NCBI GenBank assembly: GCA_025964685.1
Contig: JAOPYG010000444.1
Coordinates: 1 to 64,000, forward strand
Reading direction: 5' to 3'
DNA from: Actinoallomurus sp.
GTDB lineage: Bacteria; Actinomycetota; Actinomycetes; Streptosporangiales; Streptosporangiaceae
Length of the DNA stretch: 64,000 nucleotides
Each line of letters opens with the position of its first letter. Position 1 is the stretch's first letter. Below, piece by piece: positions 1-64,000 of the stretch. The translations under genes were made by a program, and so were the position numbers. The notes beneath the pieces are model-generated. The model did no database searches and had not been told where the DNA came from. It saw only the letters and a list, made by a program, of their open reading frames with translations.

Positions 1-2
1 GC

Positions 3-101
3 CATGCCCTGGACAAGCTCCGGCTGCGCGACCGCGTCCATGCCGTCGTGTACGCCTACGAGAACCAGCTGATCTCCCCCGGAGACGGAGAGCGGCGATG
101 A
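3..101 (+). CDS. LuxR/NarL-family response regulator, C-terminal end only (truncated by window edge)
   Basis: Frame 3 reads HALDKLRLRDRVHAVVYAYENQLISPGDGERR*, typical end of a LuxR-type HTH domain. Confidence 0.75.
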   Translation, partial: HALDKLRLRDRVHAVVYAYENQLISPGDGERR

Positions 102-167
102 CAGGGGCCCGGCGCCGGTGATCCGGACATCGTGATCAGTGGGAACGGCGGGATCTATCGTGATGAC

Positions 168-1376
168 ATGTCGAAGTCGCAGATCCTGGAGGTCGCCGGG
201 CGTGAGGTGACGATCACCAACCCCGACAAGCCGCTCTTCCCGTCCGGCGGGCACACGAAGCTCGACCTGGTGCGCTACTACCTCGGTGTCGCGGAAGGTG
301 CGCTGCGCGGTGTCGCGGGCCGGCCGATGATCCTCAAGCGCTTCGTCAAGGGCATCGACGAGGAGGCCTTCTTCCAGAAGCGCGCGCCCGCCAACCGGCC
401 CGACTGGATCGAGGTGGCGCAGCTGCGCTACGCCTCGGGGCGTTCGGCCGACGAGGTCGTCGTACGGGACGCCGCCCAGCTGGCCTGGGTGGTCAACCTC
501 GGGTGTGTCGACCTCAATCCCCATCCCGTGCTCGCGGAGGACCTCGACCACCCCGACGAGCTGCGGATCGACCTGGACCCGGTGCCCGGCGTCGCGTGGG
601 GGCAGATCGTCGAGGTCGCCCTGGCGGCCAAAGAGGTGCTGGAGGATCACGGGCTGACGGCCTGGCCGAAGACCTCCGGCTCGCGGGGCTTCCACATCTA
701 CACGCGCATCGATCCGCGCTGGGCCTACCGCGAGGTACGACTGGCCGCCGAGACCGTCGCGCGCGAGGTCGAGAACCGCGCCCCCGACCTGGCCACCAGC
801 CGGTGGTGGAAGGAAGAGCGACAGGGCGTCTTCGTGGACTTCAACCAGAACGCGAAGGACCGTACGATCGCCTCGGCCTACTCCGTCCGGCCGACCGAGG
901 ACGCCCGGGTCTCCACCCCGCTCACCTGGGCGGAGGTGCCCGGCTGCCGGCCGGAGGAGCACACGCTGGCCACCGTACGGGAGCGTTTCGCCGCGATCGG
1001 CGACCCGTGGGCGGACATCGACGGCACGACGGGCTCCCTCGAACCCCTGCTGGATCTGGCCGAACGCTTCGGCCCGGCGGAAAAGCCGCCGAAGGGCACG
1101 GGCCGCCGCCAGTCCACGATGCCGCTCATCGAGATCGCGCGGGCCAAGACCAAGGACGAGGCACTGGAGGGCCTGGAGCGCTGGAAGTCGCGGCATCCGG
1201 ACACGGTGCGCCACCTCGAGCCCGCGGACGTCCTGACGGACGGGATGCGCGGCCGCAGTTCGGTCTGGTACCGGATCCGAATCAACCTCCAGCACGTACC
1301 CGACGCCGAACGCCCGCCGCAAGAACCCCTCGAGGTCGAGTACGACCCCTGGGCGGAGACACGCGGCGGCGCATGA
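168..1376 (+). CDS. LigD-type DNA polymerase/primase domain protein (NHEJ polymerase-like, no ligase domain)
   Basis: ITNPDKPLFP, GRPMILKRFVKG, LRIDLDP (DxD), KTSGSRGFHIYTRI motifs; likely start MSKSQILEVAG inside ORF 132..1376. Confidence 0.88.
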   Translation: MSKSQILEVAGREVTITNPDKPLFPSGGHTKLDLVRYYLGVAEGALRGVAGRPMILKRFVKGIDEEAFFQKRAPANRPDWIEVAQLRYASGRSADEVVVRDAAQLAWVVNLGCVDLNPHPVLAEDLDHPDELRIDLDPVPGVAWGQIVEVALAAKEVLEDHGLTAWPKTSGSRGFHIYTRIDPRWAYREVRLAAETVAREVENRAPDLATSRWWKEERQGVFVDFNQNAKDRTIASAYSVRPTEDARVSTPLTWAEVPGCRPEEHTLATVRERFAAIGDPWADIDGTTGSLEPLLDLAERFGPAEKPPKGTGRRQSTMPLIEIARAKTKDEALEGLERWKSRHPDTVRHLEPADVLTDGMRGRSSVWYRIRINLQHVPDAERPPQEPLEVEYDPWAETRGGA

Positions 1377-1401
1377 GAAACGTCCCACGGAAGGGCAGTG
1401 C

Positions 1402-2208
1402 ATGAGCGACACCAAGGAGCGCGTGGTCCCCACACTCATCGGGGAGTGGGCGGCCATCGACGGTCTCCTGAGCCGGCTCTCACCCGAGCAGTGGACACTG
1501 CCGACGTGCCTGCCCGGCTGGCGGATCACCGACGTCGTGGCACACCTCATCGGCACCGAGGCGATGCTCGCCGGCGACGCCACGCCGGACACCGGCGTGG
1601 ACATGAAGGCCCTGCCGCACGTGCACAACGACATCGCCGCGATCAACGAGCAGTGGGTCCAGGCACTGCGCGACGAACCGCCGGTGGCGATGCTCGCCCG
1701 GTTCCGCGAGGTCGCCGCCCGCCGTGGCGCGCAACTGGAACAGATGTCGCAGTCCGACTTCGACGCCCCGAGCTGGACGCCCGCCGGGCAGGCGACCTAC
1801 GCACGCTTCATGCAGATCAGGATCTTCGACTGCTGGATGCACGAACAGGACATCCGCGCCGTCGTCGGAACCCCCGGGAACGAGGACGGCCACGCCGCCG
1901 AGGCCTCGCTGGAGGTGGCCGCCGGCGCCCTGGGCTACCTCGTCGGCAAGCGCGCGGCCGCGCCCGACGGCGTCACCGTGGGAATCGAGCTCACCGGCCC
2001 CCTGCACCGGCGGCTGACCGTCGTGGTGGACGGCCGTGCCCGGCTGGTGGACGACACACCGGAGCCGCCGACCGCCGTCCTTCGCATGTCGTCGTCGCGC
2101 TACCTGCGGCTGGGTGGCGGGCGTGCGGACGGCCGCGAGAACGTGGAACTCGGTGGTGACCAGGTCCTCGCGCGGCGCATTCTGGACAATCTGGACTTCA
2201 CGCTCTGA
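1402..2208 (+). CDS. Maleylpyruvate isomerase/mycothiol-dependent (DinB-like) family protein
   Basis: LPGWRITDVVAHLIGTEAMLAG motif; C-terminal MDMPI-like region. Confidence 0.75.
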   Translation: MSDTKERVVPTLIGEWAAIDGLLSRLSPEQWTLPTCLPGWRITDVVAHLIGTEAMLAGDATPDTGVDMKALPHVHNDIAAINEQWVQALRDEPPVAMLARFREVAARRGAQLEQMSQSDFDAPSWTPAGQATYARFMQIRIFDCWMHEQDIRAVVGTPGNEDGHAAEASLEVAAGALGYLVGKRAAAPDGVTVGIELTGPLHRRLTVVVDGRARLVDDTPEPPTAVLRMSSSRYLRLGGGRADGRENVELGGDQVLARRILDNLDFTL

Positions 2209-2372
2209 GTCAGATGGCGAGTCGGTGGTTTCGAGCGATCTGTGGCGTATGCCGGTGACCGGGTGGGAAGACAACCTACAGCCGCCCCGACCGGCTGCGG
2301 TACCAGGCGACCGAGGGTCCGGTCCCGCGCACGCGATGATCTAGGATCGCGCCGTTTTACCAGGTCAACATC

Positions 2373-3653
2373 GTGATCTGGCCTGCTGTTACCGGTTCTC
2401 GGGGAGGGGCGTTGACGGCCGACCGGCTTTCGCGGCGCGATTTCGGCAGGTTCGTTGGACTGTTGGGCGCCGGCGTCGCGTTACCGGCCGAGGCCAGGGC
2501 GACCGCGCGCGGCTGGCGCGTCACCGGCCGCGGCCTCCCCGGCCTCGGCGACTTCGACTCCACGGTCATGGGCTTCATGGAGGAACGCTCCATCGCCTGC
2601 GGTTCGCTGGCGGTCACCCGGAACGGCAGGCTGCTGCTGGCGCGCGGCTACACCCTGGACGCGGGCGGGCTGCCGCTCACCCAGCCCACCTCCCTGTTCC
2701 GTACCGCGAGCGTGACCAAACCGATCACCGCCGCCGCCGTCCTGCGGCTCATCCAAGATGGCCGCCTGCGCCCCTCCGACAGCGTCGCGGGCATCCTCGG
2801 TCTCGGCACGCCGGCCGATCCGGGGTTCGCCGAGGTCACCGTGCTCCGGCTCCTGCAGCATCTCGGCGGCTGGAACCGTGACGGGTCCGGCGACCCGATG
2901 TTCGATGACCTCGTGATCGCGAAGCATCTCGGTAAGCGGCTGCCGATCGGCCAGGAGGACATCGTCCGGTACGTCACCGCGCAAGCCCTTGACCATGCGC
3001 CGGGCACGGCGTTCGCCTACAGCAACTTCGGCTACCTGCTCCTCGGCCGGATCATCGAGAAGGTCACCGGCCGGCCCTACGCCGCGTACGTCAGCGAGAC
3101 GGTGCTGGCACCGCTGGGGATCAGCCGGATGCGGCTCGGCCGGACACTGCTCCGGGTTCCCGGTGAGGTGCCGTACTACTCGCAGTTCAAGGGCGTGACC
3201 GTCATGGATTCCAGTGGAGCCATGGTGGCCGCGCCGTACGGCTCGTTCAACCACGAGAACAACGCCTTCAACTGCGGATGGCTCGCCTCGTCGGTGGACC
3301 TCGTGCGGCTCGCCCGCGTCTACGACGGTGTCACGCCGGTGCTGTCGAACGTCTCGGCGGCGCGGGCCTTCGCCGTGCCGGAGACCGGCGTCAACGGGCA
3401 CGGCCGTTACTACGGTTGCGGCTGGCACGTCCGCCAGGTTCCCGGTGGCCTCATTACGTACCACAGCGGCAGCCTGCCGGGCACGCACACGCTGCTGGTC
3501 CGGCGGCCGGACGGGCTGGCCTGGGCCGTCATGTTCGACCAGCGCGACGACCCGTCGGGCGAGAGGTACCGCGCCATCGACGCGGCCCTGCACGAGACCG
3601 CTGACGATGTGGACACCTGGCCCTCCGGCGACCTGGGCGGCACCGCTCTCTAG
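2373..3653 (+). CDS. Serine hydrolase / class C beta-lactamase-family protein, Tat-type N-terminus
   Basis: SRRDFGRFVGLLGAGVAL signal; FRTASVTKPITA (SxxK), YSNFGYLLLG (YxN). Confidence 0.85.
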   Translation: MIWPAVTGSRGGALTADRLSRRDFGRFVGLLGAGVALPAEARATARGWRVTGRGLPGLGDFDSTVMGFMEERSIACGSLAVTRNGRLLLARGYTLDAGGLPLTQPTSLFRTASVTKPITAAAVLRLIQDGRLRPSDSVAGILGLGTPADPGFAEVTVLRLLQHLGGWNRDGSGDPMFDDLVIAKHLGKRLPIGQEDIVRYVTAQALDHAPGTAFAYSNFGYLLLGRIIEKVTGRPYAAYVSETVLAPLGISRMRLGRTLLRVPGEVPYYSQFKGVTVMDSSGAMVAAPYGSFNHENNAFNCGWLASSVDLVRLARVYDGVTPVLSNVSAARAFAVPETGVNGHGRYYGCGWHVRQVPGGLITYHSGSLPGTHTLLVRRPDGLAWAVMFDQRDDPSGERYRAIDAALHETADDVDTWPSGDLGGTAL

Positions 3654-3693
3654 GTGTGCGCGTTGTTCAGACCGGGGTCTGGGGGGCTTGGCC

Positions 3694-4197
3694 TCAGGTC
3701 CGCCGGGTCGCCCGGGCACGGGCCGTTGCTTCGGCGACGGCGTCGTCGTTGCCGTCGGACCAGCCGACATGCTGGATGAGCCGCTCGATCCGCCAGCCGT
3801 CCGCGGTGCGCACCATGTGGTTGGTGTAGGAGCCCCGCAGAAGGTACGCGTCGCCACCCTCGGAGTCCTTGAGGAAGTGCTGCGCGTACATGTACGAGTG
3901 GCAGATCGCGCGATCCGGGTCGTCCTCGTCGAACTCGATGACGTGGTTGGGGCTGATGTGCTGCGTCTTCGTGAAGCCGTCGAGCGCGTCACTGACGCCG
4001 GCGACGAAGTCGGCGCGCGCGAAGGTGCCGGCCGGAGTGCCCAGGTCGGAGTAGTCGGTGTACACGGGGTCGGTGAAGCAGCCGGCGAACATCTGCCAGT
4101 CACACCGGTCGACGCCCATGGCGTACCTGATGACCTGCTCGCTGATGAGGACGCGGTCTTCGAGCCGGCGGATACGGGTCTCGAGATCAGTGGTCAT
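3694..4197 (-). CDS. SnoaL-like / NTF2-family protein
   Basis: LEDRVLISEQVIRYAMGVDRCDWQMFAGCFTDPVYTDYSD and hydrophobic C-terminal pattern of SnoaL-like proteins. Confidence 0.8.
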   Translation of the reverse strand: MTTDLETRIRRLEDRVLISEQVIRYAMGVDRCDWQMFAGCFTDPVYTDYSDLGTPAGTFARADFVAGVSDALDGFTKTQHISPNHVIEFDEDDPDRAICHSYMYAQHFLKDSEGGDAYLLRGSYTNHMVRTADGWRIERLIQHVGWSDGNDDAVAEATARARATRRT

Positions 4198-4294
4198 TGA
4201 GGGCCTCCAGCGCTGATTGCGTCACACTCGGACAATACGACGTCGGATTATTTATCGCAATCTCATCTTTCCTCGTATGGTCTGAGATCGGACG

Positions 4295-4300
4295 TATACT
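4295..4300 (+). promoter_or_regulatory. Putative -10 box (TATACT) for a leaderless marR-type transcript
   Basis: TATACT ends 6 nt before ATG at 4307. Confidence 0.45.
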
Positions 4301-4306
4301 GCGGGC

Positions 4307-4801
4307 ATGCCCCGAGAGAGCCATGACGGCGACGTCTCCGGTCCGGTGAGCGCGGACGGTGAGGTCGGTGCCGACCTCACGTGGCTGGCCCATCGAGCGG
4401 CCGCCGCGCTGGCGGACGCCTTCAACGAGGTCTCCCGTGAGGCCGGCCTGACGGATCTGCGCGACTGGCTCGTCCTGGCTCTGGTCAGCGGTGGCCGCGA
4501 GCGCACCCAACTGGAGATCGCGAACGAGCTCGGCATCGACAAGACCACGTTGGTGTCGATCCTGGACCGGCTGCAAAAGGACGGTCTCATCGTCCGCGAG
4601 GTCTCGGCCCGTGACCGCCGGGCGCGGATCCCGAAGGCGACGGCACGGGGTGTCGAGGTGAAGGACCAGGTCGCTGTCGCACGTGAGACGGCGATCAGCC
4701 GCCGGCTCGCGGCCATCCCGCCGGCCGAGCGCGCACGCTTCCACACCATGCTGTGGAGCATCGTCGAAGGGACGGGACCGCGTCCGGCCAGGAGTTCGTG
4801 A
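4307..4801 (+). CDS. MarR-family transcriptional regulator
   Basis: LEIANELGIDKTTLVSILDRLQKDGLIVREVSARDRRARIPKATARG winged HTH. Confidence 0.9.
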   Translation: MPRESHDGDVSGPVSADGEVGADLTWLAHRAAAALADAFNEVSREAGLTDLRDWLVLALVSGGRERTQLEIANELGIDKTTLVSILDRLQKDGLIVREVSARDRRARIPKATARGVEVKDQVAVARETAISRRLAAIPPAERARFHTMLWSIVEGTGPRPARSS

Positions 4802-4822
4802 CGCGCTGGACGTGACCTCATG

Positions 4823-4836
4823 CGAACATATGTTCG
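4823..4836 (+). promoter_or_regulatory. LexA/SOS box overlapping the dinB start codon
   Basis: CGAACATATGTTCG, perfect 14-bp palindrome matching the Gram-positive SOS box core GAAC-N4-GTTC. Confidence 0.85.
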
Positions 4837-6026
4837 TGTCGACTGAGGCCACGATCCTGCATGCCGACCTGGACGCGTTCTACGCCTCCGTCGAGCAGCG
4901 CGACGATCCGCGACTGCGGGCCCGGCCCGTCATCGTCGGCTCGGGAGTGGTGCTCGCGGCCAGTTACGAGGCCAGGGCGCACGGTGTCCGTACCGCCATG
5001 AGCGGCGGCCAGGCCAGGCGGTTGTGCCCACAGGCGATCGTGGTCGAGCCGCGGATGTCGGCCTACACCGAGGCGAGCAGGGCCGTGTTCGCGGTCTTCC
5101 GGCACACCACGCCGCTGGTCGAGGGCCTGTCGATCGACGAGGCGTTCCTCGACGTGGGCGGCCTGGGCAAGAGCTCCGGCTCGCCGGTGGAGATCGCCGC
5201 GCGCCTGCGGCGTGAGGTCGCCGGGGAGATCGGGCTGCCCATCACGGTGGGGTTGGCGCGGACCAAGTTCCTCGCCAAGGTGGCCAGTGGCGTCGCCAAG
5301 CCGGACGGGCTCCTCGTCGTGCCGCCGCACCGCGAGCTCGGCTTCCTCCATCCGCTCCCGGTCCGGCGGCTGTGGGGCGTCGGGCCGGTCACGGCCGACA
5401 AGCTCGCCACGCGGGGCATCAGGACGGTCGGCGAGGTCGCCGCGGTGCCGGAGAGCGCGCTGGTCTCCCTGCTGGGCCGGGCGACCGGGCGGCACCTGTA
5501 CGCGCTCGCGCTCGGCCGCGACCCCCGCCCGGTGCGCACCGGCGTACGCCGCCGCTCGATGGGGGCGCAGCGCGCGCTGGGCCGCCGTGACCGTTCACCG
5601 GAGGACCTCGACGCCATCGTGGTGGGGCTGGTCGACCGGCTCGGCCGCCGGCTGCGTGCGGCCGGGCGGGTGTCCCGTACGGTGACGCTGCGACTCAGGT
5701 TCGACGACTTCACCCGGGCGACCCGCTCGCACACGCTGGCCCAGGCCACCGCCGAGACCCCGGCGATCCTCACCACCGCGCGAGGTCTCCTGGCGGTCGC
5801 CGGCGAGCTGATCTCCATTCGCGGGCTCACGCTGATCGGCGTCGCGCTCGGCGACCTGCACGATGACGGCGCGGTCCAGCTCGCCCTGCCCTTCGGCCAG
5901 GCCGATGCCGGCGCGCTCGACTGCGCCGTCGATGAGGTGCGCGACCGCTTCGGTTCGTCCGCGATCACTCGCGCCGTACTCCTCGGCCGCGACCCCGGAA
6001 TCTCGGTGCCCCTGCTGCCCGACTGA
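4830..6026 (+). CDS. dinB: DNA polymerase IV (Y-family)
   Basis: ILHADLDAFYASVEQRDDPRLRARPVIVG, LSIDEAFLDV, GLARTKFLAKVASGVAKPDG. Confidence 0.93.
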   Translation: MFVSTEATILHADLDAFYASVEQRDDPRLRARPVIVGSGVVLAASYEARAHGVRTAMSGGQARRLCPQAIVVEPRMSAYTEASRAVFAVFRHTTPLVEGLSIDEAFLDVGGLGKSSGSPVEIAARLRREVAGEIGLPITVGLARTKFLAKVASGVAKPDGLLVVPPHRELGFLHPLPVRRLWGVGPVTADKLATRGIRTVGEVAAVPESALVSLLGRATGRHLYALALGRDPRPVRTGVRRRSMGAQRALGRRDRSPEDLDAIVVGLVDRLGRRLRAAGRVSRTVTLRLRFDDFTRATRSHTLAQATAETPAILTTARGLLAVAGELISIRGLTLIGVALGDLHDDGAVQLALPFGQADAGALDCAVDEVRDRFGSSAITRAVLLGRDPGISVPLLPD

Positions 6027-6028
6027 GG

Positions 6029-6760
6029 TCAGGCGGCGTAGGTGCGCAGGACGCCGAGGGCCGCGGCACCGTACGGGCCGGCGGTGCGCAGCCCCGACTC
6101 CGCCGGATCGAGCCGGCGGGCGGCGACGCGGCAGAAGGCGCCCGCCGGTCCGGCGATGGAGGATTCGGCGTCGGCGGGACCGTAACGCCAGACGCTCGTG
6201 CCGTCAGGGGCGGTCAGCTCGCACGACACCGGGTGCGCCGGCTCGCCGGTGACGGCCAGGGCGTACGGCAGCGTGCGGTGGGCGAGCCAGGCGATGTGGC
6301 GCAGCCGGTCGGTGTCGGGGAAGCCGACGCCGAGCGGTCCGGTGATGTCGAGGCCGTGCGCCCAGTGCTCGGCCAGCCGGGTGGTGGCCAGCGTGGCCGG
6401 CTTCATCGGGGTCTCCACCCACGCCAGTGTCCTCCCCGGGTCGGCCGAGCGCAGCGCGGCGACGGCGGCGACGCGGGCCTGCCTCCACCGGCGGAAGACC
6501 TCGGCCGGAGAGGTGCGCTCCTGTCGTACGCGCTGGTCCATGGCCTCATCGACCGAGAGATCGCCGGCCGGCCGCAGCTCCCTGCCGGCACCGGTCACAC
6601 TGGCCAGCACTCCCTCCTCGGACTGGGCGAGATGCAGGACGACGTCGGCCACCGTCCATCCCGCGGCGCCGGACGGCGACGTCCACCGCGTCTCGTCGAG
6701 GCCGCCCAGGATGTCTTCCAGCCGATCCTGCTCGGCGGCCAGATCGTCGAAGATCGTCAC
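6029..6760 (-). CDS. TIGR03084-like / maleylpyruvate isomerase-like (DinB-fold) protein
   Basis: VTIFDDLAAEQDRLEDILGGLDETRWTSPSGAAGWTVADVVLHLAQSE; GTG start at 6760 overlaps the upstream gene stop by 4 nt. Confidence 0.78.
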   Translation of the reverse strand: MTIFDDLAAEQDRLEDILGGLDETRWTSPSGAAGWTVADVVLHLAQSEEGVLASVTGAGRELRPAGDLSVDEAMDQRVRQERTSPAEVFRRWRQARVAAVAALRSADPGRTLAWVETPMKPATLATTRLAEHWAHGLDITGPLGVGFPDTDRLRHIAWLAHRTLPYALAVTGEPAHPVSCELTAPDGTSVWRYGPADAESSIAGPAGAFCRVAARRLDPAESGLRTAGPYGAAALGVLRTYAA

Positions 6761-7743
6761 TTTCGGCCCTCTTCCTCTGCCGAGTCCTTCTCGCGGCGGG
6801 CGCGGGCCCGGCGTTTTCCCTCGTGCATCGCCTGGACCCGCGCGACCGGGATCGTATGGCCCTCCTCGATCAGGCCGGCATCCAGCCGCTGCGGCGCGGG
6901 CATCTCCTCGGCCCACGGGTCGTGCTCGGCGACGAGGGCAGGCACGGTGCGCAGGGTGAAGTCGGCCGGCACGACCTGGTCGAGCCGGTCCCACGACAGG
7001 GGGAAGGAGACCGGCGCGCCCGGCCGGACACGCGGGCTGTAGGCGGCCACCACCGTCGTCGCTCCACCGGAGCGGGTCGAATCGAGGAAGACCTTGCCCT
7101 CGCGGTCGTCCCGGATGAAGGCGGTGGTGGCCAGCCCGGGGTCGAGGCGTTCGGCGCGCGCCGCGATCGCGCGGGTCGCCGCCGCCACGTCCCCGTGCCC
7201 CGGCCCCGCCTCCACCGGCACGAACACGTGCAGGCCCTTGGCCCCGCTGGTCTTGACCACACCCGCCATGCCGGCGTCGGCCAGCACCTGGCGCACCAGC
7301 CGCGCGGCGCCGACCGCCAGGGCGAACGCGTCGCCCTCGGGCGGGTCGATGTCGAGCACGAGGTCAGTGGGATGGTCCCGGTCGTCGGCGCGGATCAGCG
7401 TCGGGTGGTACTCCACCGCGCGCTGGTTGGCGAACCACAGCAGCGTACGGCGGTCATCGCACAGGGCGTAGGAGACCTTGCGCCGTGAGGTCTCCGCCCA
7501 CAGCGGCACCGTCGCGACCCACGACGGGGCGTACCTGGGGACGTTCTTCTGCATGAAGGGGTCCTGGCCGCGCAGCACCCGGACCACCGAGAGCGGCCGG
7601 CCTCGCAGCACCGGGATGATGCGCTCGCGGACCGCGTCCAGATAGTCGACCAGATCCCGCTTGGTGGCGTCCGCGCCATCGAACAGCGGTTGGTCGAGGT
7701 TCGTGAGTGCTACACCGTCCCGCGTCTCGCCCTCGCCGCTCAT
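6757..7743 (-). CDS. Second LigD-type DNA polymerase domain protein
   Basis: LTNLDQPLFDGADATKRDLVDYL, GRPLSVVRVLRGQDPFMQKN, LVLDIDPPEGD (DxD), VKTSGAKGLHVFVPV. Confidence 0.88.
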   Translation of the reverse strand: MSGEGETRDGVALTNLDQPLFDGADATKRDLVDYLDAVRERIIPVLRGRPLSVVRVLRGQDPFMQKNVPRYAPSWVATVPLWAETSRRKVSYALCDDRRTLLWFANQRAVEYHPTLIRADDRDHPTDLVLDIDPPEGDAFALAVGAARLVRQVLADAGMAGVVKTSGAKGLHVFVPVEAGPGHGDVAAATRAIAARAERLDPGLATTAFIRDDREGKVFLDSTRSGGATTVVAAYSPRVRPGAPVSFPLSWDRLDQVVPADFTLRTVPALVAEHDPWAEEMPAPQRLDAGLIEEGHTIPVARVQAMHEGKRRARARREKDSAEEEGRK

Positions 7744-7800
7744 CCGTTCACCTTCCCGGCGCGGAGACGCCGGGTCAACCTCCTGGCTATTGTCTGACGC

Positions 7801-8259
7801 ATGTCAGCCGAGGTCTCCGAACGCGTCACCATCGGCGCCCAGCCCGCCGAGGTGTACGCCGCCGTGTCCGACGTCCGGCGAATGGCGAGCTGGAGTTCCG
7901 AATGCTTCGCCACCTGGGTGTGGTCGAGGCGGGCGGGCAAGCCGGCGTTCGTCGGCTTCAACCGCCGGGGAGCGCTGGTCTGGTTCACCACCTGCCGGGT
8001 CGTGGTCGCCGAGCCGGGCGAGGAGTTCGCCTTCGACGTCACGACCTTCGGGATGCCGGTCTCGCGGTGGAGTTACCGGCTCACGCCGGTGCCGGAGGGC
8101 ACCGAGCTGACGGAGCACTGGGCCGACCGCCGCACCCGGGGCGCCCACGTCCTGGGCCGTATCTTCACCGGCCGGGTCGCCGGCAACCGCACCGAGGCCA
8201 ACCGTGAGGGCATCCGCACCACGCTGGCGCGCCTCAAACGCGAACTGGACCCTGCCTGA
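7801..8259 (+). CDS. SRPBCC-family (START/polyketide cyclase-like) protein
   Basis: SERVTIGAQPAEVYAAVSDVRRMASWSSECFATW. Confidence 0.82.
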   Translation: MSAEVSERVTIGAQPAEVYAAVSDVRRMASWSSECFATWVWSRRAGKPAFVGFNRRGALVWFTTCRVVVAEPGEEFAFDVTTFGMPVSRWSYRLTPVPEGTELTEHWADRRTRGAHVLGRIFTGRVAGNRTEANREGIRTTLARLKRELDPA

Positions 8260-9523
8260 CCGCTGCTCGCGGCTCATCGCCGGGCGGCTGCCGATCGGGG
8301 AGGTCCCGGCGGCAGGCCAGGCGGCGGCCGAGCCGCTGGAAGGGCAGCTCGATGTACCGGTACGTGACGGTGCTGACCACCAGGAGAACGACGACGAAGA
8401 GGACCAGCCGCACCACGTCGTCATGGTCGGGTGGGCCCAGGAGCTGGTCGTGGATCATCAGCAGCACCGGGTGCAGCAGGTAGAGCGAGAAGCTGATCGT
8501 GCCGAGGCCGGTCAGCCATGAGGGGATCCGGCGTTCGCGCAGCACCCAGCCCGCCGCGAAGGTCGCCGCCGCCAGCAGCACCGAGCCCGTCCAGTAGACC
8601 TGGAACCCGTCCGCCTGCGCCGGCGACATCGCCACCTCGGCATGCCACGCGCCGGCCACGATGGCACCGGTCAGCACCAGGGCGGAGGCCAGCGCCGCCG
8701 ACCGCCTGCCGATCTGGCCGTGCTCGGCGCGGTAGAGGGCGGTGCCGGTGAACATCACCGCGAGGATCACCAGGCCCTGCCACGGACCGACCCGCCCGTT
8801 GACGGTGACCAGGACGATCGCCAGCACACCCCCGGTGATCCCGCCCGCGGTGCGTACGGCCGGGCGGTCTGAGGCCGCGCCCGCGATCGCCACCGCCATG
8901 ACCAGCGTGGTCGCCACCACCACCTGCCAGGTGCCCACGCCGCGGGTCAGCGCGGCCATCGGCAGCAGCCCGCCCACGAGCACGGCGGCCACCACCAGGC
9001 CCACCGCGACCGGCGCCGACCGGCGATGCGTCCCGGTGACGAACAACGCGACGACCAGCAGGTAGAAGGCCATCTCGTACGAGAGAGTCCACAGCACGTT
9101 GATCGCGTTCGGCACGCCGAGGACGTCCTGCAGCATCGTCAGATGGGCCAGCACGGCCGTCACCGGGTCGTACGCCGCCAGCCCCGCGCGCAGGTCGCGT
9201 ACCCCCAGGACGAAGGGCACCAGAGTGATCACGCAGGCCACCGTCAGCAGGGGGTGGATCCGCGCGATCCTACTGATCCAAAAACTCCGCACGCGTCCGT
9301 GCCGCTCCAGCGACGCCGGGATGATGTAGCCGCTGACCAGGAAGAACACGAGCACGCCGTACAGGCCGGGATCGAACCAGTCGACCATGCCGGCACGCAG
9401 GCGCGGCGTGAAGTAGTACGTCGCGTGGTGCAGTACGACGACGAGCGCCGCGACGCCCCTCAGCAGGTCCAGCCACGCCAGCCGGCCGGAGACAGGGGCA
9501 TTGCCGGAAGGTGATCCGGACAT
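8234..9523 (-). CDS. Acyltransferase-3 family membrane protein (OafA-like)
   Basis: GRLAWLDLLRGVAALVVVLHHA; multiple TM segments; ISFSLYLLHPVLLMIHD. Confidence 0.88.
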   Translation of the reverse strand: MSGSPSGNAPVSGRLAWLDLLRGVAALVVVLHHATYYFTPRLRAGMVDWFDPGLYGVLVFFLVSGYIIPASLERHGRVRSFWISRIARIHPLLTVACVITLVPFVLGVRDLRAGLAAYDPVTAVLAHLTMLQDVLGVPNAINVLWTLSYEMAFYLLVVALFVTGTHRRSAPVAVGLVVAAVLVGGLLPMAALTRGVGTWQVVVATTLVMAVAIAGAASDRPAVRTAGGITGGVLAIVLVTVNGRVGPWQGLVILAVMFTGTALYRAEHGQIGRRSAALASALVLTGAIVAGAWHAEVAMSPAQADGFQVYWTGSVLLAAATFAAGWVLRERRIPSWLTGLGTISFSLYLLHPVLLMIHDQLLGPPDHDDVVRLVLFVVVLLVVSTVTYRYIELPFQRLGRRLACRRDLPDRQPPGDEPRAAVRQGPVRV

Positions 9524-9612
9524 AGCGGTAGGCACTGGGACAGAGTACGGCCGGTCTTTTCTTGGTCTCTGCAGGTGCGTGGCCGCATCCGGCAAAAAAC
9601 GGGGGGCGCCGT

Positions 9613-10809
9613 TCAGTCCGACCCCACCGGTTCGGCTTGCGCGTCCCTGACGGCGCGTCGGCGGCCGGCGTACAGGTAGTTCTTGGGGCGGCGCAGGGCG
9701 GTGAACCCCCAGGCCATGTTGGGTTCGAGCGCCCATTGCAGGGCCCAGCGGACGGGCGGTGTGCACAGCAGCGTGGCGAGGAGGGCGCCGGCCGCCGCGA
9801 CGGCCAGCACGCCGGGGACCGTGTGCAGCACGTGGGCGTGGTACCAGCCGTAGTAGTCGGCGAGCTTGGTGGCGAAACCGTGCAGCAGGTACGCGTACAG
9901 CGTGGCGGCGCCGAGCCCGGTGAACCAGTGCTGACGTCTCGGCACGAGCGTCAGGAACGCCGCCACCAGGACGCCCGCGGCGACGAGCAGCCCGAGCCGC
10001 ATGCCCGTGCCGACGAGGTTGTTCACGTGCAGCGTCGGGTTGCCGCTGCGCCAGTACACCCACTCGGTCGCCATGCGCCGGTCGGCGATGAGGTACGTGA
10101 AGGCGAACCCGGCGATCAGCGTGAGCCCGCCGAGCACGGCGGCCCAGCCCTTCTTGAGGACCTCGAAGTGCTCGGGCTTGAGGAACAGGCCCAGGACGTA
10201 GAACGGCACCAGGCCGAAGACGCGGTTCATCTCCAGCGTGCCGGGCAGTTGGGACATCCCCGACAGCAGGCTGATCACGACCGCGACCGCGACCGGGAAG
10301 CGGATCTGCTGCCACACGGGGGTGGACAGCCGCCAGGCGAACAGGGCGAGCAGGAACCACGTCAGGTAGTACGGATCCAGGAGGCTGATCTCGAACTTCG
10401 AGTGCCCGACCGCCCAGTGATAGGTGGAGTAGGCGGTCTCGAACACGACGTACGGCACGGCCAGGTTCGTCAGGAGCTTGCGCGCCTTGCCGCCGGAGAA
10501 GGTGAACCGGCGCGAGAAGTAGCCGGTGATCACGATGAAGACCGGCATGTGGAAGGTGTACACGAACAGGTACGCCGCGTGGGCGAACGGTACGTCGCGG
10601 AGGTTCACGATCGAGTGACCCGCGACGACGAGCAGGATCGCGAAGAACTTGGCGTTGTCGAAGAACGGGTCGCGCTCGCGCGGGCGCGGGGCCGGCTCGG
10701 CGGGCGCGGCGGGCTCGGTCTCCGACAGCGACGACGGCGCCGCGGGCGGCAACGCGGCCTGGGACCGCTCGAGTGGCTCGAACGCCGATGACTGGGGGGT
10801 GCTCATCAC
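9613..10809 (-). CDS. Acyltransferase-3 family membrane protein
   Basis: RDPFFDNAKFFAILLVVAGHSI; multi-TM. Confidence 0.85.
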   Translation of the reverse strand: MMSTPQSSAFEPLERSQAALPPAAPSSLSETEPAAPAEPAPRPRERDPFFDNAKFFAILLVVAGHSIVNLRDVPFAHAAYLFVYTFHMPVFIVITGYFSRRFTFSGGKARKLLTNLAVPYVVFETAYSTYHWAVGHSKFEISLLDPYYLTWFLLALFAWRLSTPVWQQIRFPVAVAVVISLLSGMSQLPGTLEMNRVFGLVPFYVLGLFLKPEHFEVLKKGWAAVLGGLTLIAGFAFTYLIADRRMATEWVYWRSGNPTLHVNNLVGTGMRLGLLVAAGVLVAAFLTLVPRRQHWFTGLGAATLYAYLLHGFATKLADYYGWYHAHVLHTVPGVLAVAAAGALLATLLCTPPVRWALQWALEPNMAWGFTALRRPKNYLYAGRRRAVRDAQAEPVGSD

Positions 10810-11052
10810 GATCTACTTCGGTCGTCGGCTTGACCGGTCCCGGCGTTCCAGGACCGAACTGGCGTCGCCGACCTTACCCAGTCCGGTCGCCCGGGCGAGC
10901 CGGACTCGGCGAACTCTCAGTCCGGCGCCCCGGTTCGGCCACACGGCCCGGCCGGGCGGCCTGTTCGTCCGCGCATGTCAGAGGCCGGGCGGCGTCGTAC
11001 GGCGCGCCGGACGGGCTGATGCGATGTCGCGCGCCTCACACCGCCGGGAAGA

Positions 11053-11526
11053 ATGGCCGCCGTGATGGTCATGGCAGCCTCCCGTCGTCGCGGGCCGCGG
11101 CGGATCGTGCTCGCGGGCGCGGTCGCGGCGTCGTGCAGCGGCCTTCCGTCCACCCTGTACGCGCTGGCGACCGGCGGTGATCTGCTCCAGGCGACCCGGG
11201 CGGCCGGCACGCTCGTGCCGGGCCGCCGTGACCGGCCCGGCGTGGTGGCCGGAGTCGCGGTCCACCTCCTCGTCTCCGCGGGCTGGACGGCTGCGCTGGC
11301 CGTCGTCGCCCGGTGGCGCCGGCTCGGTGTCACCGGCGGCGCCGCGGCGGGCCTGCTCATCGCGGCACTCGACCTCGAAGTCGCCGGTCGCGCGCATCCC
11401 GCGATCAGGTCACTGCCCCGTCTGCCGCAGTGGCTGGACCATGTCGCCTTCGGCGCCATCGCCGGCGGACTCCTCGACGCAGGCAAGATTCGCGACCAGA
11501 TTGTTGACAATCCTGTAGACGCATAG
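11053..11526 (+). CDS. Small hypothetical membrane protein
   Basis: Several hydrophobic segments; coherent codon usage. Confidence 0.6.
   Translation: MAAVMVMAASRRRGPRRIVLAGAVAASCSGLPSTLYALATGGDLLQATRAAGTLVPGRRDRPGVVAGVAVHLLVSAGWTAALAVVARWRRLGVTGGAAAGLLIAALDLEVAGRAHPAIRSLPRLPQWLDHVAFGAIAGGLLDAGKIRDQIVDNPVDA
11499..11512 (+). promoter_or_regulatory. Putative GntR/FCD operator, site 1
   Basis: GATTG-TTGA-CAATC perfect inverted repeat; same architecture at 12875..12888. Confidence 0.6.
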
Positions 11527-11556
11527 CACGGTGGAGGATCCGAGAAAGGATCCCTG

Positions 11557-11853
11557 ATGAGCGCCGACTCCTCGGGCGTGCCCTGCATGCTGATGCGCGG
11601 TGGCACCTCCAAGGGCGCCTACTTTCTGGCCGCCGACCTGCCGGCCGACGATGGCGTGCGGGATGACCTGCTGCTGCGCATCATGGGCACGCCGGACCCG
11701 CGCCAGATCGACGGGATCGGTGGCGCGCACCCGCTGACCAGCAAGGTCGCGGTCGAGCTCGACACCGGCGCCCACCCTCCGCGCGTACGCCGGTCGGGCG
11801 TCGTGCGCACCGCACGCAAGCTGTTCGACGGCATCGTCTATCCCCGCACCTGA
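11557..11853 (+). pseudogene. PrpF/4-oxalomesaconate tautomerase-family remnant with in-frame internal deletion
   Basis: N-terminal PCMLMRGGTSKGAYFLAADLP..DPRQIDGIGGAHPLTSKVAV joined directly to the typical C-terminus VELDTG..PPRVRRSGVVRTARKLFDGIVYPR; only 98 aa. Confidence 0.8.
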
Positions 11854-11865
11854 CCGGAGACCACC

Positions 11866-12918
11866 GTGGCACCTGCACACGAGATCGCCCACGTCGGCCC
11901 CGTGGAGCTGCTCACCCCCGAACCCGAGCGGAGCCTGTGGTTCTTCACCCGCGTGATGGGGCTCACCGAGAACGGCACCGCCGGTGATTCGGTGTACCTG
12001 CGAACCTGGGACGACTACCAGCACCACACCGTCAAGCTGACCGCGCACCACACCTCGGGCATCCGGCGTACGTCGCTGCGCGCGAGCGGCCCGGAGGCAC
12101 TCGACCGCCGGGTCCGCGCCATCGAGGCGGCGGGGCTCGGCATCGGCTGGCGCGACGGTGACCCCGGCTTCGGCCCGACGTACGTGTTCCGTGACCCCGA
12201 CGGGCACGAGCTGGAGATCTACTGGGAGGCCTCCTGGTACGAGGCCCCGCCGGACCTGGCACCCGCGCTGAAGAACCAGGCCCAGGCGTACCCCGCGCGG
12301 GGCGTGTGCGTCCGGCGCCTCGACCACGTCAACTTCCTGGCCGGCGAGGTCGAACCCAGCACCGACTTCGTCCGCGACGTCCTCGGCGGGCGGGCCACCG
12401 AGGAGATCATGCTCGACAGCGGCACGGTGGCGGGCCGCTGGATGCACTTCACGAACAAGTCCTACGACCTCGTCTACACGCGCGACCGGACCGGCACGCG
12501 CGGACGGCTGCACCACATCGCCTTCACCACCGACACCCGCGAGGACATCCTGCGGGCGGCGGACATCTTCCTCGACAACGGCGTGTTCATCGAGACCGGC
12601 CCGCACAAGCACGCCATCCAGCAGACGTTCTTCCTCTATGTCTATGAGCCGGGCGGCAACCGCATCGAACTGTGCAACCCGGTGGCCCGCCTGATCCTTG
12701 CCCCCGACTGGAAGACCATCACCTGGACCGAGGCCGAACGCGCCAAGGGTCAGGCATGGGGCCTGCAGACGATCGAGTCCTTCCACACCCACGGCACACC
12801 ACCGGTCGAGTTAGCAGCCGTCACCGCCGCAGCGGCGTCACTGGCCGCGGTCGCTAGAGTGGGGGATGCGACAAAATTGGTGACAATTCGGCTCAGGGGG
12901 AGCGGTGTCGGCAGGTGA
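11866..12918 (+). CDS. Extradiol dioxygenase, catechol 2,3-dioxygenase-like (VOC superfamily)
   Basis: HVGPVELLTPEPERSLWFFTRVMGL, GHELEIYWE, HHIAFTTDTREDILRAADIF, YVYEPGGNRIEL. Confidence 0.88.
   Translation: MAPAHEIAHVGPVELLTPEPERSLWFFTRVMGLTENGTAGDSVYLRTWDDYQHHTVKLTAHHTSGIRRTSLRASGPEALDRRVRAIEAAGLGIGWRDGDPGFGPTYVFRDPDGHELEIYWEASWYEAPPDLAPALKNQAQAYPARGVCVRRLDHVNFLAGEVEPSTDFVRDVLGGRATEEIMLDSGTVAGRWMHFTNKSYDLVYTRDRTGTRGRLHHIAFTTDTREDILRAADIFLDNGVFIETGPHKHAIQQTFFLYVYEPGGNRIELCNPVARLILAPDWKTITWTEAERAKGQAWGLQTIESFHTHGTPPVELAAVTAAAASLAAVARVGDATKLVTIRLRGSGVGR
12875..12888 (+). promoter_or_regulatory. Putative GntR/FCD operator, site 2 (autoregulatory)
   Basis: AATTG-GTGA-CAATT perfect inverted repeat, 17 bp before the GTG start of the gntR-type gene. 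Confidence 0.6.
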
Positions 12919-13591
12919 AGGGGGCAGGGCCCCATCCGGTGGCGACCGTTCGGTGGTGACCGAGATCCGCGCGGCCATCCTCAGCGGCGAGTTCGTCCCG
13001 AACCAGCGTCTGGTCGAGGCCGACCTCTCCGAACGCTTCACCGCCAGCCGGGCACGTGTCCGCGCGGCGCTCCTCGAGCTGGCCAACGAGGGGCTGATCG
13101 AGCGGGTCCAGAACCGCGGCGCCCGCGTACGCGCGGTACAGCTCGAAGAGGCGATCGAGATCTCCGAGGTGCGGATGGTCGTCGAGGGCCTCTGTGCCGC
13201 CAAGGCCGCGCAGCGGATCACCGAGGCCGAGTCACGGGAGCTGGAGGAGATCGGCGAGAGCATGCGTGCGGCCGTCGCCTCCGGTGACGTGCTCGGCTAC
13301 TCCGGGCTGAACGAGCGCCTCCACCGCCGCGTCCGCGAGATCAGCGGCCAGCGCGCCGCGGCGAGCGTCCTGGAGCGCCTGCGCGCCCAGAACGTCCGCC
13401 ACCAGTTCAGGCTCGCGATGCACCCCGGCCGACCGGGAGTCTCGCTGCCCGAACACATCGCGATCATCGAGGCGATCCGTGCCCACGACGCCGAAGCCGC
13501 CGAACAGGCCGCCCGCGCCCACCTGCGCAGCGTCATCCGCACCCTCCCGGAAGCCGCCCAGCGCCCCGCCGAAACCGGCGGGACGCCGTAG
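12905..13591 (+). CDS. GntR-family (FCD domain) transcriptional regulator
   Basis: VVTEIRAAILSGEFVPNQRLVEADLSERFTASRARVRAALLELANEGLIERVQNRGARVRAV; FCD C-terminus. Confidence 0.9.
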   Translation: MSAGEGGRAPSGGDRSVVTEIRAAILSGEFVPNQRLVEADLSERFTASRARVRAALLELANEGLIERVQNRGARVRAVQLEEAIEISEVRMVVEGLCAAKAAQRITEAESRELEEIGESMRAAVASGDVLGYSGLNERLHRRVREISGQRAAASVLERLRAQNVRHQFRLAMHPGRPGVSLPEHIAIIEAIRAHDAEAAEQAARAHLRSVIRTLPEAAQRPAETGGTP

Positions 13592-13630
13592 TCACACCGC
13601 TACGGCACCCACCACCGCCGGCGGGCGGTG
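13585..13630. terminator. Bidirectional terminator region (two hairpins) between convergent genes
   Basis: GCCGTAG-N8-CTACGGC followed by CACCGCC-GGCG-GGCGGTG. Confidence 0.6.
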
Positions 13631-13637
13631 AAGGGGC

Positions 13638-14006
13638 TCACTCGCGGTTCGACTCCTGGAGGGACCAGCCGTTGCCGTCCGGGTCGCTGAAGAACGCGAA
13701 GCGGCCCCACGGGAACTCCTGCACGTCGCTCACCTCGACGCCCCGCCCGAGCAGTTCGACGCGGGCCGCGTCGACGTCCTTCACCACCACCTGCAGGCCG
13801 CGGAGCGAACCCGGAGCCATGTCCGTGATCCCGAGGCCGAGCACGATCGAGCACGCCGATCCCGGCGGGGTGAGCTGCACGAAGCGGATCTCGTCGCTCA
13901 CCCGGTGGTCGTGGTCGGCCGCGAAGCCGACCTTCTCGGCATAGAAGGCCTTGGCGCGGTCGACGTCCGACACGGGGATGGCGACGAGCTCGAGTTTCCA
14001 GTCCAT
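13638..14006 (-). CDS. VOC-family (glyoxalase-like) protein
   Basis: MDWKLELVAIPVSDVDRAKAFYAEKVGFAADHDHRVSDEIRFVQLTPPGSACSI. Confidence 0.9.
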   Translation of the reverse strand: MDWKLELVAIPVSDVDRAKAFYAEKVGFAADHDHRVSDEIRFVQLTPPGSACSIVLGLGITDMAPGSLRGLQVVVKDVDAARVELLGRGVEVSDVQEFPWGRFAFFSDPDGNGWSLQESNRE

Positions 14007-14091
14007 GACATGTCTCCTCAATAGCGCGGGGGTCCGAACACCCCAGACGCTACGGAGGATTCAGGTCACTTTCCGTCCTCAAATGCCCGCC

Positions 14092-15249
14092 CTAGACGAA
14101 GGCGCCGAGACCCGTGATGGCGCGCCCGGTGATCAGGCTGTTCATCTCGCGGGTGCCCTCGTAGGAGTAGATCGCCTCGGCGTCGGCGACGAACCGGCCG
14201 ACGTTGTAGTCCAGCACGATGCCGTTGCCGCCGAGGATCTCCCGTGACCAGCCGACCGCCTCGCGCATCCGTACGGTGCAGAACGCCTTGGCCATCGCCG
14301 AGTGCTCGTCGCGGTAGACACCGGAGTCCTGGAGCTGGGCGAGGCGTACGACCATGCCCATCGACGAGGTGAGGTTGCCGAGGATGCGGACGAGCAGGTC
14401 TTGGACGAGCTGGAACTTCGCGATCGGCCGGCCGAACTGCTCGCGCTTCTTCGCGTACGCGAGCGCCTGTTCGTACGCCCCCATCATGACCCCGACGGCC
14501 TGCCAGGCCACGCCGCCGCGCGTGCGGCGGAGCACGTCGGCGGTGTCGCGGAAGCCGCCCGCGTTCTGCAGCCGGTTCGCCTCGGGGACCCGGCAGTCGG
14601 TGAGCGCGATGTCGGCGTTCTGCACGGTCCGCAACGCGATCTTGTGCTCGATCTTCGTCGCGGTGAAGCCCGGGGTGCCCTTCTCCACCACGAAGCCCTT
14701 GACGTGGTCGTCCTCCTCGTCGCGGGCCCAGATGATGACGAGGTCGGCGAAGGTCGCGTTGCCGATCCAGCGCTTGGCGCCGTTGAGGACCCACTCGTCG
14801 CCGTCGCGGCGTGCCGTCGTCTCCAGCCCGGCGGCCACGTCCGAGCCGCCGTGCGGCTCCGTCAGGCCGAACGCCCCGATCTTCTCCATCCGGGCCATCG
14901 CCGGCAGCCAGCGCTCCTTCTGCTCGTCGGAGCCGCACCGGGTGACACTGCCCATCGCGAGCCCGGTGTGCACGCCGAAGAACGTCGCCATCGACGGGTC
15001 GACGCGGTTCATCTCCAGCGCCACGAACCCGGTCAGCAGGCTGCGGGCGCCGCGGTAGGCGAGCCCGGCGACGTCCAGCGCGGCGAAGCCGGGGACCAGG
15101 CGGTGGGGGAACTCGGCGTCCTCCCATGCCTTGTTCGCGATCGGCGCGACCTCGCGCTCCATGAAGTCGCGGACACGAAGGACGATCTCGCGTTCTTCGC
15201 CGGTCAGAAGGCTCTGATGGTCATAGAAGTCACCGGCGAGAGAGGTCAT
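14092..15249 (-). CDS. Acyl-CoA dehydrogenase (glutaryl-CoA dehydrogenase-like)
   Basis: GAFGLTEPHGGSDVA, GAKRWIGNATFADL, YSYEGTREMNSLITGRAITG. Confidence 0.9.
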   Translation of the reverse strand: MTSLAGDFYDHQSLLTGEEREIVLRVRDFMEREVAPIANKAWEDAEFPHRLVPGFAALDVAGLAYRGARSLLTGFVALEMNRVDPSMATFFGVHTGLAMGSVTRCGSDEQKERWLPAMARMEKIGAFGLTEPHGGSDVAAGLETTARRDGDEWVLNGAKRWIGNATFADLVIIWARDEEDDHVKGFVVEKGTPGFTATKIEHKIALRTVQNADIALTDCRVPEANRLQNAGGFRDTADVLRRTRGGVAWQAVGVMMGAYEQALAYAKKREQFGRPIAKFQLVQDLLVRILGNLTSSMGMVVRLAQLQDSGVYRDEHSAMAKAFCTVRMREAVGWSREILGGNGIVLDYNVGRFVADAEAIYSYEGTREMNSLITGRAITGLGAFV

Positions 15250-15890
15250 GGTCGGTCGGGCCTTTCGGTCGTCGGGGAACGCCGCTCGTACGAACGCCGC
15301 GCCGACCACTGTCGCAGAAGTCTCGCCATCGCCTCGGCGCGCCGCTGGCGGCGGAACTCCACGCGGCCGGCGATCCAGAGGCAGAAGGCGGCCAGCGGCA
15401 GCTCGCCCACGAAGGCGAGGACCAGCGCGAGGGCCAACTCCCGGTGGCTGTCCGCCGTCACCACGTCGAACCACGCGTCGACCAGCAGCAACGTGCCGGT
15501 CATCGCCGCACTCAGCTCGATGTGCTCACGGCCCTTCTGGGCGAGCCAGCCCGTACGGATGAGCATCCCGCACAGGGCGAGGTCGAATCCGATCCACGAG
15601 AAGCCGTAGTGGGCGGCCTCGTGGCGCGTCGGCAGGATGAACACCAGCCCGGCGACCCAGGGCAGCATCAGCGCGCCGGCGGCGATGACCAGCCAGCCGA
15701 CCCAGCGCGGCACCACCCGGGTCGGGCGCAGCTCGCGTGTGAGGGTGCCCTCGATCTGTTCCGTACGGGCCGTCTCGGGAGGCTGGACGGCCTGGACGGA
15801 CTCCGATTCGGCGGAGTGTGCGACCGAGAGGTCGAGGTCCTCCGGGGGATCGGGGCACAGGTCTTCGTCGGGGCGGGGGGTGTGGGCCAT
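15246..15890 (-). CDS. Hypothetical multi-TM membrane protein, overlaps the acyl-CoA dehydrogenase start by 4 nt
   Basis: MAHTPRPDED... four hydrophobic segments; start inferred. Confidence 0.65.
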   Translation of the reverse strand: MAHTPRPDEDLCPDPPEDLDLSVAHSAESESVQAVQPPETARTEQIEGTLTRELRPTRVVPRWVGWLVIAAGALMLPWVAGLVFILPTRHEAAHYGFSWIGFDLALCGMLIRTGWLAQKGREHIELSAAMTGTLLLVDAWFDVVTADSHRELALALVLAFVGELPLAAFCLWIAGRVEFRRQRRAEAMARLLRQWSARRSYERRSPTTERPDRP

Positions 15891-15988
15891 GTCTCTATGA
15901 TTCAGCGGATGACGTGGGTACTGGGAGTTCCGGCCACAGATGTTGGAACGATCCCCGGCCGTCACGCTCACTAGCTTGGAGGTTCACG

Positions 15989-17062
15989 GTGCGTAGTTTC
16001 GGAGTCGAGGAGGAGATGCTACTTGTCGACCCGGACACCGGCGTCCCGGTAGCGCTGTCCGACGCCGTCACGGGCGACGGCGACGACGATCCCCAGTCCG
16101 AGCTCCAGCGTCAGCAGGTGGAGACGGACACGGTGCCGTGCACGACCCTGGACGAGCTGTCGGACCAGCTTCGGGCCCAGCGGCGTGCCGCCGCGGACGC
16201 CGCAGGCCACAAGGACTGCCAGGTGGTCGCGCTGGCCACGTCGCCGCTGGCGGTGAGTCCATCGACCACGCCGAAGGACCGGTACCTGCGGATGGTGGAG
16301 GAGTACGCGCTGACCGCCGAGGAACAGCTCACGTGCGGCTGCCACGTGCACGTCCGGATCGCCTCGGAGGAGGAGGGCGTCGCGGTCCTCGACCGGATCC
16401 GCACGTGGCTGCCCGTGCTCCTCGCGATGACGGCGAACTCCCCGTTCTGGCAGGAGCGGGACACCGGGTACGCGAGCTACCGGCAGCAGGTCTGGGGGCG
16501 CTGGCCGTCCGCCGGACCGGTCGGGCTCTTCGGTACGCCGAAGAGCTACCACGAGACGATCCAGGCGATGATCGAGAGCGGTGGGCTGCTGGACGAGGGC
16601 ATGGTCTACTTCGACGCCCGCCTGTCCCGCCACTACCCGACCGTGGAGCTCCGGACCGCCGACGTCTGCATGCTGGCCGACGACGCTCTTCTCGTCGCCG
16701 CGCTCGCCCGGGGTCTCGTCGAGACCGCCGCGCGGGAATGGCAGGCGGGTGAGCCACCGCTGCCCGTACGCACGGAGGTGCTCCGCCTGGCCTCCTGGCG
16801 GGCGAGCCGTTCGGGACTGGAGGGCGAGCTGGTGCATCCGCTCACGGCACGCCCCGTACGCGCCGAGGTCGCCGTCCGGGCACTGCTCGGGCACGTGGCA
16901 CCGGCCCTGAGCGACATCGGTGACCTCGACACCGCGACCGACCTGACCGGCCGGCTGCTGAGCCGGGGCAACGGCGCGGTGCTTCAGCGGCGCACCTACG
17001 AGAAGACCGGCGACCTGGGCGCCGTCGTACGCGACGCGGTCGACCGCACCCTCGGCGACTGA
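15989..17062 (+). CDS. Carboxylate-amine ligase (GCS2 / YbdK-type glutamate-cysteine ligase family)
   Basis: VRSFGVEEEMLLVDPDTG, CGCHVHVRIASEEEGVAVLDRIRTWLPVLLAMTANSPFWQ. Confidence 0.9.
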   Translation: MRSFGVEEEMLLVDPDTGVPVALSDAVTGDGDDDPQSELQRQQVETDTVPCTTLDELSDQLRAQRRAAADAAGHKDCQVVALATSPLAVSPSTTPKDRYLRMVEEYALTAEEQLTCGCHVHVRIASEEEGVAVLDRIRTWLPVLLAMTANSPFWQERDTGYASYRQQVWGRWPSAGPVGLFGTPKSYHETIQAMIESGGLLDEGMVYFDARLSRHYPTVELRTADVCMLADDALLVAALARGLVETAAREWQAGEPPLPVRTEVLRLASWRASRSGLEGELVHPLTARPVRAEVAVRALLGHVAPALSDIGDLDTATDLTGRLLSRGNGAVLQRRTYEKTGDLGAVVRDAVDRTLGD

Positions 17063-17158
17063 GGTCCGCGTTATGGCTGGTCACGGCCCGAATCCGGAGA
17101 GATAATGGCTTGTGGGTGAACCAGGGGGGTTCATCCACGATGAGAGAAGGCGATCTGA

Positions 17159-17608
17159 ATGGCTGGTATTTCTCGCCATTCTTCGGGGATGACCGGTCAT
17201 CCCGACGCGGCCGAGATGCGGGAGCGCTACGCACGGCTGGCCGAGGGCCGCCGGGTGGAGATGATGGAGGGACTGGTCATGCTGACCGGTCTCTACACGG
17301 CGATCTCGCCGTGGGTCGTGCACTTCCACGCGACCAACCTCAACCTCGCCGTCAACAACCTGGTGCTCGGCCTCGCGATCGCGGCGATCGGGCTCGGCCT
17401 GGCGATGGTCCCGGAACGGGTGCTCGGACTGAGCTGGATGCTCGTCCCGGTCGGCATCTGGCTGATCATCTCGCCCTGGGTGGTCTCCGTGGGGCACCAC
17501 GCCCCGGCGGGCATGATCGCGAATAACGTGGTGATCGGTTTCATCACCTGCGCCCTCGGCGCGATCACCGCGGCGATGGCGACCATGCGCCGCCGTCCAC
17601 GGCCGTAG
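17159..17608 (+). CDS. SPW-repeat membrane protein
   Basis: Two ISPWVV motifs in hydrophobic context (YTAISPWVVHF; WLIISPWVVSV). Confidence 0.8.
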   Translation: MAGISRHSSGMTGHPDAAEMRERYARLAEGRRVEMMEGLVMLTGLYTAISPWVVHFHATNLNLAVNNLVLGLAIAAIGLGLAMVPERVLGLSWMLVPVGIWLIISPWVVSVGHHAPAGMIANNVVIGFITCALGAITAAMATMRRRPRP

Positions 17609-17623
17609 TCACCGGGCGGCCGG

Positions 17624-17661
17624 CGGGTCTCACGGCGGCACGACGCCTGCCGTGAGACCCG
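17624..17661. terminator. Bidirectional hairpin terminator
   Basis: CGGGTCTCACGGC-N12-GCCGTGAGACCCG between convergent genes. Confidence 0.75.
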
Positions 17662-17685
17662 TTCGCACCGGACCCCGCCCATCCG

Positions 17686-18570
17686 TCAGCGGTCGCGGGG
17701 CAGCAGGCTCGCGACCACCGACTCGGTGGCGCCGGTCGTGTCGTCGTAGTCGGTGGAGCGGCTGACGTCGGCCCACCGCTCGGCCTCGGCGGCGCGTGAG
17801 CGGGACGCCTGCTCCGCCAGGCGTACGGCGTCCGACCCCAGCAGCAACCGCAGCGGCGGGTCCTCCAGGTCCACCAGACCGGCGATGATCCGCGCCGCGC
17901 GTTCGGGGTCGCCCGGCTGTGCGCCGTCGACGGATCGCCGGTACTCATTGACCTTGCCGACCGTCTGCTCGTAGTCGGCGCCGACGGCGGGAAGCCGCAT
18001 CGAGGAGCCACCCCAGTCGGTGCGGAACCCCCCGGGCTCCACGATGACGACCTTGATCCCCAGCGGCTTGACCTCGCTGTTCAGCACCTCGGAGAAGCCC
18101 TCGACGGCGAACTTGGAGGTCTGGTACGCGCCGAGCCCCGGCGTGCCGCCGACGCGGCCGCCCACCGAGGAGATCTGCAGGATGTGGCCGGACCGCTGCC
18201 CGCGGAGCACCGGCAGGGCGGCCTTCGTGACGTTCACGACGCCGAACAGGTTGGTCTCCACCTGGGCGCGGAAATCCTCCTCGGTGGTCTCCTCGATGGG
18301 CGTGGAGTCGGCTTGGCCGGCGTTGTTGACCACCACGTCGTGTGAGCCGAACTCCTCGACCGCGAGGCGTACGACCCGCTGCGCCGCCGCGGCGTCGGTT
18401 ACGTCCAGGGCCACCGCGCGCACCTGGTCGCCGTACTCCGTCAGGAGTTCCTCCAGCTGTTCGGGCCGGCGCGCGGTCGCGACCAGGCGGTCGCCGCGCT
18501 GGAGCACGGCACGGGCGAGCGCGCGTCCGAGACCTCGTGAGCTGCCGGTGATGAGCCATGTTCGGGGCAT
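17686..18570 (-). CDS. SDR-family oxidoreductase
   Basis: TWLITGSSRGLGRALARAVLQRGD, VVVNNAGQADS, GAYQTSKFAVEGF. Confidence 0.92.
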   Translation of the reverse strand: MPRTWLITGSSRGLGRALARAVLQRGDRLVATARRPEQLEELLTEYGDQVRAVALDVTDAAAAQRVVRLAVEEFGSHDVVVNNAGQADSTPIEETTEEDFRAQVETNLFGVVNVTKAALPVLRGQRSGHILQISSVGGRVGGTPGLGAYQTSKFAVEGFSEVLNSEVKPLGIKVVIVEPGGFRTDWGGSSMRLPAVGADYEQTVGKVNEYRRSVDGAQPGDPERAARIIAGLVDLEDPPLRLLLGSDAVRLAEQASRSRAAEAERWADVSRSTDYDDTTGATESVVASLLPRDR

Positions 18571-18579
18571 GTGATCTCT

Positions 18580-18915
18580 CATTTCTCTGCTGAAGCCGCG
18601 TGGTACGGCGTTACTGGACGTTCCGGATGGTGCCGCCATCGACGCGGAGGTCTCGGCCCACACGGCCGGCGAGGCGTCGGCCCAGGACAGGTGGTCATCG
18701 GCGCCGGCGTTGTTCACGAGGATGTCGACCTGGCCGCCCGCGAGCGCGCCGTTCGCGCCGTTGTCGGTGGCAAGGTCGCCCGATCGCGACGTCGGCCTGC
18801 CCCCCGGCGACGCGGATGCCCGTCGCCACGGCGGTGGCGCGATCCGTGTCACGCCCGTGCCCGCGGCGGACAGCACGATGAAGGTGAGTCGTGGAGATGA
18901 TGTCCTGCCGGGCAT
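18580..18915 (-). pseudogene. Decayed SDR-family gene
   Basis: Frame upstream of 17686..18570 contains VDILVNNAGADDHLSWADASPAVWAETS and a degenerate LTFIVLSAAGTGVTRIA Rossmann region, with the rest out of register. Confidence 0.65.
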
Positions 18916-18999
18916 GAGATTCCTTGAACGATGACGCCGCTCACCGCTCCGGTACGACGTCTCTGCGGAGGCGGTCGCGGGGCGAGCGGTCGGCGCGAT

Positions 19000-19063
19000 A
19001 AAGTTGAGGGAGTCCTCCGCAATAGCGGAGGTAAGCCTCGACTTTAGCGGAGGACTGCCTCCG
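19000..19063. promoter_or_regulatory. Composite TetR-type operator region
   Basis: 21-nt arms AAAGTTGAGGGAGTCCTCCGC-AATA-GCGGAGGTAAGCCTCGACTTT (16/21 paired), then CGGAGG-ACTG-CCTCCG. Confidence 0.65.
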
Positions 19064-19085
19064 GTACAAGTCATGGGAGGATCCG

Positions 19086-19661
19086 GTGACAGAGAAGGTG
19101 ACCATCGCCCCAGGTGTGGCGGTACGGCGACCGCACCGCGCCGACGCGCGGCGCAACTTCGACGCGCTGCTCGCGGCGGCACGTGAGGCGTTCGCTCAGA
19201 ACGGCACCGAGGCGTCACTGGAGGACATCGCCCGCCGCGCGGGCGTCGGCATCGGCACGCTGTACCGCAACTTCCCGACCCGGCAGGACCTGTTCGACGC
19301 CGTCTACGTCGGCGAGGTCGAGGAGCTCTGCCGGGAGGCGGAACAGGTCGCCGAGCTGCCGCCGTGGGACGCGCTCGGCGCCTGGCTACGGCGTTTCGTC
19401 GACTACGCCGCGACGAAACGGGCGATCTCTGAGGCCCTCAACCGCGACTCGGAGATGTTCCGCACCTGCCGGGAGGCGATGTACGCGGCGGGCGAGCCGC
19501 TGCTCGCCCGGGCCCAGGAGGCGGGGGAGGTCCGCCTGGACGTCAGCTTCGACGACGTGCTGCGCCTGGTCACCGGCATCACGGCCGTCGGCTTCGTGGA
19601 CGAGGAGCAACGCGAGCACGTCCTCGGCATCGCCCTCGACGGCGTACGGATCCGCCCCTAG
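19086..19661 (+). CDS. TetR-family transcriptional regulator
   Basis: RRNFDALLAAAREAFAQNGTEASLEDIARRAGVGIGTLYRNFPTRQDLF. Confidence 0.93.
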   Translation: MTEKVTIAPGVAVRRPHRADARRNFDALLAAAREAFAQNGTEASLEDIARRAGVGIGTLYRNFPTRQDLFDAVYVGEVEELCREAEQVAELPPWDALGAWLRRFVDYAATKRAISEALNRDSEMFRTCREAMYAAGEPLLARAQEAGEVRLDVSFDDVLRLVTGITAVGFVDEEQREHVLGIALDGVRIRP

Positions 19662-19710
19662 CGCGGCCGCCGGGGGAGCGATGACGGTGGCTCCCCGGTG
19701 CGGGCGCCGG

Positions 19711-20220
19711 TCAGCGGTGCCGCCACCACGGAGGAGCGCTGTTCCGGTGCCGGCGCGGGTACTCGCCGCGGTAGCGCGGGTCCCGGGTCGCCCACCAGTT
19801 CGGCGGTCCGGCCGGGCTCGTCGGGCCCGCGGACGGGCGGGTCGACGGCCGCGGGACCGAGGATCCCACCATCGTCGAGGAGGAGGTCTTCGGCCGCTTG
19901 GAGGACACGCGCGGCGCGAGTGAGGGATCGTCCGGGGCGGCGGAGGACGGCCGCGATTCGGAGGAGTCGGCCATCGGCTGCCTTCCGGCGCGCGGTGACT
20001 TGGTGCCCGTGCCGCCGAGCAGCGCCAGCGCGGTGCCACCGATCACCGCGAGGACCAGTACCGCGGCCGTCACCATCAGGAGCATGCCGTGCCGGAACCG
20101 CATCTCCTCCAGCCGCGCGTGGATGGCCGCTCGAACCGCCGATGGCCGGCCGTGACGGCCCGGCCGGCCGGCTCGGCTCACGTGAAGGTCGTCTGCGTGA
20201 TGTTGAGTGGCCACGATCAC
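19711..20220 (-). CDS. Hypothetical single-TM protein with low-complexity Ser/Pro-rich C-terminus
   Basis: GMLLMVTAAVLVLAVIGGTALALLGG TM; disordered tail. Confidence 0.6.
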   Translation of the reverse strand: MIVATQHHADDLHVSRAGRPGRHGRPSAVRAAIHARLEEMRFRHGMLLMVTAAVLVLAVIGGTALALLGGTGTKSPRAGRQPMADSSESRPSSAAPDDPSLAPRVSSKRPKTSSSTMVGSSVPRPSTRPSAGPTSPAGPPNWWATRDPRYRGEYPRRHRNSAPPWWRHR

Positions 20221-20255
20221 AGACTAAAGGGGCGTATCACTAAAAAGATCAGCAT

Positions 20256-20276
20256 CTGTGACAACAGTCGTCACAG
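20256..20276. promoter_or_regulatory. 21-bp near-perfect palindrome
   Basis: CTGTGACAACAGTCGTCACAG. Confidence 0.5.
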
Positions 20277-20298
20277 GTGCCACCGGCCCGGAGATTGG

Positions 20299-21783
20299 TC
20301 AGACGTGCCGGTGCCGGGCCGCGTCCATGAACACCTGACCGTCCTCGGGGAGCAGGAAGTGCTGGCGCTCGAGCCGGCGCACGTCGTCCGCCACCTGCCG
20401 CCGGTAGTCCCGGTCGCCGTAGTAGAGCGTGCCGAGCTGGGCCGCGGTGAAGTCACGATGGGTGCCGTACAGCACGCAGAAGGAGCTCAGCGGGTTGTCC
20501 ACGCTCGCCGGGGAGTTGATGCCGTCGTTGAGTCCGACGGGTACCTCCACGTCGGGCAGCCGGATGCCTCCTAGCGCGATGCCGTTCGCGTCGCGTGCGA
20601 GGTTCGCGGGCGGGCCGGGATCGATGATGGCGAGGGGCTGGGCCATGCGAGGCGCGATGCCCTTGTGGACCCAGCTGTCGAGTGCGTCGTACGCGGCGTG
20701 GAAGGCCGCCCACGAGGTGACCTGGCTTGGCCCCGGGTTCGTGCAGTCGACGGGCGGGATGGCGCCGAACTCCCGGCTCTGGATGCCGCCCAGGGTCGTA
20801 CGGAAGTCGCCGGCGTCCTCGGCGGTGGAGTAGGCCGGGACGTGCGACGCTCCGGCGATCTCCCAGGTCCGCAGGGTCGGACCGTCCGGGACGGTCTGGC
20901 TCGGCACGCCCGCACCCCGGTAGATGTCGTTCTCGGTGAAGACCCTGATCGCCTTGGTGCCGACGCCGTCGCGCGGCGGCAGCGAGCTGTCGGAGAGCGC
21001 GAACAGGAAGCCGTCGTAGACGTGCCGCAACGGCTGCACGGTGTTGTAGTAGACGCCGAGGAAGCGGCCCGACTGGGACGCGCCGGCCGCGTAGACGCGG
21101 GAGATGCCCAGGTCGGCGAGCGGGTTCCGGCCGCCTCTGCCCTTGGCCAGCGACGCGATCTGGGAGTAGATGTCGAACGACTGGGAGTCATCGAGCACGG
21201 CGCCGTCGTCCGTGACGTCCAGTGAGCCGTAGCGCCGCGGGTTCCACTGCCTCAGGCCCAGCCCCGCCGTGGCGCCGGAGGTGGCGCCGTTGACGCCGAC
21301 ACGCTGGACCGACGCACCGATCCAGGTCCAGCCGTGGCGGACGAAGTAGTCGCCGCTCGTACCCCACTCGGTGTCGATGTCATGGCCGGCGGTGACGTTC
21401 TGCCAGTCCACGACCGCGACCCCGGCGGACCTGGCGGGCCGCACCGGGCGGCGGACGACGATCCGCGTCGTGTAGGGCGTCGTCCCGATCGCCGTCGCCG
21501 GCTGCTTCTGCTGGTCCACCGTCGGGGTCGGGTTGTAGCGCGTGGCCGTGCCGGAGATGAAGAACTCCTGCTCCTCGTAGCCGGCCTTCTTCAGCTCGTA
21601 CGGGGTGGAGTAGAAGACGTAGTCGCGGGACGGGTCGCCGGGCTTGGCGGTGGACTCGATCGGACCGGTGATCTTCGCGGGACCGGCGCCGTGGACCTCC
21701 GGGCTCGCCGCGGCGGCGGGGATCGCGGTGAGCCCCGCGACGACGGCCACGGCCAGGGGGATGACGGAAAGCCGGGGGGACAT
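20299..21783 (-). CDS. Secreted alpha/beta-hydrolase-domain protein
   Basis: Signal peptide MSPRLSVIPLAVAVVAGLTAIPAAAA; GASQSGRFLGVYYNTV nucleophile-elbow-like segment. Confidence 0.8.
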   Translation of the reverse strand: MSPRLSVIPLAVAVVAGLTAIPAAAASPEVHGAGPAKITGPIESTAKPGDPSRDYVFYSTPYELKKAGYEEQEFFISGTATRYNPTPTVDQQKQPATAIGTTPYTTRIVVRRPVRPARSAGVAVVDWQNVTAGHDIDTEWGTSGDYFVRHGWTWIGASVQRVGVNGATSGATAGLGLRQWNPRRYGSLDVTDDGAVLDDSQSFDIYSQIASLAKGRGGRNPLADLGISRVYAAGASQSGRFLGVYYNTVQPLRHVYDGFLFALSDSSLPPRDGVGTKAIRVFTENDIYRGAGVPSQTVPDGPTLRTWEIAGASHVPAYSTAEDAGDFRTTLGGIQSREFGAIPPVDCTNPGPSQVTSWAAFHAAYDALDSWVHKGIAPRMAQPLAIIDPGPPANLARDANGIALGGIRLPDVEVPVGLNDGINSPASVDNPLSSFCVLYGTHRDFTAAQLGTLYYGDRDYRRQVADDVRRLERQHFLLPEDGQVFMDAARHRHV

Positions 21784-21791
21784 GGGCGCTC

Positions 21792-22562
21792 CTATCGGCC
21801 GAGCTCGGTGAGCAGATCCTGGGACAGGGCGATGCGGCCGCTCAGATCGGTGCCGCCGCACAGGGCGAGGGCGGCGTCGGCCATCACCTCGGGAGGCTCG
21901 GCGTTCGGGTCGTCCTCGGTCGTCAGGTGATGGAAGAGCGTCCCGGGCGTGGGCACGACCCGGTTCGGCGCCAGCGAGTTGACCGCGACACCGTCGCCGT
22001 ACACCTCCGCGGCCAGGCCCGTCGTGAAGCGTTCGAGGGCGGCCTTGCACATGCCGTACACCGTCCCGCCGATGAGCCGGTTGTTCTCCAGGTCCGGGTG
22101 GTGGGAGGCGAGCGAGGAGATGTTGAGGATCCAGCCGCTCTTGCGTTCCCGCATCCCCGGAAGGACGAGCCGGGCGAGATGGAACGGCGCGGTCACCTGG
22201 ACCTCGAACATCAGCGCGTAACGCCGGTCCGTGAACTCGCCGACCGGGGTGAAGTAGGTGACGGCGGCGTTGTTCACCAGGATGTCGACCGGGCCGAGCT
22301 CGCCGGCGACGTCCGCGACGAGGGATTCGCGCGCTGCGGGGTCCGCCAGGTCCGCGGCGTACGCGCGCGCCCTGCCGCCGTCCGACTCGATCTGCGCCAC
22401 GGTCTCGCCGATCGTGCCCGGGAGGCGCGACTGCGCGGGGTCGACCGTACGCGCGGTGACGGCGACCGTCGCCCCTTCCGCGGCGAAGCGGCGCGCGATC
22501 GCCGCGCCGATGCCCCGGCTCGCACCGGTGACGATGGCTACCTTGTCGTCGAGAATGCCCAT
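21792..22562 (-). CDS. SDR-family oxidoreductase
   Basis: KVAIVTGASRGIGAAIARRFAAEGATVAVTART, VDILVNNAAVTYF. Confidence 0.93.
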   Translation of the reverse strand: MGILDDKVAIVTGASRGIGAAIARRFAAEGATVAVTARTVDPAQSRLPGTIGETVAQIESDGGRARAYAADLADPAARESLVADVAGELGPVDILVNNAAVTYFTPVGEFTDRRYALMFEVQVTAPFHLARLVLPGMRERKSGWILNISSLASHHPDLENNRLIGGTVYGMCKAALERFTTGLAAEVYGDGVAVNSLAPNRVVPTPGTLFHHLTTEDDPNAEPPEVMADAALALCGGTDLSGRIALSQDLLTELGR

Positions 22563-22637
22563 GTGCGGGTCCTTTCGTCGCGACCGGGGAAGGGGCTCCC
22601 CAGGGGTTGACAGGCACGCTAACCCTTCAGAGACTTT

Positions 22638-22656
22638 TCTAGAAGTTCATTCTAAA
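22638..22656 (+). promoter_or_regulatory. Shared operator-like element, site A
   Basis: TCTAGA-AGTTCAT-TCTAAA inside imperfect palindrome CTTTTCTAGAA-N5-TTCTAAAAAAG (22634..22660), between divergent genes. Confidence 0.7.
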
Positions 22657-22667
22657 AAAGGGAAGTC

Positions 22668-23582
22668 ATGAGTGGCATTGTCGAAGGACGCGTCGTCATC
22701 GTCACCGGCGCGGCACGCGGTATCGGGCGCGGGCACGCGCTGGAGTTCGCCCGTCAGGGTGCCAAGGTGGTCGTCAACGACCTGGGCGCGGAGGTGGACG
22801 GCAGCGGCTCGTCGACCGGTCCGGCCGGGGAGGTGGTCGACCGGATCCGCGCGGACGGCGGCGAGGCGATCGCCAACGGCGACGACGTCTCGGACTTCGA
22901 GGGCGCCAAGAGGCTGATCGAGTCCGCCGTCGAGACCTTCGGTGACCTGCACGTCCTGGTCAACAACGCGGGCATCCTCCGCGACCGGATGCTGGTGAAC
23001 ATGACGGCCGAGGAGTGGGACGACGTCATCCGCGTGCACCTTCGCGGCACCTTCGCGCCGTTGCGGCACGCCGGCGCGTACTGGCGGGCCCGGTCCAAGG
23101 CCGGCGAGCCGGTCGACGCGGCGATCATCAACACGACGTCCTCGTCGGGCATCTACGGCAACGCCGGCCAGGGCAACTACGGCGCGGCCAAGGCCGGCGT
23201 CGCCGGGCTCACCGTCATCGCCGCCCGCGAGCTGGGCCGGTACGGCGTCACCGTCAACGCGGTCGCCCCGGCGGCGCTCACCCGGATGACCGAGGGCCTC
23301 ACCCGCTGGCAGGCCGACGGCCCGCAGGACTTCGACCCGCGCGCCGCCGACAACATCGCGCCGCTCGTCGTCTGGCTCGGCTCTGACCAGGCCCGGGGCA
23401 TCACCGGCCGGGTGTTCAACGTGCGCGGCGGCGTGATCAGCGTCGCGGAGGGCTGGCGCGCCGGTCCGGGCGCCGACAAGGGTGCGCGCTGGGATCCGGC
23501 CGAGCTCGGCGACATCATCCCCGGCCTGGTCGAGAAGGCCGCGCCGAACGTCATGCCCGACGGCCGCACCCCGGAGAACTGA
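22668..23582 (+). CDS. SDR-family 3-hydroxyacyl-CoA dehydrogenase-like (17beta-HSD4/MFE-2 dehydrogenase type)
   Basis: GRVVIVTGAARGIGRGHALEFARQGAKVVVNDLGAEVDGSGSSTGPAGEVVDRI. Confidence 0.88.
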   Translation: MSGIVEGRVVIVTGAARGIGRGHALEFARQGAKVVVNDLGAEVDGSGSSTGPAGEVVDRIRADGGEAIANGDDVSDFEGAKRLIESAVETFGDLHVLVNNAGILRDRMLVNMTAEEWDDVIRVHLRGTFAPLRHAGAYWRARSKAGEPVDAAIINTTSSSGIYGNAGQGNYGAAKAGVAGLTVIAARELGRYGVTVNAVAPAALTRMTEGLTRWQADGPQDFDPRAADNIAPLVVWLGSDQARGITGRVFNVRGGVISVAEGWRAGPGADKGARWDPAELGDIIPGLVEKAAPNVMPDGRTPEN

Positions 23583-23583
23583 C

Positions 23584-24429
23584 ATGGCGCTCGACCGCAG
23601 CGCGATCGACGTCGAGTCCGCGCCCTACGATCGCTCCTGGACCTCCAAGGACGCGCTCCTGTACGCGGTCGGCGTCGGCGCCGGCGGCGACGATCCGCTG
23701 AAGGAGCTGGCCTTCACCACCGAGAACTCCGGTGGCCTGGTCCAGCAGGTGCTGCCGACGTACGCGGTGCTGCTCGCTCAGGTCCCCGGCGCCCGGCGGA
23801 TCGGCGACTTCGACCCGGCGATGCTCGTCCACGCCGAACAGGCCTTCGAGCTGCACCGGCCGCTTCCCGCCGAGGGCGCCGTACGGGCGACCTCGAAGGT
23901 CACCGGCATCTACGACAAGGGCAAGGGCGCGCTGGTCGTGTCCGAGGCGACCGCGGTCGACCCGGAGACCGGCGAGCCCGTCATCACCTCGCGCAGCTCG
24001 GCGTTCATCCGCGGCGAGGGCGGCTTCGGCGGCGACCGTGGGCCGCGCGACGACTGGGCGGCCCCGGACCGGAAGCCGGACCACGAGGTCACCTACCGCA
24101 CCCGGCCCGAGCAGGCGCTGATCTACCGGCTGTCCGGCGACCGCAACCCGCTGCACTCCGATCCCGCCTTCGCCGCGCGCGCCGGCTTCGACCGCCCGAT
24201 CCTGCACGGGCTGTGCACGTACGGGGTGACGGGCCGGGCGTTGCTGCACACGCTGGCGGGGTCCGATCCGGCGCGATTCGCCTCGATGTCCGGCCGGTTC
24301 AGCAGCCCGGTCGTGCCCGGTGAGTCGCTCATGGTCTCGATGTGGGCCGAGGGGAAGACAGCCGTCTTCCGTACGACGAAGGAGGACGGGACGGTCGTCA
24401 TCGACCGGGGCCGGGCGACGTTCCGGTGA
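23584..24429 (+). CDS. MaoC / MFE-2 type 2-enoyl-CoA hydratase
   Basis: SWTSKDALLYAVGVGAG, RTRPEQALIYRLSGDRNPLHSDPAFAARAGFDRPILHGLCTYG. Confidence 0.92.
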   Translation: MALDRSAIDVESAPYDRSWTSKDALLYAVGVGAGGDDPLKELAFTTENSGGLVQQVLPTYAVLLAQVPGARRIGDFDPAMLVHAEQAFELHRPLPAEGAVRATSKVTGIYDKGKGALVVSEATAVDPETGEPVITSRSSAFIRGEGGFGGDRGPRDDWAAPDRKPDHEVTYRTRPEQALIYRLSGDRNPLHSDPAFAARAGFDRPILHGLCTYGVTGRALLHTLAGSDPARFASMSGRFSSPVVPGESLMVSMWAEGKTAVFRTTKEDGTVVIDRGRATFR

Positions 24430-25055
24430 GGCGGGTGCGGGTCGACTGCCACCTGCACACCGTCCATTCCGGTGACGCGGTCACGACCGTCGAACGGCTC
24501 GCCGAACGCGTGCGGGAAGAGCGCGTCGACGTCGTCTGCGTCACCGACCACCACACTCTCGCGGGCGCGCACGAGGCGCTGTCGCGAGAGATCGGCGCCC
24601 GCGTCATCGTCGGCGAGGAGATCCGGACCCACGCCGGCGAGATCATCGGCCTGTTCCTGACCGAACGGGTGCCGTACGTCCTGCCGCTGGAGGAGGCGGT
24701 GCGGCGGATCCGCGCTCAGGGCGGGCTGGTGTACGCGCCGCACCCGTACGACGCCTCGCGTACGAGCCTGGGTGCCGCGGGCCTGGACCGGATGCGGGCG
24801 ATGGACGCCCTGGACGTCGTCGAGGTCTTCAACGCCAAGATCGCCGACCAGGAGGACAACCGCCGTGCCGCGCGTTACGCGGCCCGGCACGAGCTGCCCG
24901 GGGCGGCGGGATCCGACGCCCACGACCCGTACGGCGTCGGCGCGGCCTTCGTCGACATGCCCGACTTCGACGGCCCGCGCGACTTCGTCACCGCTCTTAG
25001 GGAGGGCGGGATCCACGGGGAGTTCCGCGAGCACGTCGGCTACCTGCCCGGCTGA
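24426..25055 (+). CDS. PHP-domain metal-dependent phosphoesterase
   Basis: VDCHLHTVHSGDAVT, CVTDHHTLAGAHEA, GSDAHDPYGVG; GTG start overlaps upstream stop by 4 nt. Confidence 0.88.
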   Translation: MRRVRVDCHLHTVHSGDAVTTVERLAERVREERVDVVCVTDHHTLAGAHEALSREIGARVIVGEEIRTHAGEIIGLFLTERVPYVLPLEEAVRRIRAQGGLVYAPHPYDASRTSLGAAGLDRMRAMDALDVVEVFNAKIADQEDNRRAARYAARHELPGAAGSDAHDPYGVGAAFVDMPDFDGPRDFVTALREGGIHGEFREHVGYLPG

Positions 25056-25059
25056 ACCG

Positions 25060-25977
25060 TCACGCCTCCAGGTCGGGCGGCGTGAGCGCGCCGGAGTCGC
25101 GCAGCTCACGTACGACCGCGACCAGGTCGAGGACCGCCGCGCTGGTCGTGTCGCGCCGCCAGACGAGGCTGGATTCGATGCTCGGGCGTGGCTCGGTGAA
25201 GTGGCGGTACACGATCCCCTCGACCCGCCGTGCCGCGGCGGCGCTGGCCGACGTGATGCCGATGCCGGCACCGGCCAGCACGAGAGGGACCATCCGGTCG
25301 AGGCTGGAGACGTACTGGTGGACGGTGACCGTCACGCCGCGGGTCACGAGCTGGCTCGAGATGTGGTCGTGCAGCCACGGGTTGACCTCTCTCGGCACCA
25401 GGATGAGCGGCTGGCCCGACAGGCGTACCGGGTCCACGGCCGGCGCGGTGGCGAGGGGATGGTCGACCGAGAGGGCGACGACGAGCGGAGCGCGGACGAC
25501 CGGCAGGGAGTCGAGCCCCGCGGTGAGGTCCGGGTGCCAGCCGAAGGCCGCGTCGAGCCGATGGTCGGCGAGGGCCGCGAGCTGGTCCGGCGTGGTCATC
25601 GGCCGGGGCCGTACGCGGACGGGCGGGGTGCGGTGGCCGAGCCGGGGCACGGCGAGCTGAAGGAGCCGTGGGCCGATGTCCTCGGCATAGCCGACCCGGA
25701 GCTCTCCGGCGTGGCCCTCTGCGGCGTCGCGGCCGACCTCCAGCGCGCGCTGGGCGGCGTCGACGACGCGGCGGGCCTCGGGCAGGAACGTCTCGCCCGC
25801 GGGGGTGAGCGCCACCCGCCGGCTGGTGCGGCTGAACAGCGCGGCGCCCAGCTCCCGCTCCAGCCGGCGGATCTGCTCACTCACCGACTGCTGTGTCACG
25901 TGCATCCGCGCCGCGGCCTGTCCGAAGTGCAGCTCTTCCGCGACGGCGATGACGTACTCGAGCTGCCGAATCTCCAC
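25060..25977 (-). CDS. LysR-family transcriptional regulator
   Basis: RQLEYVIAVAEELHFGQAAARMHVTQQSVSEQIRRLERELG; start placed at GTG 25977 (VEIRQLEY) rather than ORF start 26037. Confidence 0.9.
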   Translation of the reverse strand: MEIRQLEYVIAVAEELHFGQAAARMHVTQQSVSEQIRRLERELGAALFSRTSRRVALTPAGETFLPEARRVVDAAQRALEVGRDAAEGHAGELRVGYAEDIGPRLLQLAVPRLGHRTPPVRVRPRPMTTPDQLAALADHRLDAAFGWHPDLTAGLDSLPVVRAPLVVALSVDHPLATAPAVDPVRLSGQPLILVPREVNPWLHDHISSQLVTRGVTVTVHQYVSSLDRMVPLVLAGAGIGITSASAAAARRVEGIVYRHFTEPRPSIESSLVWRRDTTSAAVLDLVAVVRELRDSGALTPPDLEA

Positions 25978-25990
25978 GAGGTCACTCCGA

Positions 25991-26011
25991 TCGACAGGCT
26001 GTACCTGTCGA
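25991..26011. promoter_or_regulatory. Inverted repeat upstream of the LysR gene
   Basis: TCGACAGG-CTGTA-CCTGTCGA perfect. Confidence 0.55.
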
Positions 26012-26054
26012 CCATACCGATGTTCGTCATTGATCATCCCCGTCGGTAACGGCG

Positions 26055-26078
26055 TAATGGAATGAGTAATGGAATGAG
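26055..26078 (+). repeat. 12-bp perfect tandem duplication
   Basis: TAATGGAATGAG x2. Confidence 0.9.
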
Positions 26079-26125
26079 CCGTGCCCTGAAGGGGCCGGCA
26101 ACCGATCTATCGCAGGGAGTTCGTA

Positions 26126-26938
26126 GTGAAGACCTGGTTCATCACCGGAGCGTCCCGCGGGCTCGGACGCCAGTGGGCGGAGGCCGCCCTGGAGCGGGGC
26201 GACAACGTCGCCGCGACCGCTCGCCGGCCCGAGACCCTGCGGACGCTCACCGACACCTACGGCGACGCGGTCCTGCCGATCCGCCTTGACGTCACCGACC
26301 GCGGCGCCGCCGTCGACGCCGTGAAGCGTGCCGCCGCCCACTTCGGCCGGCTCGACGTCGTGGTCAACAACGCCGGCTACGGCCACTTCGGCATGATCGA
26401 GGAACTGACCGAGGAGGACGTGCGCGCGCAGCTCGAGGCCAACCTCTTCGGCGCGCTGTGGGTCACGCAGGCCGCCCTGCCGATCATGCGCGCGCAGGGC
26501 TCCGGGCACGTCATCCAGGTGTCGAGTCTCGGCGGCGTCACCGCGTTCCCGGGGATCGGCGCCTACCACGCCTCGAAGTGGGCCCTCGAGGGCTTCTCCC
26601 AGTCGCTGTCCCAGGAGGTCGCGGGGTTCGGCGTCCACGTGACGCTGGTCGAGCCCGGCGGCTACTCGACCGAGTGGGCCGGTCCTTCGGCCGCCCGCAG
26701 TGCGGAGAACCCGGCCTACTCCCGCTTGCGTGAGGAGCTGGACCTCGCGTGGGCGGTCAGCCCGGGCGACCCGACGGCCACCCGCGGAGCGATCCTGAAG
26801 GTCGTCGACGCGGAAAAGCCGCCGCTGCGCGTCTTCTTCGGCAAGGCGCCGCTCGACGTGGTGACCGAGGACTACGAGTCGCGCCTGGCCACCTGGAACG
26901 AATGGCAGCCGGTCTCGATCGAGGCCTACGGGGCCTAG
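26126..26938 (+). CDS. SDR-family oxidoreductase
   Basis: KTWFITGASRGLGRQWAEAALERGD, VVVNNAGYGHFG, GAYHASKWALEGF. Confidence 0.93.
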   Translation: MKTWFITGASRGLGRQWAEAALERGDNVAATARRPETLRTLTDTYGDAVLPIRLDVTDRGAAVDAVKRAAAHFGRLDVVVNNAGYGHFGMIEELTEEDVRAQLEANLFGALWVTQAALPIMRAQGSGHVIQVSSLGGVTAFPGIGAYHASKWALEGFSQSLSQEVAGFGVHVTLVEPGGYSTEWAGPSAARSAENPAYSRLREELDLAWAVSPGDPTATRGAILKVVDAEKPPLRVFFGKAPLDVVTEDYESRLATWNEWQPVSIEAYGA

Positions 26939-26943
26939 GGCGC

Positions 26944-27582
26944 TCAGCCCGGTCCGTCGTCCTCGGTGAGGGGGTCGAGGCGGCGGATGAGGCGGATCGC
27001 GGCGGCCCCGACGGCGTCGGCCTCGGGCCTGGTCTCGCAGGCGGCCACCTCGCGGGCGGTCTCGCCGATCACGGTGGTCAGCACCGTCACCGTGACGCGG
27101 TCCACCGGGTCGGTGCCGGCGCCGAGCAGGACGGCGTTCTGCCGCACCCACTCGCGGTTGCGGGTGCGGCGCATCAGCTCGAAGCCGGGCGGCCCGTCAC
27201 CGTCCATGAACAGCCGCACCAGATCGCGCCGCTGCCAGGAGCCGTCCAGGAACGCCTGCGCTCCGGCGATGAACAGCTCCAGCGGGTTGGTCTCGCCCGC
27301 CTCCCGCAGCGCGGCCACCGCGGCCGAGGCGGCCTCCTCATGCGCCGCCTGGTGGTCCTCCCAGAGGGCGAGGAACAGCTCGGCCTTGCCGCCGAAGTGG
27401 TGGTAGAGGCTGCCCACGCTGGATCCGGCGCGTCCGACCACGTCGGCCACGCTCGCGTCCGCGAACCCCCGCTCGGTGAAGACCTCACGGGCCGCCACCA
27501 GCATTCCGCGCCGCGTCTCGGCGGTGCGGCTCCACTGCCAGGCGTTCGCGCTCGAGCGGCCGTTCGTCTTGCGTGCCATCAC
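26944..27582 (-). CDS. TetR-family transcriptional regulator
   Basis: RRGMLVAAREVFTERGFADASVADVVGRAGSSVGSLYHHFGGKAELFL. Confidence 0.93.
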   Translation of the reverse strand: MMARKTNGRSSANAWQWSRTAETRRGMLVAAREVFTERGFADASVADVVGRAGSSVGSLYHHFGGKAELFLALWEDHQAAHEEAASAAVAALREAGETNPLELFIAGAQAFLDGSWQRRDLVRLFMDGDGPPGFELMRRTRNREWVRQNAVLLGAGTDPVDRVTVTVLTTVIGETAREVAACETRPEADAVGAAAIRLIRRLDPLTEDDGPG

Positions 27583-27690
27583 CCTCGCCGCCTCGCCGTC
27601 GTGCCTCCCACACTAGGAGACCGTATTGCACCACCGCCCGGCATGGATCGCCCTCGCTTGACACGCTCCCCAGGAGAGGAGCAGGCTGGT

Positions 27691-27720
27691 TCTAGAGTCA
27701 CGTTCTAGAAACTAGTTTCT
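27691..27720 (+). promoter_or_regulatory. Shared operator-like element, site B
   Basis: TCTAGA-GTCACGT-TCTAGA plus overlapping perfect palindrome AGAAACTAGTTTCT (27707..27720), between divergent TetR and acyl-CoA dehydrogenase genes. Confidence 0.7.
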
Positions 27721-27738
27721 CTCGTGGAGGACCGGCCG

Positions 27739-28899
27739 ATGGTCGACTTTTCGCTCAGCGACGAGGAGCGGCAGATCCGCGACACCGTCCGCAGCTTCAT
27801 CAGCAAAGAGGTCATGCCCCTCGAAGATGAGGTACTGCGCAACGAGCGGGTCGGCCGCCCCGGTCTCGAACCCGACGTGGTCAAGGAGCTGCGGCTCAAG
27901 GCCAAGAAGGCCGGCTTCTGGGGGATCAACACGCCCGAGGAGTACGGCGGCCTGGACGCCGGCGCCGTGATGTCGGCGATCCTCACCATCGAGACCGGCC
28001 GTACGTTCGTGCCCTTCACCTTCGGCGGCAGCGCGGACAACATCCTCTACGCCGGCACCGAGGAGCAGAAACAGCGCTACCTCATCCCGACCATCGAGGG
28101 CGAGCGCCGGTCCTGCTTCGCCATCACCGAGCCCGGCGCGGGCTCCGACGCCCGCAACATCGCCGCCCGCGCGGTCAAGGACGCGAGCGGTGACTGGATC
28201 ATCAACGGCGAGAAGACGTTCATCACCGGCGGCAACGAGGCCGACTTCGTCATGGTCTTCGCGGTCGTCCCGGACGCGGGCGTCACCTGCTTCCTCGCCG
28301 ACCGCGACATGGGCTGGAAGTCCGAGCCGATCCCGACCATGGGCCAGTGGGGCCCGGCCTCGCTGGTCTTCGACGACGTACGCGTGCCGCACGACAACGT
28401 CCTCGGCGAGGTCGGCAAGGGTTTCGAGCTGGCCATGACCTGGATCAGGAACGGCCGCTACATGATCCCGGCACGTGCCATCGGCTCGGCCGAACGCCTG
28501 CTGCAGATGGCCATCGACTACGCCAACATCCGCAAGTCGATGGGTCACCTGATCGGCGAGTACCAGGCCATCCAGTGGCAGATCGCCGACTCGCAGGTGG
28601 AGATCGAGGCCACCAAGTGGCTCACGCTGTACGCGGCCTGGCGGGTGGAGCAGGGCATGGACGCCAGGCACGCCTCCTCGATCGCCAAGCTCAACGGCGC
28701 CGAGATGGCCAACAAGGTCGTCGACCGCGTGCTGCAGATCCACGGTGGCATGGGATACACCAAAGAGCTGCCGATCGAGCGCTGGTACCGCGAGCTGCGC
28801 CTGCTGCGCATCTACGAGGGCACCGACGAGATCCAGCGCCGTACGATCGCCCGCAATCTCCTGAAGGGCCACGTACGCCTCGGCGGCATCGGCGAATGA
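27739..28899 (+). CDS. Acyl-CoA dehydrogenase
   Basis: MVDFSLSDEERQIRDTVRSFISKEV, FAITEPGAGSDARN, QIHGGMGYTKELPIERWYRELRLLRIYEGTDEIQRRTIARNLL. Confidence 0.94.
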   Translation: MVDFSLSDEERQIRDTVRSFISKEVMPLEDEVLRNERVGRPGLEPDVVKELRLKAKKAGFWGINTPEEYGGLDAGAVMSAILTIETGRTFVPFTFGGSADNILYAGTEEQKQRYLIPTIEGERRSCFAITEPGAGSDARNIAARAVKDASGDWIINGEKTFITGGNEADFVMVFAVVPDAGVTCFLADRDMGWKSEPIPTMGQWGPASLVFDDVRVPHDNVLGEVGKGFELAMTWIRNGRYMIPARAIGSAERLLQMAIDYANIRKSMGHLIGEYQAIQWQIADSQVEIEATKWLTLYAAWRVEQGMDARHASSIAKLNGAEMANKVVDRVLQIHGGMGYTKELPIERWYRELRLLRIYEGTDEIQRRTIARNLLKGHVRLGGIGE

Positions 28900-30998
28900 C
28901 GGCCGGAGACGGCGTCCGGGGCCTGTTCGCGCCCGCGTCGATCGCCATGGTGGGTGCCACCGACAAGTCCGGCTGGTCGCTGAACACCTTCGCCAACCTG
29001 CGACGGCACGGATTCGGGGGACCGGTCTACCTCGTCAACCCCCGTACCGAGGTCGTGCACGGGGAGCGGGCGTACCGGAGCCTGAGCGACCTTCCCGAGC
29101 CGGTCGACCTCGTGTACGTCATGGTGCCGACACCGGCGGTTCTCGATGTCCTGCGGGAGGGTGCGCGGCTCGGCATCCGCCACTACGTCGTGCTGACCGC
29201 GGGGTTCGGTGAGACCGGGCCAGAGGGCCGCAAGCGCGAGGAGGAGCTCACCGCCTTCTGCCGGGACCACGACCTCACCGTCCTCGGCCCGAACGGCAAC
29301 GGCTTCATCAACGCGGCCAACGCCACGACGCCGTACGGCCTGCCGATCCCGCCCCCGCTGCTGCGCGGCTCCGTCGGCGTCGTCCTGCAGAGCGGCGCGC
29401 TGGCCAGCTCGGTGCTCGCCTTCAGCCAGGTACGCGGCATCGGCCTCAGCCTGCTCACCTCCATGGGCAACGAGGCGGTCGTGTCGGTGACCGACGTCAT
29501 CGACCACCTGGTCGACGACCCGGCGACCAGCGTCATCGCCCTGTTCTTGGAGTCGATCCGCAGGCCGCGGGAGTTCGCCCGGGTGGCGCGCCGGGCGCTG
29601 GCGGCGGGCAAGCCGATCGTCGCGCTCAAGATCGGCCGGAGCGGGCTCGCGTCCCGTACCGCGCAGGCGCACACCGGTGCGCTCGTCGGCGACGACGCGG
29701 TCATCGACGCCGCGTTCCGGCAGCTCGGCATCGTACGGGTGCGCTCGCTGGAAGACCTGATCATTACGGCGGGGCTGCTCGCGGCGTACGGGCCGCTGCC
29801 CGGCCCACGCCTCGGCGTCGTGACACCCTCCGGGGGCGCCTCGGAGATCATCGCCGACCGGGCGGAGGACGAGGGCCTGGAGCTGCCCCCGTTCGCGGAC
29901 CGGACCGTCGCCCGGCTGACCGAGATCATGCCCGACTTCGGCAGCGCCGCGAACCCGCTCGACGTGACCGGGTACGTCGTCGTCGACCGGACGCTGCTCA
30001 GCCGGGCGCTGCGGATCGTGGCCGAAGACCCGGGCATCGACGTGGTCCTGCTCCTGTCGGACCTGCCGAGGATCGAGCCGCCCGACCCGGAGCCGGTGTT
30101 CCGCCTGTACGAGAACAGCACCCGCCTCATCGCCGAGGCACCGCGCCCGGTCGTCATCGTCGGCAACGTGCTGACCGACGTCGGCGACTTCGCCCGCACG
30201 ATCCAGGAACGCACCGGCTACCCGCACGTCGTCGGGGGCATCGAGCACGGCATGGCGGCGATCGGCGCGGCCGTCCGCTGGTCACGGGACCGCGAGAGCG
30301 CCGGCAGGACGCGAGCCGGGAGCACGGCACCGGCCCCCGTCGTGCGCGGCCCGGCCACCGGCGTCTGGGCCGAGCACCGGGCGGCCGCGCTGCTGGCCGA
30401 GAACGGCGTGCCGGTCGTCCCGGCCGAGCTCGCTGCCGACGAGGAGGCCGCCGTGGCCGCGGCCGAGCGGTTCGGCTATCCGGTGGTGCTCAAGGCGGCC
30501 GCCGAGGGGCTGGGTCACAAGACCGACATCGGCGGCGTCCGGCTGGGCCTGAACTCGCCCGGGGACGTACGCCGCGCGCACCGCGAGATCCGCGCGGCGG
30601 TGGGATCCGCGGGCCTCGGCACGCTGGTGCAGCCGCAGCGCGCGGGCGGCATCGAGCTGCTCGTCGGAGTCGTCCGCGACGCGGAATGGGGCCTGGTACT
30701 GGCGGTGGGCCTCGGCGGTGTGTGGGTCGAGGTCCTGAAGGACTCCGCCCTGCGCATCCTGCCGGTGGACGCCGCGGAGGTCCGCCGGGCGCTCGGCGAG
30801 CTGCGCGGCGCCAAGCTGCTCGAGGGCGCCCGCGGTACGGAGCCCGCCGACCTCGACGCCCTGGCCACGGTGATCGCCCGCGTCGGCGAGCTCGCCGAGG
30901 GACTCGGCGACGACCTGGAGTCCCTGGAGATCAATCCGCTGCTCGTCGACGGCGCGCGCATCGAGGCCCTGGACGCCCTGATCACCTGGCGCACCTGA
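28896..30998 (+). CDS. Acetate-CoA ligase (ADP-forming) family acyl-CoA synthetase
   Basis: LFAPASIAMVGATDKSGWSLNTFANL, VVTPSGGASEIIADRAEDEGLELP, ATP-grasp region YPVVLKAAAEGLGHKTDIGGVRLGL. Confidence 0.9.
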   Translation: MTAGDGVRGLFAPASIAMVGATDKSGWSLNTFANLRRHGFGGPVYLVNPRTEVVHGERAYRSLSDLPEPVDLVYVMVPTPAVLDVLREGARLGIRHYVVLTAGFGETGPEGRKREEELTAFCRDHDLTVLGPNGNGFINAANATTPYGLPIPPPLLRGSVGVVLQSGALASSVLAFSQVRGIGLSLLTSMGNEAVVSVTDVIDHLVDDPATSVIALFLESIRRPREFARVARRALAAGKPIVALKIGRSGLASRTAQAHTGALVGDDAVIDAAFRQLGIVRVRSLEDLIITAGLLAAYGPLPGPRLGVVTPSGGASEIIADRAEDEGLELPPFADRTVARLTEIMPDFGSAANPLDVTGYVVVDRTLLSRALRIVAEDPGIDVVLLLSDLPRIEPPDPEPVFRLYENSTRLIAEAPRPVVIVGNVLTDVGDFARTIQERTGYPHVVGGIEHGMAAIGAAVRWSRDRESAGRTRAGSTAPAPVVRGPATGVWAEHRAAALLAENGVPVVPAELAADEEAAVAAAERFGYPVVLKAAAEGLGHKTDIGGVRLGLNSPGDVRRAHREIRAAVGSAGLGTLVQPQRAGGIELLVGVVRDAEWGLVLAVGLGGVWVEVLKDSALRILPVDAAEVRRALGELRGAKLLEGARGTEPADLDALATVIARVGELAEGLGDDLESLEINPLLVDGARIEALDALITWRT

Positions 30999-31038
30999 CA
31001 GGGGCGGCCCTCCCAGAACGGGGGAGGGCCGCCCTGTC
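30997..31038. terminator. Long-stem bidirectional terminator between convergent genes
   Basis: GACAGGGGCGGCCCTCCC-loop-GGGAGGGCCGCCCTGTC. Confidence 0.85.
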
Positions 31039-31040
31039 CT

Positions 31041-33155
31041 CTAGCGGGACGCGCCGCTGTAACTCCGCCAGATGCCGGTGGGCTTACGGTGCCCGACGCC
31101 GGGACGGTCGTAGTCGCAGACTCCGGTCCGGAAGGTGGCACGCAGCTGCGCCTGCTCCGTCGCCGTGAACGTCACCGGGTAGTCGCGGAGGTTCAGCGGT
31201 TTCAGCGTGCACTTCATGACGTCCATCGACAGTTGCTCGCCGGCGGTCATGCGGGTGTTGGCGGCCACCGGGTACCTCGCCCCGCACTGCCCACCGGACG
31301 GGTACGTCAGCGTTTCGCGGACGCGGTTCGTGGCCGACAGGTAGCAGCCGTCGCCCAGGTCGCCGGGCCGGTTCGCCAGGACCTTCTGCCGTGGGTCACG
31401 GCCCGAGCGGTCGGCGTCGATCGCGGTGAGCCAGCGGTCCATGGCGTCGAGCTCGTACGCCGCCGCGACCGCCGTCTCGGCCGGGGTCACGTCGCTCTCG
31501 ATGATGACCTGGTTGGCGGCGGTGCCGTTCGAGCGCAGCAGGCGCTGCCGCATGACGAACGACCACTCGGTGGTGTGGATGTCGTTCCCGGGTCCGGCCA
31601 GGTCCAGGTCGGTGCGCTGGTCGATGATCGGGGTCTGCCGCAGGCCCTGGGCCGCCGCGTTGAGGATGCCGTCGGCGTACGCCGCGTCCAGCGCCTTGGG
31701 GTCTGCCGCGGTACGCGCCGCCACCGGCTTGCCCGTGTAGTCCAGGCCGCCGACCGCGGCGTTGAGCGCGGTGAACTGGGCCGGTGTGATGGTCCCGGCC
31801 TTCAGGGCGGCCAGTCCGTACTGGATGCCGGTGTTGTCCAGCGTGCTGCGGACGAACCCGGTCCTCGCGTCGCGGCCGAGCTGGTTGACGAACTGCTCGT
31901 TGGAGTTGCACCTGACGCCATCCGGGTTGGTGACCGGGTCCCAGCGCGCGGCGACCGGGATGACCGGGCTGCAACTGTCGGTGGCGGTGGCCCGGCTGGC
32001 GAAGGTCTGGTCCCAGGAGGCGCACGTCGTGTAGTCGTTGAATCCGGCGACTGCCTTCTTCTGCGCGGCGGTGAACCCCGCGCCGGGCCCGGCGAAGAAC
32101 CGCTGCAGCAGCCGGCAGTCCACGACCGGGCCCAACGTGGTCACCGGGTCGGGGAAGGACACGCCGGGGATGATGCCGTCCACGATGCCGGGGTAGTTCT
32201 CGGCGATGTCGTACTGCTGGATCGCGCCTCCGGAGCCGCCCCAGCCGATGGTGTGCCGGACCGGCCCGTAACTCTCGACGAAGTGCTCCTTGACCATCAT
32301 CGCGGCCTCGGCGGAGATGATCGGGCTGCAGTTGTTGTCGAGCACGTTCAGCGTGGAGGAGGCGACCGCGTACCCCTGGGCCAGGAACAGGTCGTTCAGC
32401 ACGCCGCCGGTCCCGCTGCCCTGGTGGTACCCGGCGTTGCAGCCTCCGCCGAACGTGTAGACGAGCCGGCCGTTCCAGCTCCGGTCGGGCGCGACGGGCG
32501 AGGGGGCCGCTCCGTCGTACAGTGCGGCGGTCTCGTACACCGCTCGGTCGATCGTGCCGCGTTCGATCCGCACGATGTACGGCACCTTCGCGCCGCTCAC
32601 CGTGGCCGTGGCCAGGTCCGACGGCCGGCCGGCCGGATCGGCCAGCGGCGCGAACGCGCCCGCCGTGGTGCGGTACTGGTAGGTCACCTGCGTGGGTGCC
32701 GAGCAGTACGGCTGCTCGGCCGCGGGCAGGCCGAACGCCTGGGTCTCGCAGTAGAACGGCAGCTGCTGCCGGCCGGAGAAGACCGGCCCGGTGATCGGGT
32801 GGTTCGTGACACGCAGAGTGGCACGGTCGCCCGACTGCCTGGCCTCCAGCGTGTTGGCGCCCTCGCGCAGACCGCCCACCAGCCCGAGGAGGCTGCCGTC
32901 GGACTGCCGGTGCAGGGCCGCGGTCACGTCGTGTCCGTTCGCGCTGACAGTCGCCGGCCGGGAGCCCGCCGGGACGACGCGGACCAGGACCTGGCCGCCG
33001 CTGACGAACTGCGGACGCGGGTTGGACACGGACGCGATGCTCAGCCGTGAATGCGAGGCCGGAGCCGCGTTCGCCGTCGCCGGCAACAACGGCAACGCCG
33101 TCGCCATCGCGACGCAGGCGACGGCCGAACGCCATCTTCGATCTGCCACTGGCAA
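31041..33155 (-). CDS. Large secreted protein, DUF6351-like (predicted hydrolase/esterase fold)
   Basis: Signal peptide; NHPITGPVFSGRQQLPFYCETQAFGLP; GWGGSGGAIQQYDIAENYPGIVDGIIPGVSFPD nucleophile-elbow-like segment. Confidence 0.7.
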   Translation of the reverse strand: MPVADRRWRSAVACVAMATALPLLPATANAAPASHSRLSIASVSNPRPQFVSGGQVLVRVVPAGSRPATVSANGHDVTAALHRQSDGSLLGLVGGLREGANTLEARQSGDRATLRVTNHPITGPVFSGRQQLPFYCETQAFGLPAAEQPYCSAPTQVTYQYRTTAGAFAPLADPAGRPSDLATATVSGAKVPYIVRIERGTIDRAVYETAALYDGAAPSPVAPDRSWNGRLVYTFGGGCNAGYHQGSGTGGVLNDLFLAQGYAVASSTLNVLDNNCSPIISAEAAMMVKEHFVESYGPVRHTIGWGGSGGAIQQYDIAENYPGIVDGIIPGVSFPDPVTTLGPVVDCRLLQRFFAGPGAGFTAAQKKAVAGFNDYTTCASWDQTFASRATATDSCSPVIPVAARWDPVTNPDGVRCNSNEQFVNQLGRDARTGFVRSTLDNTGIQYGLAALKAGTITPAQFTALNAAVGGLDYTGKPVAARTAADPKALDAAYADGILNAAAQGLRQTPIIDQRTDLDLAGPGNDIHTTEWSFVMRQRLLRSNGTAANQVIIESDVTPAETAVAAAYELDAMDRWLTAIDADRSGRDPRQKVLANRPGDLGDGCYLSATNRVRETLTYPSGGQCGARYPVAANTRMTAGEQLSMDVMKCTLKPLNLRDYPVTFTATEQAQLRATFRTGVCDYDRPGVGHRKPTGIWRSYSGASR

Positions 33156-33240
33156 CTCCGCTCACTCGTGACACCGCGCCCGCGGTGCCGGACTGGTATG
33201 CCACCGCCCGCGGAGGCTGCGGGCGGACGTCTCCCCGGAA

Positions 33241-34383
33241 TCAGGGCCGTCGGTTGCTGAGGACCAGAGTGGCGGCGGACATGAACATGCCGCCGTTGCC
33301 GAGGACGACGCCGATCTCGACGCCCGGCACCTGAGCGGCCGCCTCGCCCCGGAGCTGGCGGATCGACTCCTGCATGGCGAACATGCCGTACATCCCGGTA
33401 TGGGTGTAGGACAGGCCGCCGCCGTTGGTGTTCATCGGCAGCCGCCCGCCGGGCGAGGTGTGCCCCTCCTCGATGAAGGCCCCCGCCTCGCCCCGCCCGA
33501 CGAAGCCCATGTCCTCCAGGCCGTAGATGGGGATGTGGGCGAACGCGTCGTAGATCATGAGGTGGTCGACGTCGCCGTGGGTGATCTTCGCGTCGGCGAA
33601 CGCCGCCTGGCTGGACAGCCGGAACGACCGCGACGTGGTGAAGTCCTCCATCTGCGAGATGATCGGCGACTCGGCCGACTCGCCCGCCCCCAGGACGTGG
33701 ACGGGCGGCTTGCGGGTGCCGAGCGCCTCGGCGCGCTCCCGCGAGGTGACGACCAGGGCGCCGCCGCCGTCGGTGACCAGGCAGCACTCGAGCAGGTGGA
33801 ACGGGTAGGCGACGAGCCGTGAGGCGAGCACGTCCTCGATGGTGACCAGGTCGCGCATCGCCGCTCGGGGATTGCGGCTGGACCACCGGCGCTGGGCCAC
33901 CGCCACTGAGGCGAGCTGCTCGTGCGTGAGCCCGGTGTCCTTCATGTACCGCAGGGCCGTGACGGTGAACGTCGTCGCCGGGCCCATCGTCCCGTACGGC
34001 AGCTCGAACTGGCCCAGCAGCGAGTCACGGCCGAAGGCCCGCGGCGGCGCGCCGACCCGCGACCGGCCCGACTCGCCATGCGTGATGAGAACGGTGTGGC
34101 ACAGCCCGGCGTCGATCGCCGCCATGGCGTGCCGGACATGGAACAGGAATGACGTCCCGCCGACCGACGTGCCGTCCAGCCAGGCCGGGGTGATGCCCAG
34201 CGCGTGCGCGATCTGCACCGGACCGGGCGCACCGACCGTCGCGACCCCGTCGATGTCGTCCTTGGTCAGGCCCGCGTCGGCCAGCGCGTTGCGGGCGCCC
34301 TCGAGGTGGAGCAGGAACGCCGAGCGATCCGGCAGCTTGCCGAGCTCGTCGGTCTCGGCCGCGCCGATGATCACTGCGCTCAC
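33241..34383 (-). CDS. Thiolase / lipid-transfer-protein-like
   Basis: SAVIIGAAETDELGKLPDRS, LECCLVTDGGGALVVTSRERA, GRLPMNTNGGGLSYTHTGMYG. Confidence 0.9.
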   Translation of the reverse strand: MSAVIIGAAETDELGKLPDRSAFLLHLEGARNALADAGLTKDDIDGVATVGAPGPVQIAHALGITPAWLDGTSVGGTSFLFHVRHAMAAIDAGLCHTVLITHGESGRSRVGAPPRAFGRDSLLGQFELPYGTMGPATTFTVTALRYMKDTGLTHEQLASVAVAQRRWSSRNPRAAMRDLVTIEDVLASRLVAYPFHLLECCLVTDGGGALVVTSRERAEALGTRKPPVHVLGAGESAESPIISQMEDFTTSRSFRLSSQAAFADAKITHGDVDHLMIYDAFAHIPIYGLEDMGFVGRGEAGAFIEEGHTSPGGRLPMNTNGGGLSYTHTGMYGMFAMQESIRQLRGEAAAQVPGVEIGVVLGNGGMFMSAATLVLSNRRP

Positions 34384-34802
34384 GCGACATCACGTGCCGG
34401 CTCGAAGAGAGGGACGTGCATGTCCCCGCGCGGCTCGAACACCACGCGTAGCGGCATGTCCAGCTCGAGGTTCTCGGGCGTGATCTCGGTGTTCACGATG
34501 TTCGTCATCATCCGCACGCCCTCATCGAGCTCGACCACGGCGATCGCGTACGGGCCGTCGCCGGCGAAGCCCGGCGCGGGCCGGTGGCTGATGACGTAGG
34601 AGTAGAGGCTGGCCTGCCCGCTGACCGTCACCCACTCCACCTCGGCGGACCCGCAGTGCGGGCAGACAGGGCGCGGATAGAAGTAGTGCCGCGCGCAGGC
34701 GACGCAGCGCTGGACGCGCAGTTCACCGGCTGCGGCGCCGTCCCAGAACGGCTGCGTCTCGGGTGTCGGCCCGGGGATCGCCTTGGGCTGGTCGGCGGAC
34801 AT
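34380..34802 (-). CDS. OB-fold / zinc-ribbon (DUF35-type) acyl-CoA-associated protein
   Basis: LRVQRCVACARHYFYPRPVCPHCGSAEVEWVTVSGQASLYSYVI; overlaps thiolase gene by 4 nt. Confidence 0.92.
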   Translation of the reverse strand: MSADQPKAIPGPTPETQPFWDGAAAGELRVQRCVACARHYFYPRPVCPHCGSAEVEWVTVSGQASLYSYVISHRPAPGFAGDGPYAIAVVELDEGVRMMTNIVNTEITPENLELDMPLRVVFEPRGDMHVPLFEPARDVA

Positions 34803-34844
34803 CCATCGCCCCCTCTGTGGCGCGTGCGCACCCCTCACGGATGC

Positions 34845-34872
34845 GAAAGGCATTCTAGAATGCCTTTCTAAA
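34845..34872 (-). promoter_or_regulatory. Shared operator-like element, site C
   Basis: Perfect 24-bp palindrome GAAAGGCATTCTAGAATGCCTTTC (34845..34868), containing TCTAGA-ATGCCTT-TCTAAA (34854..34872). Confidence 0.8.
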
Positions 34873-34900
34873 AGCTGACCAGCCCTTCGAGGTGTCCGTC

Positions 34901-36295
34901 TCAGGCCGTACGGTGCCGCGTGCTCGCCCGGGACGCCGCCGGGGCGCCGAGGTCGTGCTCGATCTCCTCCAGCGTGCGGTTCTTCGTCTCCGGAACCTTC
35001 GTGATGAAGAAGACGATGCCCACGATCCCCATCAGGGCGTACAGGCTGAACGTCCACGCCTTGCCGATCGCGTCGACGAGCTGCAGGAAGTAGTAGGACA
35101 CGAAGAAGTTGGCGACCCAGTTGAACACGCTGCACACCGCCATCGCCGAGCCGCGGACGCTCAGCGGGAAGATCTCGGAGATCATCAGCCAGAACACCGG
35201 GCCGAGCCCGATGGCGAACGAGGCCATGAAGAGCACCAGGGCGACCAGCGCCACCCACGGCGCCGAGTCCTGCCAGTGGAAGGCGAAGAACGCGGCGAGC
35301 GTCGCGAGCGCGACGGTCAGCCCGGCGGTGCCGACGATGAGCAGCGCACGGCGGCCGACCCGGTCCAGCAGCAACACCGCGATGACGGTGAACACGACGT
35401 TGGTGATGCCGACCGACAGCGCCTGCGCGATCGCGTCGTTGGCGTGCAGGCCGGTGTAGGTGAGGATGGTCGGTGAGAAGTACACGACGGTGTTCACGCC
35501 GACGATCTGCTGGATGACGGCCAGCCCGATCCCGATGACCAGCGCGGGCCGCAGGGAGGGCCGGAGCAGCGCGCGGATCCCCCCGCGCCGCTCCTCCGAC
35601 AGCACGGACTCGATCTCGGCGAGCTCCCCCTCGTAGTCGTCGTCGCCGATCCGGGTGCGCCGGAGCACCTCACGCGCCTCGTCGCGGCGGCCGCGCTGCA
35701 TCAGCCAGCGCGGGGAGTAGGGCACGAACAGCATGCCGATCACCAGGAACACCCCCGGCAGGGCGCCGAGGCCCAGCATCCAGCGCCAGTTCGAGGCGGT
35801 GTTGCGCAGCGCGAAGTCGACGAGGTACGCGACGAGGATGCCGATCGTGACCATCAGCTGGTTGTACGACACGGTGCCGCCCCGGATCTTCGGCGGCGTG
35901 TGCTCGGCGATGTAGAGCGGCACGACCGCCGAGGCCGCGCCGACGGCCAGGCCCAGCACCATCCGGGCCGCGACCAGCTGGCCCGACGACTGCGCGGACG
36001 CCGCCGCGAGCGCCGCCGCGACGTACACGACCCCCGATATCAGCAGCGTCCATCTCCGGCTGATCAGGTCGGCCAGGCGCCCGCCCGCGAGCGCCCCGAA
36101 CACCGCGCCGACGAGCAGGCCGGCGACGATCCAGGACTGGGCGAGGTCACCGGCGTGCAGGTCCTTCTTGATGTAGAGCAACGCGCCGGAGATGACGCCA
36201 GTGTCGTAGCCGAACAGCAGCCCGCCGAGGGCGGCCAACAGCGAGATCTTGAGTACGAACGGGTTCCGCGACGCTTCGCGCAGATAACTCGGCAT
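34901..36295 (-). CDS. MFS sugar porter family transporter
   Basis: ISLLAALGGLLFGYDTGVISGALLYIKKDL, SPRWLMQRGRRDEA, KVPETKNRTLEEIE. Confidence 0.94.
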   Translation of the reverse strand: MPSYLREASRNPFVLKISLLAALGGLLFGYDTGVISGALLYIKKDLHAGDLAQSWIVAGLLVGAVFGALAGGRLADLISRRWTLLISGVVYVAAALAAASAQSSGQLVAARMVLGLAVGAASAVVPLYIAEHTPPKIRGGTVSYNQLMVTIGILVAYLVDFALRNTASNWRWMLGLGALPGVFLVIGMLFVPYSPRWLMQRGRRDEAREVLRRTRIGDDDYEGELAEIESVLSEERRGGIRALLRPSLRPALVIGIGLAVIQQIVGVNTVVYFSPTILTYTGLHANDAIAQALSVGITNVVFTVIAVLLLDRVGRRALLIVGTAGLTVALATLAAFFAFHWQDSAPWVALVALVLFMASFAIGLGPVFWLMISEIFPLSVRGSAMAVCSVFNWVANFFVSYYFLQLVDAIGKAWTFSLYALMGIVGIVFFITKVPETKNRTLEEIEHDLGAPAASRASTRHRTA

Positions 36296-36468
36296 GCCCT
36301 GCTCCTCTCGACGGTCATCGTGGTTCGATGCCGTGCGTGGCGCGGCCGTCAGCAGTCGGGATGCCCGCACCGATCATCGCGTCTACCCGCTATGTGCTCG
36401 TTCATGTGCGTATCGGGAAGCTCGGCGTCCGGTCGCGCGTCCCGTGTTATCGATGAGGGGGTGACCGC

Positions 36469-36888
36469 GTGGGCATGCTGCTCGCGCTCGCCTCGGCGGT
36501 TTGCTACGGCCTGGCCGACTTCACCGGCGGCCTGCTCTCACGCCGCGCCGGCTTCGTCGCGGTCGCCCTCGCCGGGCAGGCCGGCGGTCTCGTGCTCACC
36601 CTGCTCGTGGCCCCGATCGTGCCGGCGACCGCACTGACGCTCTCGCCTCTCGGCTGGGGCGCACTGTCCGGCGTGGGCACCGGAATCGGCATGCTGTTCC
36701 TCTTCCGCGGGCTCGGCCGTGGCGCCATGAGCGTCGTGGTGCCGGTCAGCGCCGTGAGCGGTGTCGCGCTGCCGCTCGTGGTCGGCGTCGCGTTCCTGGG
36801 CGACCAGCCTTCGCTCCTGGCCTGGCTCGGTATCGCCGTCGCCGTGCCCGCCCTGTGGCTGGTCTCCCGGCCGAGCTCAAGGGTCTAG
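36469..36888 (+). CDS. EamA/DMT-type transporter, single (half) EamA domain
   Basis: MGMLLALASAVCYGLADFTGGLLSRRAGFVAVAL...; stops after the first EamA domain (139 aa). Confidence 0.75.
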   Translation: MGMLLALASAVCYGLADFTGGLLSRRAGFVAVALAGQAGGLVLTLLVAPIVPATALTLSPLGWGALSGVGTGIGMLFLFRGLGRGAMSVVVPVSAVSGVALPLVVGVAFLGDQPSLLAWLGIAVAVPALWLVSRPSSRV

Positions 36889-39014
36889 GACCAGTCGGGG
36901 TGCGCCATGTAGCCCTGCTCGGGGGAGATCCGCTGTTCATGCCGGTCCTTGACCCGTATCGCCCAGATGCTGGGGAACGCCGTGGCGCCGCGGGCGACGG
37001 CGATCCAGGTGCCGTCCGGCGACCAGGTGGCGTCCATGTCGCGGGTGCTGTCGGAGGTCAGCGGACGGGCCGGGCCCTTACCGTCGGCGGTGGTGATCCA
37101 GATGTGGCGGGCGTCCTTGCTGGGCTGGTCGGTGTAGGCCATCTGCGTGCAGTCGGGGGAGAAGGACGGATCGTTGACGTCGTGATCCACGTTCGTCACC
37201 TGGGTTCGGGCCTTGCCGGGCGTGGTCGCGTCGACGGTGTAGATCTGCTGGGTGCCGCCGGTCCTCCTGCTCCAGAACGCCACGCGGCTCCCGCACCAGG
37301 CGGGGTCGTCCTTGAACGTGTCGTCGGTCGTTAGCTGCAGCAGCGACCCTGGGTCGGCGACGGTGACCACGTCGATCTGGCGTCCTGTGCCCACCTTGGC
37401 GACGAAAGCGATCTTCTTTCCGTCCGGGGACCAGGCGACCCGGCTCCTGCCTGCCATCTGAGCGGTGATCATTTTGGGCTGGGAACCGTCGGCGTTCGTG
37501 ACCCAGAGTTCGTTGAGGGCGAGGCTGGTGGACCGGGTGAAGGCGATGCTCTGCCGCTTCGGCGACCATCGGGGCAGAATGTCGCACGTGGTGTTGGTGC
37601 GGAAGACGTACGTCGCCGTGGCCGTCACCGGGGACAGCTTCCCGATGCTGCCGTAGCACCTGCCCGGCCAGCCGGTCTGCCGGTCGAGGCGTACCACCAG
37701 CGGATCGTTCGGCAGAGGCGCCGGGCCCGCGGTCGTCGCGGTCGTCGCGGTCTTGCGCGGCTTCTTGTCGTCCTGACCGAACACCAGCCAGCCGCTCACC
37801 GCCGCGCCCGCCAGGACGACCGCCACCCCACCGGCCAGCACCGCCCGACGCCCGCCCCGGCCCTGGCGCGGCGGACCTGAAGGCGTGACGGGAGGCCGCC
37901 CCGCCGGCGGACGCGCACCGGGTCCGGACGGCATGGTCGGTGACTCCACCGGAGAACCCGCTGCCACGGTCGCGGGAGCGGAGCCGAATGCTTCGGGACC
38001 CAGGGTGGCCGGGCCACCTCCGTACGCGGTCGGGGGTCCGTCCCCGTACGCCATCGCCGCGGAGGCCGGACCGGTGCCGACCGGGGGAGGGCCGGCGGGG
38101 GAGGACGCCTCCTGTGTCGGCTCGCCGATGACGCGCGTATCTCCCCGGGGCGGAACCGGCGCCTGCCAGGAGGTCAGGGTGCTGAGCACCGCGGCCTCCG
38201 GGCTCTCACCGCCGCCGACCATGGTCAGCAGCAGTTCCCGTGCCGTCGGCCGCTTGCGCGGGTCCTTGTCCAGGGCCGCCCGCACCAGGCGGTCCAGCGG
38301 GGCGGGAAGCTCACCCACCTGCGGATCGCCGTGCAACAGCCGAGCCGACATGACCGAGAAGTCACCGGTGCCGAACGGGTTGATGCCGTTCTTGGCGAAC
38401 GCGACGAGGCAGCCCCACGAGAAGATGTCGACCGCGGTCGTCACCGGGTGCTGCAGGATCCGCTCGGGCGCCATCCAGCCGGGGCTGCCCACCAGCTGGC
38501 CGGTCATCGTGAGCCCGGAGGCGGCGTCCAGGGCCCGGGCGATGCCGAAGTCGATGACGCGGGGGCCGGAGAAGGACAGCATGACGTTCGCTGGCTTCAG
38601 ATCGCGGTGGATGAGCCCGGCCGCGTGGATGGCGACCAGGGCGGCGGCGACCCCGACCGCCACGCCCTGGAGCATGCTGGGCGACAGCTCCCCGTTGTCC
38701 TTGAGGTAGTCCTTCAGCGAGACGCCGTCGATGTACTCCGTCACCATGTAGGCGCGCCCGGCCGACTCACCGTGATCGAGGACCTGGGCGGTGCAGAACG
38801 ACGCGACCCGCTCGGCGTTGGCCACCTCGTCCCGGAACCGCGCCACGAACCCCGCGTCCTGCGCCAGTTCGGGGCGTACGACCTTGATGGCGACCTGGCG
38901 TCCGTCCGGGGCGCGCCCGAGATAGACGGCGCCCATTCCCCCTTCGCCGATCCGCCCGAGAACCGTGTACGACCCCACCCGCTCGGGGTCGTCGGGGCCC
39001 AGAGGTCTCCCCAC
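36885..39014 (-). CDS. Ser/Thr protein kinase with TM and TolB/WD40-like beta-propeller
   Basis: YTVLGRIGEGGMGAVYLGRAPDGRQVAIKVV, LIHRDLKPANVMLS, VIDFGIARALD; propeller WSPDGKKIAFVAKV; start placed at GTG 39014. Confidence 0.92.
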   Translation of the reverse strand: MGRPLGPDDPERVGSYTVLGRIGEGGMGAVYLGRAPDGRQVAIKVVRPELAQDAGFVARFRDEVANAERVASFCTAQVLDHGESAGRAYMVTEYIDGVSLKDYLKDNGELSPSMLQGVAVGVAAALVAIHAAGLIHRDLKPANVMLSFSGPRVIDFGIARALDAASGLTMTGQLVGSPGWMAPERILQHPVTTAVDIFSWGCLVAFAKNGINPFGTGDFSVMSARLLHGDPQVGELPAPLDRLVRAALDKDPRKRPTARELLLTMVGGGESPEAAVLSTLTSWQAPVPPRGDTRVIGEPTQEASSPAGPPPVGTGPASAAMAYGDGPPTAYGGGPATLGPEAFGSAPATVAAGSPVESPTMPSGPGARPPAGRPPVTPSGPPRQGRGGRRAVLAGGVAVVLAGAAVSGWLVFGQDDKKPRKTATTATTAGPAPLPNDPLVVRLDRQTGWPGRCYGSIGKLSPVTATATYVFRTNTTCDILPRWSPKRQSIAFTRSTSLALNELWVTNADGSQPKMITAQMAGRSRVAWSPDGKKIAFVAKVGTGRQIDVVTVADPGSLLQLTTDDTFKDDPAWCGSRVAFWSRRTGGTQQIYTVDATTPGKARTQVTNVDHDVNDPSFSPDCTQMAYTDQPSKDARHIWITTADGKGPARPLTSDSTRDMDATWSPDGTWIAVARGATAFPSIWAIRVKDRHEQRISPEQGYMAHPDWS

Positions 39015-39298
39015 GCCCGCACCTCGTCGACCGTCCACCCGCAGCCCATTTCTTCGCGCTGACCTATGACCGTACTCCGCGGAGCACCAGCCGGACATGC
39101 CCGAACCATCTCGCATGACCGGTACCTGTTTGACGCGTGGACCAGCGCGAATGATCGGCCGTTACGGCCCGAATCGGTGGGCCGACCGGCCTGACCTCCG
39201 TGCGCCGGGGGCGGTCAGCGCCCAGTGAGGGATCGGACCTGCGGATCCGTGCGTCCGCGGTGGTGGACGGGCGGCCCGCGGTCAGCCCCGTACGCCGG

Positions 39299-40177
39299 TC
39301 ACAGATCCGCCCAGTGGTCGATGGCGAACGTGTCCGGTTCCGGTCCGGCCTTCACGGCGACCCCGCCGTGACCGCCGAAATGCGCCGGGAGGACCAGCGC
39401 GCCGGTACGCGCAGCCTCCCCCAGCACCCGGAGGCGGGACACGCGTGCCTGATCGAGGTCGACGTCGAAGCACGAGGCATGGCCGGGATGCAGGATCTGA
39501 ACCGGGCTGTGCAGCAGGTCGCCGGCGAACACCGCCCGCTCGCCCCCCGATTGGAGCCACACCACCGACGAGCCGGGCGTGTGACCGGGAGCCGGTTCGA
39601 GCCGGAGCACGTCGTCGATGCGCAGCCCGTCCTCCCACAGCCGCAGGCGTCCGGCGTTCGCGACCGGGTCGACGCTGTCGGCGAGCACCAGTCGGGGAAC
39701 GGAGGCGTCGGCGGCGCCGAAGTAGTCGTGGTCGGCGCGAGGGAGGAGATACGTGGCGTTGGGGAACGTCGGCACCCAGGTGCCCGCCTCCAGCCGGGTG
39801 TTCCAGCCCACGTGGTCAGCGTGCAGATGGGTGTTGACGACGACATCGACGTCCTCCGGGCGTACGCCGACGGCGCCGAGGCGGTCCAGGTAGTCGGTGT
39901 GGAGCTGGGAGAACTCCGGCATCTGCGGACGGTCCCGGTCGTTGCCGACGCCGGTGTCGATCAGGATGGTCCGGCCGGAGCTGCGGATGACCCAGGTCTG
40001 GACGGCGGCCACGTACGCGCCGGTGCCGGGGTCCCAGAAGTCCGGGCTGAGCCATGACCGGTTGGCCTCCCAGACCTCGGCCGGCGTGTCGGGCAGGATC
40101 TCCGCAACGGTACGCAGGGGCCCGCGCCATTCGATGACGCGCCGCACCTCGACGTCTCCGACGGTGATCCGCTCCAT
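39299..40177 (-). CDS. MBL-fold metallohydrolase
   Basis: VVNTHLHADHVGWNT, FAGDLLHSPVQI. Confidence 0.93.
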   Translation of the reverse strand: MERITVGDVEVRRVIEWRGPLRTVAEILPDTPAEVWEANRSWLSPDFWDPGTGAYVAAVQTWVIRSSGRTILIDTGVGNDRDRPQMPEFSQLHTDYLDRLGAVGVRPEDVDVVVNTHLHADHVGWNTRLEAGTWVPTFPNATYLLPRADHDYFGAADASVPRLVLADSVDPVANAGRLRLWEDGLRIDDVLRLEPAPGHTPGSSVVWLQSGGERAVFAGDLLHSPVQILHPGHASCFDVDLDQARVSRLRVLGEAARTGALVLPAHFGGHGGVAVKAGPEPDTFAIDHWADL

Positions 40178-40218
40178 GCTGGCCCCTTCCGCGCGCCGGC
40201 CGATACCGGCATGAGGCC

Positions 40219-40605
40219 ATGCCCGCCCCGGCGGCGCCGAATCCTGTCCGGCGCCGCCTTAGCCTCAGCGGCCCGCGGACGGCGCCGTCACGTTCGACGA
40301 CACGACCGCGGCCGGCCGGCGCGACGGTGGCCGAGCTCGCGGTCGCGGTGGGCATGTCCCGCAGCACCTTCGCCCTGCGCTTCAAGATCCTGGTCGGCCT
40401 GCCGCCGCTCGACCACCTGGCGCGGTGGCGGATCCGATCGGCCGCACGCGTGCTGCGCACCAGCGACCGTACGGCCGGCTCGGTCGTCACCGCGTTCGGC
40501 TACAGCTCAGAGAGCGCGTTCAGCAACGCGTTCAAGCGGATGACCGGTCACCCGCCGGCCCACCACCGCCGGCTCGCCGCACAGGACGACGCGGAGGAGG
40601 CGTGA
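40219..40605 (+). pseudogene. AraC-family regulator fragment (DNA-binding domain only)
   Basis: TVAELAVAVGMSRSTFALRFKILVGLPPLDHLARWRIRSAARVLR...FGYSSESAFSNAFKRMTGHPPAHHRR, no sensor domain upstream. Confidence 0.65.
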
Positions 40606-40661
40606 CGCGAGCTTAGGGCCGATGAGCTCTTGTTCTCACCGGCCCCGAAGGCGGCGGAACG

Positions 40662-41321
40662 CTAGCGGCCGTACGGCCGGTCCCATCCGATCTGGTGCGG
40701 CGGCCCGATCGGCCGGTGCCAGTCAGGGTGGTAGGGGCGCGCCCAGCCGGGCTGGTACGGCGGTGCGATCGGGCCGGACCAGCCCGGGTAGTACGACGGC
40801 TGGACCGACAGGGTCTCGGCCACCGGCCTGGGTTCGTTCGCCACGCAGTGGGCCGTGACGGGGCCGGTCATCGCGGTGGTCGCGGTGATCTTGATGCGGC
40901 CGACGCTCAGCAGGTCGGTGCCTCCCACGGCCGGTGACCAGTCACCCGTCAGGTCACCGCTGATCGGCTGGCCCGCGGGCACGTAGCCGCCCGCACCCGT
41001 CATCCGGAACGCCGAGTTCTCCGCGCCGCCGACGGTCACCCACGCCGACGCGCTCCAGGAGTGCAGCGCGATCGGCGTACGCATGTTCAGGCTCGAGATG
41101 TGCAGCCGGAAGCCGGTGGGCCGGCTGACGGCCGTCTGGCCCGGCGATGTCAGCCAGCCGTCGAGGACGGCGGTCCTCGACCCCAGCATCGGGACGTTGC
41201 AGGTGTAGGTCGTGGAGAAGCCGCCGGCCCACGCGGGCGCCTGGGCGGCGATGGCGCCGAGGCCACCGGCCGAGACGAGCGCGGCGGTCGCCACGGCGTA
41301 TTTGCCGAATGACGTGATCAT
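40662..41321 (-). CDS. Secreted hypothetical protein with Trp/Pro/Tyr-rich repetitive C-terminus
   Basis: Signal peptide; YYPGWSGPIAPPYQPGWARPYHPDWHRPIGPPHQIGWDRPYGR tail. Confidence 0.75.
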   Translation of the reverse strand: MITSFGKYAVATAALVSAGGLGAIAAQAPAWAGGFSTTYTCNVPMLGSRTAVLDGWLTSPGQTAVSRPTGFRLHISSLNMRTPIALHSWSASAWVTVGGAENSAFRMTGAGGYVPAGQPISGDLTGDWSPAVGGTDLLSVGRIKITATTAMTGPVTAHCVANEPRPVAETLSVQPSYYPGWSGPIAPPYQPGWARPYHPDWHRPIGPPHQIGWDRPYGR

Positions 41322-41513
41322 TGATGTCCCCTCCGAGTTTCCGTCAACGACCGACGTCACCATGAGCGCGCGGTCCGGAGGAGACGCAGCGGCGGCTTTT
41401 TGCCAGGGCCGGTGAGGATCACTACCGGTCACTGATCAACCGATGGACGAGCGGCGACGAACCCACGTTTTAAACCGGTGGCGGATGCCCGCGCGCGTCG
41501 CGATGATGCGGGC

Positions 41514-42065
41514 ATGAGCCCGAGCAGAAGAGCCGACATGTTCGTCGACGCGGAGCAGGACCCTCGGGAGGTCGGTCCGTCCCTCGGCGACGAACGCGCC
41601 ACGCTCATCGAGTTCCTGCGCTGCCAGCGCCTCACGCTGGAGCTGAAATGCTCCGGCCTGGACGCCGCCGACCTGGCCCGCCGTTCCGTGGAGCCGTCCA
41701 CCATGTCGCTGCTGGGACTCGTACGCCACATGGCCGAGGTCGAGCGGCAGTGGTTCCGGCAGATCATGGCCGGACAGGAGGTGGCACCGCTCTACCGTTC
41801 CGGCACCGATCCGGACGCGGACTTCGACGGGGCGGTCCCCGACGCCGCGGTCGTCTCATCGGCGTGGGAGGCCTGGCGGGCCGAGTGCGCGTTCACGGAT
41901 CGGTTCGTGGCCGCCGCATCTGACCTCGGCGTGACCCGGCGCCACCACGACCAGGGCGAGATCTCGCTGCGCGAGCTGCTAGTTCACATGATCGAGGAGT
42001 ACGCACGGCACAACGGCCACGCCGACCTGCTCCGCGAGCGGATCGACGGCAGGCTGGGCCAGTGA
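41514..42065 (+). CDS. DinB/DUF664-family protein
   Basis: LIEFLRCQRLTLELKCSGLDAADLARRSVEPSTMSLLGLVRHMAEVERQWF; IEEYARHNGHADLLRERIDG. Confidence 0.9.
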   Translation: MSPSRRADMFVDAEQDPREVGPSLGDERATLIEFLRCQRLTLELKCSGLDAADLARRSVEPSTMSLLGLVRHMAEVERQWFRQIMAGQEVAPLYRSGTDPDADFDGAVPDAAVVSSAWEAWRAECAFTDRFVAAASDLGVTRRHHDQGEISLRELLVHMIEEYARHNGHADLLRERIDGRLGQ

Positions 42066-42083
42066 GCTTCTCCTAGGAGCGGG

Positions 42084-42875
42084 TCAGGGCAGGATGGCGT
42101 CCACGTAGCCGCCGTCCACCCGCAGCGCACCGCCGGTCGTGGCCGACGCGTGCTCGGAGCTGAGGTAGACCACCATGTTGGCGATCTCCTCCGGCTCGAT
42201 GAGCCGCTGCACCAGGGAGTTCGGGCGGTACTCCGCCATGAACCGCCGTTGCGCCTGCTCCCACGGCAGATCGGTGCCCACCAGCTCGGCCACGAAGTTC
42301 TCGACGCCCTCCGTGTGGGTCGGGCCCGCCACCACGGTGTTGACGGTGACGCCGGTGCCCGCCACGGCCTTCGCGTGCCCGCGCGACACCGCCAGGAGCG
42401 CGGTCTTCGTCATCCCGTAGTGCACCATCTCGGCGGGGATGACGACGGCCGAGTCGCTCGCGATGAACTGCACCCGGCCCCAGCCGCGCTCGGTCATGCC
42501 CGGCAGGTAACGGCGGGCCAGCCGTATCCCCGACAGCACGTTCACCTCGAAGTAGCGGCGCCACTCCTCGTCATCGACCTCGAGTACGGGCTGAGCGCCG
42601 AAGATGCCGAGGTTGTTGACGAGGATGTCGACGTCCGGCAGCTCCTCGAACAGCCGCGCCGCCCCGTCGGCGGACGCCAGGTCCGCCGCGACGCCGCGTA
42701 CCTCCCGTCCGGCCTCCTCGGTCAGCTCCCGCGCCGTCGCCTCCACCCGCTCGGCGTTCCGGCCGTTGACCACGACGGAGGCCCCGGCGCGCGCCAGCCC
42801 CAGGGCGATCGCCCGGCCGATCCCCTGGGTCGATCCGCTGACGAGGGCAGTACGTCCACTCAGGTCGATGTCCAT
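42084..42875 (-). CDS. SDR-family oxidoreductase
   Basis: GRTALVSGSTQGIGRAIALGLARAGASVVVNGRN, VDILVNNLGIFG. Confidence 0.93.
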   Translation of the reverse strand: MDIDLSGRTALVSGSTQGIGRAIALGLARAGASVVVNGRNAERVEATARELTEEAGREVRGVAADLASADGAARLFEELPDVDILVNNLGIFGAQPVLEVDDEEWRRYFEVNVLSGIRLARRYLPGMTERGWGRVQFIASDSAVVIPAEMVHYGMTKTALLAVSRGHAKAVAGTGVTVNTVVAGPTHTEGVENFVAELVGTDLPWEQAQRRFMAEYRPNSLVQRLIEPEEIANMVVYLSSEHASATTGGALRVDGGYVDAILP

Positions 42876-42940
42876 GGGTATCTTGCTTACCCCATGGCAC
42901 CGACCCGTCCACCGGCCGGGGCACTCCGTACGGAGGCGGG

Positions 42941-43699
42941 TCAGACGGCGATGGTGGCGTGCATCTCCCAGATCAGGAGCTCGGCCGGCTCCGTCGCGGT
43001 GACGCGCTGGCCGCCGGTCGCGGTGAGGCGTACGGCGTCGCCCTCGCCCAGGTCGCCGGCGCCCTCCAGGGTGACCTCGCCGCGGGGCACGAACAGGTGC
43101 AGGAACGGTGCCTCGGGCAGTTCGACGTGCTGCCCTGGCAGCAGGCGCGCCGCGTGCAGCGCGGCGTACTTGTTCTTGATCCGGATCGCGGACCGGTCCT
43201 CGTGCCGGGCCATGCCGGAGGCCACCGTGACCAGGCCGCCGCGCAGCAGCTCGTCCTGGACCTCCAGCTGCTCGTACCCCGGAGAGATGCCGGCCTCGTC
43301 GGGCACGACCCACATCTGCACGAAGTGCAGGGGCTCGGTCGGCCGGGTCTCCGGCGTCGGCCGGTGGTCGTTCTTCTCCGAGTGCAGGATCCCGGTGCCG
43401 GCACTCATCCGCTGCGCCAGCCCGGGATAGATGATCCCGTTGTGCCCTTCGGAGTCCTGGTGCACGAGCGCGCCGCGGAGCACCCAGGTGACGATCTCCA
43501 TGTCCCGGTGGGGGTGCGTCTCGAACCCGCTGCCGGGCTTGACCACGTCGTCGTTGTTGACCAGCAGCACCCCGTGGTGGATGTTGCGGGGGTCGTGGTG
43601 CCGCCCGAAGGAGAAGGAGTGCTTCGAGTCGAGCCACGAGATCTTCGTCGCGAACCGCTCATCCGCGCGTCGCACGTCGATTTCCGGCTGGACGTTCAT
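42941..43699 (-). CDS. Pirin-family protein
   Basis: VRRADERFATKISWLDSKHSFSFGRHHDPRN, HPHRDMEIVTWVLRGALVHQDSEGH; start at MNVQPEID preferred over ORF start 43747. Confidence 0.92.
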   Translation of the reverse strand: MNVQPEIDVRRADERFATKISWLDSKHSFSFGRHHDPRNIHHGVLLVNNDDVVKPGSGFETHPHRDMEIVTWVLRGALVHQDSEGHNGIIYPGLAQRMSAGTGILHSEKNDHRPTPETRPTEPLHFVQMWVVPDEAGISPGYEQLEVQDELLRGGLVTVASGMARHEDRSAIRIKNKYAALHAARLLPGQHVELPEAPFLHLFVPRGEVTLEGAGDLGEGDAVRLTATGGQRVTATEPAELLIWEMHATIAV

Positions 43700-43720
43700 G
43701 TCGCTCCGATCGCCGTAGTA

Positions 43721-43734
43721 GTTGAACTTTAAAC
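43721..43734 (-). promoter_or_regulatory. Imperfect dyad upstream of the pirin start
   Basis: GTTTAAAGTTCAAC on minus strand (10/14 self-complementary). Confidence 0.4.
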
Positions 43735-43858
43735 CATCGACGCCCATCGCGCATTCCCCGCCGTGCTTCCTCTCCGTGGAAGGCCGCCCGAGAGTGCCGC
43801 CGTACCGCCGGATAACCTGATCATCGCCGTTCACCAGCGTCAAAGCGTGCGAAGGTTC

Positions 43859-45340
43859 ATGAAACAGACATCCGACGACCGGCGCTACGCGTGGCGCGTG
43901 CTCTCGGTCACCGGCATCGGCGTGCTGCTCTCCGGTGCGAACACCTCGACGCTGGACGTGGCGCTGCCGACGGTGTCGCGGCACTTCAACGCCACGGCGA
44001 GTGAAGCGTCGTGGATGCTGCTCTCGTACATGCTGGTCAACACCGGCCTCATCGTCGCCTTCGGCCGGCTCGCCGACATCGTCGGGCGTCGCCGGCTGTA
44101 CCTGGTCGGGCTGGCCGTGTTCACCGTCGCCGGTCTCGCCTGCGGCTTCGCGACGAACGCCGTGGAGCTCGACGCGATGCGCGCCGTGCAGGCGGTCGGG
44201 GCCGCCTCGATCGTGACCAACACCACGGCCCTGCTGACCGACGCGTTCCCGCCCGAGATGCTCAGCCTCGGCCTGGGGCTCAACGTCACCATCGTGTCGG
44301 CGGCGCAGGTGATCGGGCCGCTGCTCGGCGGCCTGCTCGCGACGACCCTCGGCTGGCGCGCGGTGTTCTGGTTCAACGTGCCGACCGGCGCGGTCGGGCT
44401 GGTCTGGGCGATGATCAGCCTGCGCCGCTCGCCGCGCTCGGACGAGCCGCGCGAACCCTTCGACTTCGTCGGCGCGGTGCTGTCCTTCGCCGTGCTGGGC
44501 GCCCTGGTGCTCGTGCTCTCCGAGGGCGGCGCGCTGGGCTGGACGAGTACGCCGGTGGTCCTGGGAGCCGTCGTCTTCGTCGTGACCGCCCCGGTCTTCC
44601 TGCTCGTGCAGGCGCGGCGTCGTTACCCGCTGGTGGACTTGAGGATGTTCGCCGACAAGGAACGTTCCATGGCCTATCTGTCCGCGTTCCTGCTGTCCAT
44701 GGCGCGCTTCGCGGTGGTCCTGCTCGTCTCGCTGTACCTGCAGGCCGCCGACGGGCTCGACCCCTTCCAGGCGGGCCTGCGCGTGGTCCCCGTCGCCATC
44801 GGCATGATGCTCGCCTCGCCGGTCGCCGGCGCTCTGACACACCGCTACAGCGCCCGAGTGCTGTCCACCGGCGGCCTCGCGCTGACGGGAGCCGGGCTGG
44901 CCGGGCTCGCGGCGGTGCTGCGCCCCCATCTCCCGTACGCGGTGATGGCGCTGACCCTGCTCGTCATCGGGGCCGGTTCCGGGCTGTTCCTGACGCCGAA
45001 CACCAGCTCGATCATGGCGAGCATCCCGGCGCGACGGCGTGGCATCGCCAACGGCATCCGGTCGATGATGCAGAACAGCGGGTACGTCGTGAGCGTCGCG
45101 CTGTCCCTCGCGATCATCACGAGCCCGCTGGCGGCCTCCGCGAAGAAGGCCGCCTATGCCGGGACGCTGTCCTCGCTGCCCGGAGGCATGCTGGAGGACT
45201 TCACGACCGGTTGCCGCGCGGCCCTGCTCGTCCTGGCCGCCATGACGATCGTGGGAATGGTCGCCTCCCTGCGGCGCGACCCGCCGCCGGCCGGCCGGGG
45301 GCACACCGCACCCGAGGCCGTCCCCGCCGTCACGGAGTGA
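43859..45340 (+). CDS. MFS transporter, DHA2/drug-resistance type
   Basis: TLDVALPTVSRHFNATASEASWMLLSYMLVNTGLIVAFGRLADIVGRRRLYLVG. Confidence 0.93.
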   Translation: MKQTSDDRRYAWRVLSVTGIGVLLSGANTSTLDVALPTVSRHFNATASEASWMLLSYMLVNTGLIVAFGRLADIVGRRRLYLVGLAVFTVAGLACGFATNAVELDAMRAVQAVGAASIVTNTTALLTDAFPPEMLSLGLGLNVTIVSAAQVIGPLLGGLLATTLGWRAVFWFNVPTGAVGLVWAMISLRRSPRSDEPREPFDFVGAVLSFAVLGALVLVLSEGGALGWTSTPVVLGAVVFVVTAPVFLLVQARRRYPLVDLRMFADKERSMAYLSAFLLSMARFAVVLLVSLYLQAADGLDPFQAGLRVVPVAIGMMLASPVAGALTHRYSARVLSTGGLALTGAGLAGLAAVLRPHLPYAVMALTLLVIGAGSGLFLTPNTSSIMASIPARRRGIANGIRSMMQNSGYVVSVALSLAIITSPLAASAKKAAYAGTLSSLPGGMLEDFTTGCRAALLVLAAMTIVGMVASLRRDPPPAGRGHTAPEAVPAVTE

Positions 45341-45577
45341 CATCACCGTTTCGAAGATGCCCGAAGAACGGCGCCGGTGTGCCGCTGAACGGCCACGACG
45401 GACCATTCGCGGCGTACGGGCACGGGATCGAGAGACCTAACCTTAAAGTGATGGGCCGAACACGTACAGTGATGCATGATGTTTCCGTAGCAAAGGAGGT
45501 GCACGAAAGATCTTGACCCGGCAACGCGACGGGCGTCGGTACAGCTCGTCGCCAGCCCCCGAGAGGAGTCGAGTTCG

Positions 45578-45973
45578 ATGCACAGAAAACCGATACGGAT
45601 TGCCGGAGCATGTGCGCTCGTCGCGACGCTTGCGACGTCCGCGGCCGCCTGCGGCAACGATGACAAGAAAGCCGCCTGCGACAAGCTCCAGGACACGATC
45701 TCGCAGGTCAGCCAGAGTGGCGTGTCGCAGAACAATGATCCCAACGGGCTGGCGCGCAACTACTACAACAGCGCCACGGCGATGAGGCAGGAGGGGCGGG
45801 ACTCCGGCGACACCGACGTCGAGACCGCGGCGAACGACGCCGCGTCCGCACTCGAGCAGCTCGGCCAGCAGCTGACGGCGACGGACCGCGACGGCCGCGG
45901 CGTGCCCCAGCTGCCGAACGGCACCGGCCTGATGAGCGCCGGCGATCGCATCAGGTCGGCCTGCGACAACTGA
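45578..45973 (+). CDS. Small putative lipoprotein
   Basis: N-terminal signal ending LATSAAAC lipobox. Confidence 0.65.
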   Translation: MHRKPIRIAGACALVATLATSAAACGNDDKKAACDKLQDTISQVSQSGVSQNNDPNGLARNYYNSATAMRQEGRDSGDTDVETAANDAASALEQLGQQLTATDRDGRGVPQLPNGTGLMSAGDRIRSACDN

Positions 45974-46011
45974 GAGCGACCATCGACGGCGCGTAGCCGG
46001 ACGGGCCACGA

Positions 46012-46039
46012 CCCGCTCTCCCGCCGATGGGGGAGCGGG
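46012..46039 (+). terminator. Hairpin terminator after lipoprotein gene
   Basis: CCCGCTCTCCC-N6-GGGGGAGCGGG followed by CCGGTCTTTC. Confidence 0.65.
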
Positions 46040-46060
46040 CCGGTCTTTCACCGCCCCGCC

Positions 46061-46171
46061 TCAGGTGGTGTGAAAGCCGTTGAAGATCGGGTCGAGATAT
46101 CGGGGGCGTCGTTCGGGTGCGATGTAGGCCGGGGAGCCGATGAGCACGCCGGTGCCGGTCAGCGTCGCGTG
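46061..46171 (-). pseudogene. Fragment of a Ser/Thr kinase activation loop
   Basis: Minus-strand frame reads HATLTGTGVLIGSPAYIAPERRPRYLDPIFNGFHTT*. Confidence 0.55.
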
Positions 46172-46337
46172 TCATCGACGTGCAACCCGCTCGCCTCCCC
46201 CATGAAACACCCCACCGGATATGGGACGGGACGGCGCGGAGACCGGTTCACCCGCGTTATTCAAGCAAGACGTGTATTCGGCCGTTCGGAAAGCGAGGTT
46301 GCTTTCTGCTGATCGCATTGCCGGTGCGTGAAGAATT

Positions 46338-46931
46338 TCACTCCCGGCTCCCGGGGGCGGCGGCCAGCAGCAATTGGATCACTTGCCGCAGAATCGGCTC
46401 CGGGGCGTGGCCATCGGGGTCCAGGGTCGAGTGGAGTACGAATCCGTCGCCGGCCGCGACGATGAGCGCCGCCATCGGTTCGGGTTCCACCCATGCGGCG
46501 ATGTAGCCGATGTCGCGCAGTTCGCGGATGCTCGCCGCGACCGCGTCGCGGAGTTCGGCGAGCAGTCCGGCGATCCGACCGCGGACCGCCTCGTCGCGCG
46601 AGGCGGTGGCGAGCGCCTCGATGTAGGTCGGGAAGTGCTCGTGCGCCCGGTCGAGTGCCTCCTGGAGTGCGGAGACCGTGTCGAGCAGCCCGCGCAGCGG
46701 ATCGCCGGCGATGCCGGTCAGCGCGGCACGCGCCGGCTCGATCCAGGTCCGTACGGCGTTGATCAGAGCCTGCGCGACGAGCTCGTCCTTGGAGCCGAAG
46801 TGATAGGTGATCGCCTGCAGGTTCACCCCCGCCGCCGCGGCGATCTCCCGCGACGTCGTCTGCGCGACGCCGTGGCGGGCGAGCACCTCCATCGTCGCCC
46901 GAAGCAACCGGGCGCGGGTGTCCTCACTCAT
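46338..46931 (-). CDS. TetR-family transcriptional regulator
   Basis: RARLLRATMEVLARHGVAQTTSREIAAAAGVNLQAITYHFGSKDELVAQAL. Confidence 0.92.
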   Translation of the reverse strand: MSEDTRARLLRATMEVLARHGVAQTTSREIAAAAGVNLQAITYHFGSKDELVAQALINAVRTWIEPARAALTGIAGDPLRGLLDTVSALQEALDRAHEHFPTYIEALATASRDEAVRGRIAGLLAELRDAVAASIRELRDIGYIAAWVEPEPMAALIVAAGDGFVLHSTLDPDGHAPEPILRQVIQLLLAAAPGSRE

Positions 46932-46984
46932 ACGTATGTATGGTAGTCGTGGTGAGGGAGCCGGTCGCGGCGAGGGGAAGCATC

Positions 46985-47905
46985 ATGAGCCAGACGGACC
47001 TTGTGACAGGGGCGTACGGATACTCCGGAACCTATCTCAGGCGCCGGCTGGAGACGGCGGGCCACACGGTGCGCACCCTGACCGACCACCCGCCGGCCGA
47101 CGCCGACATCGAGGTCTTCCCGTTCGCCTTCGACGAGGAGGGCGCACTGGAGGCGGCCTTCGACGGAGTCACCACCTTCTACAACACCTACTGGACCCGG
47201 TACGAGCCGAGCGGCACCAGCCATCTCCAGGCCGTCACCAACAGCGCCAAGCTCCTGCGAGCCGCCGCCCGTGCCGGAGTCGAGCGCGTGGTCCACCTCA
47301 GCATCACCAACCCGGACGCCGGCTCCTTCTACGCCTACTACCGTGGCAAGGCCGAGGTGGAGGACCTGGTCACGGCCGGCGGCATGTCCTATGCCATCGT
47401 CCGGCCCGGCGTCATCTTCGGCGGCGACGACATCCTGCTCAACAACATCGCGTGGCTGCTGCGCCAGTTCTACGTGTTCGCCATCCCGGGCGACGGGTGC
47501 TACCGGCTGCGCCCGGTCTACGTCGAGGACCTCGCCGACCTCTGCGTCGGGCTGGGGGAGAGCCGAACCGACACCGTCGTCGACGCGGTCGGGCCCGAGT
47601 CGTTCGCCTTCAAGGATCTGGTCGCGGCCATCGCCGACGCCGTCGGCACGGTGTTCCGGCCCGTGCACCTGCCGCCGGCCGTCGTGTCGATGGCACTGCG
47701 CGGCTTGTCGCTGCTGACCCGGGACGTCGTGCTCACCCGCGATGAGATCGACGGGCTCATGGCCGAACTCATCATGGTCGAGGGTGAGGCCACGTGCCCG
47801 ACCGCGCTGACCGACTATCTCCGCGACAACTCCGACCGGATCGGCCGTGAGTACCGCTCCGAACTCGCGCGTCGGAAGCCGTCGCCGGCCCCCGCGTTCA
47901 CCTGA
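46985..47905 (+). CDS. NAD(P)-binding NmrA/SDR-a-like protein
   Basis: DLVTGAYGYSGTYLRRRLETAGHTVRTLT; VVHLSITNPD. Confidence 0.87.
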   Translation: MSQTDLVTGAYGYSGTYLRRRLETAGHTVRTLTDHPPADADIEVFPFAFDEEGALEAAFDGVTTFYNTYWTRYEPSGTSHLQAVTNSAKLLRAAARAGVERVVHLSITNPDAGSFYAYYRGKAEVEDLVTAGGMSYAIVRPGVIFGGDDILLNNIAWLLRQFYVFAIPGDGCYRLRPVYVEDLADLCVGLGESRTDTVVDAVGPESFAFKDLVAAIADAVGTVFRPVHLPPAVVSMALRGLSLLTRDVVLTRDEIDGLMAELIMVEGEATCPTALTDYLRDNSDRIGREYRSELARRKPSPAPAFT

Positions 47906-47915
47906 CGAGGGGCGG

Positions 47916-48584
47916 TCACGGCACCGACGGTCGTACGTCCGCCGGCGGCTCGATGATCGCGGGGGTGGCGGGCCGCAGCGGTCGGCGCAGCGCGGTGACG
48001 ATTCCGGCGAGGGTCGCGCCGGACAGGCCCAGCACCTCGTCGCCGATGGTGTCCCGGTAGATCCCGATGACCTCGGACGTGTTGAGGATGAACGTGGCGT
48101 ACTCGGCGAGCTCCCACAGGATCGCCGCGATGGCACCGATCCCGGCACAGGTGAGCGCGAGCATCCACCGCGGGACTACCGGACCGCGCCGCAGCGCCGC
48201 GCCGAAGGCGGCGCCGATCAGTGCCCAGTTGGTGAAGTGGCAGAAGTCGTCGAACCAGGAGAGCGTGTCGTAGAGGTTCGCGGCGTTGCCGGCCACGTCG
48301 ATGACGAACGGCGCGACGATCAGCGCGTCCACGTCCCAGGGGTAACGGACCCGCCCGCGCAGACGGGTCCACACCACCCAGACCAGCGGGACGATCAGCG
48401 CCGCCACCGGATAGGTCATCGCGCGAATGCCCATCGCCTTGGCCGCGAACCGGTCCCAGTTCTGGTGGGCCAGCGCGAACAGCAGCAGCCCCGCCAGCGC
48501 GGCCTTCAACGCGAGGGAAACGGCGGGCCACCACGATCCACGATCCAAAGCGCGTACGTCCATGCCGTCATCATCGGGGATCAT
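47916..48584 (-). CDS. Integral membrane protein (DUF2238-like)
   Basis: Multiple TM; NLYDTLSWFDDFCHFTNWALIGAAFGAAL. Confidence 0.75.
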   Translation of the reverse strand: MIPDDDGMDVRALDRGSWWPAVSLALKAALAGLLLFALAHQNWDRFAAKAMGIRAMTYPVAALIVPLVWVVWTRLRGRVRYPWDVDALIVAPFVIDVAGNAANLYDTLSWFDDFCHFTNWALIGAAFGAALRRGPVVPRWMLALTCAGIGAIAAILWELAEYATFILNTSEVIGIYRDTIGDEVLGLSGATLAGIVTALRRPLRPATPAIIEPPADVRPSVP

Positions 48585-48604
48585 GGCTCCGCCGCCGGTG
48601 CGAT

Positions 48605-49789
48605 TCAGTGAAGCTCTCCGTCACGCCGCCGCACCGCGCGGGGCCGGCGACGGTGGGCCTCGGTCCCGGTCCTGGGCTTCTCACGGCCGGCGGAGCGGAC
48701 GGCCGAGGGCGGAGTCACCGCCGCCGGGCCGCGCCTCCGGTTCGCCCCCTGGGCGGCGAGGAGTGCGGCTCCCAGTGCGACCGCCTCGTCGGGGTTCACG
48801 CTGGTGTCCGGCATGCTCCCGAACCGCCGTTCGATCATCCGGCGGACCATCGGCATCCGGGTGGATCCGCCGACGAGCAGGATGCGGTCGATCTGGGCCC
48901 AGGCGAGGCCGGCCTCGCCGAGGACCTCCTCGGTGCCGACCGCGGTGCGTTCGAGCAGGCCCTTGGTCATCCGCTCGAAGCGTTCGCGGCTCACCTCGAC
49001 GGTGTGGCTGCGGTCCCCGCCGCCGAAGAAGACCCGGGTCTGGAAGGCGCGGCTGAGCGCGTGCCTGGCCTGCTCGCATTTCTCCCGCAGCTCCGCCTGG
49101 CGCCGGCCGCCGTCGAACAGGTCCGGTCCCGTCTGTTTCCTCACCTCGGCGGCCACGTGCCGCATCAGACGCTCGTCGAAGTCGAGGCCGCCCAGGTCAC
49201 GGTCGCCGGAGGTGGCCATGACCCGCGGGTCGGCGCCCTCGACGTTCATGACGGTCACGTCGAACGTCCCGCCGCCCAGGTCGTACACCAGGAGGCTGCC
49301 GGACCCCGAGGTGCTGAAGGCGATGCCCGCAGCCGCGGGCTCGTCGACCAGCCGGAGCACGTTGAGACCCGCGAGCTCCGCCGCGCGTCCGGTCGCGTCA
49401 CGGCCGGCGTCGTCGAAGTAGGCCGGAACGGCGATCACGGCGTCGGCCACCCGGTGCCCGAGCGTCTCCGTGGCGTCCTCGGCGAGCCGCCGCAGGATCA
49501 GGGCGGTGATCTCCACGGCACTGTGCGTGCCGCCATGGGAGTCGGCGAAGCTCCAGCCGGGGTCGTCCAGGTGGCGCTTGACCGACTCCACACAGTCGCC
49601 CGGGAGGTCCTTCGTCGCGTGTTTGGCGGTCTTGCCGACGAGGATCCGGCCGGGTCCCTGGAACACGACGACGGACGGCGTGAGGAGGTCGCCCTCCCGG
49701 TTCCACAGGACCTCGGGCCGGTCGCCGGAGCGTACGGCCGCCATGGCGCAGTGGGTGGTGCCCAGATCGATCCCGATCGCCGCTGCCAT
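48605..49789 (-). CDS. Hsp70-family ATPase, nucleotide-binding domain only
   Basis: AIGIDLGTTHCAMAAVRSG, LLVYDLGGGTFDVTVM, ILLVGGSTRMPMVRRMI; ends after NBD with a basic tail. Confidence 0.92.
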   Translation of the reverse strand: MAAAIGIDLGTTHCAMAAVRSGDRPEVLWNREGDLLTPSVVVFQGPGRILVGKTAKHATKDLPGDCVESVKRHLDDPGWSFADSHGGTHSAVEITALILRRLAEDATETLGHRVADAVIAVPAYFDDAGRDATGRAAELAGLNVLRLVDEPAAAGIAFSTSGSGSLLVYDLGGGTFDVTVMNVEGADPRVMATSGDRDLGGLDFDERLMRHVAAEVRKQTGPDLFDGGRRQAELREKCEQARHALSRAFQTRVFFGGGDRSHTVEVSRERFERMTKGLLERTAVGTEEVLGEAGLAWAQIDRILLVGGSTRMPMVRRMIERRFGSMPDTSVNPDEAVALGAALLAAQGANRRRGPAAVTPPSAVRSAGREKPRTGTEAHRRRPRAVRRRDGELH

Positions 49790-49799
49790 CGGAGACCCC

Positions 49800-50498
49800 C
49801 TAGCCCTGGTCCGCGCGTGTGCCCGAGGGCCGGGCTCCCGCGCTGCGCAGCCAGGCCAGGACGGCCAGGACGCGCTTGTGGTCATCGGGTGAGGCGGGGA
49901 TGTCGAGGGTCTTGAAGACCTCGCTCAGGTACGCCTCGACGGTGGGGACCGCCACCTTCATCTCGTCGGCGATCGCCTTGTTGGTCCGTCCCTGGGCGAG
50001 GAGTTCGAGAGCCTGCCTCTGCCGTCCGGTGAGCCGGCCGATGGGGTCCTGGACACGTCGCGTACGCAGCATCTGGCCGGCGAGGGCACCGTCGATCACC
50101 GTCTCGCCCGCGGTGACGCGGGCGAGCGCGTCGACGATCGTGTACGCGTCCTTGATGCGTTCCTTGCCCAGGTAGCCGATGTGGGTGCCGTCGCCGATCG
50201 CCGTGATGCGGCGGAGGTAGGCCGGGGTCATGTGCACGGAGAACATCACGATGCCCAGCCGCGGGTGGCCCTCGCGCAGCCGTTCGGCGGCGTGCAGGCC
50301 GTCATCGTCCTGCGGCCGCCCTTGGTGACCGCCGAAGTTGATGTCCACGAGCACAGCGTCGGGGCGGTGGTTGCACACGTGGACCAGCAGCTCGGTGGTG
50401 GTGGCGGCCTCGGCGAGCACGTCGACGCCGAAGGCCTGGATGCTCTGCCGGTAGAGGTCGCGCAGCATGGGCACGTCGTCGGCGATGATCACACGCAC
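49800..50498 (-). CDS. NarL/LuxR-family response regulator
   Basis: MRVIIADDVPMLRDLYRQSI, GRLTGRQRQALELLAQGRTNKAIADEMKVAVPTVEAYLSEVFKTL. Confidence 0.94.
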   Translation of the reverse strand: MRVIIADDVPMLRDLYRQSIQAFGVDVLAEAATTTELLVHVCNHRPDAVLVDINFGGHQGRPQDDDGLHAAERLREGHPRLGIVMFSVHMTPAYLRRITAIGDGTHIGYLGKERIKDAYTIVDALARVTAGETVIDGALAGQMLRTRRVQDPIGRLTGRQRQALELLAQGRTNKAIADEMKVAVPTVEAYLSEVFKTLDIPASPDDHKRVLAVLAWLRSAGARPSGTRADQG

Positions 50499-52225
50499 GG
50501 GATCCTCGCGACCACGTGGGTGCCGGTGCCGCGCGGGCTGGAGACGTGCAGGCGGCCGCCGTGCGCCTCGATGCGGTCGCGCAGGCGTCCGAGACCGGGA
50601 CCGTCGCCGTCCGCTCCGCCGGTGCCGTCGTCGAGGACCTCGGCGGTGACGACTCCTCCGGACTGCCGGATGCCGACCTGAAGGTGGATGGTGCCCGCGT
50701 GCTTGTGCGCGTTCGTCAGCGCCTCACTGACGAAGAAGTAGACGGTCTTCTCCACCGTGGCCGGCAGGCGGTGGTCGGGCGCGGTGAGGTGCACGATGAG
50801 GTCCAGGCCGTCGGCGGTCTCCTCGATCGCCGCCGCCAGCCCCGCGTGGGTCAGGGTGTGCGGGTAGACGCCGTGTGCCAGGTCGCGGAGCTCCTGGAGC
50901 GCGTTGGACACGAGCTTGTCGGCCGTGTCCAGGAGTTCGGGCAACTGCGCGGGTTCGGCGTAGCCGACCTTCGACAGGGCGACCCTCAGCGCGCACAGGT
51001 CCTTCTGTGCCCCGTCGTGCAGGTCGGCCACGAGCAGCTGGCGCGCGTCGTAGTCGGCGGTCAGCAGACGGCGCGACAGCATGAGGTTCTCCAGGGCTAG
51101 CTTGCTGATCGCCACCGCGGCGTCGGTCAGGCCGTCGTCGCCGGCCGCGTCGGCGTCGACGACCAGCAGTGCCAGCGGCCTGCCTTCGCGCCCGGTCACC
51201 TTGATGGCCCGGCGGTTCGGTGGCCGGGGCCCGGCGTCGGGGGGCGCCCCGTCCACGGTGAGATAGCCCTTGTCGGCGTCGGACCACACGAGCAGGTCCA
51301 GGTTCGGGTCGCGCAGGTTGTGCCGCAGGAGCTGGCGCAGCAGGCGGGTCGTGGGCTCGGCGTTGTCGAGCACCGACACCAGCGTCGAGAGCCGGGTCAG
51401 CCGCTGCTGCGCGAAGGAGACCAGGAACGCGATCGGCACGCCCAGCTGGGCCATGCCCTGGATCGCGAAGACCTCCTCGTGCGGACCGATCACCGAGGTG
51501 ATGACGACGACAACACCCGAGACGACGGCCGCGAGCATGCCGGCGGCGGCGACCGGCAGGCGTACCGCGCGCTCACGCCGGCCGCCGACACGCACGGTCC
51601 ACAACATCAGGGCGAGGAAGCCGATCGCCAGCAGCGCGCAGCCGGCGATCAGCACGTTGGAGACCACGTCGAAGACCGCGGAGTTCGGCCAGAGGTACGG
51701 CCACCACGTCGCCGACGTGGCGTTCGTCTCGCCGACCCACTGCGGTCGCCCGACGCACACCTGGATCGCCGGGACACCGATCAGCCACGCGGTCATGACC
51801 ACCATGAACCGGCGCCGCCGCCGCCCCATGGCCGACGAGGGGTAGCGCAGGAGCGCCCACGCGGTGAGAACGATCGACAGATAGCCGAACACCGCGGAGT
51901 ACAAGGGCCCTGGGCCCGACACCCACTCATCCGCCCACCGCAGCGGACGCGCCACCCCTGACGCGATCAAGACGTAACCCGTGACTCGCTGTTCCGCATC
52001 CCCTGCCAGGAGCGCCCCCGCTCCGATGGCCCCTGCGGAGACCACGAGATTCACCACGGTCGTCAGTGGGTGCCGGACCCAGAGCCCACCCTCGGCGATC
52101 CCGGGCACCAGCACCGCCAACACCAGCGCTGCCTGTACCGCCACCGGCTTCCACCGCTGTCCACCGGCGGCCCGGACCGCCGGTCGTGACCGCCCGGTCA
52201 TCGTGGACGGAGCCGCGGCCGTCAT
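50489..52225 (-). CDS. Membrane sensor histidine kinase (HisKA_3 type)
   Basis: RQLLVADLHDGAQKDLCALRVALS, EALTNAHKHAG; 10-nt overlap with response regulator. Confidence 0.93.
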   Translation of the reverse strand: MTAAAPSTMTGRSRPAVRAAGGQRWKPVAVQAALVLAVLVPGIAEGGLWVRHPLTTVVNLVVSAGAIGAGALLAGDAEQRVTGYVLIASGVARPLRWADEWVSGPGPLYSAVFGYLSIVLTAWALLRYPSSAMGRRRRRFMVVMTAWLIGVPAIQVCVGRPQWVGETNATSATWWPYLWPNSAVFDVVSNVLIAGCALLAIGFLALMLWTVRVGGRRERAVRLPVAAAGMLAAVVSGVVVVITSVIGPHEEVFAIQGMAQLGVPIAFLVSFAQQRLTRLSTLVSVLDNAEPTTRLLRQLLRHNLRDPNLDLLVWSDADKGYLTVDGAPPDAGPRPPNRRAIKVTGREGRPLALLVVDADAAGDDGLTDAAVAISKLALENLMLSRRLLTADYDARQLLVADLHDGAQKDLCALRVALSKVGYAEPAQLPELLDTADKLVSNALQELRDLAHGVYPHTLTHAGLAAAIEETADGLDLIVHLTAPDHRLPATVEKTVYFFVSEALTNAHKHAGTIHLQVGIRQSGGVVTAEVLDDGTGGADGDGPGLGRLRDRIEAHGGRLHVSSPRGTGTHVVARIPCV

Positions 52226-52307
52226 GACAACTCCCCTTCTGCCATACCGCCGTCTGACAGTTCCCGGTTTGCCTGGCAGTAGCCTGCCGGTGAATGCGAG
52301 CGATCAG

Positions 52308-52325
52308 TACCGGGCTAGCCCGGTA
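52308..52325. promoter_or_regulatory. 18-bp perfect palindrome upstream of the two-component operon
   Basis: TACCGGGCTAGCCCGGTA. Confidence 0.6.
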
Positions 52326-52379
52326 GAAGTACCACTAACACTGCGCTAATCCGCGTCGTAGGACTATTCCCCCGGTGAC

Positions 52380-53360
52380 CTAACCGGATATTTCCGGGCG
52401 ATTCTCCGCAATCCAGGCGTCGATCGTTTCCCACCAGTCATAGAGCCACGGCTCCCGATCCTCCTCCGGGATCTCCTCGAAGGGAACCCTCCACCACCGG
52501 GCCCGCAGCGGCCGCTCCAGGGGGATCCGCCGCCAGATGTCGCGGACGGTCATCATGTCGTCGACCCCGGTGTGGGCGACGAAGACGATGTCGGCGCCCG
52601 GTGCGGCGTCGATGGCGGCGAGCGTTCCGGCCGGGTGCGGCGGTAGGACGTTCGCCATCTTCCGTGCGCGTTCCGCCTCGTCTGGGCGGCCCTGCCGGCG
52701 CAGCCTGCGGATCGCCCGTACGCGGCGGCGCGGCGTGAAGTTCCCGCCCTCTGGGAAGATCAGCATCGCGTCCCGTGGGCCGATTCCGGTGGCCAGCCGG
52801 CCGATCTCGGTGACGATCCGCTCACGTGGCGCGCCGCCGGCGGGCACGAAGGCGTTGGGCAGCCGGTTGAACACCACGTCGAGCGCGGGGTCGAGCTGCA
52901 GGGCCGCCTTCATGACGATGCGCGGCCGGCGCCCGTAGACGTTGAGGAGGAAGTGGACGATCAGGAATGAGTCACCGGGTCCGGCATGCCTGCTCAGCAC
53001 GATCACCGGGCGCTCCGCCGCCGCGTTCAGCGGTTCCTGGATCTCGACGACCAGACCGAGCACCCGTGACGCGACCGCGTAGATCCGGCTGACGAACCAT
53101 CCGCAGAGGGCGTAGTGCCGTTCCCGGCCGGTCGTGCGGCGTCCACCGGTGACCCACAGGACGAGAGAGGCCGCGAGTACGGCGCACTCCATCGCGAGCC
53201 ACGACACCGCGACCGCCGCGACCCGCAGGAAACGGTGGCGTCCACGCGAGAAGACGACGCCGGCGAGGAGGAGCAGCGGCGACGCCGCCACCACCACGAC
53301 AGCGATCGCGATCAGCAGCGGGACAAGGATCAGGCGCCTGAGGAAACGCGGCGGGATCAC
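52380..53360 (-). CDS. PlsC-type 1-acyl-glycerol-3-phosphate acyltransferase family protein
   Basis: PVIVLSRHAGPGDSFLIVHFLLN, MLIFPEGGNFTPRRR. Confidence 0.87.
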   Translation of the reverse strand: MIPPRFLRRLILVPLLIAIAVVVVAASPLLLLAGVVFSRGRHRFLRVAAVAVSWLAMECAVLAASLVLWVTGGRRTTGRERHYALCGWFVSRIYAVASRVLGLVVEIQEPLNAAAERPVIVLSRHAGPGDSFLIVHFLLNVYGRRPRIVMKAALQLDPALDVVFNRLPNAFVPAGGAPRERIVTEIGRLATGIGPRDAMLIFPEGGNFTPRRRVRAIRRLRRQGRPDEAERARKMANVLPPHPAGTLAAIDAAPGADIVFVAHTGVDDMMTVRDIWRRIPLERPLRARWWRVPFEEIPEEDREPWLYDWWETIDAWIAENRPEISG

Positions 53361-53378
53361 GAGGCCGCTCCCCGCGGA

Positions 53379-54203
53379 TCACTCACCCGCGAGGTAAGCG
53401 CTGCTCGCCGCGTAGGCCCGGTCGATGTTGGCCCCGACGCGCGAAGAGTCCCGGTAACGCAGTTGGGACAGGCCCGTACCCTGTCCGGTCGCTCCGGTGG
53501 GGAGGACGTGGACGGTCACGTCGTCGGGCAGCTCCGCCATCTCCTCGGCGAACCGGTGCCGCCGGGCGATCTCGAAGGCGACCAGCCCGACCTGCCAGGG
53601 CCTGGTCGGGGCGGTGAGGGGGACCTCCACGCGGCCGACCTGCAGCACGTAGATCGTCCGTGCGCCCTCACGCAGCGCGCGGCCGATCGGGATGCTGTGC
53701 ACCAGCCCGCCGTCGTAGAAGTGCTCGTCGCCGATGCGGACCGGCGGGAGGATCCCGGGGACCGCGCAGGACGCCAGCACCGCCGGGACGATCGGGCCGC
53801 GGGTGAACCACCGCGCCTCGGCGCGCTCGATGTTGGCGGCCACGCAGTGGAAGGGCACCGCCAGGTCCTCGATCCGGTCGGCGGGGATCAGCGCCTCCAG
53901 CGCCGTGGCCAGCAGGCCCGTGGAGTGCAGATGGGTGCCGGAGCGGAGCAGCGTCGACACGCGGCTCAGGAACGAGCCGGCGAACACCGAACCCGCACCG
54001 TCCCCCTGCCACGCCTGGGTCAGCAGGTCGGCCGCGTCCGCGGGATCGGATGCCACGAAGGCGCCGTTGAACGCGCCCACCGACGTGCCGACGACCAGAT
54101 CGGGCCGGACGCCCGCCTCGGCGAGCGCCCGGAGCATGCCCACTTCGTGAGCGCCCAGCAGACCGCCGCCACCCAGCACGAACGCGGTTTTGGGATGTTC
54201 CAC
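53379..54203 (-). CDS. Patatin-like phospholipase
   Basis: TAFVLGGGGLLGAHEVGMLRALAEAGVRPDLVVGTSVGAFNGAF (GXSXG), YDGGLVHSIPI (DGG). Confidence 0.93.
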   Translation of the reverse strand: MEHPKTAFVLGGGGLLGAHEVGMLRALAEAGVRPDLVVGTSVGAFNGAFVASDPADAADLLTQAWQGDGAGSVFAGSFLSRVSTLLRSGTHLHSTGLLATALEALIPADRIEDLAVPFHCVAANIERAEARWFTRGPIVPAVLASCAVPGILPPVRIGDEHFYDGGLVHSIPIGRALREGARTIYVLQVGRVEVPLTAPTRPWQVGLVAFEIARRHRFAEEMAELPDDVTVHVLPTGATGQGTGLSQLRYRDSSRVGANIDRAYAASSAYLAGE

Positions 54204-54302
54204 ATCTTCTCCCGTCGAAAGACCACAACCCCTCTTACCCCGATCAGGCCGATCGATGACCGGAAGCGCGGATGCTCGGCCGACCCTACGCCGAAGGCCC
54301 GG

Positions 54303-55130
54303 TCACGGGCGGTCGACGAACTTGCTGCCGATGACGAGGTCGCCGTCGATGTGGACCTGACCGTCGAAGCGGGTGATCGGGGGTGGCGTGGCAGTGCTGG
54401 GAGGGGGCAGGGCGGGCTGTGGGGCCGCGATGATGGCCTGGTGTCCCGCCACGTGCATCCAGGCGGTGATCTGCGACTCCTTCACGCGGAAACTCACCCG
54501 GGTGAACGTCGTGGGATCGAGCAGGCCCGTGTCGCTGCTCAGTGCCGTGGTGAACACGTGCTCCGACGTCATGAACGCCAGGTCGGCGCCGGACGCCCGC
54601 AGCGCCTCGCGCAGCGGCGGGGCGTCCAGCATGCGCGCGGTGTGGATGATGGCGTCTCCGTTGAGTCCTTCGGCGTCGCGGGTCACCGGGCCGACGTGCA
54701 GTGCGGCGCGGAGTCCGATGCGCACGGACTCGGTGGCCCGCCGGTTGTGGCGTCGTAGTTCGGCGGCCAGGACGGCGAGCAGGGGATCGGCGACCGCCCG
54801 TGTCGGCACGTCGGGAGGCACGATCACCAGGACGCCGTCGCCGCGGTCCTCGTGGTAGCAGGCTGCCCAGGACACGCCGGACCTCTCGAACGCGGCGCGC
54901 AGCATCGCGTACAGGCGGTCGCGGACCAGCCGGCGGTCCGCCTCGGTCCGGCAGGGCGCGCTGAAGGCGGCCACGTCGGTGTAGAGGACCGAGCAGTTGA
55001 GCGAGGACCAGGCCGGCGCCTCCTGCGGATGACGCCGGGTGTCCGGGCGCCGTCCGGCCGCGAGTGTCAGGGCAGGGTGCGAGGACACCCCGCGGTGCCG
55101 GTCATCGAGCACTCGGCTCACCTCCGTCAT
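54303..55130 (-). CDS. Class III nucleotidyl cyclase-like protein with C-terminal short motif
   Basis: CSVLYTDVAAFSAPCRTEADRRLVRDRLYAMLRAAF, HEDRGDGVLVIVP, LRAALHVGPVTRDAEGLNGDAIIHTARMLDAP; tail FDGQVHIDGDLVIGSKFV. Confidence 0.82.
   Translation of the reverse strand: MTEVSRVLDDRHRGVSSHPALTLAAGRRPDTRRHPQEAPAWSSLNCSVLYTDVAAFSAPCRTEADRRLVRDRLYAMLRAAFERSGVSWAACYHEDRGDGVLVIVPPDVPTRAVADPLLAVLAAELRRHNRRATESVRIGLRAALHVGPVTRDAEGLNGDAIIHTARMLDAPPLREALRASGADLAFMTSEHVFTTALSSDTGLLDPTTFTRVSFRVKESQITAWMHVAGHQAIIAAPQPALPPPSTATPPPITRFDGQVHIDGDLVIGSKFVDRP
54315..54368 (-). other. Shared 18-aa motif, copy 1 (cyclase-like C-terminus)
   Basis: FDGQVHIDGDLVIGSKFV; 10/18 identical to copy 2. Confidence 0.75.
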
Positions 55131-55157
55131 GTGGTTCGCCGCCTGCCGGCCGCCGCG

Positions 55158-58100
55158 TCACCGTGTCCCCAGTTCGACGTATGCGACGCCCGGCGTGGAG
55201 TCGAGCAGGCGCTGGGCCTTCTCCATGCCCTCCCGGTTTCCGGTGCTCCCGCAGACGGTGATCGCCTGGGCGAAGTACTCCCTGGCCGCGTCGCGCCGGG
55301 AGAGCGCGAGGTGGACCTCGCCGAGGAGGATCAGGCTGAGTCCCCGCCCCCACTGGTCGCCGATGTCGCTCTGGATGCCCAGCGCCTCGCCTGCGGGGCC
55401 GAGGGCACGCTCGTGCTCCCCGGCCTCGATATGGATGCGGGAGATGTTGTCGAGCGTGTCGGCGGCACCGCGCCGGTCGCCGATCCGCTCACGTACGGCG
55501 AGTGCCTGCCGGGCGTAGTCGTGCGCGCGGTCGAGATCGCCCATCCGCCGCATCAGGCGCGCCATGGTGTTGAGACAGTCGCCTTCGCCGTGCCGGTCGC
55601 CGATCTCACGGCGCAGGGCCAGCGCCTGGACGGCATGGTCGAGTGCCCGCGGGTACCGCCGGTGGAACCGGTGGATCCGCGCCAGCAGATCGAGGACCTC
55701 GCCCTGGCCGTGCCGGTCGCCGGTCTCCCGGCGAATGCGCAGTGACTCCGCGGCGTCGGCGAGTGCGCTCTCCTCGTCGCCGAGCCGCCAGCGTGCGTGG
55801 GCGAGCGTGCACAGGCTTTCCGCCTCACCGTGCCGATGGCCGATCCGCCGATGCAGGTCCAGGGCCTGTTCGGCGAGTGCGACCGCACGCTGGTTCCGGC
55901 CCAGCCGGCGGTGGGCGTGCGACAGGGTGTTGAGGGTCTCGGCCTGACCGCGCCGGTCGTCGAGCCCGGTACGGATGCGCAGCGCACGCTCGGCGAAGTC
56001 GAGTGCCTTGTCGTAGCGGGCGAGCAGATAGTGGATCCGGGCGAGGTTGTCCCACGCCGCGCTCTCCGCGCCCCGGTCGCCGATCGCCTGCTGGATCCGG
56101 ATCGCCTTGCGCGCGTGGCGCACCGCCGTCATGTACGCAGCCTGGTAGCGCGAGACGGTGGCGAGCGCGTCGAGGGTCCGGCCCTCCGCGGCCAGGTCAC
56201 CGATGCTGCGTTGGATGCGCAGCGCCGCCTTCAGCCGGCTCGACGCCGTCGCGTAGCGGGCCGACCCGCAGTGCACGAGCCCGATCGCGTGAAGGGTCTC
56301 GGCCTCGCAGGAGGAGTCACCGGCGGCTCGCTGGATGCCGAGCGCCCGGCCCAGGTCACCGAGGGCGTCGTCGTGGTGGCCGAGGTGCCAGCGGACCCGC
56401 CCGATCAGCGTGAGCGACTCGGCCTCGCCCGCCCGGTCCTCGATCTCCCTTTTGACGCGCAACGCGTCCCGTGCGATGCGCAGGGCTTCGGCGTACTCCG
56501 CCTGCCTACGGTTGATGTGCGCCAGGGTGAGCAGGTCATCGCTCTCGCCGTGCCGGTCACCGATCCGCCTGCAGATCGCGAGCGACTCCAGCGCGCACGA
56601 ACGCGCCCGGTCATAGCGTGCCGACCGGGAGTGGACGCGGGCGAGGACGTAGAGGGTGTGGCTGATTCCGCCGAGGTCGCCGATGTCGCGCTGGATGGCC
56701 AGGGCCTCCTCCGCCCGGGCGCGCGCCTTGTCGTGTGAGCCCTGGTGCCACAGGAGCAGCGCCATCATCGCGGTGCTCTCCGCGATCCCGCGGCGATCGC
56801 CGGTCTCGCGGCGGATCCACAGCGACTCCTCCACCCGCTCGGCGGCCTCCCGGTACTCCGCCCTGCGGATGTGGATCTGGGCCATGACGTCCAGGGTCAC
56901 TCCCTGGCCGGAACGGTCGCTGATCTCGCGCTGGTTCCGGAGCGCCCTGGTGGCGTTCCCCATCGCGTTCCGGTGGTCGCCCGTCCGGCACTGGATCCGG
57001 GCGATGGTGCTCTGGCTCTCCCCGACGCCGAACCGGTCGCCGCTCCTGTGGCGGACGGCGAGCGCGGCGCGGGCATGCGCCAGGGCCGCGGCGTACTCAC
57101 CGGCGCTGTGTTCGATCTCGGCGAGGTTGTTCAGCGACTCTCCCAGCCCGTACCGGTCCTTCAGCTGCTCCTGCAGGGCCAGGGCGTGCTCGGCGTCCCG
57201 GCGGGCGTCCGTGTGCCGCCCGAGCCGCCGCTCGATGAGGGCGATGACGTTGAGCGTCGACGCCACGCCGCACTTGTCGCCGATCCGCCGCCGGATCGCC
57301 AGGGCGCGCCGCGCGTGGCCGATCGCCTCGTCGTACTTTCCCGAGTCGTGCTGGATCGTGGCGATCGTCGCCAGTGACTCACCCTCGCGGTGCTGGTCGG
57401 TGATGTCCTGGGAGATGCGCAGGGCGTCGAAGGCACTGCCCAGCGCGGCCGGGTAGTCGCCCAGCTTGCGGAGGATGTGCGCGCGGCTGCAGAGGCTCAT
57501 GGCCAGCCCGGCGAGGTCGCGGATGTCCTCGCGGATCCGCACGGCGTCCGCCGCGTGGCGCAGCGCGTCCGCCGAGCGTCCCATCCGCCGCAGGATGCGG
57601 GACAGGGTGTCCAGTGACTCGCCCTGGCCACGCCGGTCACCGATCCGCTCGCGTACGGCCAGTGCGCGCTCCGCGTAGTGGAGCGCGCGGTCGCAGCGGC
57701 CGAGGCGGCGCAGTGCCCGCGAGACCGTCTCGAGTGCGTCGGCCTCACCGGGCCCGTTGGCGAGCGCGCGGTGGATGCGCAGGGACTCACGGGCGTGGCG
57801 CAGCGCGACGCGATAGCGGGCGCGCCGCCAGTGGACCTGGGCGATCTTCTCCAGCCCTTCCGCGACGCCGTGCCGGTCGGCGCTCGCGATGAAGATCCGC
57901 AGGGCCTTGGTGCCGTACTCCAGCGCCTCGTCATAGCGGCTCCGCGAGCGTTCGACGCGCGACATCGTGTTGAGCGCCCAGCCGGCTCGACGGTGTTCGC
58001 CCAGCGCGGTGAAGGTCTCATACGCGGCCTGGGCGTCACGGCTCGCGTCGGCGTATCTTCCCAGGTCACAGCGCACGACGGCGAGATGGTCGAGCATCAG

Positions 58101-59612
58101 GGCCTCGGACCGGCGGTCGCCGGCCGACCGTGCCGCGGCGAGGCCGAGCTCGTGGATCTCGATGTTGTCGCTGTTGTGCCTGTCGCGCCGCAGGAAGGGG
58201 AACAGGGCGTCGGCCAGTTCCCAGGCGAGGGCCCACTCGCCCATCTCGGCGGCCTGGCGGGTGGCGGCCACCAGACCGGCGCGTTCGGCGTCGAGCCACG
58301 CCAGACACGCCTCGATGCCTCCTGCCGGGCCGATGGCGGCGGCGTCGTTCACCGGCGCGGCGAGCGCGGCCGCGGCGGCGCGCGCGGAGTTCAGGTACCA
58401 GCTCTGCAGCCGCCGGATCGCCGCGCCGCTCTCCCCGTCGTCCTCGATGGCCAGCCGTTCCCTGGCGTACTCACCGAGCAGTTCGTGCAGCCTCAGGCGG
58501 CCAGGAGTGCGCTGTTCGACGAGATGCCGGCGGAGGAGCTGACGGGCGAGGCGTCGCGCCGTGGGGGCGGAGATGGCGAGCAGCGTGGCGACGCAATCCA
58601 CGCTGAAGTCCGGACCCGGTATCAGGCCGAGCATCCGGAAGGCGCGCCGCTGCCGGGCGTCCAGGTTGTCATAGGACACGTCGAAGGCCGAGCGGACCGC
58701 GAGGCTGGGGTCACCGTCGATCTCCAGGGTGTCGAGCCGGGCGCCGGTCAGCTCCTCGACCAGTTCGGCCACCGAGTGGAAGGGACCCGTCGCCAGCCCG
58801 GCGGCCGCGATCCGGATGGCCAGCGGCAGCCGTGCGCACGACTCGGCGAGCGCGGTCGCGGCCCGCGGCTCGGCCTCGCCGCGTTCGGCGCCGATGAGAT
58901 GCCCGGCGAGCTCGCGGGAGTCGTCGAGGGACAGCGGGTGGACGGGTACGGAGATCGCCCCGTAGCGCGCCACCAGCCCTTCCAGGTGAGTACGGCTGGT
59001 GACCACGACGAGGCAGCCCGCGCCGCCGGGCAGCAGCGGGATGATCTGTTCGATGCTCGCGGCGTTGTCGAGCACTACGAGGACCTTTCGATCCGCGAGG
59101 AGTGAGCGGTAGAGCGCGGCTCGCGGCGCCTCGTCGCCCGGGATGTCGACGGTGGCCATGCCGAGTGCCTGTAGTAGCCAGAAGAGCATGCGGCTGGGCG
59201 CGACCGCCCGCCTGGCCGAAGGCCCCTGCAGATCGAGGAAGATCTGGCCGTCGGGGAAGCCGGCCGCCGTCCGGTGCGCCCATTGGACGGCCAGCGAGGT
59301 CTTGCCGACGCCGGCCATGCCGTGGACCTCCACGAGGGCGACCGAGGAGCGGGCCGACCGCAGTGCGGCGTCCATCGCCGACAGTTCCGCGTCCCGGCCC
59401 ACGAACGTGTCCGGCGCCATCGGCAGCTGCCAGATCGGGGGCGTCAGCCGCTGCGCGGCCTGCTGGACCACCTTCACTCCGGCGACGAGGTCGCCCTGGG
59501 CTCGCACCGGTCCGTTGAACCATGTGCCTCCTTGTTCGAGCGCGTTGCCGTCTCCGCGATACCGCGGGTCGTCGTCGTCCCGTCGCATGGCCACTCCCGA
59601 TTCGCGCGCCAC
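55158..59612 (-). CDS. STAND (NB-ARC) NTPase with about 25 TPR-like repeats, NLR-like architecture
   Basis: DTFVGRDAELSAMDAAL, VHGMAGVGKTSLAVQWAH (Walker A), KVLVVLDNA (Walker B); 40-aa repeats (x)IGDRxGExx..LARIxxxxGxYxxAxxxAxxALxIRR; possible alternative start 59588. Confidence 0.93.
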   Translation of the reverse strand: MARESGVAMRRDDDDPRYRGDGNALEQGGTWFNGPVRAQGDLVAGVKVVQQAAQRLTPPIWQLPMAPDTFVGRDAELSAMDAALRSARSSVALVEVHGMAGVGKTSLAVQWAHRTAAGFPDGQIFLDLQGPSARRAVAPSRMLFWLLQALGMATVDIPGDEAPRAALYRSLLADRKVLVVLDNAASIEQIIPLLPGGAGCLVVVTSRTHLEGLVARYGAISVPVHPLSLDDSRELAGHLIGAERGEAEPRAATALAESCARLPLAIRIAAAGLATGPFHSVAELVEELTGARLDTLEIDGDPSLAVRSAFDVSYDNLDARQRRAFRMLGLIPGPDFSVDCVATLLAISAPTARRLARQLLRRHLVEQRTPGRLRLHELLGEYARERLAIEDDGESGAAIRRLQSWYLNSARAAAAALAAPVNDAAAIGPAGGIEACLAWLDAERAGLVAATRQAAEMGEWALAWELADALFPFLRRDRHNSDNIEIHELGLAAARSAGDRRSEALMLDHLAVVRCDLGRYADASRDAQAAYETFTALGEHRRAGWALNTMSRVERSRSRYDEALEYGTKALRIFIASADRHGVAEGLEKIAQVHWRRARYRVALRHARESLRIHRALANGPGEADALETVSRALRRLGRCDRALHYAERALAVRERIGDRRGQGESLDTLSRILRRMGRSADALRHAADAVRIREDIRDLAGLAMSLCSRAHILRKLGDYPAALGSAFDALRISQDITDQHREGESLATIATIQHDSGKYDEAIGHARRALAIRRRIGDKCGVASTLNVIALIERRLGRHTDARRDAEHALALQEQLKDRYGLGESLNNLAEIEHSAGEYAAALAHARAALAVRHRSGDRFGVGESQSTIARIQCRTGDHRNAMGNATRALRNQREISDRSGQGVTLDVMAQIHIRRAEYREAAERVEESLWIRRETGDRRGIAESTAMMALLLWHQGSHDKARARAEEALAIQRDIGDLGGISHTLYVLARVHSRSARYDRARSCALESLAICRRIGDRHGESDDLLTLAHINRRQAEYAEALRIARDALRVKREIEDRAGEAESLTLIGRVRWHLGHHDDALGDLGRALGIQRAAGDSSCEAETLHAIGLVHCGSARYATASSRLKAALRIQRSIGDLAAEGRTLDALATVSRYQAAYMTAVRHARKAIRIQQAIGDRGAESAAWDNLARIHYLLARYDKALDFAERALRIRTGLDDRRGQAETLNTLSHAHRRLGRNQRAVALAEQALDLHRRIGHRHGEAESLCTLAHARWRLGDEESALADAAESLRIRRETGDRHGQGEVLDLLARIHRFHRRYPRALDHAVQALALRREIGDRHGEGDCLNTMARLMRRMGDLDRAHDYARQALAVRERIGDRRGAADTLDNISRIHIEAGEHERALGPAGEALGIQSDIGDQWGRGLSLILLGEVHLALSRRDAAREYFAQAITVCGSTGNREGMEKAQRLLDSTPGVAYVELGTR
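55195..58130 (-). repeat. About 25 tandem coding repeats of about 120 bp (TPR/kinesin-light-chain-like)
   Basis: Counted 25 GDR(x)G-type repeat heads in the translation. Confidence 0.88.
59466..59519 (-). other. Shared 18-aa motif, copy 2 (STAND protein N-terminus)
   Basis: FNGPVRAQGDLVAGVKVV, upstream of NB-ARC. Confidence 0.75.
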
Positions 59613-59811
59613 TCCTGCGACCAGAACAGGCCAGACTCCGGCGCTGTGTCACCCGCCACGTAACGAAGCCGCGTGATGCGATGGACTTGGTTACGCCTCG
59701 GAGCGGGCCGCCCCGCGCCGGTGACGAGCTGGAACGCCCACCCCCGTGTTCCGGTCCGATACATGCAGGAGAACGCCGGATGTCTCGCCGAACAAGCGGG
59801 TCGCTCATTAC

Positions 59812-59828
59812 CCGTACAAAGCCGTACA
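59812..59828 (+). promoter_or_regulatory. Direct repeats CCGTACA spaced by one helical turn
   Basis: CCGTACA-AAG-CCGTACA in the intergenic region between divergent STAND genes. Confidence 0.35.
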
Positions 59829-59861
59829 GATCAGAACTCATGCCGCGACCTGTCCGTCACC

Positions 59862-62800
59862 ATGGGTGACGGTGGTGAGGCGCGGTCGGGGGCCGGCCCG
59901 GCGGATCCGGCGCGGATCGTCACGCGACGTGACTTCGCGGACGAGCTGACACGATTACGCGAACTGGCCGGGCTGTCCGTACGGGACGTCGCCAAGGCCG
60001 CGGGCCTGCCCGACAGCACGATGGGTGACTACTTCGCCGGCCGGCATCTGCCGTCGCTGAAGGCCGCCGGGCTGCCCGGCATCCTGCGCGCCTGCGGAGT
60101 GACCGATCCGGAGTCCGTCGCGCGGTGGCTGGAGGCGCTTCGCCGCGTACGGCGCAGTCCGGGCCGGCGGTCGGCCGAGACCCGCGCGCCGTACCTGGGG
60201 CTGGCGAGCTTCCAACCGGAGGACGCCGAATGGTTCTTCGGCCGGGAGACGCTGACCGCGGCCCTGGTCGCCCGCGTGCTCGAACGCCGGGGCCAGGGCA
60301 TCCTCGCCGTCACCGGTCCGTCGGGCTCGGGTAAGTCGTCTCTGTTGCGGGCGGGCCTGATCCCCGCGCTGCCCTGGCCGTCACTGCTCCTGAGCCCGGG
60401 CACGGACCCCATCGGCGCGCTCGCGTCCACGCTCGCGACCCTGGCCGGAGAGCCGGATGACGTGGTCGACGGGGTGCGCGGGGACCCGTCACGCGCCGCG
60501 GGGCTCGCGGCGCGGGCCGCGTCGGCCGGGGACTCCGGCGAGGCCGCGGACCGGCGGCTCGTCATCGTCGTGGACCAGTTCGAGGAGGTGTTCACCGGCG
60601 GCTGCACGGACGCCGAGCGCACCGCGTTCCTCTCCGCGCTCCAGGCGATCGCGCGGTCGGCCGCCATCGTCGTGATCGGGCTGCGCGCCGACTTCTACGC
60701 ACGCGCGCTGCGCCACCGCGAGCTGGCCCGGATCCTCCAGACCTCGCAGCTGGTCGTGGGGCCGATGAGTGAGACGGAGCTGCGCACGGCGATCGTGACG
60801 CCGGCGCAGAAGGCAGGGCTGACACTGGAGCCCGGCCTCGTCGAGCTCCTGCTCCAGGACCTTCGCGCGTCCTCGCGCGACCGGGACGCCGAAGAGGCGC
60901 ACGACGCCGGCGCGCTCCCGCTGCTGTCCCACGCCCTGTTGGCGACCTGGTTACGCCGCCACCGGCGCCGGCTCACCATCGCCGACTACCGGGAGAGCGG
61001 CGGCATCGGGGGAGCGGTGGCCCGCACCGCCGAGTCGGCGTACGCCACGCTGAGCCCCGCGCAGAAGCGGATCGCCCGGCAGATCTTCCTGCGGCTGGTG
61101 CACGTCGCCGACGACACCGGCGACACGCGGCGCCGGGTGACGCTCGGGGAGTTGCCGCCCGGCGACGAGGTGATCGAAGTCCTCGACCATCTCATCGACC
61201 AGCGGCTCATCACCGTGGCGACGGATGAGTTCGCTCTCATCCACGAGGCGCTGCTGGCCGCCTGGCCGCGGCTGCGCGCCTGGCTCGACGCGGACCGGGT
61301 CGGCCTGCGCACCCATCGCCGGCTGAGCTTCGCCGCGGAGGTGTGGCGCGACTCCGGGCAGGATCCCAGCACCCTCCTGCGGACGGTCCGCCTCGCCGAG
61401 GCGGCCGAATGGGCCGAGGACACGCGCCATGCCGCAGACATGAACGCCCTCGAACGCGACTTCCTCGCCGCCGGCGTCGAGCACGAACGCGCGGAGCAGC
61501 GGTCGGCGCGCCGCCGGAGCCGCCGCCGCCAGCAGCTGCTGGCCGCACTGTTATCCCTGTCCCTGGTGGCGAGCGCGCTGGCGGTCATCGCCTTTCGCCA
61601 GCGGGGACGCGCCGACGAACAGCGGGACATCGCGATCTCCCGCCGGGTCGCCGTCGAGGCGGAAAAACTGCGCGTGAAGGACGTCGACCTCGCCGGACAG
61701 TTGTCCCTGGCCGCCTACCAGGTGGCGCCGACCCAGGAGGCCAGATCCAGCCTGCTGGAGTCCTACGCCGGCCCCGCGGTGACGCGGGTGCTCGGCTCGT
61801 CCGGCATCCTGCAGAGCGTCGCGTTCACGCGCGACGGCCGGCGGATGGCGACCGGCGGGACCGACCGGACCGTACGCCTGTGGAACATGCGCGATCGGAG
61901 CCGCCCCATCGCGATCGGGGCTCCGCTGCGCGGACACCGCGACACGGTCTTCACGGTGGCGTTCAGCCCCGACGGGCGGCTGCTGCTCAGCGGCGGTGGT
62001 GGCGGTGCCGTACACCTCTGGCGGCTCGACGGCGACACCGTGAGGGACGGGGGTTCGCTCCCAGGGCCGCGCGGCACCGTGTACTCCGTGGCCTTCAGCC
62101 CGGACGGCCGCACCGTCGCCGCGGGCAGCGCCGATGAGCACCTCTACCTGTGGGACCTGAGCGACGCGGCCCGGCCCGTGCCGCTCGCGCGACCACTGGC
62201 GGGGCCCGGCGGTGCCGTGCAGTCGGTCGCCTTCAGCCCGGACGGGCGCACGCTGGCGGCGGGTTCGGCGGAGGGCGGGGTGCGGCTGTGGGACCTCGGC
62301 GACCGTCCGCGGCCCCTCGGGGCTGCGCTGACCGCGTCGGCGAAGTCGATCTTCGCGGTGACGTTCAGCCCGGACGGGCGCACTCTCGCGGCGGGCGGCG
62401 CCGATGACACCGTACGGCTGTGGAATGTGACCGATCGCGCCGCGCCGGTCAGCCGCGGCGCCCCCATGGGCGGCCCCAAGGGGTGGATCAACTCCCTCGC
62501 CTTCGCCCCCGGCGGCCGCACCCTGGCGGCGGCCAGCTCGGACGGGCAGGTCTGGATCTGGGACGCCGTCACGCACGCGAGAACCGCCTCGCTGCCCCAC
62601 CCGGGAGCGGTGACCGGCGTCGTCTTCCTCGGCGCCGGCTCGCTGGCCACCAGTGCCTCCGACGGTGCCACCCGGATCTGGGACCTGCCCGGTCCGGTCG
62701 TCGAGGCGCCCGCCGGCGATGTCTTCTCCACGACCGTCGGCTCACGCGGTCACGTCCTGGCCACCGCCTCGTCCGGCGGCACCGCTCAGCTCTGGAGTCT

Positions 62801-63752
62801 CGCCGACCCCCGTCACCCCGCACCACTTGGACCGCCGATCCGCGATGCCGTACGCGTCGGCCGCGCCTCGGGGGCCAGCGCGCTCAGCCCGGACGCCAGG
62901 ACCCTGGTCGTCGGTGGCGTCGACGGCGGCTCGCAGCTGTGGAACGTCGCGGACCCGGCGAGGCCCACGCCGTTGCGGACCCGGCTGACCGGTCCGGCGG
63001 GGACCATCCAGGGACTCGCGTTCCGCCCGGACGGCCGCCTGGTGGCCGCCTCCAGCAACGACAAGAAGGTATGGCTCTGGGACATCGGTGACCCGGGTCA
63101 TCCGGTCCGCGTCTCGCCGCCGCTGACCGGCCCGGCGAACTACGCGTACGCGCCGGCGTTCAGCCCGGACGGCCGGACCCTCGCGGTCGGCAGCGCCGAC
63201 TCGCGCGTCTACCTCTGGGACGTCACCGACCCACACCGGCCGACGCCCCTGGGACCTCCGCTCACCGGCCATTCCCGGTACGTGTTCAGCGTCGCGTTCA
63301 GCCCTGACGGGAGGACGATGGCCAGCGGGGGCGCGGACAACAAGGTCGTGCTGTGGGACGTCACCGACCGGCGTCACCCGCGCCGGTCACCCGTGCCGCT
63401 GACCGGCCCCGACAACTACGTATGGTCCGTCGTCTTCGACGGCACCGGCCGGCTCCTGGCGGCCACCGCGGGAGACGGGAGCGCCTGGCTGTGGGACGTG
63501 GCCGATCCGCGTCATCCGCGTGGCCTCGCCACGATCAGCGGATCGCCCGACGCCCTCTACACCGACGTGTTCGACACCGGCCGCTCCATCCTCGTCACCG
63601 CCGGTGTCGGCAGGACGGTGCGCCTGTGGAACACCGACGCGGGACAGGTCGCCGCGCGTCTCTGTTCCGTCGCCGGGACGCCCATCACCAGGGCCGAATG
63701 GGACCACTACCTTCCCGACCGGCCGTACCGCCCGCCCTGCCGGGCGCGGTGA
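59862..63752 (+). CDS. HTH-nSTAND1 NTPase-TM-WD40 protein
   Basis: HTH LRELAGLSVRDVAKAAGLPDSTMGDYFAGRHLP; GRETLTAALVARVL, VTGPSGSGKSSLLRAGLIPAL (Walker A), LVIVVDQFEEVF; TM LLAALLSLSLVASALAVIAF; 14 WD40 repeats. Confidence 0.93.
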   Translation: MGDGGEARSGAGPADPARIVTRRDFADELTRLRELAGLSVRDVAKAAGLPDSTMGDYFAGRHLPSLKAAGLPGILRACGVTDPESVARWLEALRRVRRSPGRRSAETRAPYLGLASFQPEDAEWFFGRETLTAALVARVLERRGQGILAVTGPSGSGKSSLLRAGLIPALPWPSLLLSPGTDPIGALASTLATLAGEPDDVVDGVRGDPSRAAGLAARAASAGDSGEAADRRLVIVVDQFEEVFTGGCTDAERTAFLSALQAIARSAAIVVIGLRADFYARALRHRELARILQTSQLVVGPMSETELRTAIVTPAQKAGLTLEPGLVELLLQDLRASSRDRDAEEAHDAGALPLLSHALLATWLRRHRRRLTIADYRESGGIGGAVARTAESAYATLSPAQKRIARQIFLRLVHVADDTGDTRRRVTLGELPPGDEVIEVLDHLIDQRLITVATDEFALIHEALLAAWPRLRAWLDADRVGLRTHRRLSFAAEVWRDSGQDPSTLLRTVRLAEAAEWAEDTRHAADMNALERDFLAAGVEHERAEQRSARRRSRRRQQLLAALLSLSLVASALAVIAFRQRGRADEQRDIAISRRVAVEAEKLRVKDVDLAGQLSLAAYQVAPTQEARSSLLESYAGPAVTRVLGSSGILQSVAFTRDGRRMATGGTDRTVRLWNMRDRSRPIAIGAPLRGHRDTVFTVAFSPDGRLLLSGGGGGAVHLWRLDGDTVRDGGSLPGPRGTVYSVAFSPDGRTVAAGSADEHLYLWDLSDAARPVPLARPLAGPGGAVQSVAFSPDGRTLAAGSAEGGVRLWDLGDRPRPLGAALTASAKSIFAVTFSPDGRTLAAGGADDTVRLWNVTDRAAPVSRGAPMGGPKGWINSLAFAPGGRTLAAASSDGQVWIWDAVTHARTASLPHPGAVTGVVFLGAGSLATSASDGATRIWDLPGPVVEAPAGDVFSTTVGSRGHVLATASSGGTAQLWSLADPRHPAPLGPPIRDAVRVGRASGASALSPDARTLVVGGVDGGSQLWNVADPARPTPLRTRLTGPAGTIQGLAFRPDGRLVAASSNDKKVWLWDIGDPGHPVRVSPPLTGPANYAYAPAFSPDGRTLAVGSADSRVYLWDVTDPHRPTPLGPPLTGHSRYVFSVAFSPDGRTMASGGADNKVVLWDVTDRRHPRRSPVPLTGPDNYVWSVVFDGTGRLLAATAGDGSAWLWDVADPRHPRGLATISGSPDALYTDVFDTGRSILVTAGVGRTVRLWNTDAGQVAARLCSVAGTPITRAEWDHYLPDRPYRPPCRAR
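61780..63660 (+). repeat. 14 tandem WD40 repeats
   Basis: Repeated AFSPDGRTLAxGxADxxVxLWDV units. Confidence 0.88.
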
Positions 63753-63761
63753 CCCCGCGTC

Positions 63762-64000
63762 CTACCGCTCGTGCAGGTGATCGAGGACGTCGGGGAGGGC
63801 GATGGTGAAGTCGTCCCGGTCGTCGTCCCAGCGCCGGAAGACCGCCGCGGCGGCGAGCGGGAGCTCGTCGGGAAGGTTCGCCTCGGCCATCGTCGCGGCG
63901 GCCTCCTCCATCTCGGGCGCCCACCGCCAGGCGCGGGCCGCGACACCGGACAGCCGTTCGGGGGCGGAGAGGTGATCGGCCGCGCCCCGCCGTGCCTCGG
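63762..64000 (-). CDS. NAD(P)-dependent oxidoreductase, DUF1932-type C-terminus (truncated by window edge)
   Basis: Minus frame reads ARRGAADHLSAPERLSGVAARAWRWAPEMEEAAATMAEANLPDELPLAAAAVFRRWDDDRDDFTIALPDVLDHLHER*. Confidence 0.65.
   Translation of the reverse strand, partial: EARRGAADHLSAPERLSGVAARAWRWAPEMEEAAATMAEANLPDELPLAAAAVFRRWDDDRDDFTIALPDVLDHLHER

Follow-up and report, generated by a model that had tools for sequence, protein, structure and literature searches.

The closest described systems to the locus reported here are the BASS motifs, the EAD principle and the fungal HET-S/NWD2 pair. BASS motifs are reported together with Bell effectors and less often with CHAT and TIR effectors (PMC7889193). 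In systems following the EAD principle and in bDLD systems, an effector and an NTPase are linked through matching homotypic adaptors (Kaur et al., 2020, 2021; PMC7159879, PMC8195603). The present locus lies in a window of 64,000 nucleotides, the whole stretch of DNA analyzed, from the 7.6 Mb draft genome of an Actinoallomurus species. It consists of a STAND receptor gene and a cyclase-like effector gene, both on the minus strand and separated by 27 bp, for which the original prediction had proposed a common terminal motif. The features of the locus are as follows:

52380-53360, minus strand: acyltransferase gene, downstream of the effector
53379-54203, minus strand: patatin-like gene, just downstream of the effector
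54303..55130, minus strand: class III cyclase-like effector, 275 aa, intact, assigned by family profile, AlphaFold2 (AF2) model and Foldseek
54315..54368, minus strand: effector-side homotypic motif FDGQVHIDGDLVIGSKFV, an 18-mer at the effector C-terminus
54369..54446, minus strand: Pro/Ala-rich variable linker, residues 229-254, of low AF2 model confidence
54447..55001, minus strand: cyclase-like domain of the effector, residues 44-228, assigned by family profile, AF2 and Foldseek
55158..59612, minus strand: STAND (NLR-like) receptor, intact ORF with N-terminal motif, NB-ARC and long TPR array
58668..59348, minus strand: NB-ARC domain of the receptor, Walker A GMAGVGKT at about 59298-59321
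59466..59519, minus strand: receptor-side homotypic motif FNGPVRAQGDLVAGVKVV, an 18-mer at the receptor N-terminus
59673..63752, plus strand: nSTAND1-WD40 protein, HTH-like at its N-terminus, encoded divergently to the pair

The receptor, the effector and the neighboring genes

The receptor has the makeup of a STAND/NLR protein, combining an NB-ARC domain that contains a Walker A motif with C-terminal superstructure repeats. Profile searches gave NB-ARC at E 3.3e-8 and TPR_12 at E 1.2e-107, the latter covering a very long TPR array. Receptor orthologues share 82% and 73% identity, and conservation with them indicates that translation probably starts at an ATG whose first base is 59588, eight codons past the listed GTG; in that case the motif would occupy approximately residues 24-41.

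The nature of the effector is visible only through its family profile and a structure model, since the Pfam, NCBIfam and PADLOC models gave no family match; a single-sequence search of the PDB returned a chance match only. A profile built from 82 effector relatives detects class III cyclases of known structure (3mr7, E 1.9e-8), and the AlphaFold2 model (pLDDT 86) finds guanylyl and adenylyl cyclases as its best Foldseek matches (3et6, 4wp8, 5d0g; E about 1e-8 to 1e-7), in agreement with the assignment made from the letters. As judged from profile and model, the effector is of class III nucleotidyl-cyclase fold, and it is presumed to be catalytic. The tail that follows the cyclase domain (residues 229-275) is modeled with low confidence and appears flexible.

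The metal-binding aspartates D52 and D98 and the catalytic arginine R166 are retained and near-invariant in the family, being kept in essentially all 79 sequences of two groups. The position of the catalytic asparagine is occupied by I162 in the window effector; this asparagine is present in 22 of the 82 relatives, with Ile, Val or Ser in most. The base-specifying positions are E94 and G155, a combination that equals that of the engineered guanylyl-type EGY variant of Ma1120 (5d0g) and on account of which GTP is a possible substrate. The replaced asparagine also bears on a different reading, according to which the cyclase-like domain has lost catalysis and is recruited by the receptor as a nucleotide-binding scaffold, a decoy or a structural clamp; inactive cyclase-like effector domains have been proposed in related conflict systems (PMC7159879). 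Conservation of D52, D98 and R166 would be unexpected for a dead enzyme, however, and the asparagine is kept in some of the pairs, so that we consider the loss of catalysis rather unlikely.

The nSTAND1-WD40 gene, which the original prediction did not mention, adjoins the pair in four orthologous loci (L059, L060, L138 and L140), and a search for a copy of the motif in its protein found none. The patatin-like and acyltransferase genes were considered as members of the cassette, for example as a cyclic-nucleotide-activated lipase, and were rejected because they are absent from the orthologous loci. None of the genes conserved next to the pair in these loci is a cyclic-nucleotide target. No Pycsar-like adjacent effector is conserved there, and the PADLOC models gave no match.

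A motif shared by the two ends of the pair

The motif of the receptor, FNGPVRAQGDLVAGVKVV, and that of the effector, FDGQVHIDGDLVIGSKFV, are identical in 10 of 18 residues, as the original prediction had counted, and in 36 of 54 bases, with the same codon used for seven of the ten common residues. Ungapped alignment of the effector tail with the receptor N-terminus gives a BLOSUM62 score of 49, compared to a mean of 23.8 and a maximum of 43 in 500 shuffles. With all ORFs of the locus as possible targets, the shuffled maximum rises to 53 and the observed 49 is not significant, so the window pair by itself is only suggestive. Its score and the extent of codon and base identity would also suit a similarity that arose by chance or by local duplication of a short segment and that has no function. 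Because the whole-locus search was not significant for the window pair, leave-out and cross-locus tests were applied.

The motif is present at both ends in the orthologous pairs, while the flanking sequence varies: FHGPVRTQGDFIAGVKVV in the receptor and FHDQVNVDGDFVIGTKFV in the effector of L059, FHGPVRAAGDIVAGDKVI and FHEEVHVEGDLVLGSKVI in L060, FHGPVNVGGNIVIGGSAA and FHGQVHVSGDLVVGTKAA in L138, and FRGPVHVLGDIVAGGKVV and FHETVNIAGDLILGSKHA in L140. The consensus reads F-x-G-x-V-x-V-x-G-D-x-V-x-G-x-K. Among motif-bearing cyclases the motif ends at most two residues from the C-terminus in 23 of 25. An HMM built from effector tails only was run on the six-frame translations of the fetched loci (13,554 ORFs, 26 of them NB-ARC ORFs) and yielded 14 non-cyclase matches of at least 10 bits; 12 of these are NB-ARC proteins that carry the motif just N-terminal of NB-ARC (Fisher 1e-32), an enrichment that the original prediction had suggested looking for. 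As the loci of this search had been chosen by the presence of a cyclase, searching whole genomes with a leave-out model is the stricter test. This model contained both sides of the motif, and neither the window nor its two closest orthologous loci, L059 and L060, contributed to it. Across the three whole genomes searched, its top six matches are the three receptors and the three effectors (E 5e-8 to 8e-4), followed by a match at 0.015; in the genome of the window both motifs are found at E 1.7e-4 and 6.9e-4, and the next match is at 0.36.

Among the 395 sampled genomes of the class, the window motif is nearly restricted to the Actinomadura-type lineages. Across 40 Actinomadura-type genomes, all twenty matches below 1e-4 are cyclase C-termini or NB-ARC N-termini. 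A motif-bearing cyclase occurs in ten of these genomes, and all ten also have a motif-bearing NB-ARC protein, some of these partners being weak matches (E up to 0.12) that were identified as NB-ARC proteins. About half of the ten genomes had supplied rows of the model; G259, G267, G282, G309 and G296 are among those that had not. The partners need not be neighbors. For the motif-bearing NB-ARC proteins without a nearby cyclase (L211-L215), the motif is found on no neighboring gene, and the matching cyclases sit elsewhere in the genome, on another contig in G259, G282 and G303. In the single-contig genome G355 only two matches are significant: a cyclase tail, located at 7.10 Mb, and, 3.7 Mb away at 3.40 Mb, a single NB-ARC ORF out of the roughly ten that this genome contains. 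When partners were swapped among 16 pairs of the NB-ARC group, own pairs scored 49.0 vs. 44.8 for swapped pairs (p about 0.015), and only one of the 16 effectors scored best with its own receptor, a modest result that is explained by all these pairs sharing one motif family.

Conservation in orthologous pairs and detection by the leave-out model confirm, at the level of sequence comparison, that the motif shared by the complementary ends of receptor and effector is real and dedicated. These two lines of evidence, together with the co-occurrence of unlinked partners and the matching of own pairs across different motif types described below, contradict a chance or duplicated similarity without function, which we regard as very improbable. 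The lack of conservation or of co-variation between the copies had been named in the original prediction as arguing against the pair; neither was encountered, the latter in both swap tests.

Other motifs in the wider cyclase family

The cyclase family was found in 84 of the 395 sampled genomes. Many relatives carry a quite different Gly-rich C-terminal motif, and the gene directly downstream then begins with the same motif, as in the pairs L087 (SVTGGDMTFGDHHGDK with TVTGGDITHGDHHGDK), L085 (VTVNGDRNQNVFGNQISG with VTINGDGNQNVFGNEIGG), L243 (GGGTVHGTQNNISGNRISG with GGGTVRGDQNNIAGNQISG) and L254 (YGDQIGGPSHRADGHGVVNAPGRDQ with GGDDIAGASHRATDGGTVNAPGRDQ). Counted by eye, there are at least ten other types of C-terminal motif. 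For 41 cyclase/neighbor pairs of the wider family, which were chosen by gene position only and whose neighbors are STAND-like where checked, the mean similarity is 58.3 for own pairs vs. 28.0 when partners are exchanged, a difference attained in 0 of 50,000 permutations. In 23 of these pairs the cyclase scores best with its own receptor, and in 33 this receptor is among the top three; the better-scoring non-own receptors are mostly of the same motif type, and about five or six pairs show no convincing match. The receptors of the wider family contain P-loops, which are often degenerate, and some give weak nSTAND3 matches. Such cyclase/receptor pairs with other motifs had no place in the original prediction.

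One of them, L080, is a second cyclase/STAND-like pair in the genome of the window (at about 61.6-64.3 kb on contig C380), and its shared motif, GNVSVAGDGAQNAFGNQVGGDFRQ with GSTEIPGDNAQNAVANQVSGDLIQ, is unrelated to that of the window. The model of its receptor shows an NTPase domain, an alpha-solenoid and a low-confidence N-terminus in which the motif lies. Among the better structural matches of this model are SAMD9, the STAND protein 6mfv, AVAST5 and Avs4, with low whole-length TM-scores. Moreover, in L044, L050, L052 and L161 a single ORF encodes a fusion of the cyclase domain with an NB-ARC or NACHT-like STAND domain, which supports the cyclase as an output of a STAND switch.

The family includes further arrangements. 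In L248, L251, L257 and L096 the cyclase ends in a conserved NTGPQAHVHYNYGTVTVxG tail and no receptor-sized gene adjoins downstream. The relatives in L070, L073, L074, L079, L092, L093 and L229 have a conserved G-G-x-x-L-V-A-L-P-G-G tail, and no STAND neighbor was noticed for cyclases of this kind; L070, L073 and L074 each have another cyclase at a distance of about 3 kb. The L164 ORF (1212 aa) has three cyclase-like domains, the first two without catalytic residues. As judged by eye, the cyclase domain is joined to an EAD-like helical tail in L039, L062, L066 and L171, to a TIR/SEFIR-like domain in L058, and to CRP-like cyclic-nucleotide-binding domains in L042 and L101.

Proposed mechanism and comparison with known systems

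The two genes probably form a receptor/effector signaling pair of the homotypic-motif kind, that is, a BASS-type signalosome whose cyclase-like output is switched by induced proximity. In such a pair, the TPR array of the NB-ARC protein would sense a trigger, and nucleotide-dependent oligomerization of the receptor, as assumed from STAND proteins in general, would gather its N-terminal motifs. The clustered receptor motif would then recruit the flexible effector tail bearing the same motif by homotypic assembly, a pairing to which the sequence comparisons point and which may take the form of an amyloid beta-arch. The working form of class III cyclases is a dimer whose interface holds the active site, and for this reason induced proximity is proposed as the switch that turns the cyclase domain on, or that makes a nucleotide-binding scaffold of it. 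The likely product would be a cyclic nucleotide or a similar molecule acting as alarm or death signal, and the outcome may be an immune one. In this scheme the motif would serve as private wiring, with many cyclase/STAND-like pairs using different motifs, each confined to its pair or motif family.

Amyloid assembly is the interpretation that we favor, since the motifs match those of BASS in layout, length and diversity (PMC7889193, PMC12261475). Homotypic pairing could also be real and yet proceed through a small ordered beta element, such as a hairpin, a beta-solenoid or strand addition, in the manner of EAD or death-fold adaptors. The motifs abound in Gly-Asp and short strands and are not Q/N-rich, STAND proteins also signal via ordered filaments (that of AVAST5 is one of the structures matched by the second type of receptor), and effectors and NTPases of related systems are known to follow the EAD principle (PMC8195603). 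EADs are mostly described as folded and alpha-helical, however, whereas the shared region here comprises about 18-30 residues and is flexible in the models, as in BASS and HET-s, and the diversity and layout of the motifs fit BASS (PMC7889193); we therefore hold an ordered, non-amyloid pairing to be unlikely.

More tentatively, and with somewhat less than even confidence, a large actinomycete family of cyclase-like proteins may be linked to STAND-like receptors by many private amyloid-forming motifs, templating of which triggers the synthesis of a nucleotide messenger. If so, the output of an amyloid signalosome would be an enzyme that amplifies, and not a pore. Short homotypic motifs in bacteria would then gate an enzyme that possibly amplifies the signal, and not only membrane-killing or NAD-cleaving effectors. 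An effector family with so many matched pairs of motifs, in which the same cyclase domain is combined with interchangeable keys, offers a natural set for measuring motif specificity and cross-talk. Furthermore, a role is suggested for a widespread cyclase-like family of which curated libraries miss the window member.

The papers searched, which cover the study of Dyrka et al. (2020) through later descriptions of it, did not mention any cyclase effector that a short motif links to an NLR. Strings of the GDxVxGxK type were not found in these papers either. The present locus shares with BASS the two-gene layout, the diverse motif families and the occurrence in filamentous Actinomycetes (Dyrka et al., 2020, via PMC7889193, PMC8086366 and PMC12261475). 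A short motif lies at the NLR N-terminus and at the C-terminus of the neighboring effector, and it is shared and conserved within pairs beyond chance. The effector differs, being class III cyclase-like and not one of the Bell, TIR or CHAT effectors named for such motifs in the papers searched. With the EAD and bDLD systems the locus has in common matching homotypic adaptors and an effector type, as cNMP cyclases are among their effectors (PMC7159879, PMC8195603), but the adaptors there are folded and mostly alpha-helical, while here a short flexible motif of low model confidence takes their place. The fungal HET-S/NWD2 pair likewise has its motif at the receptor N-terminus and the effector C-terminus and is encoded by adjacent genes; the effector here is enzyme-like and not a pore-forming HeLo protein. 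Finally, the effector resembles class III cyclases, including those of bacterial cyclase-NB-ARC fusions, in fold, metal-binding Asp pair and catalytic Arg, and it differs from them in lacking the catalytic Asn, in carrying E94/G155 as in EGY Ma1120, and in being encoded by a separate gene that is linked to its receptor by the motif.
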